Source of the DNA: Diphasiastrum complanatum
Lineage: Eukaryota; Streptophyta; Lycopodiopsida; Lycopodiales; Lycopodiaceae
DNA: 64,000 nucleotides
Assembly: GCA_029204225.1 (NCBI GenBank)
Contig: CM055096.1
Location: 35,958,611-36,022,610, forward strand
Reading direction: 5' to 3'
Numbering within the stretch: the stretch's first letter is position 1; every line of letters begins with the position of its first letter. Both the position numbers and the translations under genes were made by a program. Below the pieces are notes generated by a model that worked only from the letters and a program-made list of their open reading frames with translations, searched no databases and was not told the DNA's origin. Shown one piece after another: positions 1 to 64,000 of the stretch.

Positions 1-439
1 ACAATGTACAGAGTTGCTTTTATCCAAAATAGAAATCAATAAGATGACTTGAAAGTACATCTAATTGGAAATTTTTCTCTCTAAGCCAATTTTTGATACA
101 AAAGCCAAATTTTGTTGGTTTGTTCATAGAGTAAAGAAGCAGTGTTAAAAGAAGTTTTTAGCCTAATGAAACAAAAAAAAAAAGAATATGCTTTTGAGCT
201 TTGGTTTTATAACATCCAAGAATGCATGTCCTATTAAAAAAATATCTTGAAAAAATGTCCTTCACAAACAAACACCAAATGGGCCAAATAAATGATTGTT
301 TTGAGATAAAAGAGTTAAATAAAAGTACGAAGTTTTTTTCTAAACAATGCAATGCCAGGAGATTTTGGCTGGGCATGCTACCACCTTTAGCCAGCCTCCT
401 GATGAAGTATATGGACTAGGTATTCTTCATGCGCAGGTG
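1..439. other. intergenic, no gene seen
   Basis: AT-rich sequence with short open frames on both strands that look like chance. It lies upstream of the NPF gene. I see no domain, RNA gene or repeat in it. Confidence 0.6.
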
Positions 440-488
440 GGCTACCTTGTTGTAGCACTTGCGGCTAGGAGTGCTACAACATGTAGCC
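440..488. repeat. near-perfect inverted repeat (hairpin)
   Basis: The arms at 440-458 and 471-488 are complementary over about 18 bp with one bulge and one mismatch (GGCTAC...GTAGCAC against GTGCTAC...GTAGCC), around a 12-nt loop. It sits about 290 bp upstream of the NPF start codon. It could be a remnant of a small inverted-repeat transposon or a structured transcript element; nothing here decides between them. Confidence 0.6.
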
Positions 489-613
489 TACCGTTGGATG
501 ACAAATATCAGACATAGCAGGTCCAGATCTACGGTGGAAATTAACGATGATTTAAAATGTGACTTTCGTAGTCAACCGGATGATGCCATGTGTCCTATAT
601 CACTCTCACACCT

Positions 614-669
614 AATTCACACTTAAGTACATATAATTCAGTGATTCACACTTAGTACATATAATTCAC
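614..669 (+). repeat. two-copy tandem repeat in the NPF upstream region
   Basis: A unit of about 28 bp beginning ATTCACACTTA and containing GTACATATAATTCA occurs twice in a row, 105-160 bp before the NPF start codon. It may duplicate a promoter element or simply be a slippage product. No classical TATA box stands out beside it. Confidence 0.6.
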
Positions 670-773
670 TTGGCCGGAGAGGGAGAGGGATATGAAGGCT
701 ATACGTTCGTTGTTTTGTAAAGGAAAGTGCCAAAGATCTTCAATCACTTGACGTGCGAGCAAATCACCTGATA

Positions 774-3217
774 ATGACAACACATGGAATTGATCAGGAG
801 GATGCAGCAGTGATGGAGACAACCGGTGAATTAGATGGCATATCACTCGATATATCAGCAGCAAACCCCATATTAATAAATCAGAACACCCAAACCAGAA
901 AATATCGAGCGTGCATGTCGCTTCTGGGTACGTAACGCTGTCTGTTCAACAACTAAGTGTCATTGTTTCCTTTTGCTAGCAACAGCACTTAACAGATCTT
1001 TGCAATCCTTCTACAGGAGTTACAATAGTCGAGAAAATGGTGTACTATGCAATCTTCGGGAATCTTGTAACGTTCCTTTCCCAGGTTTTGCATTTGGATG
1101 CCGCTTCTTCAGTCAAGAATGTAAACACTCTTGTCGGCGTCTGCACTGTTGCAGCACTTGTAGGAGCCTACATTTCAGATGCGCATCTGGGTCGATACTG
1201 GACGATCGTGACTTTCTTTACAGTCTACTCACTGGTAAGAGAGGAACTTGAATATATGCAGGAGTCTAAATTTTCTGCTACTGATTCATTTGTTCTATTT
1301 AATTACACAGATTGAATGCTTAATCGTTGCCGCAGGGACTAATTTCTCTGACAATATTCACTTCACACCCGTCTCTTAGGCCGATTCCATGCTCACTAGG
1401 AAGTCCGGACTGCAGAAGGCCTACAAAATGGCAATTTGGTTTTTTTGTGTTCTCTGTGTCTCTGATTGTGATAGGGACGAGCGCTAACCCATGCTACTTA
1501 GCTTTTGGTGGAGATCAGTTTAATGATGATGGTGATGCGGAGGAGAGGAAGCAGAAAGCCTCGTACTTCAACTGGTTATTTTTTGGTATATGCTTCGGCG
1601 CCTTCCTCGCTTGCACGTTAGTAGTGTATATCGAAGAGAACGTAAGCTGGAAGTGGGCATTTGCAATCCTCACTTTCTGTATGCTGATGGCGTTGTTTGC
1701 GGTCGTCGTTAATTCCTCCAACTATCGTGAAAGACCACCAAATGGCAGCCCTTTTACCCGGTTGGCGCAGGTGCTGGTAGCGGCTGCTTGCAATTGCAAA
1801 GCCAAACTACCATCAGACCACCAGGATTTGTATGAGGCTCCAGAGATCATGAACGAGAAAGCTACGAGATCGAAGCTGCTGCACACCAGCGACTTCGGGT
1901 AAAAGACTGTTTCCTAATCACCTCCCAAGGGTTGTCTCATGACTTACTGGAAACGTAGCAATCTAAGAAGAGTTGCATCGCGTTTGTATGCGCAGCTTTC
2001 AATTAGTTTTCAGCGTTATGTGATTTAAAACAAAGGCATCATCGTAGTTAACACATTACTGTTCGTTGAATGAGCCCGAAATCACAGGAAAGAAATAATG
2101 AATTCTTTGTAAAACTAAGAAGATACACGCTTTTGACTCTTGACGAAAATGTCCACCTGTCCCCTTGGAAACAAATGAAATATCAGCAGATTTCCACCGT
2201 GTTTCGGTGTTGTTATGTTCTACTTTCCTCAAAACTGTGTCGATTATGGTGCCTAGTTTCACAGCTCTGAGGTATTGCGACCACATGTTTTGTAGGTTCT
2301 TGGACAAAGCAGCCGTATGTCATGACACGTCTGAGAACGCGTCGCGGAGAAGTGCATGGAGGCTATGCACCGTCACTGACGTAGAGGAAGTGAAGCTGCT
2401 TGTGCGTATCATGCCCATATGGATAACATGCCTCGCGTTCGGGATCTGCTTCGCTCAATCGTCGACGTTTTTCATCAAACAAGGTAGCAAGATGGACACA
2501 CACCTGGGTTCACTCCGCATTCCTTCGGCTTCGCAGCAAAGCTTTGCAGTGCTCTTGAGCGTCATGTTTATGCCCATATATGACAGGATCTTGGTTCCAT
2601 TTGCGCGTCGCTTCACCGGAAATATGAGAGGAATCACAATATTGCAGCGGATTGGCACTGGTTTGGTTTTGGGAACTCTTGCCATGGTTGCTGCAGCCTT
2701 GGCCGAGAAGAAGCGCCTGAGCATCGTGAGAGATCTCAATCAGCTGGACAATTCCGGGGCCACCACTCCTATCACTTTCTTCTGGGTAATACCGCAGAAT
2801 GCTATAATGGGGATAGCCTTCGACTTCACTCTTGCTGGGCTTCAGGAGTTTTTCTATGATCAGTTGCCAGACAGCATGAGGAGCGTGGGCATTGCGCTTT
2901 ACTTGTCAGTGCTTGGCGTGGGAAGCTTTCTTAGTAACATAATTATCGTTTTAGTTGTGAGTATAACTGGTAGTGGATCAGACCATCAAAACAGCTGGAT
3001 CGTGGACAATCTCAACAGAGCTCGTCTAGACAAATACTACTGGACATTAGCCATCGCCAGCGCTATAAATTTTTGCATTTATGTCGCAGTTGCTAATTGG
3101 TACACCTACAAGCAATTACCACGGCATCATTATACCAAGAAGCATCAACATCATCAACCACTAATGTTGCAGGCTGAAGAAGTTAGAACCTCGATAGTAT
3201 ATCAACCAACTACTTGA
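774..3217 (+). CDS. NPF (NRT1/PTR) family proton-coupled transporter
   Basis: Likely plasma- or vacuolar-membrane transporter of the NPF family, whose members move nitrate, peptides, hormones or glucosinolates; the substrate cannot be read here. Exons inferred from GT-AG sites: 774-927, 1017-1234, 1336-1898 and 2296-3217. Phases agree (1, 0, 2) and give 618 residues, a normal NPF length. Family marks: the TM1 region ending VEKMVYYAIFGNLVTFL, AYISDAHLGRYWTI, FGGDQFNDD at about 181-189, and FFxWVIPQN...FDFTLAGLQEFFYDQ. The ATG at 774 is the first in frame; only GTG lies just upstream. The TM1 ExxE[R/K] motif reads T54-I-V-E57-K58, so the first glutamate is replaced. The tail is His/Lys-rich. 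No disabling mutation is seen. The exact start and the first intron are the least certain parts. Confidence 0.9.
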
Positions 3218-3478
3218 TGTCAACTTAAATGGGTCAACTTTGCAACAGCATAAAATCCAATCTCCCCTTGAAAACCAGCAAATTAGATTTAGGTCATGTG
3301 CATGGCAAATTCTAATAGGAAAGTAATGCAAGGCGAAGGAACCGTGGGGAAATGTTTAGAAAATGTGGCATTTCCAAGCTTGAGTTAGAACAAATATCGT
3401 ATTCATGCCTTCTTTTTTATGCATTTAAAAAAAATGTGTTTGATGTAGCGATTTTGCTTTTTGTTTTTGTTGTTTTCA

Positions 3479-4075
3479 GGATCCTAAGCAAGCGACTACA
3501 GATCACAGATCATGACAGAATCAATCAAGAAGATGACGCGAACGATGAGGTGGAGAAGAGAATGACTGTATTTTCTGTTTTACCTTTTCCAGTGAGTCGT
3601 TCTGTGTCTCGCTCGTTGGCGGCCTGACGCTCAACCCAGTCGTTGTGTTCTGCTCGTTGGCAGACTTTCATGCACAACTCTACTCTCTTCTATTCTTTTC
3701 GTTCTCTCTATCATCCTCACTCGTCCTATCTTTCGTGTTAATCAAAATGCGTATTTATCTCCACTGTGTGGAGTTTACAAGATAGTTTATCAGAGAATTA
3801 GAAGACAAGTTAATGCTAATCAACTAGTAGTTATTCTCTGTTATCGCTGTCTCTTTCAGCTGAGCATAAAGTACAATACACCATGCTCATTGAGCTGCCA
3901 GTTGGCGGCGCGAATTGTTTTCTTTCGTTTCGTGTCTTTGCTAGTGTGTTTCGTCACTTGGTCGTCGGGCCGAATCTCAAATACTTTTCTTTCGGTCTTT
4001 GGGGTATGTTCGCCCTTCGCTTCGTTTCGCTTCGTCACCTTCGCGACAAAGTTGCAGGAGCTCACAATTTCTGAC
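3479..4075 (-). mobile_element. copia 3' LTR (minus-strand element)
   Basis: LTR of the copia element whose RNase H and RT lie just to the right. On the minus strand it begins TGTCAGAAATTG at 4075, right after a polypurine tract (TTCAAGAGGGAG, about 4076-4087). The segment CGTTGGCAGACTTTCATGCA matches, in inverse orientation, the LTR at about 25550-26201, so the two elements belong to one family. The outer end near 3479 is where similarity fades; a terminal TG/CA is not recognisable, so the LTR may be truncated. Confidence 0.7.
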
Positions 4076-4106
4076 ACTCCCTCTTGAACCTTGCAACTTT
4101 GTATAT

Positions 4107-5575
4107 TTAATCCCTTTGTCTTGCGAAGAGTGGTTTGTCGAGCGGCTTCATGAGCAAATCTACAATCATGTCTTCAGATTTTATGTACTGAACCTTGAGC
4201 TCTCCTTTCAAGATCAAGTCTCGAATATGATGGTACTTCAGATGTATATGTTTTGTCTTTGAATGGAAAACAGGATCCTGGGACAGATATATGGCACTTT
4301 GAGAATCCATCATTATCGTGCATGGTTCTCTTTGTGATTTGCCAACTGCTTCCAACATCATCCACAACCATACTACCTCGTTCGCCATCATTGAAACTGT
4401 GACATATTCAGCTTTGCATGAGGATTGAGCCACCAAGGTTTTTTTCTTGCATATCCAGCTGATTGCTGCTCCACACGCAATCGAACATCCTCCTGTCACA
4501 GACTTGTTGTCGTCTTTGCAGCTCACCCAACTTGCATCACTATGGTGTTGCATCTCGAATCCTTTGTCTTGTTTGTCTGCTTTGTACATTAATCCCATAT
4601 TTTGGATACCCTTCAGATATTGCAGAATTCGCTTCGCCATTAGCCAATGTGCCATGCCAGGATTCTAAGAGAATTGGCTTAAAGCATAGACAAAGAAGGC
4701 CAAATCGAGTCTAGTATAGATTGTGAGGTACATCAGACTACCGATCAGGTTTTGGTAGGGTATACCTTCCATTTTTTGTCTCTCCTCATCCGTATTCGGG
4801 CAATCATGTTTCGTTAGTCTCGTTCCAACTATCATTGGTGTGGCTTTTTCTTTGCAGTCCATCATTCGGTACTGCTTCAGCACTTTTCGGGTGTACTCTG
4901 ACTGACTCAGATGCATTTCCAATCCAAGGCATTTTGTTGTTTCTCCTAGATCTGTGTTTTCATAACTCTTAGAAATTTGACTCTTCGTTTCCATGATTAG
5001 CATCAAGGAATTTTCTATCATTAGGGAGTCATCTACAAATATAGTCAAAATCACAAAACTTCTTCCTACTTCTTTTATATAAACATTACAGTCTAGTTGT
5101 GTAGGAATGTAATCTAGAGACTTCAGAAGACTATTGATCTTCTTATACCAAGATTGTGATGTCTGCTTTAGACCATAAATGCATCGTTGCAACCGACAAA
5201 CATATTGTCGATTGTCAGGGTCTTCGAATCCTTCAGGCTGCTTCATGAAAATTTCTTCCTCTAGGTCTCCGTGGAGAAAGGCTGTCTTTTAATCAATCTG
5301 GTGAATTTCCAGATTGTATTGAGTTGTGTATGCAAGGAGCAGTCAAATGTTTGTCATTTTCAATCTTGGAGAATACGTATCAAGGTAATCGACGCTGTAC
5401 CTTTGTGTGTAGCCTTTCGTGACAAGCCTTGCTTTGTATCATTTGACAGTGCCATCTGATTTGATTTTTCTTTTGTAGACCCATTTGCAATCGAAGATCT
5501 TTTTATTTTCGGGTAGTGGCTCTAGTGTCCATGCCTGGTTTTGCCTCATTGATTCAATTTCTTCTGACATTGCCT
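4107..5575 (-). pseudogene. copia RT-RNase H remnant
   Basis: Minus-strand Ty1/copia polymerase. From about 5560 down to 4665 it encodes reverse transcriptase: KTAFLHGDLEEEIF, the CRLQRCIYGLKQ block and a catalytic FVDD box (usually YVDD). From 4655 down to 4107 it encodes RNase H, with HSDASWVSCKDDNKSVTGG, TMMDSQSAIYLSQDPVFHSK and a C-terminal DLLMKPL. Frame breaks and in-frame stops separate the blocks, for example the stop just before KTAFLHG and the shift near 4660. Gag, protease and integrase are absent because the element stops abruptly at about 5576, where a plus-strand copia piece begins. Not functional. Confidence 0.85.
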
Positions 5576-5576
5576 A

Positions 5577-6330
5577 CTTCTTGATCAAGGATCCAATTGA
5601 GAAGAAGATTATTGGAACGAAAGACATGGTTGCTGACATTTTTACAAAAGCCCTAGACAAAGGACTTTTTGAGAGACAGAGGAGCAGTCTTGGAGTCGTC
5701 AAGCTATCATGCTTTGAAAGGGAGCTGAAGAAACAAAATGTTTCTATTACCAAAGCTTTGCTAGCTTTTAGCCTTCACTCTGACGAAAATGTTCGCGAAC
5801 GCGAAAGTCAAAAGGCACGAAGCAAAAATGTTCGCGAACACCCTGACGAAAAGGCACGAACACGAAAAATTTGCAAGAGAGAATTTTTTCGTGGTACAAC
5901 AGGAGAAAGTCAGACGACGAGAAAGTCAAATGACTTGAAGCGACACGAAAATCATCCCGACACCTTTTTCTGCCCTCACACTCCAAAAAAAAAGGACCAG
6001 CAAGATCATGCAAGTACCCAGAAGTACCGATATCTGATCTGATAGCATGACGTCAGCAGATACACTCTAGGTCATGGCTAATCTGCCACTCTTGTAATTC
6101 GTGATTAGCTGTAGATGTTTAATCACTCTAATCTAAAAGTTACATGAAGCGACTATATACTTTCTGGATGATACTTGATACATACAGATGAAGAAGTCTA
6201 ATGCTAGTAAGCAAGAAGACGAAAATACAAAATACGAGTCCGCCTACGGCGAGACAATTTTCTGCATAGGATCTGTAGATCCACAAGTCTGCTAGTAAGC
6301 GAGACATTACTCGTGGAAGAACTGTATTTC
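5577..6330 (+). mobile_element. copia 3' end: RNase H tail and probable LTR
   Basis: A plus-strand frame from about 5577 encodes the extreme C-terminus of copia RNase H (KKIIGTKDMVADIFTKALDK, then RSSLGVV). The following 5740-6330 is probably its 3' region or LTR. It contains a diverged duplication built on ACGAAAATGTTCGCGAAC and GGCACGAA. No clean polypurine tract or TG...CA limits can be seen, so the right edge is approximate. This piece is a different subfamily from the minus-strand element it abuts. Confidence 0.6.
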
Positions 6331-7440
6331 TCTCATGCCAACACACTGCGTGGATCTGCATGCAGTGCTTGAAGAATCAGAAAAATCAATATCATCATGT
6401 CTTTTTATCAATATAGAAAATTGCATTCCAATATTACAATATAGACACAACCTGATTGTAAGAATCTATGTTGATATCAACCTCATAAACGGGTTGTTTA
6501 CATGTAAAATGATTGTATCTTTTTTTTTTTTATGTATCTCTATTTATAAATGGATCTCTATTCAGTAAATTTTTCTATATTTTCAGCATCAGTATTAGGA
6601 ACTAATAAGGGAACAGTTCCCTCTTGTCTTAAAAGGCATAGAAGTCCTTCTTGAAACAAACTATGCACATCTGAAAGCGTCCCTTTGCTATACACACTGC
6701 ATATATTGAACAAAAATTAGTAATATTATGACAAAAAATTTATTTAAGCTATGATGATAGATTTCAACTAAAAAAAAATACATGCATATTAGAGATAAAT
6801 TGAATATACCTTGAGAGATTTAATGGTTATCTCTCCAATTTAGGTTGCCGTTGTCGGTATTTCCCAAATGACATCATGAAGTAGAGAATCAAATTTTCTA
6901 TATGTATTAGCAGCTGAGTTTATTTTTACACATAAAAAATTTGATACTTTCTCCTTATTTATCTTTACAGAAAGAATGTTCAAGCTCCAATGCTGACTGC
7001 AACAATCACAATACAAATATCGATAAATCCTTATTTATTAAAGCAATGCCGACTGCAACAATCCAAATTAAAGCAACAAAAACAAACAAGCAATCCTTAC
7101 TTATTCTCATATGGAATCAAATAAAATTTCGCCACTAGACTGCATTTGATGAAGGATACAACCATATCAAAATCGGCTTCTTTTGCCTTAATCGCTCCCA
7201 TAAAAAATGGACTAACCACAAAAACTACTCCATGAGAATCGAAACTAATACTATGCTGCAAAAAACATCCTCCGGCTTCTACTATTACATCTGTAATCTC
7301 TGATGTTTTATCTTTCAGCTCGGCACAAAATTTGGGACCTAATCTAAAGCTTCTATGTGAATCTAGAAAAAAAAAATCAAAATAATTGCCGAGAAGATCA
7401 ATTTTATTAGCTATGTAAAATAAACTTGCGTAGGATCATA
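6331..7440. other. AT-rich intergenic region
   Basis: No gene is recognised. There is a short direct repeat around GACTGCAACAATC (near 6995 and 7050) and several poly-A/T runs. Short open frames look like chance. Confidence 0.6.
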
Positions 7441-8130
7441 TGGAATTCTAACAAAAAGATTATGTACAAGAGTAGAAAGAGAAGTAGATACGAATAACAC
7501 GAGGAGGAGAGGGTGATTCTCGGTTTGAGTCAGATTCTCTGGCATCTGATTCAGAGCTCAAGACGATGCGGGGTCTCTTGGCAGGGATAACTCTAGGAGG
7601 AAGGGAAGTAGCTGGCCTTCGAGATCCAGCTTTCTTGGGGACAGACTAATTCGTTTTCCTCCTAGAGGTAGTTGGCAAGTTTGTTCTATCCAAAGGCAGG
7701 TCTCTAGAGGTGTTGGCGTTATCCACATGCAGACCTAAATAATGGTCCCAAAGTCTTCTGAGAATGATGAAATCTTTTGGCATGATGGTGACACGCTTAC
7801 CATGCACGGGCAAAAGACAGGTATCCTCAAAAAACTTGGCAGAAAGTCTTCTACAGCATCCTGTAAGACCTGCATGGCTGTCACGGCAAAACGAACATTT
7901 AGACCAAGTGACAGAGTGACATTCCTGACAGAGCGGCTGAAAGGAGCTCTAGGGATCAACAGTTCGGTTGATCTTTGGAGTTTTCTAATCTCCCTCAGCT
8001 AGACCTACTTTCTGCCACATCTACGGCCAGTTGTTGGGGGAACACGGGCATGGGATGGTTGTACAATGGTTATGGCATGGGATGGCTGTACAATGGTTAT
8101 GGCATGGGCAGTGAATTTGGTCCTAGCCAT
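7441..8130 (-). pseudogene. intronless histone H3-like pseudogene, possibly CENH3-type, with C-terminal extension
   Basis: Read on the minus strand from the ATG at 8130, one frame gives the H3 start MARTK-x-TA, a short tail containing a 9-residue unit (ITIVQPSHA) twice, then from 7995 REIRKLQRSTELL, IPRAPFSR, VRF, TAMQVLQDAVEDFL. After a one-base shift at the A6 run 7829-7834 it continues FEDT, GKRVTIMPKDF and LRR. Spacing of helix 1, loop 1 and helix 2 equals canonical H3. The LLIPRAPF block recalls centromeric H3, although loop 1 is not lengthened. Two TAG codons sit just before REIRK. After the fold the frame runs on for about 30 residues, reaches TAG, then stays open for a Ser/Arg/Pro-rich, AKRPRI-containing tail to about 7450. 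H3 would package nucleosomes; this copy is broken. Lack of introns suggests a retrocopy or an H3.1-like origin. The frameshift could also be a homopolymer sequencing error. Confidence 0.8.
8047..8108 (-). repeat. 27-bp tandem duplication in the H3-like tail
   Basis: A 27-bp unit (GGCATGGGATGG...AATGGTTAT on the plus strand) occurs at 8047-8073 and 8074-8100, with eight more bases following. The unit is a multiple of three and repeats nine residues in frame in the N-terminal tail of the H3-like pseudogene. Confidence 0.85.
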
Positions 8131-8465
8131 CATTCTTAGAATCAAAAAAAATAAATTAGAAAAAAAAAGTTTGAACCCAAGCACAGGGAATGAAAAGAAA
8201 AAAATTTGTGATCAAAAGACGCTTGAGGTCGATACCAGAACTGAATATCGATTTCAAGTGCAAGATAGATAGAGAATATGTGCAGAAAAGAGATCTGTGC
8301 TCAAAAGCAATATTGGAATTACAACGGTATCGGTCTCGAGCGCACGGTGAAAAAGTGGAGTATTTTGCAAAAAGAGAGCGCCCTTGAGAGCGATATTTGG
8401 AGCGAAAACCAAAAATTTTGCAAAAAAAATGAATATTCTGAGGGTGTATATATAGGAAATTTTTG

Positions 8466-8724
8466 CACGTGTGAAGAAAATGGCTGATGACATGTGTCGG
8501 CATCTTATTGGTCCACGTGGAATGTTCGTACTGACAATGATGACTCGATTATGAGGCCACGTGGGTCGGGACATGAGCACAAATCATATTTGGACACGTG
8601 TCATTCTACACGTGATAGATGTCAGATCAATCATTGTCTATACGGCAGAATATTAATGACGAATCATGCGTTGACACGTGTTCTTCTGGAACTCCTCCAC
8701 ACGTGCAAATTTTTTTTATAAATA
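8466..8724 (+). promoter_or_regulatory. seven-G-box cluster upstream of a TATA box
   Basis: CACGTG occurs at 8466, 8514, 8558, 8595, 8609, 8675 and 8700, and TATAAATA at 8717-8724. CACGTG is the G-box core bound by plant bZIP and bHLH factors; seven in 240 bp is far above chance (about 0.06 expected). A plausible target is the exon-like frame starting at 9021. It could also be the U3 region of an unrecognised LTR, since similar motifs occur in LTRs elsewhere in this window. Confidence 0.6.
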
Positions 8725-9535
8725 GGTCATTTCCAACGCGGATTTTCACGCAAATTTTCAATTTCTTAGCCGAATATCGATTTCAAGCGCGTCCTTTCCA
8801 CTGTTAACGCTCTGTTGACTTACTTGCGCTTGGAACCAATACTGCCTAATCTGGTATCCCATTCAAGCATGCCTTACATCTCATTTCTTTTCTGATCTTT
8901 GTACACGCGCTCGGATCCGAAACCATGTTTTCTTATATCTCTTTCGAGCGCACATTGTCTGACCTTCATTTTGCGCCTGAGAGCGATACTGTTAATTTTT
9001 CATCTGTATTTTTTGTTCAAAATGTCTAATTTTGATTCTAGTTTGTTTTCTTTTTTTCATGAATTTGGTATTAGTGATAATTTAGAGTATTTCAAATCTC
9101 TTTTTTCTTTTTTTATTTTTCCTTCTATTACTGAGGGTCTCGGTGTGGAAGCATTTTCAGATATTTATCTCAGATTTTTCTGCTCAGTACTCCCTTATTC
9201 AGATCTCAGAATAAGGACATGATTCATTAACAGGACCTAGTGGCACTTGGCAAGCATAGCTATAAAGCTAAGCTTGACAGAATGTTCACCAAGTTACATA
9301 ATGATTTCAAGTCTGTAGATGAGTGCCCAATTCACAATAAAAAAATGTAGATTTGTTGATTTTCAGGCAGCATTTGTTTGTTTTTTCTTTTGTTAAATAT
9401 TTATGACTTGGAAAGCTAGCCCTTCCACTTCTTTTTTGACATTATCGGATATATCGGATCTTCAAGTTTGATTTCACTGAAGCTGAGACTCTTTGCATTT
9501 TGAGCAAAGAGCTTGATGAATTTTTAAATATAATT

Positions 9536-9688
9536 TGTGAAAAGTTTTTACACTTGGTGTGTGTGTGCGGGCTAGAGATTGAGCCTAGGACCTCCCCCAT
9601 TCCGGTGGGGTGCTCTACCACTGAGCTACTCGTCCATTTTTGTTCCTAGAGTGTTGTGCAAGGGCTATAGCCTTGACACTTTCTAACA
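9536..9688 (-). repeat. LTR (3' on minus strand)
   Basis: On the minus strand it runs TGTTAGAAAGTG to CTTTTCACA and closely matches 11777-11929. It contains the palindrome GGCTATAGCC and a tRNA-like segment. Confidence 0.9.
9566..9637 (-). ncRNA. tRNA-like segment within LTR
   Basis: On the minus strand: a box A/D-arm of GTAGCTCAGTGGTAGAGC (9630-9613), an anticodon-like stem CCCCA...GGGG with loop CCGGAAT, and a T-arm CTAGG-CTCAATC-TCTAG (9589-9573). The acceptor ends do not pair, so this is not a working tRNA. It may act as an internal RNA polymerase III promoter. Confidence 0.75.
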
Positions 9689-11776
9689 CTCCCCCTCAAG
9701 GCATAGCCCTTTTTAGCTAGCGCCCGCCTAGACCACACCCACAACCATGTGAAACAAAACTTGTGATATGATTCTACAAATGTAATTTGTGCCTCTAAAG
9801 AGACTAGATTTGAACATATTCAATAATCTAGAAGCATCTACAAAAGATCTAGCTCACAAACCTAAGAATCAATCTTCACACTAATGACTAGTCACTTGGA
9901 AACTTTGCTTTGATCACTAAGACAAAAGCACACAATCTTTGAATCAAATCACAAAAGAAATCTGATCCAAACACTCCTATTGGACTCAACAAATACCAAT
10001 GACTCTTTCTTTTGAGAGTTGAAATGGATATGAAAAGATTTGACACCTAGATTTTCCTTTTCACTTGACTAGTTCTCTCAACACTTGAAATTCTTGAACA
10101 AAAGATGGGATTTGTTTCAAAACACATGAAAATCAAACTTAATCACTTGTTTTGGACTCACTCTTGACCCAAATAATCTCACTCTTGAGATTTAGAATGA
10201 ATTTGATTTGATTTGACAACAAACTATACCACCAATTTCCACAAAACATAGGATCTACACTAGATCCCTCAAACTTGACATGTACATTTGATTCAAACAC
10301 ATAAAATTAAGATCCAATCACCCCTTTTGGAATCGCCAAAAAATCTCACTCTTGAGATTTGGAATGGATTTTTAATAGTTTGATAACAACCTATGTCAAG
10401 AATTTTTCACCAAGCTTTAAAAATTAGACACATAGAGATTCAAAAAGATCCCAACCATGCATGAACACTCAAATATGGACTCCTCCTTGTTCTAGAAATC
10501 CAATGGGATCACAAATTGACCCTCACACTTTCACAAAGAAAGTTGAATATAACTAATTTGAGTTTCATACATACTATGTCAATTTTTGCTCAATAAATTG
10601 AATTCATTCACCTCTATTGGATTCCACCAATGACTCTATCTCTTAAGAGTTGGAATGAAATTCAAAATCAAAAGTTGTGATTCTTCTTTGTCACTAAGAT
10701 ATTGTGCTTCAAAGAGCTTATAATGCCACGTAGAAAGATTTGATCACCTAGGAGAAGACAAACTCTCCAATACCAACACAAAATGAGCTTCTAGATCTTG
10801 CCCTCTACCAAGGAAAGAACTCTTAGAAAATTGGATCTCTCTCTACACATTTGCCATAGACACCTTAATGACTCTTTTCAAACCTCACAATCACTCAAAC
10901 AAATTGATTAGGGTTGAACAATGTGACATGGATCTCAATCTCTTTTCTAGAACTCTCAATTGAAGCCAATCTATGTCAAATTCTACAAAAGATTTGCATA
11001 GATGCTATATATGCACTAGAAACTCTCAAAGGTTTCACTTGGAGGACAGATCCAAAGACGTTTTCTAGCAAATTGATGCTTCTAAACTTGAACCTGTCAC
11101 TCTTGAACAAATCTAGAGTCATGGTACAATGGATTTCATCCTCTCACCTTGTATATCACTCCTTAATCTATGATTTTTGGCAATTTTCTCTCTCAACTTT
11201 GACATGTACTCAAAAAATCAGAGAAACACATTCAATGCACCTGAATCAAGCTTCAAATCAAATTATTTGGATGATCTCATCCAAGAACAAATCATAGGAA
11301 TAGAATCTCTATAGAAAAAGCTTGAATTTGCACTAAAAATTTCTAAATTTGGGTGTATGAGTCAAATTGTGCATCAATTTGAATTTTCTCAACCAAAATA
11401 GGTTCAGTATGGCCCCACCCATGTGGAAGGTACACCTACAGCCTACAACAAGTTTTGGTACAAAAAAATTGAATCTAGCTATCAATTCAAAGTCTCTACC
11501 TCAAAATTAGCTAGTTTCCACAAACTTGCTTATTTGGGAGATTTAGCATCCAACTGAAACATAAGGCTCCAAAACTAGTATTGTACGTTCTAGCACGTGT
11601 GAAAAGTACCCCTGCAGCCCACAACAAGTTTTTGTCCATAAATTTTGAGTATACCTATCCTATCCAACTCGCCACATCAAAATTAGCTAGTTTCCAAAAA
11701 CTTGCTAATTTGGGCTTAGTTTTGGATCAACCCCATCAATTCTTCATAAATCCTCTTGTACTTGGCTCTAATACCA

Positions 11777-11929
11777 TGTGAAAAGTTTTTACACTTGGTG
11801 TGTGTGTGCGGTCTAGGGATTGAACCTAGGACCTCCCCCATTCCAGTGGGGTGCTCTACCACTGAGCTACCCATCTATTTGTGTTCCAAGAGTGTTGTGC
11901 GAGGGCTATAGCCTTGACACTTTCTAACA
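11777..11929 (-). repeat. LTR (5' on minus strand)
   Basis: 153 bp, same length as its partner with few differences, suggesting a fairly recent insertion. It is next to the primer binding site. Its tRNA-like segment is the better preserved of the two, with a box B of GGTTCAATCCC. Confidence 0.9.
11806..11877 (-). ncRNA. tRNA-like segment within LTR
   Basis: Box A/D-arm GTAGCTCAGTGGTAGAGC (11870-11853), anticodon-like arm with loop CTGGAAT (T33 and A37 in place, anticodon position GGA), and a perfect T-arm CTAGG-TTCAATC-CCTAG (11829-11813). There is no long variable arm and the acceptor stem is unpaired. It has the architecture of a tRNA-derived pol III promoter, as in SINEs. Confidence 0.8.
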
Positions 11930-12424
11930 TAATTGATTTTGATGCCAATGATCTTCTCCCTAGTGTTGACGATGTACATAATGATGAGCTTTACTCAGGG
12001 AAAGATTGCTTAAAGTGGCTATGGAGGTAATGCGCCATAAAGAAGATGATCTACCTTCTGAAGAGGAGTTTCTTAGAATTCAAAGTCAACTTAGTTTTCC
12101 AAAACCAACTATGTATTCACCAACTATATTGACATCGAGAGGTGGACATAATATTGATGGAGAGACAGCAATCAAGGAAGATAATGTTGAATGCGTAAGT
12201 ATTGTATCTTATTATGGACTAGTAGATTCGTTATGTCAAATTATATACTGGAGCTTACTTTGGACTTTTTTATTTCAAAAAACAATTTTTCTTGATGATT
12301 TTGCAATTCATCGAGGAGGGCAGAGAACTTAACGAAGATGAAGACGAACGGTTCACAAACATGAAGAATCCACAAATGAGATTCCTTTGCGGTCCAACAA
12401 GAGAGAAATTGGTGGAATTGCAAG

Positions 12425-12931
12425 TCATGGAGGCCGAGGAGCAGCCAACAATATTTTGTGACAACCAATCAAGCCAAGCATTAGCAACCAATCCCACATT
12501 CCATGCAAGGAGCAATCACATAGAGATTGCTCACCATTTTGTGAGGGAAAAGGTTCAAGCAAAGGAGATCAAGCTACCTCATGTGTCTTCTTCAGATTGC
12601 CTTGCTGATCTACTCACTAAAGCCTTGCCAAAGGCTTCATTTATCAAGTTAAGATCAGCCTTAGGAGTTGTAAATAGATGTACTATAGTTGTATCATGTA
12701 AAAATTGAGGAGTGTTAGAATTAAGCAATTTTCACATGGTTTTTGATGTATTTTGACATCTATGTGGATCCACACGTGTGAGGACCTGTCCACATGTGTG
12801 AAATGACACTTGTAATATTCAGATCCATTTTGATTAGCTTTCATTTGAGTCTAATATGACATCTCCTAAATTATAGGAGTTAGGTCCTAGATTGTAGGAA
12901 TCTAGAAGGTCAACACAAACCACCAATGGAT
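12425..12931 (+). mobile_element. copia 3' end: RNase H tail, PPT and first part of LTR
   Basis: The frame to 12708 carries the copia RNase H C-terminus (FCDNQSSQALATNP, HIEIAHHFVREKV, DCLADLLTKALPK). A polypurine tract (AAAATTGAGGAG, 12701-12712) precedes an LTR starting TGTTAGAATTAAG at 12713. The LTR is cut at 12931 by the next element (TSD tggat) and resumes at 22228. Everything upstream of RNase H is missing, and the RNase H frame is fused directly to the preceding unrecognised coding piece. Confidence 0.8.
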
Positions 12932-13760
12932 TGTGGAAAAAAAAGTGCAAAAAGGACCAAGAGTGGATCCTAATCCGATCCTCAAGAGGGATTGGTTGTC
13001 AGATTACTTGATCTATCAATCTATTTCAGATTAAGATCAATCTAGATCAATTCTAGACACAAAATCCTAACAAGAACAATCATTAGTTGAAGGTAAGTGT
13101 ACTTTCTGGTTTCACACGTGTGAAACACTATCTGAGTATGGACTCCAACCTGAAAATCAAGTACACATTGATAGAAAACAATCAAAACAAATGTAGACAA
13201 ATGGAGAGAATCACTCAAAATTGTTTTTCAAAACCAAGATTGGTGTCACACACTAATTATGGCCAAATGTGGCTCTATATATACAATAAGTGGGAGCTCG
13301 TGGTACTGATCATCCTTTGATCCCACATGTGTGAGGGTGCTTTTTCATATGATGATTCATCATGCAAAATTGACACTTGGACAAAACCTTCTATTTTGAG
13401 CACTTTTGGTCCATTTTCCTTCTATATGGAGATCTACTTGAAAATCTTCTAGAAGTCAAAATTCGCCTACTTCAGCTTATTCCACACATGTGAGCTATTG
13501 TCTACACATGGGATGTGACACCTAACCAAAGGATGTGGCTCATGCAAGCAATAGATTGATGCCATGTGTCATATGTCTAAAAAACTAGTTTTTGGCCTTT
13601 TTAGCCACTAGAACTTGAATTAAATCATATGTACAACCTATATGATTATAGTACATGACAAGTACACTAGTTTCACACGTGGGAACAGGCTCCCCACATG
13701 TGTGTTTATCTATATACAAGATTTTTGGCCTCTACCAAGCTTATTTTTGCATTTTTCACA
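12932..13760 (-). repeat. LTR with palindromic CACACGTGTG motifs
   Basis: Intact 829-bp LTR (plus-strand ends TGTGGAAAAAAAAG and GCATTTTTCACA). It carries several CACACGTGTG or CACATGTGTG motifs (about 13113, 13324, 13483, 13675, 13694). Confidence 0.85.
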
Positions 13761-13775
13761 CTCCTCCTCAAAAAT

Positions 13776-15732
13776 CTAGCTTGGTAAATCTAGCTTGATG
13801 GAAAACATGATGATCGTGAACTTGACTCCATGGGCTGAATTGGTCTTTCTTGGTTCAAAAGGTGTGAAGATCAGCCAATGAGCTTGATGTTGATCTGAAA
13901 TCACCATATCCATGATAGTGCTTCTTTGATGTTGACATCTTTGATGAACTTGAGAGCTTTGCACCATCCTAGCATCTTTGAAATTGATTCCTTCCAAATT
14001 TCATGTAGATGCTTGACTTTGAGGCTTGCTCCTTCTTCATGTGCATGCTCCTCCATGAGAAAATAAAGATTTCTTCTTGACTTAGTAGGATCACAAAGAT
14101 CTAACATCATGTTACCATGATCTAGAGAATTAGACTTATCCAAATTGGCAAGACTATGCATGCTATAATAACAAGTATTTGCATCATATCTTCATGCTTG
14201 TTTACCATGCTAATCTCAGATCCAATGAGTCTAAATACTTCATTATGGAGATAAGTGTCTTTAGAAGATTATTCACTTACTCTCATAAAGAGTTTACAAT
14301 TTGCCTCAATACAAATTTTCAACCTATGAGTGAACAAATCACTTTTGCTCTTACATGACTCAAGAGCATACATTCGATGAAATAACCATTTGCTTTCTAA
14401 TTGATTTAAAATCGATTTCAACCTTTTAAGAACATCATCTATGTTCTCAAGAGAGACTTTATACTCAACTAGTATGGCTTTACTCCAATTTTGAGATGCA
14501 ATGATCTCACTAAAGCAAATTGATTTATCAAATGACATAAGAGAAGTAAGTATGAGATGTATACCACATGAGATATGCTCCTCTTTCCCTTGAAATGTGA
14601 GCCACATGGAATCAACCATATTTCTTGAGTTTCTTTTTGGAATCACAACTTGAGAAGGTCTCTCCTCCTCAATCCTTGGCACACTTGAACCTTGAGATGA
14701 TTCTTTAAGATCCTCTTCATGGTGATCCTTCTTGATGGAAATCCGAGACCTCCATGTCTCATAATCATCACAACAACTATGACCACACAATATTCACTTC
14801 CTATGATTATCAAAATTACTTATGCTAGAAACATAAGTCCAAAAATCACCACAACTTGGCATGATTTTTCTAATATTGAAATCAAAAGGCATTTCCATCT
14901 CAATAAGGCTAACTCCTTGCTTATGGATATAAGTGTCCACTTTGGATGCTTCACTTATTCTCATAAGAAGTTTACAACTTGCCTTTAAGATTGAAAACTT
15001 ACAATTTTCATCTTTATAAATGAACACATCATTCATGATTTATTGAAACCAAAAGATCCTATATTATGAAGATATTTCCATTTCCTTGACTTCCTAACTA
15101 ATGTAAGCTTACAAGGGAAACATATTTTGCTATCTTTTAAGGCATCACACTCATAGTATTGCCTTAATCCACCTTTGAGATACAAACATCTCTTCAAAGC
15201 AAAATGGTTCTTCATAAGTTGACATGATAGCATAAATGAAACCATTTTCATTTTGTGATTGCTGCTCCTTATTCTTGATTGATTTCTCTTGGATCATAAC
15301 AATAAGTTTGAACTTGTCCAAAGTTCCAGGCAAAATACTTTTCAAGGGCATAAAATAAATACAAGTTACTTTCATGAAAGTGACATCTATTTTTGCATCT
15401 TGAACCAAACAATGCACTTCCAAATGAAAAATTTCAAAAGATTTGACATGTGTTGTGATGGACTCTTGAAGACAAATCTTGCAAGTTCTTGTGAGACTCC
15501 AAGCCTCATTCACCTTTCCACAAAGGAAACACCTTTCCTTGGACTTGTCCTTCTTGTATTTGCATTTCGAGCTTGAAGTTCCATCCTTCACCTTGGCCCC
15601 CTTGCTTTGGTTCTCCTTGGATGGATTGGTCTTCTTTTTGTAGCATCTTGAGAAAATATATCCTCCCTTGCCACAAAGGTTGCACTTAGGATCCTTTCTT
15701 TCCTTCAATAGGATGCCACCTATTGATGCCAT
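13776..15732 (-). pseudogene. decayed copia gag/RT fragments
   Basis: Minus-strand frame from ATG 15732: a zinc-knuckle-like CNLCGKGGYIFSRC, where the expected His is Tyr (a C-to-T change would do this), a Lys-rich stretch and a second CFLCGK, then EEPFCFEEMFVSQRWIKAIL, which matches the start of copia reverse transcriptase. Further left, 14790-14269 repeats a similar RT-start block (FSEIIASQNWSKAILVEYK) after a linker-like acidic segment. Integrase and most of RT are gone. The repeated blocks suggest the interior was assembled from deleted copies. No intact protein. Confidence 0.6.
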
Positions 15733-15733
15733 G

Positions 15734-17361
15734 TGAATAAAAACCTATGATATGATTCTACAAATGTAATTTGTGACTTTCAAGAGACTAGATTTGAACA
15801 TCTTCAATAATCTATCTACAAAAGATCTAGCACAAACCTAAGAATCAATCTTCAAACTAATGACTAGTCACTTGGAAACTTTGCTTTGATCACTAAGACT
15901 AAAGCACACAATATTTGAATCAAATCACAAAAGAAATCAGATCTAATCTCCTATTGGACTCATCAAATACCAATGACTCTCTTTTTTGAAAGTTGAAATG
16001 GATATGAAAAGATTTGGCACCTAGATTTTTCTTTTCACTTGACTAGTTCTCTCAACACTTGAGATTCTTGAACAAAAGATGGGTTTTGTTTCAAACACAT
16101 GAAAATCAAACTTAATCACTTATTTTGGACTCACTCTTGAGATTAAGAATGAATTTGATTTGATTTGAAAACAAACTATACCACCAATTTTTCACATAGC
16201 TTAAAAATTAGACAACTAGAGATTCACATAGATCTCAACCATGCATGAATACTCAAATATGGACTCCTCCTCATTCTAGACATCCAATGGGATCACAAAT
16301 TGACTCTACTCTCACAAAGAAAGTTGAATAAAACTAATTTGAGTTTCATACATACTATGTCAGTTTTTGCTCAATAAATTGAATTCAATCACTCCTATTG
16401 GATTCGCCAATTACTCTACCTTTTAAGACTTGGAATGAAATTCAAAATCAAAAGTTGTGATTTTTCTCACTAAGATATTGTGCTTCAAAGAGCTAATGCC
16501 ACTTAGAAAGATTTGATCACATAGGAGAAGACAAATTCTTCACCAATAACAACACATAATGAGCTTCTAGATCTTGCCCTCTACAAAGGAAGGAACTCTT
16601 AGAAAATTGGATCTCTCTCTACACATTTGTCATAGATACCTTAATGACTCTTTTCAAACCTTACAATCACTCAAACAAATTGAGTAGGGTTGAACAATGT
16701 GACTTGGATCTCAATCTCTTTTCTAGAACTCTCAATTGAAGCCAATCTATGTCAAATTCTACAAAAGATTTGCATAGATGCTCTATATGCACTAGAAACT
16801 CTCAAAGGCTTCACTTGGAGGATAGATCCAAAGATGTTTTCTAGCAAATTGATGCTTATAAACTTGACCCTATCACTCTTGAACAAATCTAGAGTGATGG
16901 TACAATGGATTTCAACCTCTCACCTTGCATATCACTCCTTAATCTATGATTTTTAGCAAAATCTCTCTTAACTTCAACATACACTCAAAAAATCAGAGAA
17001 GATCAACTAATGCACCTATTTCAAGCTTCAATTTTAATTTTTTGGCTAATCTAATCCAAGAACTAATCAAAGGATTAGATTCTCTGTAAAAAATGCTTAA
17101 TTTTGCAACAAAAATCACTCAAATTGAGTATGTGAGTCAAATTCTACAAATTTTTAAAATTTCTCAGTCAAAACAGGAGCTGTATGGCCTCACACGTGTG
17201 AAAAGGGTTCCTAAAGCCCACAACAAGATCTGGACCAAAAATTTTGAGGATAGCTATCAAATCTAACTTGCTACACAAAATTTGACTAGTTTCCAAAAAA
17301 CTGTTAATTTTGGCTTTGATTTGGATTAACCCTATCAATTTCAACAAAAACTCTTGTACTT
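15734..17361 (-). other. long untranslated leader of the copia derivative
   Basis: 1.6 kb without coding potential between primer site and first ATG. It is collinear with the interior of the small LTR element at 9689-11763, showing common descent although their LTRs differ. Confidence 0.7.
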
Positions 17362-17507
17362 GGCTCTGATACCATGTGGAAAAAAAAGTACAAAAAGGAC
17401 CAAGAGTGGATCCTAATCTGATCCTCAAGAGAGATTGGTTGTCAGATTACTTGATCTATCAATCTACTTCAGATTAAGATCAATCTAGATCAATTCTAGA
17501 CACAAAA

Positions 17508-18161
17508 TGTGAGAGATTTCAACTAGTTTAGTCTAGTTTAGTCACATTTTGGTAAATTGTCAATAAGAGGCCAAAACTCATTTTAGACTTAGAGATAAAC
17601 TTTTTGAAGTTATATTAGTTTAAAATACATTCAATAAACACTTTTGGAAAGTGTGGAAAAGTTGGTAGTCGAGTTTGAGAGAGATTCAAATTTGAACTTT
17701 GGGTACATTGAATCTAGACCCAAAAATAGTAGGGTTTACATTTTGGAGGGAAAGCCAAGTGGCCAAATAGGATCTGGAAACTCTATAAAAGGATGTAACT
17801 CGTGGAGAGACACATCTTCTCTCTTCTCTCTCTCATTTCATCATTATACATGGTTCTCTTTGGGTTCTACTACTCATTGGTGCACTATCTTGGTGTTATC
17901 TTGCAATCTTGTGTGTAGAATGATCATTTATTGATATTTTCGGTTTCACACGTGTGAAATATAGTAGGGTACTGTAATTGTACGGATAGCAAACATATTT
18001 TATGTTTTGGTTCATGTTTGATCAATATCTCTTAGAGTTTGCATCTCATTTTGTATGTAGATGCTGATTTTTCTACATTGGCAAGATTGTTGGTTTGCTC
18101 CTTATTGTAACCAAAGATTTGGGACATGGATTGGACCTTGAATGATCTGAAATCCTTCACA
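17508..18161 (+). mobile_element. copia 5' LTR
   Basis: 654 bp, TGTGAGAGATTTC to CCTTCACA, followed at once by the primer site TGGTATCAGAGC at 18162. It resembles the LTR at 39234-39880 and the partial one at 42278-42768. It contains TTTCACACGTGTGAAA near 17943 and a TATAAAAGG near 17785. Confidence 0.85.
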
Positions 18162-18763
18162 TGGTATCAGAGCTATTGTGTTTCAGGTTATGAAAGGATC
18201 AACCATCTTTAGCAAGGATTTGGAGGAGTTACCAATGCTAGAGCATGCTAGATTGATCTCTACTCAAAAATCAGCATTTTTGCATGTGTAGAATCGATCT
18301 TTTGTAGGTCAAAACTCAATATAGGGTTATATACTTGATCAATTCCAATTTCACACTTGGTTTACTGGATTTAGATGATATTTGGTGCATTAGGAAGGTC
18401 TCATTGGAGTCTACAAGAAGATATACCAAGTTTCTAGAAATTGCATGTAGAATTTGAGATATTCAATTTTTTGTTATTTTGTCAAAACCCTAATTTTGAT
18501 TGGATCTCTAGTTTGTGAGGTTAATGAACTTCATTTGAGTGTATTTCAATCTTAGGAAGTGGCAAGAATCATTAGATTGAGGATAGATCATAGGTTGATC
18601 AAGATTTCACTATGCTATGTGTTGATTTTCTAGTTAGAAGTGCTAGAAGAGATTTGAGAGGTTCCATATCTTTGTGATTTCTTCTTGAGTTCAATTGTTG
18701 ACATTCAAGAGAGTGCTTTTTGCATTGGAACAGGTTGAAAGAAGAAGATCAGGTCACTTCAAC

Positions 18764-20056
18764 ATGGCTACAAGTGGTGGATTTATGTTGGAGAGCAATG
18801 ATAGGCTTACCTCAATCAACTATTCTACTTGGAAGGTGAGGATGGAGTCCTTATTGGAGATGAATGAGTTGATGGAGATTGTTGTAGGTTTGGAGGAGAG
18901 GCCAGCAACTCAACAAGATCAAGTGAGGTATGACAAGAGAGCAAAGAAAGCTCTACACATGATTAAGATGAATGTCACCAATGAACTTCTCAAGGAAGTT
19001 GGTAAGTGCACATCATCTTTGGAGGCTTGGGAAGCTTTGAAGAAGCTTTATGAATGCAAGTCTACATCAAGAGTGCTTACTCTTAGGAGGCAAATCTTTC
19101 AAAGTTTGCAAAAGAAGGAAGAGAGTACTCATGCTTTTGTTTTGAGGTTTAAAGCATTCAATGATGAGTTAGCATGTATTGATGAAAGCATTAAGGAGGT
19201 AGAGCTTGTTCAAGTTATACTTAATGGCTTGTTGGATGATCATGCTAATCTTGTTCAAAGTTTTGCTATTCAGAAGACTTTGCCAAGTATTGTGGATTTG
19301 CAAGAGATCTTGGTGAATGAGGAGTATAGGCTTCAATCAAGAGGAGGTGGATCTACATCGACATCTCATTATGAAGAGGATGCTATGTTCATCAAAGGCA
19401 AGTTCAAGGGCAAAGGCAAAGGCAAGTGGTCTAAAGGGCAAGATCAAGGTGAGACTTCTTCTTTTGGCAAAAAGAAAGATAAGTCTAAGTTGAAATGCTT
19501 TTATTGTGGAATCAAAGGGCATTTTGCAAATGAATGTTTGAAGAAGCAAAGAGATGAAGGTAGCAAACAAATCAACTTTACTACTAATGATGAGGATCAA
19601 GGTGGTGGTGATTCTCTTTTTATGTGTTCTTTAAGTCCAATATCAAGTGAAGGTGACAAAGATTCATGGTGGATTGATAGTGGAGCTAGCTCACACATGA
19701 CTAGTCACAAGGAGTTCTTTACTTCTTTGGTCACTTATGATGGAGCCAAGAAAGCAATTCACATGGCCAATGGTGGTGAGTGTGTGATTGAAGGTATTGG
19801 TTCAATTTCTATTTGTCTCTCTACTAATAGGAAAGCAAGACTTGATGGTGTTCTTTACATTCCTTCACTTTCAAAGAATTTGTTAAGTGTTGGTCAAATG
19901 ATAGAGAAAGGATACATGGTAAAGTTTGGGGGTGATGCTTGTTTCATTACAAAGGAAGAAATCTTGGTTGCTAGGGGCAATAGACAAGGTAGACTTTTCA
20001 AGCTTGATGCTTTTGTTATGGCTAACAAAAAGGATGGAATCTTGCTGGAAAAATGA
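18764..20056 (+). pseudogene. copia Gag-protease reading frame
   Basis: Intact 430-codon Gag-protease start of a copia polyprotein. Gag begins MATSGGFMLE; SINYSTWKVRMESLL and the RRQIFQSLQKKE region mark the UBN2-type gag domain. A Lys/Gly-rich segment precedes the zinc knuckle CFYCGIKGHFANEC (about residue 245), and the protease site is DSGASSHMT (D about 305). The ATG at 18764 is preferred over an upstream in-frame ATG in the leader. Integrase, RT and RNase H are missing because the element is cut at about 20050, where unrelated DNA supplies the stop. It could still make Gag and protease-like protein but cannot transpose alone. Confidence 0.85.
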
Positions 20057-20426
20057 CTTTCTTGGAATCATAACAAAAGAATGTAGAAGAACCACCTCCT
20101 TCATGCATGCACCTAGCAACATCCTTTTCCATATGATCAAAGAAATCATTAACAACAATCTTTTCCAAGGAAGAACCTTCACCTCCATTGATGAAGTTAG
20201 CTCTTTCCTTACCTTTTGCATGCTTGCACTTGCCATGAAGAACCATTGAAACACCATCATTATCCTCAAGACTAGCCAAGTTAGCACAAAGATGAACATC
20301 TCCAAGAAGCATATTAGACCTTGACCTACATCTAGCATAAGGAAGCTTGTTAGACTTTGCATACGATCCACCAATCTTATTGATGCTAAAAGGTAACTTT
20401 GGAAAGTTGAGAGAAATCTAGAAATT
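20022..20426 (-). pseudogene. unrecognised minus-strand frame
   Basis: Open for about 130 codons, from 20426 to the stop at 20022, with an ATG at about 20312 (MLLGDVHLCANLASLE). The reading (KLPFSINKIGGSYAKSNK, FINGGEGSSLEKIVV, NDFFDHMEKDVARCMHEGG) looks like real coding sequence. Its first part runs from the leader of a minus-strand LTR element whose primer site is at 21053-21065; the last few codons overlap the antisense of the copia frame. I do not recognise it. It may be a captured host exon. Confidence 0.4.
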
Positions 20427-21782
20427 GACTGTGAGAGAAGACTCACAACAATCTATCTTGAATTTGGATCTAGCTTCTATCAAAAGATGAAGAACATGCA
20501 AGTATGAAGTGTATCTCTCCCACGAGTTTCAAAGAACTGATAAACTCTCTAGGATCTTGATTTCAACTCAAACACAATACTTGTGTGAAATGAAATGTCT
20601 TAGACCTCACAATATCCAATTCTACTTGATTGATAATGAAAATTGAGAATATTGGTGAAAAGAACTGATGTGTGCTCACTTTGGCATATCACATGAGATG
20701 AGTGCTCTCCCTATCTCTTTGATTGCCTAAAACTCTTCTAAAAACAGATCAAATTGATTTAGAAACTCGAGCAGCACAATCTACTCTTCAATACCTATCC
20801 AACAAGCTATAAAACATCAAATTTGAGTCATTCCTTGAGAAGTAACACTCGAACAAAGAGGGATGATTTCACATGTGTGAGCTCTCTATCCATACAGGGC
20901 TCAACTGGAGTAGATCAGACTTGATTTGATTCACTTATGATCCACAGATGGCCTGATTAAAAACGAGTTTGTATCCTTTCCCAAAATCCGAATTCCTGCA
21001 AGCAAAAGCACTCAAGATCTGATGTATGCACCCTCCTCTCTTCAAAGCACAAGACTCTGATACCATGTGAAGTTTTTAGCACGTGTGAACTTCACCACAC
21101 ATCCTACAGGACCTTCATGAGGTGTTGTGATTGCACAAGAATGATCAATGAACAAATTACTTAAAAAATCCAAGGCAAGAGCACAATGGCATACAACAGA
21201 CTGAAAAAACTAACCCCTTACTATGAGAGATGGATATCAGAAAATATTCTAAGTGCTCACTATGGAGAAAATAGGCTGCTCTCAGGTAGAGAGAGAAAAT
21301 CAACACCAAAAACTCGAGTAGAGAGAGATAACCATCCAAATTACTATGATGTCAAGGAAGTAGACAAAAGAGAATATTGCGGTGACACACTCTATCCATT
21401 CCATACAGATTGATTACCAACAAGCAATATGGTGCTTCATCAACTTCTTCTTCGACTCTCAATATTTCCTCCATGGGAACAAGGATTACAGTTTGAAGCT
21501 AGCAAAATGGATTGAATTCGACGGCTTTGGATCTGTAATGAGGCAATAAATTATTTTTTGGATGACACATCTTCTATCATGACTATTTAACCAAGGCGAT
21601 CAAGCTGATCAAACACATGTCTTCATTTTTTAGGAAAAAAATGTTTAAGTAGGGGGAGTGTCATGTACTTTTAGTACATCAGTGCTTTTCAAGACAATAT
21701 AATATCCATTGTAAGCTTTGTAGGCCCAAAAGGCGCTAGCCAAAACTCATTTTAGACTTAGAGATAAACTTTTTGAAGTTAT
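20427..21782. mobile_element. mosaic of LTR-element fragments
   Basis: Contains a minus-strand leader ending at a primer site (complement of TGGTATCAGAGTC, 21053-21065) and an LTR beginning TGTGAAGTTTTTAGCACGTG at 21066. About 21640-21657 has a plus-strand polypurine tract (AAGTAGGGGGAG), followed by a TGTCATGTAC... LTR start. A fragment of the 17508-type LTR (ACTCATTTTAGACTTAGAG) lies at about 21740-21782. Boundaries are approximate. Confidence 0.55.
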
Positions 21783-22222
21783 AATCCCACATGTGTGAAT
21801 GTGCTTTTTCATATGATGATTCATCATACAAAATTGACACTTGGACAAAACCTTCTATTTTGAGCACTTTTGGTCCATTTTCCTTCTATATGGAGATCTA
21901 CTTGAAAATCTTCTAGAAGTCAAAATTCGCCTACTTCAGCTTATTCCACACATGTGAGCTGTCCTCTACACATGGGATGACACCTAACCAAAGGATGTGG
22001 CCCATGCAAGCAATAGATTGATGCCATGTGTCATATGTCTAGAAAACTAGTTTTTGGCCTTTTTAGCCACTAGAACTTGAATTAAATCATATGTACAACC
22101 TATATGATTATAGTACATGACAAGTACACTAGTTTCACACGTGGGAACAGGCTCCACACATGTGTGTTTATCTATATACAAGATTTTTGGCCTCTACCAA
22201 GCTTACTTTTGCATTTTTCACA
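21783..22222 (-). repeat. outer part of the split right LTR
   Basis: Matches 13319-13760 of the left LTR and ends TTTTTCACA before TSD tggat. It carries the same CACATGTGTG and CACACGTGGG motifs. Confidence 0.85.
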
Positions 22223-22227
22223 TGGAT

Positions 22228-22679
22228 GATGTGGCAAACTTGATAGATATTATCCAAAGTGGATATGGATGAGTACAATGAGCTGTCCACACATGCTGGA
22301 TGCAGCTTAGAGAGAGATTATGGTGATTTGGTACTTGATCCATGATGGATCTATTGTTGAGCTAATGATGAGAAATCTTGGTTTGTGAAGCAATCTTTGT
22401 GTTTTGACTCTCTTAAGCACTGTCTTTGTGGATGAATGCTTAGTAAATGATAAGTAAACTATTTCTCTATTATAAGGCCGTACAGTAGCTGTACTTCACA
22501 CATGTGAAGCCGTGGATCATCATTTTTTATTGTTCTTGCTTGGAATCGCAAAGATTGTCAAGTAGAAGCTAGATTTGGAAGCTAGTCTTGATATATATCA
22601 AGATCCCAAGCTACCAATCACTCTTTGTGATGATTTGTAGATCAATTTCAGTCTTTAAAATTTGAAATTTGACATGAAG
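22228..22679 (+). repeat. continuation of the copia LTR interrupted at 12931
   Basis: Follows the tggat duplication and so resumes the LTR that began at 12713. No matching full copy is in the window, so its end (near 22674, TTTGACA) is a guess. Confidence 0.5.
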
Positions 22680-23538
22680 GGGCGGTAATGCTGATACGTA
22701 GGTCTGAGTGCTAATGGGAAATGGGTTTTCAGTTGGGAGAACTCATTAGCAATGTGATTCTGCTAACAGATAGGACACCAGACATTTTCTCTTGCTGGAA
22801 AAGACTTATCAGCAATACTTTTCATATAATTTTTGAAATCAGCAGTTAGTTTGTCCATGTGAGTTTGTTGAGCTTTCTGCCAAGTTTCCATTTGATGTAG
22901 AAGTTCCGAAGATTGGGCTGTACTCTCACTCTTCTGGTTGTGAAGACATTTAGGGAGTTTGGATTTCATGTTTCGGTAATCAAAGTCCTCATTGGACCCT
23001 CGTCTTCTTCATGAATGGCATCAATCATGACATCCTTAAGTTGATCATAAAGATCAACTAGTCTCAATTCTCGGCGGATATTTTTAGGGAGTCCAACCGA
23101 GAACAATTTGATGGCCATTCGTTCGGTGATATTCTCATCAACACATTCTACCTTGAGACGTTTAGAATGTTCAATGTAGTTTCTTACAAACTCTTCGTGA
23201 CGCGTCTTGATATGTGCAATTTGGATGAATGGGCTTTGAGTCAGTTTAGAAAATTTGAAACACTTGATAAGAGCGTCTTTGAGGGTATTCCAAGAAACAA
23301 GATCAGCAGCTTCTAGGTTGAGATACCACTCTTTGGTTGTTCCATAGAGCACCATAGGAAATAGTTTGAGCTTTTCAGTTTCAAAGGTATTTCTATAGAA
23401 GTGACATGCAATATCAAAGTCTGGAAGAAATCTAACTCGGTCAGATTCTCAATCGTACTTTGGTGCAACAATGCATGGGATTCTGCGTTCTAGGCATGGA
23501 GGTGAACGATTAGAAGATTCAGCACAATCTCGTGACAT
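22680..23538 (-). pseudogene. Ty3/gypsy gag remnant
   Basis: Frame from ATG 23538 on the minus strand: MSRDCAESSNRSP, then a TGA (probably from CGA), then the retrotransposon gag domain (WYLNLEAADLVSWNTLKDAL, KTRHEEFVRNYIEHSKRLK, KLFSVGLPKNIRRELR), a stop, and a coiled-coil-like segment (LLHQMETWQKAQQTHMDKLT) ending near 22763. The element is cut at about 22680, so no zinc knuckle or pol remains. Gag would form virus-like particles; this copy is dead. Confidence 0.8.
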
Positions 23539-24940
23539 TATGCAAAATGAGAAATAGAATAATAGTACCAATAATCAGTATAGTACTGTGTTTGGCCACA
23601 AAAGGTCAAAAAGGTGGTTTTCTTGCAAAATAGTGAATTTGGACAAGAATTTGTACTTTTTTGGAGTAGAACTCGCAAACAGACTGTTGAATCATAATAC
23701 AATACTTGTAGAGTCTGATAGAAAATTTGTACTAAGAAAATACTTGTGTATATATATATATATATATATAATTTGTCAAAAATCATTCAGATTGTAAGCG
23801 ATTTCATGGTATGGTCCACGATTTCTAATATTGAATTTTTTTTTTCTGAAATTCGTCAGAAATCATTCAGATTGTAGACGATTTTGTGGTATGGTCCATG
23901 ATCTTTTATATGGAGTTTTCACTGACAAAATATGAATTTTTAAATTTTTTTGGATTTTTTGTAAAGGACAGAATTCGCAGAAGAGGTATAGAAATCGTTT
24001 AGACTGTGGGCGATTTCATGGTATGGTCCACAATTTCTGATACTGAATCATTTTTTTTTAAATTCGTCAGAAATTGTTTAGACTGTGGATGATTTCGTGG
24101 TATGCATAGTCCATAATTTCTGATATGGAGTTTTCACTAACAAAATATGAATTTTTTAATTTTTTTGGATTTTTTATAAAGGACAAAATTTTTAGAGGAG
24201 GTATAGAAATTGTTCAAACTTTGGGCGATTTCATGGTATGCTCCCCGATTTCTGATACTAAATTTTTTTTCTTTAAGAATTTGTCAAAAATCGTTCAGAG
24301 TGTGGATGATTTCGTGGTATGCTCCATGATTTCTGATAGGGAGTTTTCACTGACAAAATATGAATTTTTGAATTTTTTTGAATTTTTTGTAAAGGACAGA
24401 ATTCGCAGAGGATGTATAGAAATCGTTTAGACTGTGGGCAATTTTATGGTATGGTCCACAATTTTTTATAGAGAGTTTTGTTGACACACAAGGATAATAG
24501 TGGAAAAAGTGGTTTTCTGGCAGAAAACAGGCTAATCTCTGAGACAAAATTCGTGGAGCTGTTGGAGGACTAATCTTTCATAGATCTAGCCTCAATGAAG
24601 TCGGCGAATTTTGACTCAAAGATTTGGATGAAAAACAAAGGATTTTGACAATAAAACATTGGGTTTTCAGAAAATCTGAGTAGGGTCAAAAATCGTAGAG
24701 GTGGTAGGATGAAAGATGATGTTTTGAACCAATGAAAGGAGGCAAGAGGAGGCCCGAGCACCTTCCCTCAAGCTATGCACCTTCCAATGGGAACACAAAT
24801 GAAATAGAAAGATAATTCTCCAAATAGTAAGCAAGATAGCTTAATCTCAAAATTGTTATTTTACAAGGGAAATGCCTCTCTTCTTATAGCAAGAAGGGCC
24901 TTCCATAAGCTTCTACTAACTTATGGGATTAGTTTCTAAA
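23539..24940 (-). mobile_element. gypsy 5' leader and probable LTR part
   Basis: Upstream (to the right) of the gypsy gag on the minus strand. It contains a (TA)n run at 23749-23770 and a 213-bp tandem repeat. 24770-24940 (GGAAATGCCTCTCTTCTTATAGC) may belong to the LTR. I could not find a clear primer site or LTR limits. Confidence 0.4.
23767..24480. repeat. 213-bp tandem repeat, about 3.3 copies
   Basis: The phrase TTCATGGTATG recurs at about 23804, 24016, 24231 and (as TTTATGGTATG) 24444, giving periods of 212-215 bp. Each unit has two related halves (about 84 and 128 bp), both beginning TGGTATG...TCCA..ATTT. It lies in the leader of the gypsy remnant. Confidence 0.85.
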
Positions 24941-25130
24941 ACTTGTCATTTTAAAACTTCTCAAACTCTGACTTAGAAAGCCTAAGACTCTAAACTTAGA
25001 ATTCAAGATAACTTAGAATCTTTTATTTTCTAAGCTTAAGTTTCTAAGTTTAAGTTCTCTAAGTTAAATTTTCTAACTTAGAAGTTTAGAATTTAATTAA
25101 GTTTCTACCCATGGACTTTTAACACACATG
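24941..25130. repeat. TTCTAAG/CTTAGAA-rich segment
   Basis: About 160 bp filled with short inverted copies of TTCTAAG and CTTAGAA, able to form many small hairpins. No coding potential. Confidence 0.5.
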
Positions 25131-25210
25131 CCATGGTAGGAGTTTATTAACAAGTACTCACACGTGGACTTACAATACACATGCCACGGTGTTTTATTTT
25201 ACTTTGGGCT

Positions 25211-25427
<217 letters not shown>

Positions 25428-25549
25428 GCTAATCTAGATCCTTTCACTTGTTGTATGTAGATATATCTATTGTTGAACAATCTATAGAAATACATGACTT
25501 ATTGAACAGTCTACAAAAATACATGAAAATCGTGAACATGTATCTACTT

Positions 25550-26201
25550 GACAAAATATTGAATCGACATAGAAAAACTCCCTCCAGGATGAACGAGATA
25601 CGAACCATTCGCGAAAATCAAACATGCTTCCAGGACCTCAAAAACTGCAAAGCGATGCAAAATGACATGAAACGAAAGAAAATCTTTCGCGCTGCCAGCT
25701 GGCAGCTCAACGGGCGTGGAGCCTTAAGCTTCACGCTCAGCTGAAACAATTAGCAATAATGGAGAGTAACTGATTAGTTGAGTAGTATTAACTACTCTTG
25801 TAATTCTCTATTTAGCTATCTTGCAAACTCCACACAGTGGAGATATAAACTATTTTATAGATCAAAACATACACAAAGAGTGTGCATGAGTAGAGCAGAA
25901 AAGAAAATTACCAGAAACGAAACAATTGTGCATGAAAGTCTGCCAACGAGCAGAACACAGCGAGAGAGCAGGGCGTCAGGCCTCCAATGAGCGAGACACT
26001 GACGATCTCGCTCTAAAAATTAAACTGATAATTCGATTGCTCTATTTCGTGCATCTCCTTGTCTTCCATTGTCATGATTGCTAGAATGAAATCTGTTCTG
26101 TGATGTGTAATCGCGTGTCTAGGTTCCTGTGAGCTTCCGCACAAAAGAAAATTCAAAAAAACAAAATCGTTCACGACAACAAATCAAAACCGTTCGCGAC
26201 A
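25550..26201 (+). mobile_element. copia 5' LTR
   Basis: Ends CGTTCGCGACA at 26201 and is directly followed by the primer site TGGTATCAGAGCC (26202-26214). It matches in inverse orientation the LTR at 3479-4075. The left limit is approximate. Confidence 0.75.
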
Positions 26202-26269
26202 TGGTATCAGAGCCTACAGGTTATCACTATCGATATCTAAGCAGTGATTTTCTGTACAACACAATATGG

Positions 26270-28700
26270 CTACAACGATCTAGACAAGAGTGGCAATCAA
26301 TCTTGATGGCGCAAATTACAGGATATGGAAATTCAAAATCAAAACACTGAAGGGAGAAGGCATCTGGTCAGTGACCGAACTCTCAGAGGTGAAGCCTCCA
26401 GAAGGAGACCCAAGGAGAGCTGAATGGATCAGAAAGGGTGAGTGTGCAATGGTGATCATCATTTCGTCCATTAACAAAGATCTACTCATGTAAATTGAAG
26501 ACTGCAAAAGCAGCCATGCAGCATGGGAAAGATTAAAATAGAAGTACGAAGTGAGGACTATTGTTTCAATGATGCATCTTCACAATCAGCTACAATCTAT
26601 ACGATGGGATGGCAACTAGTTAGATCGGAATGATCTTCCTCAACTCGCTACATCAGGACAGGAGCACCAGGTCCCAGCACCACAATAACTGATGTACTTC
26701 ATGAAGTCTCTACCGACATCCTATCAGCCGTTGTAAATGCTCATACTGAGTCTACCATATATGACATTCGACAAAGCGATCAGTCTTGTCGCTGATGAGA
26801 GACTGATGAGGGATGAAGGAGAAGGAAGTAGTGATCAAGAGAAAGCTATCTTCACGAAAGGAAAGAAGAAAAACAAGAACTAACCCAGATTCGACAAGAC
26901 GAAGTCCTCGAATCAACAATCTTCTTCTTGTGATCACTGTCACAAACCAGGCCATACAGCCAACAAATGCTGGTTCAATCCAGCAATACCTTGCATGCAC
27001 TGCAAGAAGAAGGGGCACTCTGCATACGATTGCAGATTCAACCCAAAAAGAGAAAACAAAGCTGAAAAAGCAAATATTGCAGAGTCATCCAAGGATGCAG
27101 ATAGAGGTGATGAAGCCTTCACGATACTTGATGAAGCTTCGACGAGCTACACCAAACAAAACTACAATGTAGTCATTGATTCAGGAGCAACATCTCACAT
27201 CACCTGCAACAAGAAGATCTTGATCGACTTCAGAGAACTTGAAAACAACAGAGTAGTGATTCTAGGTGATGGGAGCCGACACGATGTCAAAGGCACCAGG
27301 ACTCTACAACTGCGAACACTGTCAGGTCAAGCAGAGCTTCCAAGAGCACTCTACATGCCTTCACTGAGAAAATATATGCTATCAATCTCCAAGATGGCAA
27401 ATTTTGGTATTCGAGTTTTATTCGATGGCAATACATGTCGTATGATCAAGAAAACGACAAAAAAATTGCTGACGGTCGGATGCAGAGAAGGAAATCTCTA
27501 TCAGGCCAAGATAATCAGCAATTTTGATAGCATTTTAATAGCATCAGAGAATGAAGATTAGCTCTGGCATAGGAGAATGTATCATCTGAACATGAGGAGC
27601 TTGTATGACATGGGCAAGAAAGACATAGTCACAGGTCTCAAGATATCAAGGCCCAAAACTGAGTTCTGTGAAGCCTGTCAGAAAGGCAAACAACATGGAA
27701 TCCATTCACACATGAGGAAAGAAGAGCCAAAGAAGTTCTTGAGCTCATCCACTCTGATGTTTGTGGACCGATGAAAATGGATTTGCTCTCAAGTTCGAGG
27801 TATTTTCTGACGTTCATAGATAATTACAACCGGATGACTATGGTCTACTACCTAAAGAAGAAATCTGAAGTGTTAGACTCCTTCAAGAAGTTCGTGGCAT
27901 TTGCAGAGAAGAATATTCAGATCATCAGATCTGACAATGGAGGTGAGTACAAGAGCAAAGAATTTTTGAAATTCTGCCAAGAACAGGGGATAGAACACCA
28001 ATTTACTCCTGCGTACACACTAGAATATAATGGTGTCGCAAAAAAAAAAATAGGATGCTAGGAGAGGAGCCAGATGCATGATGGCACAGGCTCGATTGCC
28101 AAGTCAATTCTGGGCTGAGGCAATAGCTGCAACAGTATACCTGCAGAACAGAGCAACAATGACAACGCTGGAAGATAAGACATCGTACAAAATGTGGACA
28201 GGTAGAAAGTCTGATCTATCATACATATGTGTGTTCGGATGTGCAGCATACAAGCACATTCCAAAAGAAAAGAGAAGCAAGATCGATGATAAATCAGAAC
28301 GAACGATCATGGTCGGGTACTCGAACGGATCACAAGTGTACAGGCTCTACGACCCAACCACGAAAAAGGTTGTTTCGAGTAGAGATGTGGAGTTTGATGA
28401 GTCCACATTTCCTGGACTGAAAGACGAAAGAGGCCATGAGATCTTCGCACTGCTGCCAATTCAAGAGGAAGATCGAGGACAAATGTCAAATTAGAATGTT
28501 GAGTCACAGACTCCAGAGCAATAGGACGCAGAAGATCAACCCACGAGCAAGAAATGTTTGAGAAGCGACGAAACGAACCCATAAGGTCAACAAGACAAAG
28601 AAGACCTCCAGACCGTTACGCTGACAATCTTCGGTGGAACGAAGACATGTAGTTCGAGTACTGCAGCTTCACTAGAGAGCCAAGAAGGAGAGGGGGTGGG
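26270..28700 (+). pseudogene. copia gag-protease-integrase remnant lacking RT
   Basis: Gag starts in the region of NLDGANYRIWKFKIKTL (about 26298), with stops and shifts through 26950. Two zinc knuckles follow, CDHCHKPGHTANKC (26930) and CMHCKKKGHSAYDC (26992), then the protease site DSGATSHITC (about 27178). After a TAG comes the integrase zinc region (LWHRRMYHLNMRSLY; FCEACQKGK) and the catalytic core (RSDNGGEYKSKEF, about 27928; YLQNRA; GCAAYKHIPKEKR). The frame breaks near 27774 and 28045. It ends at the basic linker RRSTRQRRPP (about 28590) and a G-rich tract (28686-28705). RT, RNase H and the 3' LTR are absent. Confidence 0.85.
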
Positions 28701-30452
28701 GGAGAATTAGAAATTAAGCTTTCTAAAAAAAATTGCATGGGGAGGAGGGAGGTGCGGTAGTTGATTTTTAGTAAATTGTTTTTTATCTTTTCCAATGGTT
28801 ATTCACCACCAATCGACTAAGCATCTTTGCCTTGGCACCTTCATTCACAATGCACACGTTTCGTAGATTACTGGAATAACATAAGTGGCTTACTATGTAG
28901 AGAAACTCTAAACTCCAACCTCAACTTGGCTATGCTCCTGGATAAGTAATCCCCCTATTTCAATTATCAATAGCAAAAAATTCTTTTGTTTTGTGTAGAG
29001 ATTTTTGTGCAAGCCATCTATCACACAACAAATATTTAGTTTGCTTCTGCTCTGCTCTACAACACAAGAAATGTGCTTGCAGATAAACTATTCACATGAA
29101 GACAGTCTTATTTACATTAGATATTGATTCACAACTTGCTCAAACAAGCTTAATTTGCTCAGATGTTGGAGGTTTCTTTATCATCAGTGACTACTATGAT
29201 TTGCTTTTTCGAATGCAAGAAATCATCATATATCATGAAGTGAGTCTAATCAACATACGCTTTGAACTTTGGCACACTGAATAGATTGAACTACACGAAA
29301 AAAGAGAGAGAGAGTTGTGTTAATCATTTTCAAGTGTAAACTTTATCATTTAAGAAAATGTATTGACATAGACTTTTTTGTGTGTATCATACAGGTTACC
29401 AACTATGAAGTTTAATGTTTAGGCCTATTTCAGTTTAGAAGTAGGCTTTTGGTAAGTTTCAATCAAAAGCATATTTTGATGTATAATCTATTTGTTGTAG
29501 GAATTTATTTGTTGTATCACCTATTGGCTACAAACATAGCACCATCTTCCCGCCCCTACTCAAAGATCGTATTTCATATTGCATGTCAAATTGTCTTGAT
29601 GTTTAAGAGGTGCCAGAACAAAGAGATTGCATGAACACAACTGCTTTTGATATATTGTTTCTTATGAAATGATAATTTATTTCTACCTACTTTGAAAAGA
29701 TTCAATTAGCTTTTCCCAGATGCTTTGGTTGTTGAATTGATCAACTCCTTTTATTGAAAAGTCTATATTTGTGCCTGCCTTCAATTATCCTCCACTCAGA
29801 GAAATGACAATTTCCTTCAGCACTTTCTCACACAACACATGGTAATAACTATTTGGTGTATAGTCTGATAGTAACCTGAATTACCACCCAGATATAGTAA
29901 TTCATCATCATCGAACTTCAGCATAAAAGATTAGTAAGAAAGGAAACCCAATCCAAATGTGAAAGAGGTTACAGGCCTCAAAAGAGCTTACAGGAATTCA
30001 AAAAATTGCATTCAAATTCCAATCCATGTAAGATGGAAAACAACAAATTCAATTTTGAGCCAGTTTAAGATGGCACATCAGGTTTGCAAAGCATGAGTTG
30101 TGTTTGAATGTTTCAACAAAATGATGACCTCATAATGAAGCCTATTGAGTAAACTGCTATCCAAGAAAAGGGAGAGCAATTTTGTTGACTACCTGTTACG
30201 AATTGGAGATGGTAAGTGAGAGATGAGGCCGCAATGGTATGTGAGAGATGAGCCGAGATGTACGAGATACGAGGTCCCTCTAGGGCAAACTTGCTACGAT
30301 CTCTTGCTCTCTTTCTCTCTAGATGCTAGATGCGACATGTGCAAGATATATAAGGTCTCTCTAGGCCTTGCTATGTTTCTTCTTTTTATTTGTTTCAAAA
30401 CACACTCACAACACACAACACGCAATGTGCATACCCACAAACACGGAGACCC
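28701..30452. other. intergenic, no gene seen
   Basis: AT-rich. Small open frames (for example 29096-29284) have no recognisable feature. A short repeat, GTATGTGAGAGATGAG and relatives, lies near 30205-30255. Confidence 0.6.
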
Positions 30453-30478
30453 ACACACACATACCCATACACACACAC

Positions 30479-30536
<58 letters not shown>
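30453..30536. repeat. (CA)n microsatellite
   Basis: Imperfect CA from 30453, then a nearly perfect run at 30482-30536. Confidence 0.95.
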
Positions 30537-30537
<1 letters not shown>

Positions 30538-30544
30538 GATCAAA

Positions 30545-31232
30545 ATCTTCGATACGGGATCGACTCAAAAAAATCGTAATTTTTCGATATCCAAAATCAG
30601 CATTTTTCGATACGTAAAATCAGAACTTTTTTATACGAAATCGACTCAGAAAATTTGTAACTTTTCGATACCCAAAATCAGTTTTTTGATACCCAAAATC
30701 AAGATTCCCCGATATCCAAAATCAAAATTCTTCGATACCCAAAATCCAAAAATTTTCGATACCCAAAATCAAAATTTTTCGATATCCAAAATCAAAATTT
30801 TTCGATACCCAAAATAAAAAAATTTCGATACCCAAAGTTAGACTTTTTCGATACCCATAATCAGCATTTTTTGATACCCAAAATCAAAAATTTTCGATAT
30901 GGGATCGAAAAATCCGTTATTTTTCGATACCCAAATCAGAATTTTTTGATATGGGATCGACTCAAAAAATCTGTAATTTTTTGATACCCAAAATCAGAAT
31001 TTTCGATACGGAATCTACTCGAAAAATTCGTAAATTTTTTATATCCAAAAACAGAATTTTTTGATACCTAAAATCAAAATTTTTCGATACCCAAAGTCAA
31101 AAAATTTCGATACACAAAATTCGTAATTTTTCGATACCCAAAAACAGAATTTTTCGATACGGGATCGACTCGAAAAATTCGTAATTTTTCAATACCCCGA
31201 CAAAATCAAATTTTTTGATACCCAAAATCAAA
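30545..31232. repeat. degenerate minisatellite, unit about TTTTCGATACCCAAAATCA
   Basis: About 690 bp made of diverged units of roughly 20-23 bp, with interspersed longer variants containing GATACGGGATCGACTC. Units differ by point changes and short indels. Open frames through it are by-products of the repeat. Confidence 0.85.
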
Positions 31233-31347
31233 CGTCCACCCATCGGCCACGTACATACACACACATACATCGGCCACCCGTCAACGACCATCGGCTTTCC
31301 TCCTAAACCATCGCTGCTTGCCCGTCAACGACGGACACTCTTTACTA

Positions 31348-31354
<7 letters not shown>

Positions 31355-31393
<39 letters not shown>

Positions 31394-31415
31394 ACACACA
31401 CACACACACACACAC
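31355..31415. repeat. (TG)n followed by (CA)n, self-complementary
   Basis: About 18 TG units run directly into about 12 CA units with TA at the centre. The two tracts can pair as a long hairpin. Confidence 0.9.
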
Positions 31416-33747
31416 CGCGAATGAAAGGATAATTTCTTGGACATTTGTGGGCTCATATTTGTGTAGGACTGCAAATTGTTCTTTTGATGGTGTTGTTTCT
31501 AGTTATTGTTTGCATGATGGCTTGTAGCATGGTTTCTCTTTATTTGTTGCAAGCTGGGCTCCACGTGAGGGTATTTCACTTAAAAGCTAGTGAATGTGTT
31601 TTATAGTGGATACACTTGTAAAGTCTAGAAGTGAGGGAAAAATTTGAAGGAACAACAAGATGAATGTAAGAATGGTTGGAAAAGAGACCAGTGTATGAAG
31701 GCATTTGAAAGCTAGTTAACATGGCTCATAGTAATCGTTCGTAGTATTTATAATATCTTATCTGCACTCCCATTGAATTTGAGGTTATGTCACCTGAAAG
31801 CTAGTTACAATTGTGTCCATGTTGTTTCCTCGGGCAACAATTTTCTCTATGACACTTGTTCATCGTTAAGTATCATAATAGCTCAAAAATTTAATAAAAC
31901 TCCTCCAAAAAAACAATTGATGAAATATTATGCCAACTGCTCATCTTCCCTTTGTGTTTTGTAGCCAACTTAAATAGTAAGATTTACTTGTGGTTGCCAA
32001 ACACCACAACTCTCATGAGGGGTTGGCACCTAGCACTAAACCTTCTACCCAAATTTTCATGTGGACGTAGCCAACAACTAATTGCACATGTGAACCTTTT
32101 CAATGGGACCTTCGGAAATGTTCATGTCGTGCAACAATCATTTAGTGCCTATCTACATGAAAGTCCTAGCTAGAGAGTTTAGATTTTTTGTGAAAGAAGC
32201 AAAAAAGTCACACTTGGCATTATTTATGGGAAGGGCCCAACCCCCATGTCGGGCCTCGCCCTTAGGCAAAGGGCCTCTTTTGGGGACAACCTTTAATGTA
32301 CTGCCCTCTCCCCCGCCCCCTCCTTCGACATAGAAAGAATCATTTAAATTTTTAAATGCATCTTTTGTTCCTAAGTGCTTGTGTTTTCTTTGTATTTTGG
32401 AGCACCTTTATAATTGATTTTTTGCTTCCAAACCATTTACACATTCCACCAAAACTCTCATGTGGATAATAAATGAATGACTACATGCACATGATTAGCT
32501 GGCACTTCACGCACAAACGTTCCATCATGCAAGCACATTATGCATCTAGTCATAGGTTGTTCACATGCACATTCCACCAGAATATGCGTGTGCTTTGTGG
32601 CAGCCAAATCAATTTATGTGGCTGTCCACAAACATTTTTGCCAATTTAAAAAAAAAAAAAAAAACTAGTGATGTTCGATTGGACGAAAACATTGAATTTG
32701 GCTCCTAGAACGAGTTCCACCTCCAAGAGAAATGCTATTAATAGAATATTTATTTCTCCAAATACGTGTTGGGTCTTGAATGCTTCAGCCCGGGCAATGG
32801 TTGAAGAGGACATGCATGTCTACCTTCAAAAATTATTTTAGTAGAGGAAAGTAGGTGGTGCACTTCAATCCCTAGAATTCATTCCTTATTGACAATTGGA
32901 GGGTAGTTTTCTTGTGTGTATGTTTTGGTGGGATGTAAACCTTAACTAATTTGGAGCTATGACAAAGTTGGTAGGGCCTTGTCTCTACCGTTCTGATGAC
33001 TTCTACTTCCAAAATGCCTCATTACCGAGTATTTGTTTGGAAGACAAAAAGCCTTGCATTGAGTCTTAGATTACATAGAGGAAGGCCCTACCACCTTGAT
33101 TTGTGCAATGCCCTCAAGCTCTCTAGCATTGAGCCTTCTAGTGCTCTAGTCCATTGAAATATTCATGGGCTATGTGGTAGCAAGTCATTGGCTATTCATG
33201 TAATAATTCTAACAATAAAGAAAGCAAAGTAATCATAAAAAGTCTCTCAATGTCAACTAGGTTTAAGCAAAAGGCTTCTGGGGTCTTAGCTCGAAGGCCC
33301 TCTTGTGAGAAGTCGGATCTAAGCGCCCACACCTCCCACCTCCCAACAATTTTTTTTTTGACCAATCTATGTGAATGAATACAATTTAAAGAAACACAAA
33401 GGCTCTCTCAATTGTCAAACAAAGTGACTTGAAGAGTTCAAGCCTACTTCTCAATATCAATACTAATAATACTAATTTACCTAGACCCTTTAGGTAGTGC
33501 TGGGGAAACCTTTTTGGAGATCTTAACAAAATTATATTTCTAAAACCTTCTAAATTTTTTGAGAACTACTACTCATCAAAGGGTTTATATGCTTATACCA
33601 AACCCTCAAAAATTTCAATCCTATATTTTGTAAGTTTGCCGAGCACTGGCTTTCTTTGTTTCCCCAGAATCTTCTTGTTTGGACTCTTTCTCCGATGCTC
33701 CTGCTGCAGCTTGAAAGGACAGAAGAGGAGAAGGATGAGATAGCTAG
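31416..33747. other. intergenic, no gene seen
   Basis: No domain-bearing frame. There is a short C-rich stretch near 32320, a poly-A run near 32648 and a poly-T run near 33350. Confidence 0.6.
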
Positions 33748-33853
33748 CTAGCCATGAAAGCAAATGACAGGAGAGGACTCAGGAGGAGAAAGTGCTAGCC
33801 TCTAGGTAGCTATGAAAGGAAATGACAGGAAAGGAGGAGAAAGCGCTAGCTGA
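33748..33853. repeat. two-copy repeat of about 50 bp
   Basis: Two similar segments (ATGAAAG.AAATGACAGGA ... GGAGAAAG.GCTAGC) lie in tandem about 900 bp before the gene at 34750. Confidence 0.6.
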
Positions 33854-34510
33854 CACATACACACCCTGTGTTGTGTGTGTTTTTATGGCTGAGACTTGAG
33901 AGATTCGTTAGAGATAGAGATGTAGTACTAAGTAGAAGAGGGGATAGGTAGCTGGTGGCTGGGTTTTTTTTTAGTAAAGCTGTGTCTGGATTCTGGTGGT
34001 GAGCTAAAACGGTTTTGTCTCCTCCATCAAAGCTCTTAAGATGTCATTAGCTCCTCTGGATGATTTCTTATGCTCAGATTTTGACGCTGTTTGTCCACTG
34101 TAGTTTTGAGAACAGTATATGCTTTGAGGGAAAGGATAGGAATCTTGGAAGACCTTTAGGTGATTGGAATTTGGAAAGCTTACGGATGAGATCATTGATT
34201 GCACATGTTCATGGTGGATGCAGTTCCTTGTCTTGATGTGAGCCTCTACTTTGCACTGTGCACAGTCAACTCTTAAGTAATCTCCAGGAATTTTGAGGTT
34301 CACGTGCTGTTACCTGGTTGCAGCCTTGCGGAGCCGCTGTGTGCTCGTAAAAGCTGCATCGATACCTGCAAATTCTGTTCTACTGCAACTTTTTGTGATT
34401 GGCGGCACGGAAAGAGAAGGATCTTCCATCTCCGATCTGGGTTCAAAAACTAGAATTGAAGAAGAATCAATCATGAAGCATGCATAGCAGATTAAGGGTG
34501 CGTGCGTGCG

Positions 34511-34513
<3 letters not shown>

Positions 34514-34555
<42 letters not shown>
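34514..34555. repeat. (GA)21 tract preceded by (GTGC)n
   Basis: Perfect GA run 195 bp upstream of the ATG at 34750. GA tracts in plant promoters and 5' UTRs can bind BPC/GAGA-type factors, so it may belong to the promoter or leader of that gene. Confidence 0.9.
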
Positions 34556-34559
<4 letters not shown>

Positions 34560-34749
34560 GATTCCTCACCGTATCTTGGCAGGGACCAGGATAACTTTTG
34601 ATCACTTCGGAAGATCTTGTTGATCTTTGTGCAGCAGAGGCTCTCGGAAGATCACAGCATTTGCGTAAATACATCAACTCCCAGAGTCAGACGCCATCTA
34701 GTAGAGATGAAATTCTCTTCAGTCGTCGTGGTAAGTTGATACGCAATAG

Positions 34750-35829
34750 ATGATTGAAAGTAAAATGCGTCCACCGCCATCTTATGCAGAAATTAGAGAC
34801 GGAGCAGAGATGGAGGAGACCATCGAGCCACCAAAGAAATCCGCTAAATTACAATCTGAGTGGAGGGTTTTGCTCAGTGGAGAGTCGGAAGCCAATTCCG
34901 ACGTGTTCTCGCAAAGCCAGATTCTTTCTCTCTCATTCACTTCTCGCAAGATGAACTCTGACTCCATGCCGATCAACTCTAAGCACGTCCGCCTTGTCTC
35001 CTCCATCTCGGCATCTCATAGAAGATCGGCCTCCTCTCCAGTCTTCCCATCTCCTAATTCACCACTGTTGGCGAGTTCGCCGCAGTTTTTTCCTGATCTG
35101 GCCCCTTCGCCAAAGTGTGATGGCGATGAAACAGTCCCCACATCATCTTCGGAGATTGTAGAGGATCACCCTTCACAGTGGGAGCGTCGATCCAGATCTT
35201 TGAGATCTACCTCCTTGCAGGACCTCTTCGAAGCAGAATCCAGAAACAGAGATCAATCCTCTATCGAGTACGAAAATAATTTCTTCTATAGAAATCTCAG
35301 CGGCTTCTCCAATAGCGCCTTGCACTCCGACTCTACCACTCCCAGGCATCAAACTACTCTTGGGGAGCTCCTTATATCAGAAGCTAAAGATCACTCACAA
35401 ATACAGAGCTCTCATAAGCGAATTATATCCGTTTGCAACTGGAAAGCAAAAATCCGAGTTCTTCAATCGAAATGGAAACGAATTCTGTCGATTGTTTTCC
35501 GAAAACACTCAACGCCAGGATCTCGCACTCAGCTGAATCTGCCTTCTTCTGATCAGACAACCATGTCTAAAGCAGACACCCAACAAGCGATAGTAAACCG
35601 CTGGTTTATGAAGTCGCCCAGATCGAAACCTCCTATTCAATCTTCTGCAAATTGGTGGTTGGGATCGGGCAGCTCGCCATCAAGGTTCTCCAGGCAATTG
35701 TCTACCGCCTCCTCCGCCCACGAACTGTACTACCTCTCTCGTAGGACTCAAATTGATCGTTTGAGAAAGAGAACATTTTTACCTTACAGGGAGCAGCTCA
35801 TCAGCTTCTTCAGCTGCATAAGATCTTGA
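34750..35829 (+). CDS. Ser-rich protein, tentatively DUF1645-like
   Basis: Uninterrupted 359-codon single-exon gene. An in-frame TAG at 34747 directly precedes the ATG, so the start is at 34750 or the next ATG (34765). The protein is Ser/Arg-rich and probably largely disordered, without membrane segments: a Ser/Pro cluster (SASSPVFPSPNSP, about residues 96-108), basic patches and a C-terminal block AHELYYLSRRTQIDRLRK followed by FLPYREQL. That C-terminal block resembles, from memory, the conserved HELxYxxxRxQxxEx..R.YLPYRxGL signature of plant DUF1645 proteins, whose biochemical role is little known; a rice member is linked to stress tolerance and grain length. GC content is higher than the flanks, as for real genes in this window. 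The family call is tentative, the gene itself is likely. Confidence 0.7.
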   Translation: MIESKMRPPPSYAEIRDGAEMEETIEPPKKSAKLQSEWRVLLSGESEANSDVFSQSQILSLSFTSRKMNSDSMPINSKHVRLVSSISASHRRSASSPVFPSPNSPLLASSPQFFPDLAPSPKCDGDETVPTSSSEIVEDHPSQWERRSRSLRSTSLQDLFEAESRNRDQSSIEYENNFFYRNLSGFSNSALHSDSTTPRHQTTLGELLISEAKDHSQIQSSHKRIISVCNWKAKIRVLQSKWKRILSIVFRKHSTPGSRTQLNLPSSDQTTMSKADTQQAIVNRWFMKSPRSKPPIQSSANWWLGSGSSPSRFSRQLSTASSAHELYYLSRRTQIDRLRKRTFLPYREQLISFFSCIRS

Positions 35830-38204
35830 GAAAGCTGTTGGATAATTCTCCTATTGAATTAGGTTCAGTAAGGCTGTAAATTCTCTTCCGTGAATGCTCA
35901 GAAACAAGCAGAGCACAGCTTCTGATATCCAACTGGCGTTGCTACCTGTCACGAGAGATTGTTAGCCAAATTTACATGTTCTAGGAGGATTTGAATGTTG
36001 TTAGATGGATGCGGGAGTGAAACTCAAAAGATTAGCATGATAAGAAATCAACCTACAATAATGAGCATGTTGTGCCACTGAAACCCTCATTGTCAGGATA
36101 GGTAACCAAGCTACACAGAATGCAAGCAAAGATATTACAAACAGCAATCGGACAGGTCACCATTTCAAACTAGACAAGTAGATGAGCAAGGATCAACCAG
36201 AATATTTTCTGATGCCAGCAGACACTACTGCTGCACAACCAAGAATTACAGGCGAGCTGAATAAAGATGCACAAAATCCGACATGCAGCTGAGACAGGAA
36301 AACAGAAAACTCTATCCCAGAACAGCCATAATTGTACTCGAGATTTTGATAGCAAAATACTTGGTTGAAATGGAGAATTGGGCTGACAGGAAGGAGCTGC
36401 AGAATTGGAGTTTTGATCTTTTATTGATGCCAGTTGGACGGTGAAGTAGGTAGATTAAAACCTAGATTGAGATGTCCATGTATAAAAACAGATTGATGCC
36501 ATAAAATACAAACCATAGAGATATCTCCAAAGCTGCATGTATAGTAGGCACAACACATAAGGCATGACCATGATTTTCCTCTTATAGATTGCTCAACATG
36601 AGGAACAATTTTGAATATATGACAATTGTGATAAGTGTAGTAAGTATACCTATTTAGCATTCTAGGTTTTTTTTGTTATCCCCAATTTCTTGTATACCTT
36701 GTACACCATAGTAACCGCGAGCCTAGAGCATCACATGACTCCAAAATGTCAAGGGCGCAGTTGGTGGAGTTGAAGACTTTTACAACTTCTCTTTTCACTC
36801 AACTCAACTTGTTGGCTCATAATAAATATGTGGACATACAATAATTCGGCAATGGTTTCTCTCATATTTGAGCCATTCCAGCTGATTTAATTTTCTCACA
36901 AGTGGTGAGTTGGTGTATAGTGCTTGAGTTGGGCTAGTCCACCCAAGTTTGAGTTGGTCTAGTCCACCCAAGTTAGATTCTTTGTGATCCAATGGGTTGA
37001 TAATATTAAGAAGCATTCAAGTTATTTTGCATAGCCATGATGAGTAAAATAGATGACCTACATTCATCAATGTCGTGTAATCAATATCCCATATCTGTTT
37101 AGCTTTGATGCAGAGCGATAAGGTACTGTAATCATTTGCCAAATAATGATGTGTCTCTCCTTGGTGAATTTAACAAAAACTACCTTGTATTATAATATGT
37201 TATACATTTTGATGACTCCATTTTTGTTTTCTTGTTTTTTCGTTCTTTTTTGTTTTTTGGTTTTCAATTCGGTGATTCTTTAATCTTGAATGTACACATA
37301 TACGACAAAGCTTGTAGTCAGTCACCTGATGTTCCAATCACCTTGTTTCAATTGTGGTAACCTAGGGGCTAATAAAAGAAAGTTATGTGAGAATGTATAT
37401 TTATGTACAAACTCTCTCTATATATATGTAATTAGATAAGCTTGAGAAGCAAAAATCTCCTTTGTTTTTAATGAGTTTAAAGGCAACTATAAAAAGATTT
37501 ATGTATGAATGTGCATTGTAAGTGCAAGCTCTACGTAATATCCTTGCTAGATTGGCTTGAGAACCAAACTTTCCTTGGAAAAGACCTTCTCACCATGTTA
37601 CATGGGCAACAATCAACAATTTCGCTGGCAATGAAAGCCGAAAGAATATCGTACGTCCATGTCTTTTGACTCCAAGGAGCATAGTAGCCTATCTCAAATA
37701 CTCTCTATCATATCTCAAGATGCATAGTACTACAATTCACATTACAAAACGGCCCTATAAGAAATGCCACCTATGATGGAGATATTTATTACAATTAAAA
37801 ATTAAAAATAAAAAGCAAGAAGTGCTTGCCAACAATACTTACTTCAAAAAAACTATTCTAGATACAATTATGGTTACAGTCATGGTTAACCAAGGTTTCT
37901 ATAATGATCGCCAAGTGAAGATTTCCAATAATCCAGTCAGACACATGCAAACCAAAAGGACACCTACAAAACCACCCAACCGATAGGAAATGGCTAGTCA
38001 ATACCCTAACCACTTCACTCCCAAGCCAAGGTGAATGAATACAAGAGAGGAGGGGATCCTGGATCATAGAATCAGAAAATCCAATGGGGAGATGGGCATG
38101 TTTCCATAGTATATATTCTCTCCTTAGAGTAGAGAATATTCCTCTTAGGATCCCATGCAACCCAAATATAAGCTATTGACCTCCTATTTCTTGCATTATA
38201 GCAG
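35830..38204. other. intergenic, no gene seen
   Basis: The first few hundred bases probably include the 3' UTR of the preceding gene. The rest is AT-rich without recognisable genes. The open minus frame at 37858-38160 may be 3' sequence of the gypsy element to the right but shows no domain. Confidence 0.5.
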
Positions 38205-39233
38205 TCAAAACACCATGCTAGTAATGTCCAATTGTCTAGTAGACAACTTATGATGCCTACCCATACGCATAGTCTTAGAATCTTTTGGAATTCTAAGATA
38301 TACCCAGTCATCAACTTTAAAATCTCTGGGAGACCTCTTAAGATCGGCATAGTGCTTAGCTCTGTCCTGAGCACTACGGATACAATCATGTGCCACTTGC
38401 AACATTTCATGCATATCATGCAAGAAAATCGCAACTTTACGGATATTAACAGACTTCGTCTCCACATTTACTGGAGATCTAGGTTGAAAACCATATATCA
38501 GCATAAACAGACTATAACTTGTAGCAGAATGTTTTCTAGTATTGTAAGCAAACTCAATCAAATGAATGTCATCTTCCCACTGAGACTGCTTGTGAGACAC
38601 ATATGTTCTCAACATATCCTCCATAGTCTGATTAGTCCTCTCAGTCTGGCCATCTGATTCAGGATCAGTAGAACTATAACTAAGCGAGGTTTCTAGCTTA
38701 TGGAATACAGCTGACCAAAAGTGACCTACAAACTTCGGATTTCTATCACTAACAATATCTTGGCAATCCATAAAGCCTGAATGATCTTTCCACAAATATT
38801 TGGGATGAATCTGAAGCATTAGCAGTTGACTTAACTGGTATGACCGTACCTAACTTAGTTAACATGTCCACTACAACCCAAATAGAATTATTCTGACGTT
38901 CGGTCCTTGGAAGTCCAACTACAAAATCCATAAATATACTTTCCCATCATTCTTGAAGGATATCTAGGGGATGTAACAGCCCTCCAGCCTTTAAGTGTTC
39001 ATCTTTGGCTAACTGGCAAAGTTTACACTTAACCACATAAGACTCGACAAATGGCTTGAGTTTTGGCCAATAAAACTCTCTTTTGACTGGCAAGTCCAAA
39101 GTCTTGTGTATACTTGGATGAACTGCACAGGAAACATCATGATACTCATAAGAATTCTCTTCTTTTATCTCATCATCCGTTGGTACACAACTTTTCCATT
39201 CCGAAATAGTAAACCACCTCAGATACAGAATTG
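38205..39233 (-). pseudogene. Ty3/gypsy integrase remnant
   Basis: Minus strand, right to left: zinc-binding region (HPSIHKTLDLPVKREFYWPK then CKLCQLAKDEH), integrase core (MDFVVGLPRTE, VVDMLTKLGTVIPVK; DIVSDRNPKFVGHFW; SSTDPESDGQTERTNQTMED; EFAYNTRKHSATSYS) and the C-terminal GDxV-like region (DFKVDDWVYLRI). Frame breaks near 38820 and 38940 split it. It is truncated on its N-terminal side at 39233 by a copia LTR. The D,D,E residues can largely be recognised, but the copy is not functional. Confidence 0.85.
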
Positions 39234-39880
39234 TGTGGGAAATTGTCAACTAGTTTGATCTAGTTCATTTGGAAATTTAGGCCAATATGCATCTTAAACT
39301 TAGAGATAAACATTTTGAAGTTATTTTAGTCTAAGCTCATTTGAATTACCACTTTCGAAAAGTGTGGGGAATTTAGAGGTCGATTTTGGAAAGTTTCAAA
39401 TTTGAATGTTTGGTACATTGAATCTAGTCTATGTTTGAGTAGGGTTTGGAATAGATCTAGACTTTCCTATTGTTGATAAGATTGGAGAAGCACATGCTGC
39501 TATAAATAATGTACAAGCATGGGAAGAGAATCATTCTCTCTCTCTCTCCTCTCATTCATGCTTATACATGAGTTCTCTTTGGGTTCATATATCCATTTTT
39601 GCATTATAGTGTTGATATCTTGCAATCTTGCGTGTAGAATGCAATTGTATGTTGAGTATTGGATCCACACATGTGAAAACTATTATGGTATTGTTGTTGT
39701 ATGGACATCAACTTCATTTTATCTTACGTATGTTGTTTGATCAAGATCTTATTGAGTTTGCATCCTCTATGTGTAAGTAGATATTAGATTTCTACATTGT
39801 CAATGGTGCTAGATGTGTTGCTATTCATAACCAAAGATTAAAGGGACATATTGGATCTTAGCGATTCATTAATCTTCACA
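39234..39880 (+). mobile_element. copia 5' LTR
   Basis: 647 bp from TGTGGGAAATTGTC to AATCTTCACA, followed by the primer site TGGTATCAGAGC at 39881. Same family as 17508-18161. Confidence 0.85.
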
Positions 39881-40500
39881 TGGTATCAGAGCTATTGGTG
39901 CAGATTATTGAAGGATCAGCCATCTTTAGCAAGTATTTGGAGACGGTTACCGATTCTAGAGCATGCTAGATTGATTTCTACTAAAAAATCAAGCATTTTT
40001 CATGTGTAGCATTGATTTTTTGTAAATCACAACTCAATATAGGGTTATGAACTTGAAGTAGGCCAATTTCACACTTCACTTACTAGACTTGGGTGACTTT
40101 AATTGCATTTGGAAGTTCTCATTGAAGACTACAAGATTCTATATCAAGTTTGTAGCATTTGCATATAGAATTTGGATGATTCAATTTTTTGTACTTTTGT
40201 CAAAAACCTAAATTTGTTTGGATCTATTGTTTTTTAGGGTTTTGGACTTTTCAAGAGTGTGTTTCGAGTTTAGGAAGTACAAAAGTTCATGAGATTGTAG
40301 GTTGATCATGTGTTGATCAAGTATCTTTCATTCTATGTGTTGATTTGCTAGGTTTGGTGCAAGAGATTTGAGAGGTTCCATATCTTTGTGATTTCTTCTT
40401 GAGTGCATTTGTTGACATTCAAGAGAGTTCATTTGTTGAAATTCAAGAGAGTGCTTTGTGCATTGGAGCAGGTTGAAAGAGAGTATCAGATCATTGCAAC

Positions 40501-40956
40501 ATGGCTACAAATGGAGGCTTTATGCTGGAAATCAATGATAGGCTTACCTCAAGCAACTATTCTACTTGGAAGGTGAGAATAGAGTCTATCCTTGAGATGA
40601 ATGAGTTGATGGACATTCTTGTAGGAGTGGAGGAAAGGCCCTTGGCACAACAAGATCAAATGAGGTATGACAAGAGAGATAAAAGAGCTCTACAGATCAT
40701 AATGATGAATGTTATTAATGAGCTTCTCAAGGAAGTTGGTAAGTGCAATTCATCTAATAAGGCTTGAAAAGATTTGAAGAAGCTTTATGAATCCAAGTCT
40801 ACATCAAGAGTACTTACTCTTAGAAGGAAAATCTTTCAATCAATGTAAAAGAAGGAAGATAGTGCTCATGATTTTGTGTTGAGAGTTAAAGCATTCAATG
40901 ATGCGCTAGCATGCATTAATGAGAGCATTAAGGAGGTAAAACTTGGAAAAGTTAAA
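40501..40956 (+). pseudogene. copia gag fragment
   Basis: Begins MATNGGFMLEINDRL, with SNYSTWKVRIESIL. It is close to the gag at 18764 but has a TGA at 40765 and a TAA near 40848. It stops at about 40956, where an unrelated coding-like region begins. Confidence 0.85.
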
Positions 40957-42273
40957 CTCCACCATCCTCTAGCCCAACAACATCCTCAAGAACTGCTACC
41001 TCACCATCCGCGTCCCAACATACTGGATCCTCGTCCCTAACCTCATTCACTTCCCCCAGTCGAGAGGAGGGAGAAACTTCTCCCCGATCTGCTCGTCGAC
41101 TACTTGTGTCGCTCGTGCACCCTCGCAGTACATCCTCCCATTACTCATAGAGCAAGAGATCATGGCTCTTTGCACTAATGGCCGCCCAATAGTTTTGACT
41201 GTCACGGGCCTAGGCGCCATGGAAGTACCCCTCTTCCAAGACCATTCTATAGTCCAGAAAGTCTTTTCCACCTTCAACACCAATCATTTCATCGTCACCT
41301 ACAAGGGTTGCAAGACCATATAGTCACCCTAGATCCAATGCTGATTTCGTAGGTGTCAAAACGCCTACACCTACCTCTCCATCCGCTAGCTCATCATCTC
41401 AAAAGATGCACTTGCGCTACTGTTGGCAGGCCAACAGTCCCCCTCCTTCACCACATCACCTACACCATCTACCCACATGCACACTAGCCCGACACATACC
41501 AGCCACAACAACTTCACCAGCTGCTCAATGTTCAAACTATTGAGCAGTCTCACGACCAATTAAGGGCAGGGCAAACGTTGCAGGCCTTGACTGATGATCA
41601 AGTCGCGCAACTGAAAAGAGAGCAAGAAAAAGAGAGAATTGAGAGCCAGGCACACATCATCAACTAAAGGACCAACTCAAGAAGGCAGAACTAGCAGCTC
41701 ATCAAGTCCAACCTTCAAACCAAGCTTGTTCAAGAAAAACTTGTCTGACAAATATACCATTTTGACCGTTAGCACTTGGTGTTGAAACTAACAGCACTGC
41801 AGCAGGAGTGTGAATCCCTCAAAACCAACGAGAGATCGCTCAAGGACTATGTCTTCACCTTGGAGCGCAACATCTCAAGGGAGCAGCAAACAATGTAGAT
41901 ACCCCGGGAGAACTTCAAAGCCCAACAGGTGGCCCTGGGGCTTCAAGTTTAGCAAGTAGACCAACAAGTGTAGGCCATTCAAGCCGCACTGGACTAGATG
42001 GTAGCCGCAATAGAAGAAGAGACACCGGCCACCCATAAACTTCAACAAAAGTGAGAGTATTACAAAAACCACTCTGCCAGTGCACTACAGTTATATAGAG
42101 ATCAACAAATTAAGTGTCACGAGGCCATCCTCACCACGAAGGACATCGAGCTGGTTTCGCTCCAAGAAGATGAGCAGGCCCTTCAGGCTACTGATAGCTA
42201 GTTGAAGACCTTGAAGAAGCAATTCACTAATGTTCTGGAGTTTTCCACTGCTCTAGACAACAATTTCCTTTAA
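40957..42273 (+). pseudogene. unrecognised coiled-coil protein, riddled with C-to-T-type stops
   Basis: Two successive frames. The first, about 40950-41500, has few stops and reads TIRVPTYWILVPNLIHF ... LIEQEIMALCTNGRPIVL, then a Ser/Thr/Pro-rich linker. The second, 41489-42273, is a long Gln/Glu/Lys-rich heptad-like stretch (LKREQEKERIESQ; LQQECESLKTNERSLKDYV; AIEEETPATHKLQQK). The second frame contains 11 internal stops: TAG at 41489, 41692, 41770, 41896, 41950, 41971, 41995 and 42199, TAA at 41665, TGA at 41746 and 42052. TAG and TAA are what CAG and CAA become, TGA what CGA becomes, after C-to-T change. It may be a gypsy gag or a captured host gene; I do not recognise the family. Confidence 0.5.
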
Positions 42274-42277
42274 CTTT

Positions 42278-43585
42278 TCAATATCTTACACATTCAAATT
42301 TGAATATTAGATACATTGAATCTAGTGTTACTGATAGGGTTTTTGATCTAGAAGTTTCTATGGAGGGAAACTAAGATTCAAAATAGGCATGGACCTACTA
42401 TAAATAGATGTACACATGTGAGAAGATATACATTCTCTCTCTCTACTCTCATTCATGCTTATACATGAGATCTCTTTGTGGTTCCATACTCATTGTGCAC
42501 ATTGCTATTGATATCTTAACGTTTTGTGTGTAGAATCAATTGGTTTGATGTCTGTTGCATTCACACGTGTGAAATATAGTAGCTTAATGGTTTTGTATGG
42601 ATAGCAACATTACTTTATCATTCATATCTGACTTTATTAGAGTTTCATGCTTCTATGCATTAATAGAGCTAGTTTTCTACATTGTCAATGGTGCTAGATG
42701 TGCTATCTTTAGTAATCAAAGATCTTAGAGATATTTTGGATCTTAATGATCTGAAATTCTGTACATATTATCAGAGCTTTGGTGCAAGTTACTTGAAAGA
42801 TCAGCCAGGTTTAGCAAGGATTTGGAGGAAGTACTAATTCTAGAGCATGCTAGATTGATTCCTACTCAAAAATCAAGCATTTTTTAAGTGTAGAATTGAT
42901 TTTTTTGTAAATCAAAATTTGATAGAAAGCAACATCATTGAAGTATGCCGATTTCACTCCATACTTGGTGGAATGTGCAACTTTAATTGCTATGTATAGG
43001 TCTTATTGCATTCTACAAGATAGTATATCAACATTTTAGCAATTGCATGTATAATCTTGAAGATTCAATTTTTGTGATTTTGTCAAAACCCTAATTTTGA
43101 TAATTGGATTTCTATTTTTTTGAAGTTTTTGGACTTTAATAGCGTGTGTTTCAATCTTAGGAAGTGGCAAGATTCATTAGATTGTTGGTAGCTCATAGGT
43201 TGATCAAGAATTCTTCATTCTATGTGTTGGATTTGCTAGGTTTCGTGAAAGAAAGAGATTTGAGGGTTTCCATATCTTTGTTGAATTCTTCTTGAGTTCA
43301 TTTGTTGACATTCAAGAGAGTGCTTTGTGCATTGGAACAGGTTGAAATAAAGAATCAAATTATTGCAACATGGCAACCTCAAGTGGCTACATGTTGGAAA
43401 GCAATGATAGACTTACCTCAATCAACTATTCTACTGGAAGGTGAGGATGAGGTGTTTGATGTCTTTGTCAAGTTCAAGATTGCAAGAGAGGTTCAATTTT
43501 CCACAAAGATTATGTGAGGAGTGACAATGGTGGAGAGTACATATCTACCAAGTTCAAGACCTTTTGTGAAGAGCATGAGATTAAG
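42278..43585 (+). mobile_element. copia remnant: LTR part, leader, gag-integrase fusion
   Basis: A partial LTR (42278 to about 42768, with TTCACACGTGTGAAA near 42560) ends before a decayed primer site TATTATCAGAGCT. After the leader, gag starts at 43370 (MATSSGYMLESNDRL), but at about 43437 it jumps directly to integrase sequence (FDVFVKFKIAREVQFSTK; RSDNGGEYISTKFKTF). The integrase is then split at 43585 by a family A element and resumes at 51998. Confidence 0.8.
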
Positions 43586-44781
43586 TGTAGCGCAGGCATC
43601 CCAAAGGGAGCCGGGAACCACGACTTAGCTTCTCAGCCTTCAACTCTTGCTGTCCAAACCCACTTGACATACAAGCAACCAACTCGCCAACAATGATCAG
43701 ACTTAACCAACTGGAAGTTCAGAAACCAACATTGAGATCCAACCTGGCACCATCCCGATGTGGGTGACTTCACTCCAAGCAAGCCGCCTGACGTACATCA
43801 AACTTAACCAACTCGAAGCTTTTTGTTACAAACGAGTAACATCCATTCCAAGCAAGCGGTCTGACTTACATCAGACTTAACCAACTAAAAGCTTCGTCAC
43901 GAGCGTTGGAAGCCAACCTGGCCCCACGCCAGACTGGACAGTCATAAACAGGTAACTTCCACTCAAGCAAGCCATCCAACTCAGCCGACAGGTTAGAGCC
44001 CGTTTCCCAAGAGCTTAACCCATTCACGTTCATGCAAGGAACACTCAGAACCACAAGCCGCGACAGATACGGAGACAACCAGTTCCTGGACCAATGGTCC
44101 TGACAGCATACCGCTGGCGCCACGGACCGAATGGTCCCAACGACATACCGGTGGCGTCCCGGGATACGACCCTCAACTATGTGCCAAATTAAAAAGTTTG
44201 AAGCGGCCTTACAACTGGCTCTTTTATCCAACATTGAAACCCAGAAGGTAATCAAAGTCAGTTTGAAAAAAATCCCACTTTATTGATAAATCTGAGAAGG
44301 TTACATTTCAAGTGTGTGACCGACCCTAGTCTCCGGGGCGCTGGCATGCCAAGGCGAGTGCCAGGACAACATTCCAACAAGGGAGGCTGAGACTTGGTTG
44401 GAGCTCGTCCTGAGTCGCAACCCGCACTCCCCTATAGTATTGGTGGGATTTGCCACCTCCCCTCATACCAAGTACTCTACCCAAGCTGGTAAAGCACGTT
44501 TTCTCTCTCTAGGATTTTCTCTCTCTAGAAAGTCATTTTCTCTCTCTAGAATTTATTGATCCCCAAGCTTCCTTTAATCATGCCTAAATCGTGTGAGGTG
44601 TTTGCACATCGATCTGAGCTCTCTGGACTTCGCTAGATCCGATCAAAGATTTTCAGCCGACTGGATTCTGGTCACAGTGGCACCGGGAGCGGCGTCGGCG
44701 CCGATGGCGCCGGGAGCAGCAGGAGCGCTGTTGGCGCCGGTGGCACCGGAAGTAAAGCTTTGTAAAGGTAACTTTACAACA
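43586..44781 (-). repeat. family A LTR, 3' copy
   Basis: 1196 bp, plus-strand ends TGTAGCGCAGGC and CTTTACAACA. It contains a GGCGCC-rich block near 44685-44755 and the GGACC hairpins. Confidence 0.9.
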
Positions 44782-46572
44782 TCCAATCCACCTTTATAAA
44801 ATCCAATGTCCTCATCAGATGTTAGATTAAAGTAAAGGTGTCTCCCAATTAAAATTAATTATACATTTGAGCTACTTGGCACAATACTTTACTAGCCACT
44901 TTCTATTAACATTGAAGCTGGCACACCACAAGTCGGAGGCTCAGCTCTTTGTACTGAAAAATTACATAACTTGAAAATATCACTTTGTTTGGGAAAAGCG
45001 TAGGTTCTATATCGCTTTCATAAAACCCAAGAACCTTATTAATTGGTGACAGAGGCCTTTCTGTGAAATGTTTGCCCCTGTCGCTTCTGACTTCTGACAT
45101 TGGAACTTCTTTGAGCTCCTCATTTGTCCTTGATGTACTTTGTGTTGAGCTCCCTGAGCTCCAGATTTAATCAATTCTGCACAGGTATCAGGGCTCCCTG
45201 AGCCAAAGGATTTATCGTTTGATTGCCCACTTTATGGTCCACTCCGTGCCTTGTTGCTTCTGCACCTTAATTTCTCTCCTTGTCCCAGCCTGATCTTGAT
45301 ATTTTTCATTTTTGGCTCTTTGAGGTAGGCAAAGTTTGAGTACTCTGCAATGCACCTTTCACTTAGCTTGAAGTAGCTGTCTTTGAATCAATCCAAATGT
45401 AACCATTGACCTCGTGGAGAGCCAAGGGGTCGCACCAGTTTGATCTGCATACGAACTATCTCTTCGTGTTCGTTTAAAGCATCATGTCCGTCGCGCAAAA
45501 CTTAACTTTCACAATTCCATCACTGGTCAGTTGCCTCACAGTCAAAACAAGAAGTGTACATCTAGCTTGGCTTCAAGTAGCTCTCTTTGAATCAAACACA
45601 TGCACCCAAAGTCTGCACTAGTCCGATTTTCAATACGAACTGTCCCTTAGCGTCCGCTCGAAGTACCAAGTCTCTCGTGCAAGACTCAACTTCCACAGGT
45701 CCTTCGTTGATCAGCTGCTTTACACGTAACACAATTCAGCGTACTCATTATGTCTCCTCATCATTGCTGGTCCAGAGAAAGCCTATAACAAGCTTTCCTT
45801 TCCACAACAAAAACTTGTCAACTTATTAGGTCCAAAGTTCGCCAGTCTCCTCGTGTGAGTATGGCTAGGACACCTTGAATTTGCCCCCATTTTGATCAAC
45901 TTTCATTCAAAATTTCCCCCAAGAGAGAGGGGTGTGTGATAGTTCCCCTCTTGCTTATAAAATCAGCTAACCGGACTTAGAGTAGAGTTCTTTGGACACA
46001 AAGCCTTTCCAACACTTTGCTTCCCATCTGCTAGGATTATGGGTCGATCCAACTTGTTGCCAATTTCTGAAGAGGATCCTAGTCTTTCCCCTTTGAGGAA
46101 AAACCCAACTGATACTGGATATCACCCATGCTCAGTGAGTTTCAATTCCGAAGGTGGCCGTCCCAAAATGAAGACCAACTGCTCCATAGAAGATCTCCCC
46201 TGAAATTGCCCTTTCCAACTTTTGACTTCCTACTTGCGTCTGGTGAGCATTGTCGCAAATGAAACTAACCCAAGAAACAGGCTAGCCATCCATCCTTTGC
46301 AAACATCGAGTCGTTTCGTTGTTGTTGACATGCGAGTACTTGAACTATGAAGCTGCCCCACATATTCTGTAGTCCTCTTTGTTTGATGGTGTCAGCCTTC
46401 AAAAGAAAGGTTCCTTCTCGAGCAATCAACTCCTTGTATCACAAGCAATCATGCAAACCAAGCAAAGCACGAGTACTAAGACTCACCACGAATACATGCA
46501 AGCAAGACACTCAGACAGGTTTACTAACAGGAAACAAAGACAAGGTCCCCCTTTGAGATGGGCCTACCAACG
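44782..46572 (-). other. family A non-coding interior
   Basis: Collinear with 60078-61868 of the complete A element in opposite orientation. No sustained coding frame. Confidence 0.75.
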
Positions 46573-47469
46573 TGTTGCGCCGGCGCCTCAAAGGGCGCTG
46601 GGACTTGAACGGTTTCCCCAACACGCACTTAAGTCTAACATTCATCCATCATGCACTTACGTAAAAGCCAACTCAGAAACGTAACAAGCTTAACCATTCA
46701 GACTTAAGAAAACTGGAATCCCAACCAACCCGAAAGCCAACTCAGAATCCGTCCCCAAAAGGTAACCAAAGGCAAAGACAAGCCACACATGAAACCCAAG
46801 GCATAGTAGCGGCAAGCCCCATGTCGATGACAGGGACCCTTAGGCGCCAGCGACGCAAAAAGGTTGTAGTAAGGGTCCTTCCACTTGGACCAATCCCGGA
46901 GTCGAAACCGAAATGGTAATCATCCCCAAGGATCAACTTTATTAGATTTGGAAGAGGTTACATTCATACATAGACTGACCGGTCTCGGGGCCACCAACAC
47001 GTGCTGGGCATTGTGCCTGGCTCGTGCTGGTAGAGGGAGCTGAGACCTGGCGATTGGATTCCTGGCGCTGGTTGAGCTGCCCAAGTTTCTGTCTGCCGGA
47101 CTCCCCCTATAGTTCTGCTGTGATTCGGCGCACCCCCTCTGGTTTGAAACATAGTGCTTTCTGGTAAAGCACGCTTTTTAGGACTTAGTTTTTATTTTGT
47201 TGATTAAGCCTGGCAAGCCTGGCAGAATCAGTCTGGCTCCCGGACATGGGTCCCGGGAGCCGTCCCGGCGGCCGAATCAACTTGCTTTCCTGACTAGGCC
47301 ATGACTTGAGCTCCAGAGCTAGCTCATGACTTTGTGACTACTTGACTGGCTCACCACAGGTCGGAGACTCAGTCCTTGACGTTCTAACTTGCTCTAGGAC
47401 CTTAGAGAGTGTCACCCCTTTGAGTCTTACAGGGCACGCTGGGTGCACCCGAGTCAGCTTTACAACATC
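46573..47469 (-). repeat. family B LTR, 3' copy
   Basis: 897 bp, plus-strand ends TGTTGCGCCGGCG and CTTTACAACA, preceded by caacg (the matching target in the complete A element is the site CCAACGG). The adjoining sequence at 47470 is a polypurine tract complement (TCCTCCCCTCG). It shares a core (GTGCTTTACCAG, CTATAGGGG) with family A LTRs. Confidence 0.85.
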
Positions 47470-47834
47470 CTCCCCTCGTTTGAGAAAGCTGATGTCCTCA
47501 TCAGGGCCAAACTAGAACCTAAGACTCATGGCACGGGCTTAATTCACCAGCCAGAATTTAGTCACATATACAAGGGCACGGGCTTGATTCACCGGCCAAA
47601 GGAAACCAACTGTAAAGCGGAGTAATGATATTGTGTTTTACACCCAGCACAGGAAAAGTGTGGATCTAGTTCACTTACGTAAAACCTGTGTGAAGCTGCT
47701 GCACTTAGACATTAGACTGAAGCTCACTCCTCGATGAGAAATGCGGCTTACTTTATTAACATGAAAGAAAAAGGTACTTATGGCTCCCTTAAGCCTCAGA
47801 TATGTCATTTTCGTCGCACATCTGGATGAGTCCC

Positions 47835-48533
47835 CTAGGACTCTAGATATTTCGTTTGGTCGTCCAGGTTGAGCTCCTTGAGCTCTGCATCGGCACTTAG
47901 ATTCACCTTTGATGTAGAAACTGTAGGCAATGTTGGCTCCATTTGACCTCGCGTCAGCTGGTTTGTCACTATTGGATGTCCTTCGTTAAAGAAGTGAGCT
48001 TTCGCTTGGTCGCACAAGGTGAGCTCCTTGAGCTCTGCATCGGCACTTGAATTCACCTTTGATGTAGAGACTATAGGCAATGTTGGCTCCATTTGTTCCC
48101 GTGTCAGCTGGTCTGTCACTGTTGGCTGTCCTTCGTTAAATAGGTGAATGAAATTGGGAGGAATGGTTGGCTCAGGTTCATTTGTGTCGTTCTTTTCTAG
48201 TTGGTCCCCTGTCACAGCTCTGATGACACAAGGTCTCCTGCCATTATATAATAACACAAGGTTAACCCCTTTTGCCAAGAAGGCCACCACATGTTCGTTA
48301 AACCAGCTTAATCCCAAAATAGTGTCGAAGGCATCCATCTTCAAGATTGTGAACGTTAGTCGATTCTTCCAGGCTCCCAGAGAGATTGGTAAGTTGGTTG
48401 CCAATCTACAAGTGGTCATTGTACCTTTCGCGGTCTCCACACAAATAGGAGTCACATTTTCTTCACATTGGATGTCCAATTCTCCTGTCAGTTTTTCTGA
48501 CAAGTAGTTCTGTGACGCCCCCCGGTCTACCAT
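47835..48533 (-). pseudogene. gypsy retropepsin with duplicated linker
   Basis: Aspartic protease of the family B element, which would cut Gag. It begins at the catalytic region VDRGASQNYLSE, where the expected D-S/T-G is D-R-G, then CVETAKGTMTTCRLA and ILGLSWFNEH. After the fold, a 50-codon segment (FNEG.P.VT.QLTR ... ADAELKEL) is present twice in tandem, a 150-bp duplication at about 47855-48152. Relative to the copy at 56360-57142, the stretch between gag and protease with the zinc knuckle is deleted. Inactive as protease by the DRG change. Confidence 0.8.
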
Positions 48534-49627
48534 GAAGTGTTCACGCTACTCGAGGCTTGGTTGCCATTTGGAGCTGAGTCCCCCCTTGAAAAGAAGCTTG
48601 GACTCGGTCTGGATCCACTAAATACTCTTGTTGAGGTTGCGGGAGCAGCTGGTGCCAATGTGCTCTCATAATCACAAACCATTTCAGCCGCTCGAATAGT
48701 TGAATTGAAATCATGGGACATGTAGCTGTCTATCGCACGCCGGGTCCAAGATTGCATTCCAGACAATAGGTAATGAGTTTTGTCCGCCTCGGACATATCT
48801 TCAATAACCCATACACTCTGTCTGAATTTATTGAGGTACTCTCGCAATGACCCTTTCTGTTTGAGCCCCGATAATTCTGTCCTCAATCTCATGTGTGAAT
48901 CCTTCGGTATGAACTCCTCTCGTAACGCAGCTTTGAATGCGTCCCATGTTTGAAAATGCATTCCTGCCATCCGGTACCAATTCGTAGTGTAGCCCTCAAA
49001 ATATGCTAATGCCAAGTCAGTTCTTTCTTCCTCAAGAGTGTTCATCAGACGAAAGTTATGGTCCATGTGAAACAACCAATCTTCCACAACTCGAATGTCA
49101 TGCTCTCCTTTGAAAGTAGGTGGTGCTTTCACTTTGGCAGTCTTCCTTGGGCCCTCCGTGTTTCGCGCTCGTGGTTCTCTTGGTATCTGTGGAGGAGGCG
49201 CCACTACATTCCCCCTAGTTGCTTCCAACTCTTCAAACCTGGCTTTGAGCTGTGTTAGCTCGTCTCTCATTTCTCTAGCAAGGTTAAATTGAGTAAGATT
49301 CATGGCTCGCAAGGATGTTTGCCATTCTTTCCTTTCGGTTTCTCTATCCTTCTTCACCTCGCTAAGCATAGCCATCATTGCGCTTGATAAGTATTGCCGC
49401 ATCTTCACTTCAAAGAGGTCCTGTTGCGCCTCTGGCAAGGGTTTATCTCTTGGTGTAGGTTCAGAAGGGCCACCCATATCTTCTTGGAGAGGCGCCACTG
49501 TGGAGTGCATATGCTCTTTCTTTCTCGACTTGGACCTGGTGCCATCTCGATGCATGCGAGAGCTGTATTCTCGAGCTAGCTCTTCTCCGTCCGTCAATGC
49601 TCGTAACTCTTCAAGATGGTCCTCCAT
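48527..49627 (-). CDS. gypsy-type Gag, uninterrupted
   Basis: 366-codon Gag frame, starting MEDHLEELRALTDG. N-terminal charged region, a coiled coil near residues 80-140 (RDELTQLKARFEELE), then the retrotransposon gag domain: WLFHMDHNFRLMNTLEEE, ALAYFEGYTTNWYRM, WDAFKAALREEFIP, SLREYLNKFRQSVWVIEDM, HYLLSGMQSWTRRAI. The C-terminus is cut by a deletion before the zinc knuckle, so the frame ends SSSVNTSW. It would form particles, and might package the non-coding family A RNA that shares its leader. It lies downstream of the leader within the 43586-51992 element. Confidence 0.8.
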   Translation of the reverse strand: MEDHLEELRALTDGEELAREYSSRMHRDGTRSKSRKKEHMHSTVAPLQEDMGGPSEPTPRDKPLPEAQQDLFEVKMRQYLSSAMMAMLSEVKKDRETERKEWQTSLRAMNLTQFNLAREMRDELTQLKARFEELEATRGNVVAPPPQIPREPRARNTEGPRKTAKVKAPPTFKGEHDIRVVEDWLFHMDHNFRLMNTLEEERTDLALAYFEGYTTNWYRMAGMHFQTWDAFKAALREEFIPKDSHMRLRTELSGLKQKGSLREYLNKFRQSVWVIEDMSEADKTHYLLSGMQSWTRRAIDSYMSHDFNSTIRAAEMVCDYESTLAPAAPATSTRVFSGSRPSPSFFSRGDSAPNGNQASSSVNTSW

Positions 49628-49982
49628 TATAGTCAGAGGTGTACTTCCAACAGATTATCGCCTCAATCCTTTTTATATTTGAAGCTCTCCCTTCTGTCGG
49701 CCGGGCCCCATAGCTCTCTTTTCTTCTTTATTAAATCGGCTTCAATGAAAATATCCCTTCCTCAAACTTAGCACGCCCACATCACCTGAGAGCCAAGTAG
49801 GAACCAGGTCATTTGTGTCCAAGCAAGCACACAACAAATGGAACATACCAACCAAAGCAAACACAGAGGATCCCTCTCAAGCCATAAACCCCCCTGAGAC
49901 CGGACGTAGGACCTTTGCCTAGCCGCGCCCACACAAATCTATCATAGAATTAGCCCACGGGGAAACATCCATCCAACCATCC

Positions 49983-50370
49983 GTGCTTTCACCATTAAGC
50001 AGCACATTGCCTCAGTCACGCCCCACCACTTTTTGGTCGATAGCCCTTATAGCTAAATGATCGGCAGCTATCCCGCACCGGCAGCTAACCACCCGTGCTT
50101 TACACCTGAATTCGAGCAGCATCTCTGTATCAATGGTTAACTTGTACAGTTCGAATATGTCGCTCCGCACCCCACAAGGCACAGGCCGTGCTTACACCAA
50201 CCTAATGGCAGCACACTGTCTCATCTATTCTACGTGCAGACCGCGCCAGGCCCGAACCGCGAGAACTGACCGTGCTTACACCTCAAGAGCAGCACCTTGA
50301 CTCATCAAGTCCCCCGTTCTGCCGACCACCCCGACCGTGGATGTACCCGTGCTTAGACTGTGGGCAGCAC
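49983..50370 (-). other. five-hairpin leader array (minus copy)
   Basis: Five modules GTGCTGC...AAGCAC with arms GTGCT/AGCAC, from GTGCTTAGACTGTGGGCAGCAC (50349-50370, plus-strand view) to GTGCTTTCACC...AGCAGCAC (49983-50005). Same order and spacing as in 59629-60007. Confidence 0.8.
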
Positions 50371-50441
50371 CTTGCACAACAGTTGTCTTGATGAACCCCA
50401 AACAGTGGCCATTTTCGTGAGATCCGCATAGCTGACCGGCC

Positions 50442-50773
50442 CTCCTTGGCCAAGGTGCAAGTACTAATCTCTCTCAACACTTCATTGGAAACATTCGTCT
50501 TGATGTAGTGAAGGGCCATTCTTGCTCTTTTCTTGTACCTTTGGACTTCTTGAAGCACTTGAGGCTCCTCCTCAAGTCCAAGTACAATATCCATCACATC
50601 TTGGAGAATCAAAATTGAATCCATCCTCACCTTCCAAATAGAATAGTTGGAGGTGTTCAATTTCTTACCTTGCTTCTCCCCATGGAAGCCATAATCACTT
50701 TTGCAGTGCTGAAGGACATCCTGCAGATCTTGCATGCAAGATATCAAATAATCCAATGCATCTCTTTCAGAAA
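50442..50773 (-). pseudogene. captured copia gag fragment in the leader
   Basis: 332 bp between the primer site and the hairpin array that the A leader at 59551 lacks (there CGACTG runs straight into GCCGGTCAGC). On the minus strand it encodes copia gag N-terminal sequence (LNTSNYSIWKVRMDSIL, VMDIVLGLEEEPQVLQ, MALHYIKTNVSNEVL). It is part of an open frame from ATG 50807, inside the LTR, to 50283. It has no target duplication, which argues for template switching rather than insertion. Confidence 0.8.
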
Positions 50774-50793
50774 CAGTCGGCTCTGATACCACA

Positions 50794-51992
50794 TGTAGCG
50801 CAGGCATCCCAAAGGGAGCCGGGGACCACGACTTAGCTTCCCAACCTTCAACTCTTGCCGTCTAAACCCACTTGACATACAAGCAGCCAATTCGCCAACA
50901 ATGATCAGACTTAACTAATTGGAAGTTCAGAAACCAACATTGAGATCCATCCTGGCGCCATGCCAGATCGGGGGTCCCGATGTGGGTGACTTCACTCCAA
51001 GCAAGCCGCCCGACATACATCAAACTTAACCAACTTGAAGCTTCATTACAAACGAGTAACATCCATTCCAAGCAAGTGGTCTGACTTACATCAGACTTAA
51101 CCAACTGAAAGCTTCGTCACGAGCGCTGGAAGCCAACTTGGCGCCATGCCAGACTGGACAGCCATAAACAGGTAACTTCCACTCAAGCAAGCCATCCAAC
51201 TCAGCCAACAGGTTAGAGCCCGTTCCCCAAGAGCTTAACCCATTCACGTTCATGCAAGGAACACTCAGAACCACAAGTCGTGACAGATATGGAGACAATT
51301 AGTTCCTGGACCAAATGGTCCCGACAACATACCGCTGGCGCCACAGATCGAATGGTCCCACCGGCATACCGGTGGCGTCCCGGGATACGATCCTCAGCTG
51401 TGTGCCAAATTAAAAAGTTTGGAGTGGCCTTACAACTGGCACTTTTACCGAACACTGAAATCCAAAAGGTAATCAGAGTCAGTTTGAGAAAAATCCCACT
51501 TTATTGATAAATCTGAGAATGTTACATTTCAAGAGTGTGACCGACCCTAGTCTCCGGGGCGCTGGCATGCCAAGGCGAGTGCCAGGACAACATTCCAGCA
51601 AGGGAGGTTGAGACTTGGTTGGAGCTCGCCCTGAGTCGCAACTCGCACTCCCCTATAGTATTCGTGGGATTCACCACCTCCCCTCATACCAAGTACTCTA
51701 CCCAGGCTGGTAAAGCACATTTTTTCTCTCTAGAAAGTTATTTTCTCTCTCTAGAATTTATTGATCCCTTGGCTTCCTTTAATCATGCCTAGTTCTTGTG
51801 AGGTGATTGCACATCGATCTGAGCTCTCTGGACTTTGCTAGATCTGATCCAAGATTTCAGCCATAGGAACTTAGCGCCGGCTGGATTCTGGTCACAGTGG
51901 TGCCAGGAGTGGCGCCGGCGCCGGTGGCGCTGGGAGTGGCAGGGGCGTTGCTGGCGCCGGTAGTAAAGCTTTGTAAAGGTAATTTTACAACA
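50794..51992 (-). repeat. family A LTR, 5' copy
   Basis: 1199 bp, very similar to 43586-44781, adjacent to the primer site and followed by TSD ttaag. Confidence 0.9.
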
Positions 51993-51997
51993 TTAAG

Positions 51998-52582
51998 AGG
52001 GAGTACACAAGCCCCCAAGGACACCACAACAAAATGGAGTGGCCGAGAGGAAGAATAGAACTTTATGTGGAGGTGCAAAAATTATGAGGTTAGGTGCTAA
52101 TCTTTCTAAATCCTTTTGGGATCGATCTTTGTTGCATGCTAATTTACTATGCAATAGATGTCCAAGTGTGGTATTGGATGGAAAAACTCTTTTTGAATTA
52201 TTGTTTGGTAGGAGGCCGAGTATCAAGTTTTTGAAAACTTTTGGTTGTATTTGCTATATCAACATCACTCTTGATTATATAACCAAGAGGGATCCTTATT
52301 CAAAGAAAGGTGTCTTTGTTGGCTATAGTGAGATGTCATTTTTTATGAAGGAAACTTTCCAAAAGTTTCTTCAAGTGGTGGTGTGGACATTGGATCTAAC
52401 ATCTTGATGTTAATGATGTGATTGATGGTACTTTGGGTGTTGATGGTGAAGGACCTACTTCAAGTCAAAATCCAAGGCAGACATCAAGAGAAAGACAACA
52501 ACCATTGAGACTGACATATGATGAAAAAGGTAAGCAAGTTGTTGGTGGAACAAATTATGCTTTCCTAACCTATCTTGATGAA
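51998..52582 (+). pseudogene. copia integrase continuation and RT linker
   Basis: Resumes the integrase cut at 43585 (NGVAERKNRTL; FGRRPSIKFLKTFGCICY; KKGVFVGYSE), then a degraded linker (to 52580) where a second family A element is inserted. Confidence 0.85.
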
Positions 52583-54441
52583 TGTAGCGCAGGCATCCCA
52601 AAGGGAGCCGGGAATCACGACTTAACTTCCCAGCCTTCAACTCTTGCCATCCAAACCCACTTGAAATACAAGCAGCCAAATCGCCAACAATGATCAGACT
52701 TAACCAACTTGAAGTTCCGAAAACCAACATTGAGATCCAACTTGGCGCCATGCCAGATCGGGGGTCCCGATGTGGGTGACTTCCCTCCAAGCAAGCCGCC
52801 CGACATACATCAACCTTAACCAACTCGAAGCTTCGTTACAAACGAGTAACATCCATTCTAAGCTAGCGGTCTGACTTACATCAGACTTAACCAACTGAAA
52901 GCTTCGTCACGAGCTGGAAGCCAACCTGGCGCCACACCAAACTCGACAGCCATAAACAGGTAACTTCCACCCAAGAAAGCCATCCAACTCAGCCGACAGG
53001 TTAGAGCCCGTTCCCCAAGAGCTTAACCCATTCATGTTCATGCAAGGAACACTCAGAACCACAAGCCGCGACAGATATGGAGACAACCAGTTCCTGGACC
53101 AAATGTTCCCGACAGCATACCGCTGGCGCCACGGACCGAATGGTCCCGAAGGCATACCGCTAGCGTCCCGGGATACGACCCTCAGGTATGTGCCAACTTA
53201 AAAATTTTGAAGCGGCCTTACAACTGGCGCTTTTACCGAACACTGAAACCCAGAAGGTAATCAGAGTCACTTTGAGAAAAATCCCACTTTATTGATAAAT
53301 CTGAGAAGGTTACATTTCAAGTGTGTGACCGACCTAGTCTCCAGGGCGCTATCATGCCAAGGCGAGAGCCATGACAACATTCCAACAAGGGAGGCTGAGA
53401 CTTGGTTGGAGCTCGCCCTGAGTCGCAACCCGCACTCCCCTATAGTATTGGTGGGATTCGGCACCCCCCTCATACCAAGCACTCTACCCAAGCTGGTAAA
53501 GCACATTTTTCTCTCTCTAGGATTTTCTCTTTCTAGAAAGTCATTTTCTCTCTCTAGATTTTATTGATCCCCAGGCTTCCTTTAATCATGCCTAGATCGT
53601 GTGAGGTGATTGCACATCGATTTGAGCTCCCTGGACTTCGCTAGAACCGATCAAAGATTTTCAGCCATAAGAACTTGGCATCGGCTGAATTCTGGTCACA
53701 GTGGCGCTAGGAATGGTGCCGGCGCCGTTGGCGCCGGTTGCAACAGGGACACTGCTGGCACCGGGGACAATGCTGGCGCCAGTGGCGCCAGAAGTAAAGC
53801 TTATGAAAATAGCTTTACAACATCCACCCCACCTTTATAAAATCTGATGTCCTCATCAGATGTCAGATTAAAGTAAAGGTGTCCCCCAATTAAAATAATT
53901 ATACATTTGAGCTACTTGGCACAGTACTCAATTTACTGGCCACTTTTTATTAACATTGAAGCTGGCACACCACAAGTTGGAGGCTCAGCTCTTTGTACTG
54001 AAAAATTACGTAACTTGAAAATATCTCTTTGTCTAGGAAAAGCGTGGATTTGATATCGCTTTCGTAAAACCCAAGAACCTTATTAACTGGTGACAGAGGC
54101 CTTTCCTTGAAATGTTTGCCCCTGTCACTTATGACTTTTGACTTTGGAACCCCCTTTGTGTTGAGCTCCCTGAGCTCCAGATTTGATTAGTTCCGCACAG
54201 GTATCAAGGCTCCCTGAGCCAAAGGATTTATCGTTTTGATTGCCCACTTTATGGTCCACTCCGTGCCTTGTTGCTTCTGCACCTTGATTTCTCTCCTTGT
54301 CCCAACCTGATCTTGATACTTTTCCATCTTGGCTCTTTAAGGTAGGCAAAGATTGAGTACTCCGCAATGCACCTCTCACTTAGCTTGAAGTAGCTCTTTG
54401 AATCAGCCCAAATGTAACCATTGACCTCATGGAAAGCCAAA
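52583..54441 (-). mobile_element. truncated family A element
   Basis: LTR 52583-53822 (1240 bp) plus 53823 to about 54441 of family A interior. The 5' half is missing; sequence switches to a plus-strand gypsy fragment after AGCCAAAGGG. The left flank atgaa would be the TSD, but its partner is lost. Confidence 0.8.
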
Positions 54442-55456
54442 GGGTTGATATTGCCTATGCATTGGGATTGACAAATATTAAACCTACACAACAAAAAACC
54501 AAGTTGGCTAATTCGACAAGGAGAAAGCTTGTTGGAGAATTAAAAGAAGTCACAATGTATTTTCAAGATAAGCCATTCATTATGAATTTTATTGTAATTT
54601 GGCCGGTCGAACTTGTCAATTATTCATTTCTTATTGGTCGACCCTGGCTTTACCAAGCTAATGCCGTAGTTCATTGGGAAACAAAGGAACTACGTTTATG
54701 TATTGGCGAACATGATGAAAATGAAAAGCTGCGTGAACATGTTATTACATGGCAGTGAGACCATAATGAAGGCGAAAAAGCATTATAGAATACTCGTTTT
54801 ACCTCGGAGCAATCGTCCTATACTTTGAATATCTTTTTGGAGGAAGATATTGTGACCAACTTTCTGGATTGTTATGAAATTGAAGAAACAAACTTAACTG
54901 ACGATGAAGATCAAGCTCAGTCTTCACAAAGAAAAAAGGCTATTCATCGAATAACATGACAATAGGTATGATCAACCCAAATGATACATTATTTATCGAA
55001 TTTGTCATTATAGGAGTTCTGAAATCTAAACCAACCCTTTGTAAAGATGTTTCTTATTTTTTGGGGGATGTTGTCTCAGGTATCGAGGTCAAGCCCAAAG
55101 CAGACAACGTAGTCATCTCTAGATGGAAGCTGAAGAATCAACTCAAGCAAGCCAACATCACCAATGAGAAGGAAGACACTATTGCAAGTGATGGATAGAG
55201 ATCAAAATGCATATATTTGAAATCTACGTGATGTAGATGAAAATAAATAAGTTCTAGAAATAAACTTTTAAAAATTTGAAGTTTGTCGCCCGGCAGGATG
55301 GGAGAATGCTATTGGTAGACAGTGTTTGCCCCTAGCATGTGAATCTGCCCAACGACAATGTCTCTAGTTAAATATTTAACCACAATGGTTAGTATGTTGG
55401 TAAATTTCAAACTGCACAGGTTTACCAACAGTAAGTTATCACATGCTTTGGAATCG
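54442..55456 (+). pseudogene. gypsy protease fragment
   Basis: The frame to 54758 reads STRRKLVGELKEVTM, FIMNFIVIWPVELVNYSFL and IGRPWLYQANAV, matching the C-terminal part of a Ty3/gypsy aspartic protease. It is followed by an acidic linker with stops and another open piece, 54956-55198. RT is not reached. The final 150 bp before 55457 is unclassified. Confidence 0.65.
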
Positions 55457-56374
55457 TGGTGCGCCGGCACCTAGGACTTGAGCGGTTTCTCCAACACGCG
55501 CTTAAGTCAAACATTCATCCATCATGCACTTATGTAAAAGCCCACTTAGAAAATGGAACAAGCTTATCCATTCAGACTTAAGAAAACTGGAATCCCAACC
55601 AACCCGAAAGCCAACTCAGAATCCATCCCAAAAGGTAACCAAAGGCAAATACAAGCCACACATGAAACCCAAGGCATAGTGGTCGCCAAACTGACCAAAT
55701 GGCATAGCGGCGAGCCACACGTCGGTGACGTGGACCCTTAGGCGCCGGCGACGCAAAAAGGTTGTAGTAAGGGTCCTTCCAATTAGACCAGTCCCGTTGG
55801 CGAAACCAAAATGGTAATCATCCCCAAGGATCAACTTTTTTAAATTTGGAAGAAATTACATTCATACATAGACTGACTGGTCTCGGGGCCACCAACACGT
55901 GCTGGTAGAGGGAGCTGAGACCTGGCGATTGGATTCCTGGTGCTGGTTGAGCTGCCCAAATTTCTGTCTGCCGCCAGACTCCCCCTATAGTTCTGGTGTG
56001 ATTCGGCGTGCCCCCTCTGTCCTGGAATGTAGTACTTTCTGGTAAAGCACGCTTTTCTAGACTTAGTTTTTATTTTGCTGATTAAGCCTGGCAAGCATGG
56101 CTAAATCAGTCTGGCTCCCGGACATGGGTCCCGGGAGCCGTCCCAATGGCGGAATTAACTTGGTTCCTGACTAGGCCATGAATCAAGCTCCAAAGCTAGC
56201 TCATGACTTGTGACTACTTGACTAGCTAACCACAGGTGGGAGGTTCAGTCCTTGACAAGCCTTGCAAAATCAGTCTAGCTCCCGGACATGGGTCCCAGGA
56301 GCCGTCCCGGCGGCAAAATCAACTTGGTTCCTGACTAGGCCATGACTTGAGCTCCAGAGCTAGCTCATGACTTG
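55457..56374 (-). repeat. family B LTR with internal duplication
   Basis: Matches 46573-47469, but positions about 56107-56210 are repeated at about 56271-56374 (period 164 bp). It ends inside the LTR and joins protease sequence directly, so its polypurine tract and last part are deleted. Confidence 0.75.
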
Positions 56375-57142
56375 CTTCAAGGCTGTGAATGTTAATCGAT
56401 TTTTCCAAGTCCCCAGCGAGATTGGAAAACTGGCTGCCAATCTACAAGTTGTCATTGTGCCTTTGGCGGTCTCCACACAGATAGGGGTCGCATTTTCCTC
56501 ACATTGAATGCCCAATTCCTCTGCCAAACTTTCTGACAAGTAGTTATGTGATGCTCCCAGATCTACCATGAAGTGAATGATCTTGCCTTGGATGTAGCCT
56601 TTGAGGTACAACAACTTTGATCCTTTTGTAGGAGTCGCCATAAGATCTTCCCGATAAGCCACAAGTGCCCCTATCTGTTGTAGGGCATTCAGATTGGACT
56701 CCGTCAAATCCACTTCTGGTTCTTTTTTGTCGTCTTGTTCACAGTCCACTTGATCAGATGCCTCTCTTTCCATCTTATCAAACACTTCGTTTGCCGCCAT
56801 GATTTGTTTATTCAATGGTTTGGGGAATGACCTCCAAGAGTGACCTTGCTGTTGACAATCAAAGCAGTGTAGGGAAATGCCCACTGTTGGTGAGCTATTG
56901 CTATGACTAGCTAAAGGACCAAAGTTGCTCCTTCTCTGGAAGGTATTCCCTCCGCTGTTGCCTTGGTTGCCAAACCTTGTTCTTACTGGGAATATGTTCA
57001 CGCTGCTTGAGGCTTGCTTACCATTTGAAGTTGAGTTCCCCAGGCTTGGGAAGAAGCTTGGACTCAGTTTGGATCCGCTGACTACCTTTGTTGTCATTGA
57101 GAGAGCAGTTGGTGCCAGCATGATCTCATAATCACAAACCAT
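56375..57142 (-). pseudogene. family B gag C-terminus, zinc knuckle and protease
   Basis: Minus frame from 57142: end of the gag domain (VCDYEIML), a Ser-rich linker, a knuckle-like CFDCQQQGHSWRSF in which the last Cys is lost, then DKMEREA..., a protease approach segment (KLLYLKGYIQGKIIHFM) and the protease site VDLGASHNYLSE, where DSG is DLG. It is truncated after LTFTALK by the junction to the LTR. This copy shows what the 47835-49627 copy lost between gag and protease. Confidence 0.8.
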
Positions 57143-58200
57143 TTAAGCCGCCCGAATAGTTGAGTTGAAGTCGTTGGGCATGTAGTTGTATATTGCTCGT
57201 CGGGTCCATGTCTGCATTCCAGACAAGAGGTAGTGGGTCTTGTCAGCTTCCGACATATCTTCAATTACCCATATGCTCTGCCTGAATTTGTTCAGGTACT
57301 CTTGCAGCGAACCTTTTTGCTTGAGTCCTGATAATTCTACCCTCAATCTCATGTGTGAATCTTTGGGTATGAACTCCTTCGTAGCGCATTTTTGAATGCA
57401 TCCCATGTCCGAAACTGCATCCCTGCCACTCAGTACCAGTTTGTTGTGTAACCCTCAAAATATGCTAATGCCAAGTCTGCTCTCTCTTCTTCAGGGGTAT
57501 TCATCAAGAGGAAGTAATGGTCCATGTGAAACAACCAATCCTCCACAACTCGAACGTCACGCTCCCCTTTGAAAGTAGGCTACGCTTTTACTTTAGCAGT
57601 CTTCCTTGGGCCTTCTGCGTTTCGCGTCGGAGTATCCCTTGGTCTGAGTGGAGGGGGCACCCCTGCATTCCCTCTTGTGGTCTCCAACTCTTCAAACCTG
57701 GCCTTGAGTTGTGTTAGCCCATCTCTCATTTCTCTAGCGAGGTCAAATTGACTGTGGTTCATGGCTCGCATGGATGCTTGCCATTCTTTCCTTTCTATTT
57801 CTCTGTCCTTGTTTACCTCACTAAGCATAGCCACCATTGCGCTGGATAAATATTGGCACATCTTCACATCAAAGAGGTCTTGGTGTGCCTCTGGCATGAG
57901 TTCATCTCTTAGTGTCGGTTCAGAAGGGGTGCCAATTTCTTCTTAAGGAGGTGCCACTGGGGTGTGCATATGCTCTTTCTTTTTCGATTTGGGTCTGGCG
58001 CCATCTTGGTGCACGCGGAAGCCATATTCTCGGCCTTGCTCTTCTCCGTCCATTAATGCTCGTGATTCATCAAGATGGTCATCCATCCTGGTAAGAGGTG
58101 CACTTCCACTAGTCTGTTTTCCTTCTCTTTTTGGAAGCTCTCCCCTTTGCACACTGGGCCCCACAGCTCTTTTTCCTTCTTTATTAAGTCAGCTTCAATA
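57143..58200 (-). pseudogene. family B gag, frameshifted
   Basis: Same gag as 48527-49627, broken by shifts: N-terminus at 58094-57943 (MDDHLDESRALMDGEE), coiled coil 57897-57580 (MPEAHQDLFDVKM ... RDGLTQLKARFEELE), then the gag domain 57406-57143 (SLQEYLNKFRQSIWVIEDM). A stop or shift separates each part. Confidence 0.8.
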
Positions 58201-58327
58201 CAAAAGTATCTCCTCCTCAAATGAGCACGATCAAATCACCTGAGAGCCAAGTAGGAATCAAGGGTTATTCAGGTCTGGACAAGCACACAACAAACAAACA
58301 TAGCAACCAAAACAAACACAGAGGATC

Positions 58328-59538
58328 TGTTGTAAAGCTACCTTTACAAGCTTTACTTCCGGCACCATCGGCGCCAGCTATGTCCACGGCGCCAGCAGCG
58401 CCCCTGCTGCTCCCGGCGCCACTGTGACTAGAATCCAGCCGGCGCCAAGTTCCTATGGCTGAAAATCTTTGATCGGTTCTAGCAGAGTCCAGAGAGCTCA
58501 GATCGATGTGCAATCACCTCACACGATCTAGGCATGATTAAAGGAAGCCTGGGGATCAATAAAATCTAGAGAGAGAAAATGACTTTCTAGAAAGAGAAAA
58601 TCCTAGAGAGAGAAAAAATGTGCTTTACCAGCTTGGGTAGAGTGCTTGGTATGAGGGGGGGTGCCGAATCACACCAATACTATAGGGGAGTGCGGGTTGC
58701 GACTCAGGACGAGCTCCAACCAAGTCTCAACCCCCCTTGCTGGAATGTTGTCATGGCTCTCGCCTTGGCATGCTAGTGCCCCGGAGACTAGGGTCGGTCA
58801 CACACTTGAAATGTAACCTTCTCAAATTTATTAATAAAGTGGGATTTTCCTCAAACTAACTCTGATTACCTTCTGGGTTTCAGTGTTCGGTAAAAGCGCC
58901 AGTTGTAAGGCCGCTTTCAAAATTTTTAACTTGGCACATAACTGAGGGTCGTATCCCGGGACGCCAGCGGTATGCCGTCGGGACCATTCGGTCCGTGGCG
59001 CCAGCGGTATGCTGTCGGGACCATTTGGTCCAGGAACTGGTTGTTTCCATATCTGTCGCGGCTTGTGGTTCTGAGTGTTCCTTGCATGAACGTGAATGGG
59101 TTAAGCTCTTGGGGAACGGGCTCTAACCTGTCGGCTGAGTTGGATGGCTTGCTTGGGTGGACGTTACCTGTTTATGGCTGTCCAGTCTGGCGTGCCCGCC
59201 AAGTTGGCTTCCAGCGCTCGTGACGAAGCTTTCAGTTGGTTAAGTCTGATGTAAGTCAGACCGCTTGCTTGGAATGGATGTTACTCGTTTGTAACAAAGC
59301 TTCGAGTTGGTTAAGTTTGATGTATGTCGGGCGGCTTGCTTGGAGGGAAGTCACCCACCTCGGGACCCCTGATCTGGTATGGCGCCAGGTTGGAACTCAA
59401 TGTTGGTTTTCGAAACTTCAAGTTGGTTAAGTCTGATCGTTGTTGGCGAGTTGGTTGCTTGAATGTCAAGTGAGTTTGGATGGCAAGAGTTGAAGGCTGC
59501 GAAGCTAAGTCGTGGTTCCCGGCTCCCTTTGCGCTACA
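58328..59538 (+). repeat. family A LTR, 5' copy
   Basis: Starts TGTTGTAAAGC and ends GCGCTACA. GGCGCC-rich block at about 58360-58445. Polyadenylation-like AATAAAG near 58832. Twin hairpins GGACCATTCGGTCC (58981-58994) and GGACCATTTGGTCC (59018-59031). Three diverged AGTTGGTTAAGT modules at 59234, 59305 and 59421. Confidence 0.9.
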
Positions 59539-59628
59539 TGTGGTATCAGAGCCGACTGGCCGGTCAGCTATGCGGATCTCACGGAAATGGCCACGGTTTG
59601 GGGTTCATCAAGACAACTGTTGTGCAAG

Positions 59629-60007
59629 GTGCTGCCCACAGTGTAAGCACGGGTGCGTCCACGGTCGGGGTGGTTGGCAAAACGGGGGACTTGATGAGTC
59701 AAGGTGCTGCCCTTGAGGTGTAAGCACGGTCAGTTCTCGCGGTTCGGGCCTGGCGCTGTCTGCACGTAGGACGGATGAGGCAAAGTGCTGCCTAGGGAGG
59801 TGAAAGCACGGTCTGTACCTTGTGGGGTGCGGGACGACATATTCGAACTGTACGGGTTAACCATTGATACAAAGATGCTGCTCGAATTCGGGTGTAAAGC
59901 ACAGTTAGTTAGCTGCCGGTGCGGGCCGATCGTTTAGCTATAAGGGCTATCGACCAAAAAGTGGTGGGGCGTGACTGAGGCAATGTGCTGCTTAATGGTG
60001 AAAGCAC
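59629..60007 (+). other. five-hairpin leader array
   Basis: Stem-loops with arms GTGCT/AGCAC at 59629-59650, 59704-59727, 59785-59809, 59875-59902 (outer pair A-C) and 59985-60007, loops 12-18 nt. Hairpins 2, 3 and 5 are preceded by a GAnnGAG(G/T)CAA-like phrase, and hairpins 1-3 are followed by CGG. A candidate packaging, dimerisation or translation element. Confidence 0.75.
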
Positions 60008-61868
60008 TGATGGTTGGAGGGGTGTCCTATGTGGGCTGATTCCGTGATCGATTTGTATGGGCGCCGCCAGGCAAAGGTCCGTTGGCAGGACCATCTCAAA
60101 GGGGGACCTTGTCTTTGTTACTTGTTAGTAAACCTGCCTGAGTGTCTTACTTGTATGTATTCGTGATGAGTCTTAGTACTCGTGCTTTGCCTGGTTTGCA
60201 TGATTGCTTGTGATACAAGGAGCTGATGGCTCGAGAAGGAACCTTTTCTTTTGAAGGCTGATACCATCAAACAAAGAGGACTACAGAATTTGTGGGGCGG
60301 ATTTGCAGTTCAAGTACTCACACGTGAACGACAACTAAACGACTCCATGTTTGCAAAGGATGGATGGCTAGCCTGTTTCTTGGGTTAGTTTCATTTGCGA
60401 CAACGCCCACCAGACGCAAGCAAGAAGTCAAAAGTTGGAAAGGGCAATTTCAGGGGAGATCTTCTATAGCAGTTGGTCTTCATTTTGGGACGGCCACCTT
60501 CGGAACTGAAACTCACCGAGCATGGGTGATATCGAGTATCAGTTGGGTTTTTCCTCAAAGGGGAAAAGACTAGGATCCTCTTCAGAGATTGGCAACAAGT
60601 TGGATCGAGCCATAATCCTAGCAGATGGGAAGCAAAGTGTTGGAAAGGCTTTTTGTCCGAAGAACTCTACTCTAAGTCCGATCAGCTGATTTTATAAGTG
60701 GAGGGGAACTATCACACACACCTCTCTCTTGGGGGAAATTTTGAATGAAAGTTGATCAAAATGGGGGCAAATTCAAGGTGACCTAGCCATACTCACACGA
60801 GGAGACTGGCGAACTTTGGACCTAATAAGTTGACAAGTTTTTGTTGTGGAAAGGAAAGTTTGTTATAGGCTTTCTCTGGACCAGCAATGATGAGGAAACA
60901 TATGACTACGCTGGCTTGTGTTACGTGTAAGGCAGCTGATCAATGAAGGAACTGTGAAAGTTGAGTCTTGCATGAGAGACTTGGTATTTCGAACGGACGC
61001 TAAGGGACAGTTCGCGTTGAGATCGGATTAGTGCAAACTCTGGGTGCATGTTTCTGATTCAAAGAGAGCTACTTGAAGCCAAGCTCGATGTACACTTCTT
61101 GTTTTGACAGTGAGGCAACTGACCAGTGATGGAATTGTGAAAGTCAAGTTTTGCGCGACGGACATGGTGCTTCAAACAAACGCGAAGAGATAGTTCGGAT
61201 GCGGATCAAACTGGTGCGACCCTTTGGCTTTCCACGAGGTCAATGGTTACATTTGGGCTGATTCAAAGAGCTACTTCAAGCTAAGTGAGAGGTGCATTGC
61301 GAAGTACTCAATCTTTGCCTACCTTAAAGAGCCAAGATGGAAAAGTATCAAGATCAGGTTGGGACAAGGAGAGAAATCAAGGTGCAAAAGCAACAAGGCA
61401 CGGAGTGGACCATAAAGTGGGAAATCAAACGATAAATCCTTCGGCTCAGGGAACCTTGATACCTGTGCGGAACTGAACAAATCTGGAGCTCAGGGAGCTC
61501 AACACAAAGTGCATCAAGAACAAATCAGGAGCTCAAAGGAGTTCCAAAGTCGAAAGTCAGAAGCGACAGGGGCGAACATTTCAAAGAAAGGCCTCTGTCA
61601 CCAGTTAGTAAGGTTCTCGGGTTTTACGAAAGCGATATCAAATCTACGCTTTTCCCAGACAAAGATATATTTTCAAGTTATGTAATTTTTCAGTACAAAG
61701 AGCTGAGCCTCCGACTTGTGGTGTGCCAGCTTCAATGTTAATAAAAAGTGGCCAGTAAATTGAGTACTCTGCCAAGTAGCTTAAATGTATAGTTATTTTA
61801 ATTGGGAGACACCTTTACTTTAATCTGACATCTGATGAGGACATCAGATTTTATAAAGGTGGGGTGGA

Positions 61869-63093
61869 TGTTGTAAAGCTACCTTTACAAGCTATACTTC
61901 CGGCGCCATCGGCGCAAGCTATGTCCCCGGCACCAGCAGCGCCCCTGCTGCTCTCGGCGCCAACGGCGCCGGCGCCGCTCCCGGCACCAGTATGACTAGA
62001 ATCCAGCCGGCGCCAAGTTCCTATGGCTGAAAACCTTTGATCGGTTCTAGAGGAGTCCAGAGAGCTCAGATCGATGTGCAATCACCTCACACGATCTAGG
62101 CATGATTAAAGGAAGCCTGGGGATCAATAGAATCTAGAGAGAGAAAATGACTTTCTAGAAAGAAAAAATCCTAGAGAGATTGGGTAGAGTGCTTGGTATG
62201 AGGGGGGGTGCCGAATCACACCAATATTATAGGGGAGTGCGGGTTGCAACTCAGGACGAGCTCCAACCAAGTCTCAGCCTCCCTTGCTGGAATGTTGTCA
62301 TGGCTCTCGCCTTGGCATGCTAGCGCCTCGAAGACTAGGGTCGGTCACACACTTGAAATGTAACCTTCTCAGATTTATTAATAAAGTGGGATTTTCCTCA
62401 AACTGACTCTGATTACCTTCTGGGTTTCAGTGTTCGGTAAAAGCGCCAGTTGTAAGGCCGCTTTCAAAATTTTTAACTTGGCACATAGCTGAGGGTCGTA
62501 TCCCGGGACGCCAGCGGTATGCCGTCGGGACCATTCGGTCTGTGGCGCCAACGGTATGCTGTCGGAACCATTTGGTCCAGGAACTGGTTGTTTCCATATC
62601 TGTCGCGGCTTGTGGTTCTGAGTGTTCCTTGCATGAACGTGAATGGGTTAAGTTCTTGGGGAACGGGCTCTAACCTGTCGGCTGAGTTGGATGGCTTGCT
62701 TGGGTGGACATTACCTGTTTATGGCTGTCCAGTCTGGCGTGCCCGCCAAGTTGGCTTCCAGCGCTCGTGACGAAGCTTTCAGTTGGTTAAGTCTGATGTA
62801 AGTCAGACCGCTTACTTGGAATGGATGTTACTCGTTTGTAACAAAGCTTCGAGTTGGTTAAGTTTGATGTATGTCGGCGGCTTGCTTGGAGGGAAGTCAC
62901 CCACATCGGGACCCCCGATCTAGTATGGCGCCAGGTTGGATCGCAATGTTGGTTTTCGAAACTTCAAGTTGGTTATGTCTGATCGTTGTTGGTGAGTTGG
63001 CTGCTTGTATGTCAAGTGGGTTTGGATGGCAAGAGTTGAAGGCTGGGAAGCTAAGTCGTGGTTCCCGGCTCCCTTTGGGATGCCTGCGCTATA
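61869..63093 (+). repeat. family A LTR, 3' copy
   Basis: Ends GCGCTATA before TSD ggatc. It keeps a 9-bp segment near 63080 (GGATGCCTG) that the 5' copy lacks, and differs in the GGCGCC block. Confidence 0.9.
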
Positions 63094-63686
63094 GGATCCC
63101 TCTCAAGTCACATCCCCCTTGAGACCGGACATAGGACCTTTGCCTAGCCGCGCCCACACAATTCCATAACAGAATTAGTCCACGGGAAATATCCATCCAA
63201 TCATCCGTGCTTTCACCATTAAACAGCACATTGCCTCAGTCACGCCCCACCAAATCTGGCCGATAGCCCTTATAACTAAACGATCGGCAGCTATCCCACA
63301 CCGGCAGCTAACCACCTGTGCTTTACACTCGAATTCGAACAGCATCTCTGTATCAATGGTTAATTCGTACATTTCGAATATGTCACCCCGCACCCCACAA
63401 GGCATAGACCGTGCTTTCACCTACCTAGGCAGCATTTTGCCTCATCTGTCCTACGTGCAGACAGCGCCAGGCCTGAACCACGAGAACTGACAGTGCTTAC
63501 ACCTCCTTAAGGGTAACACATTGACTCATCAAGTCCCTCGATTTGCCGACCACCCCGGACCGTGGATGCACTCGTGCTTACACGGTGGGCAGCACCTTGC
63601 ACAACAGATGTCCTGACAAATCCCAAAAAGTGGTCCTCCCTTGTGAGACTTGCGTAGCTGATCGGCTAGTCAGCTCTAATACCACA
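63094..63686 (-). mobile_element. family B leader with hairpin array
   Basis: Minus-strand leader of the B element interrupted at 58327. Hairpin array at 63207-63595, with one arm changed GTGCT to GTGTT (still pairing by a G-U). Primer site complement (TGGTATTAGAGC) at 63673-63684. Confidence 0.8.
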
Positions 63687-64000
63687 TGTTGCACAGGCGC
63701 CTCAAAGGGCGTTGGGACTTGAGCGGTTTCTCCAACACACGCTTAAGTCTAACATTCATCCATCATACACTTACGTAAAAGCCCACTTAGAAAACATAAC
63801 AAGCTTATCCATTCAGACTTAAGAAAACTGGAATCCCAACCAACCCGAAAGCCAACTCAGAAGGCAAAGACAAGCCACACATGAAACCCAAGGCATAGTG
63901 GTCGCCAACTGACCAAATGGCATAGCGGCGAGCTACACGTCGGTGACGTGAACCCTTAGGCGCCGGCGATGCAAAAAGGTTGTAGTAAGGGTCCTTCTAC
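63687..64000 (-). repeat. family B LTR, 5' copy (runs off the window)
   Basis: Begins TGTTGCACAGGCGCC and matches the first 310 bp of 46573-47469. The rest lies beyond the window. Confidence 0.85.

Follow-up and report, generated by a model that had tools for sequence, protein, structure and literature searches.

Structure of the element

At positions 9536..11929 of the window, which is the whole 64,000-nucleotide stretch of contig CM055096.1 of Diphasiastrum complanatum analysed here, lies an LTR element of 2394 bp whose sense strand is the minus strand, as read from its LTR pair, TSD, primer site (PBS) and polypurine tract (PPT). The 5′ LTR (11777..11929, minus) and the 3′ LTR (9536..9688, minus) measure 153 bp each and enclose an internal region of 2088 bp. 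The TSD, TAATT, is intact on both sides (9531..9535 and 11930..11934), which indicates a single integration of this copy. The PBS, TGGTATTAGAGCC (11764..11776, minus), adjoins the LTR that starts at 11777 and is of the methionine type (compare the Cassandra PBS, TGGTATCAGAGC), and the PPT, GAGGGGGAG (9689-9697, minus), adjoins the LTR that starts at 9536. An earlier note on this DNA had described the 153-bp LTR limits, the TSD, the primer site and the polypurine tract, and all of them are present as noted.

In the sense of the element, the PBS is followed by a leader captured from a partner family with longer, tRNA-free LTRs (9750..11763, minus), by a 5-nt microhomology, CATGG, at the leader/tail junction (9745..9749, minus), and by a 61-bp tail (9689..9749, minus) that is the tail of the short internal region of the Helenus family. 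Within the internal region, open frames on the sense strand do not exceed 55 codons. The two LTRs differ at 10 positions, of which 7 are transitions, and the K2P distance between them is 0.069; this divergence corresponds to about 2.6 or 4.9 million years at rates of 1.3e-8 or 7e-9 per site per year.

The tRNA-like block

Both LTRs contain, in the sense of the element, the box A/D-arm and T-arm/box B that the earlier note had read in them, and the tRNA model of Rfam (RF00005) matches both. The block of the 5′ LTR (11809..11871, minus) has a box A and an intact box B, GGTTCAATCCC, and scores 41.7 bits (E = 8.9e-07 in 2.9 kb); that of the 3′ LTR (9564..9635, minus), in which box B has decayed to GGCTCAATCTC, scores 32.3 bits (E = 0.00035). 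Both values are above the gathering score of 29, and the two are the sole Rfam matches at gathering level in the 64-kb window. The block forms good D and T arms and a poor acceptor stem. ARAGORN under default settings called no tRNA gene in the window, so the block is tRNA-like and no recognisable tRNA gene.

Several other assignments were rejected. A tRNA gene is ruled out by the lack of an ARAGORN call, and a tRNA gene or a SINE as the class of the whole element by the LTR pair with its TSD, PBS and PPT. Cassandra is ruled out by an LTR segment without a 5S rRNA match (the 5S family is absent among the Rfam matches up to E = 10). A chance match is ruled out by the presence of the block in both LTRs and throughout the family.

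The family in the host genome

The LTRs belong to a Helenus (TRIMp3) family. Most commonly, this family occurs in the 1.74-Gb host genome as a non-coding element of about 379 bp, with an internal region of about 73 bp between two LTRs of 153 bp. The plant nature of the host is also reflected in the types of element present and in an NRT1/PTR-type gene, for which NRT1.1/NPF6.3 chains were the top PDB matches. The earlier note had called the element miniature, a word that suits the family but does not describe the window copy, with its 2088-bp internal region taken mostly from another family. The short internal region consists of the PBS and the 61-bp tail ending in the PPT, and measures 72-75 bp in 20 distinct two-LTR copies. 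In the genome search with the LTR that the earlier note had proposed, the query gave 69 matches from the best 40 of 688 candidates, many of them paired 226 bp apart. Matches of the three genome queries come from the best 40 candidates scored, out of 688, 967 and 1967 at first look, and the family statistics are therefore biased towards copies that resemble the window one. Among these best candidates, the remaining full-length matches in the list share 89-96% identity with the window 5′ LTR, and the window tail is 87-98% identical to the tail of the short copies.

Among the 20 two-LTR chains (LTR alignments below 130 bp dropped), nine carry a perfect 5-bp TSD, two a TSD with one mismatch and four none, one of the latter having a truncated LTR; the remaining five lie inside arrays, where the flanks are themselves element sequence. 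Pattern searches of the whole genome counted 665 LTR starts (at most 2 mismatches in 26), 407 short PBS-CATGG internals (at most 3 in 29) and 342 box A-to-box B blocks (at most 3 in 55), numbers that are not mutually comparable because the mismatch limits differ. Reversed-pattern controls for all three gave 0. The three numbers are whole counts, and the individual places are those among the first 100 listed for each.

The tRNA scans covered 32 of the loci L001-L038 (leaving out L001, L005, L009, L012, L015 and L032) and 8 partner loci. RF00005 was matched at gathering in 47 of the 51 distinct LTRs from the 32 scanned loci, with up to 61.4 bits, and the other four are diverged copies (84-88% identity); LTR alignments below 140 bp were dropped from this set and from the set of 53 LTRs used below. 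A block private to the window copy is thereby ruled out. Box A and box B are family-wide, the point on which the earlier note had made its reading depend, and the tRNA-derived analogue of Cassandra is a real family trait. Most ARAGORN calls on the family LTRs lack a proper anticodon, which makes working tRNAs unlikely despite scores up to 61.4 bits. A SINE origin of the LTR is possible.

Some further observations concern the short copies. Array-like runs of Helenus LTRs and internal regions occur at L019 and at G000:C6:17888001-17889399, and resemble the arrays of Cassandra and other plant TRIMs. A tRNA-Thr (GGT) prediction (L007:2140-2212) lies near a Helenus LTR, outside it. Searches with exact patterns in viral contigs, and in bacterial and archaeal ones, gave 0 matches. 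In short copies (e.g., L004, L017 and L029) the U5 end is partly complementary to the start of the tail, which would put the PBS inside a hairpin; all 12 of the copies folded, out of the 20, exceed their mononucleotide shuffles in stability (z -2.2 to -5.3). The two hairpin arms are set apart by the leader in the window copy.

Chimeric internal region and partner family

The window copy is a chimera, in which Helenus LTRs and the 61-bp Helenus tail surround a foreign leader of about 2 kb. The leader matches the partners up to CATGG, and the tail matches Helenus from CATGG on. Over about 2.0 kb the leader is 94.6-95.2% identical to three partner copies; compared with 16 copies the identity is 91.8-95.6%, the mutual mean of those copies being 94.4%. 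A tree built from 18 leaders places that of the window inside the partner clade, with an end branch of 0.025 that equals the median of the tree (0.025). The region shared with the partners stops at the ATG of the partner ORF, and the Helenus tail starts at CATGG. This motif is common to the short Helenus internal region and the ORF start in the window partner, L070 and L072; L069 and L071 differ from the CATGG partners just upstream.

At the other end, Helenus and partner are nearly identical over some 20 nt across the LTR end and the PBS. Such a stretch could seed crossing over, and the long copy might then have come from chromosomal recombination of a Helenus and a partner copy and not from reverse transcription. 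Two exchanges within one element would be needed, however, with both LTRs being Helenus and the TSD intact, and we regard this origin as very improbable.

A related partner element lies at 12932..22222 (minus; identified by its leader match), with a 3′ LTR at 12932-13760 (829 bp), an internal region at 13761-17374 and a 5′ LTR of which part is missing (17375-17508 and 21784-22222, minus); its TSD, TGGAT, was read by eye at 12927-12931 and 22223-22227. Nested in this 5′ LTR is a Copia element (17509..21783, plus) with a gag ORF at 18689-20056, for which just 45 bp of a second LTR were found. The neighbouring partner was rejected as the direct donor of the leader, its own leader being 83-88% identical to that of the window copy versus about 95% for other copies. 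Its 829-bp LTR carries TATATATA and yields no tRNA match up to E = 10, and there is no tRNA at gathering in the 8 partner loci with 1.5 kb of flanks. No reverse transcriptase (RT) was found in the partner copies read, and a Pfam search of the partner ORFs returned 0 families.

The window leader contains internal duplications of about 170 bp (10130-10405 and 11393-11714). By alignment, the neighbouring partner is without one copy of each, and repeat matches at corresponding positions of the leader are seen in closer partner copies (e.g., L069 and L070). One partner copy (L072:3646-5343) has a 566-aa open frame with cysteine motifs and no Pfam match up to E = 1. Array-like repeats with units of about 71 and 207 bp are found at 23780-24490 of the window.

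Junctions elsewhere in the genome

The leader/tail junction (28 bases, at most 2 mismatches) occurs at 2 places genome-wide, the window and C1, and at C1 it sits in a different structure; as far as a 28-base pattern with at most 2 mismatches tells, the junction is private to the window copy. The junction of Helenus U5 with PBS-AAGTACAAG (46 bases, at most 3 mismatches) occurs at 13 places, the window included. C1 and C7 each contribute an inverted pair, of which both arms are counted, and two small contigs are included, whose junctions resemble the C16 and C17 matches and may be duplicates. Six junction loci were read, representing 8 of the 13 places, with C8 read over 1 kb; one of the six is the window, which has the long leader.

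At C1 a 621-aa gag frame (Retrotran_gag_2, E = 1.4e-24) follows the leader of a Copia-type element, which has its own pair of 674-bp LTRs (84% identical). C8 follows the C1 leader up to the gag start region within the 1 kb read, and C13 continues into a leader related to that of C1 (83% over 392 bp). For C11 and C7 the match to the C1-type leader is confined to the first 52 and 42 nt, and in C11 the Helenus tail is absent before the LTR. The number of leader kinds present is therefore at least two.

These junctions could also be read as remains of a long, coding Helenus parent with a tRNA-like LTR, a PBS-AAGTACAAG leader and gag, from which the 379-bp form would be a deletion product and to which the window copy would be a relative. 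The exact joining of a Helenus LTR to PBS-AAGTACAAG at all 13 places, the gag frame after the C1 junction, the course of the C8 and C13 leaders, the short matches of C11 and C7 and the missing tail in C11 are in favour of such a parent. Each of the at least two leader kinds, however, comes from a family seen with its own LTRs (829 bp in the neighbouring partner, the 674-bp pair at C1), and the window leader does not stand out within the partner clade. The 407 short internals also stand against 13 junctions, and among the 100 listed of the 665 LTR starts, 20 have same-strand neighbours at short spacing and 2 have neighbours at 0.5-15 kb, one of these being the window. We consider a long coding parent unlikely. 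The opposite direction, from short to long, is based on these counts and on the leader tree rather than on an outgroup comparison.

Two of the junction loci are rearranged. At L076 (G000:C1:1459500-1469400) an inverted leader-PBS-U5 piece stands directly before a Helenus tail and LTR, and is continued by a PBS, a leader and the 621-aa gag frame, a complex aberrant product. At L082 (G000:C7:34555600-34556050) two facing Helenus LTRs surround two PBS-leader pieces as a palindrome.

Transcription signals

The earlier note had suggested that the block would give the element an internal pol III promoter. For the window copy, it is doubtful that the block works as a promoter of a full-length pol III RNA. 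Runs of five or more T residues terminate transcription by pol III. The body of the window copy contains 29 runs of T4 or longer and 8 of T5 or longer, among them a T7 that lies 341 nt beyond the block, numbers near the composition-based expectation. The eight T5 and longer runs make full-length pol III transcription of the window copy unlikely, and such a stop to transcription would agree with the junction search, in which no second copy of this structure turned up. In the short form, no run of T4 or longer occurs between the end of the 5′ LTR and the 3′ tRNA block in 20 copies versus 4.9 expected overall, a depletion that is weak because just 4.9 are expected in all and the copies are related. 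As judged from these sequence features, the use of pol III by the 379-bp form is plausible. The motif CTTTTCACA (T4) ends 15 of the 20 3′ LTRs of the short form. In most short copies a T4 lies close to where the LTR ends, near LTR position 149. Even in the short form, pol III starting in the 5′ LTR would need to read through this T4 once and to stop at it later, which counts against the pol III model.

The block might alternatively be the fossil of a SINE or tRNA insertion that drives nothing, the RNA being made by pol II from U3 or from flanking DNA. This would agree with the LTR-end T4 of most copies read, with the improper anticodons of most ARAGORN calls, and with strict patterns for box A and box B together in just 29 of 53 LTRs (both window LTRs included; box A in 35). 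The strict box B pattern, however, is kept in 45 of the 53, and tRNA scores reach the 61.4 bits given above. The mean column conservation of the boxes (box A 97.7%, box B 96.1%) shows no decay relative to U3 (97.0%) or the whole block (95.2%), nor are the boxes more conserved. Moreover, neither TATAWA nor TATATA has a match in the window Helenus LTRs, whereas the partner LTR has TATATATA. A fossil that drives nothing thus seems improbable to us, and initiation by pol III within the LTR is the reading carried into the model below.

Origin of the window copy

We consider it probable that the window copy arose from the Helenus family and a co-packaged partner by one minus-strand template switch at CATGG, followed by a single integration. 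According to this model, pol III transcription most likely begins within the Helenus LTR, driven by the tRNA-derived block with its box A and box B. The short Helenus RNA would be packaged, with a methionine tRNA as primer, and a Copia-type helper would integrate it with 5-bp TSDs. If one particle held both a Helenus RNA and an RNA from a pol II-type partner, whose LTRs are longer, minus-strand synthesis would have copied the Helenus 3′ LTR, PPT and tail first and then switched at CATGG to the partner RNA, right at the start of the partner ORF. The 2-kb leader of the partner would then have been copied as far as the partner PBS, and an ordinary transfer at the PBS would have completed the synthesis. 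The predicted product, a Helenus LTR, the partner PBS and leader, the Helenus tail and a second Helenus LTR, would have been integrated once.

The LTRs themselves bear on this origin in two ways. At 9 of their 10 differing sites, one window LTR has the family majority base and the other a minority base (found in 0-2 of 51 LTRs at seven sites and in 7 and 10 of 51 at two), and therefore both window LTRs fit decay from one ordinary family LTR. In an LTR tree the two are not sisters (153 bp, little support), which counts against the template-switch model.

A template switch needs both RNAs in one particle, and thus the helper of the partner would be the best candidate for the mover of Helenus. 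The PBS and the 5-bp TSD fit Copia, and the partner copies read are without RT; the helper to be expected would be an autonomous Copia element with RT and the PBS TGGTATCAGAGCCAAGTACAAGA. More tentatively, template switching within shared particles may repeatedly join tRNA-type (pol III) LTRs to leaders taken from various Copia-like elements of the pol II type, a possibility that we rate well below the single event proposed for the window copy.

Relation to known elements

Helenus elements, also named TRIMp3, are TRIMs with tRNA-like LTRs described from fungi, animals and one plant (Kojima 2024, PMC10886601). The earlier note could not place a tRNA-derived analogue of Cassandra, a kind that thus already had a name. 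The sole plant listed there is Selaginella moellendorffii (LTR 120, internal region 85 bp), and no other report of Helenus or TRIMp3 in plants was found in the open-licence literature searched; in the main text of the plant TRIM survey of Gao et al. 2016 the word 'tRNA' is absent, and 5S sequence is given for Cassandra only. The Helenus family of the present host appears to be new to the described set.

The elements described by Kojima (PMC10886601) and those of the host have in common box A (TRGCY..YGG) and box B (GGTTC) in the LTRs, a PBS, a PPT, the 5-bp TSD of plant and fungal elements, the low likelihood of a functional tRNA, and tandem arrays, which are reported for one Helenus family. 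The window copy has tRNA sequence in both LTRs, the boxes (with a decayed 3′ box B), PBS, PPT and TSD. Its 2394 bp, mostly a foreign leader within the internal region, exceed the reported lengths of 311-1263 bp, in a screen made under 1000 bp (PMC10886601), whereas the form of about 379 bp is as short as expected; both are without a long frame. The use of pol III by Helenus is presented as unproven in that paper too. Helenus is described there as moved by an autonomous LTR element, Copia in fungi, and the helpers of Cassandra are called unknown (PMC10886601).

Three known systems invite comparison. Cassandra is likewise a TRIM with a pol III promoter sequence in the LTR, the PBS TGGTATCAGAGC and tandem arrays, but its LTR is 5S rRNA-derived and not tRNA-derived. 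LTR-1_PTrit and Copia-9_PGr of rust fungi (PMC10886601) also share an internal region between a shorter and a longer element with unrelated LTRs; LTR-1_PTrit, however, is a large established fungal family, whereas here one chimera stands among hundreds of short copies, and unlike Copia-9_PGr the partner copies read here are without RT. The template-switch complexes of Triticeae (Sabot and Schulman 2007, PMC1950507), where VejuL and BARE2 are cited as further cases, resemble the window copy in the fusion of two LTR elements with an intact TSD, explained by co-packaging and switching. They differ in that extra LTRs are kept, and none of the complexes described there combines an LTR of the tRNA type with a leader of the pol II type.

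Significance

The family adds a plant host, with a genome of 1.74 Gb, to a kind of element listed from one lycophyte. The chimera would record which elements share a particle, and so provides a lead to the helper of a parasite with tRNA-type LTRs. Side by side, the short form and the T-rich long chimera make it possible to test, in a natural setting, whether elements of this kind are limited by pol III transcription. If LTRs of this type have indeed been transferred repeatedly, Helenus LTRs would be promiscuous promoter modules, with chimeras that lead to the TRIMp3 helpers. Long chimeras would in that case be dead ends, as T-runs would stop pol III in them, which would explain why no second leader/tail junction of the window type and structure was found. 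The recurrent fusions of Helenus LTRs with leaders are the part worth following.
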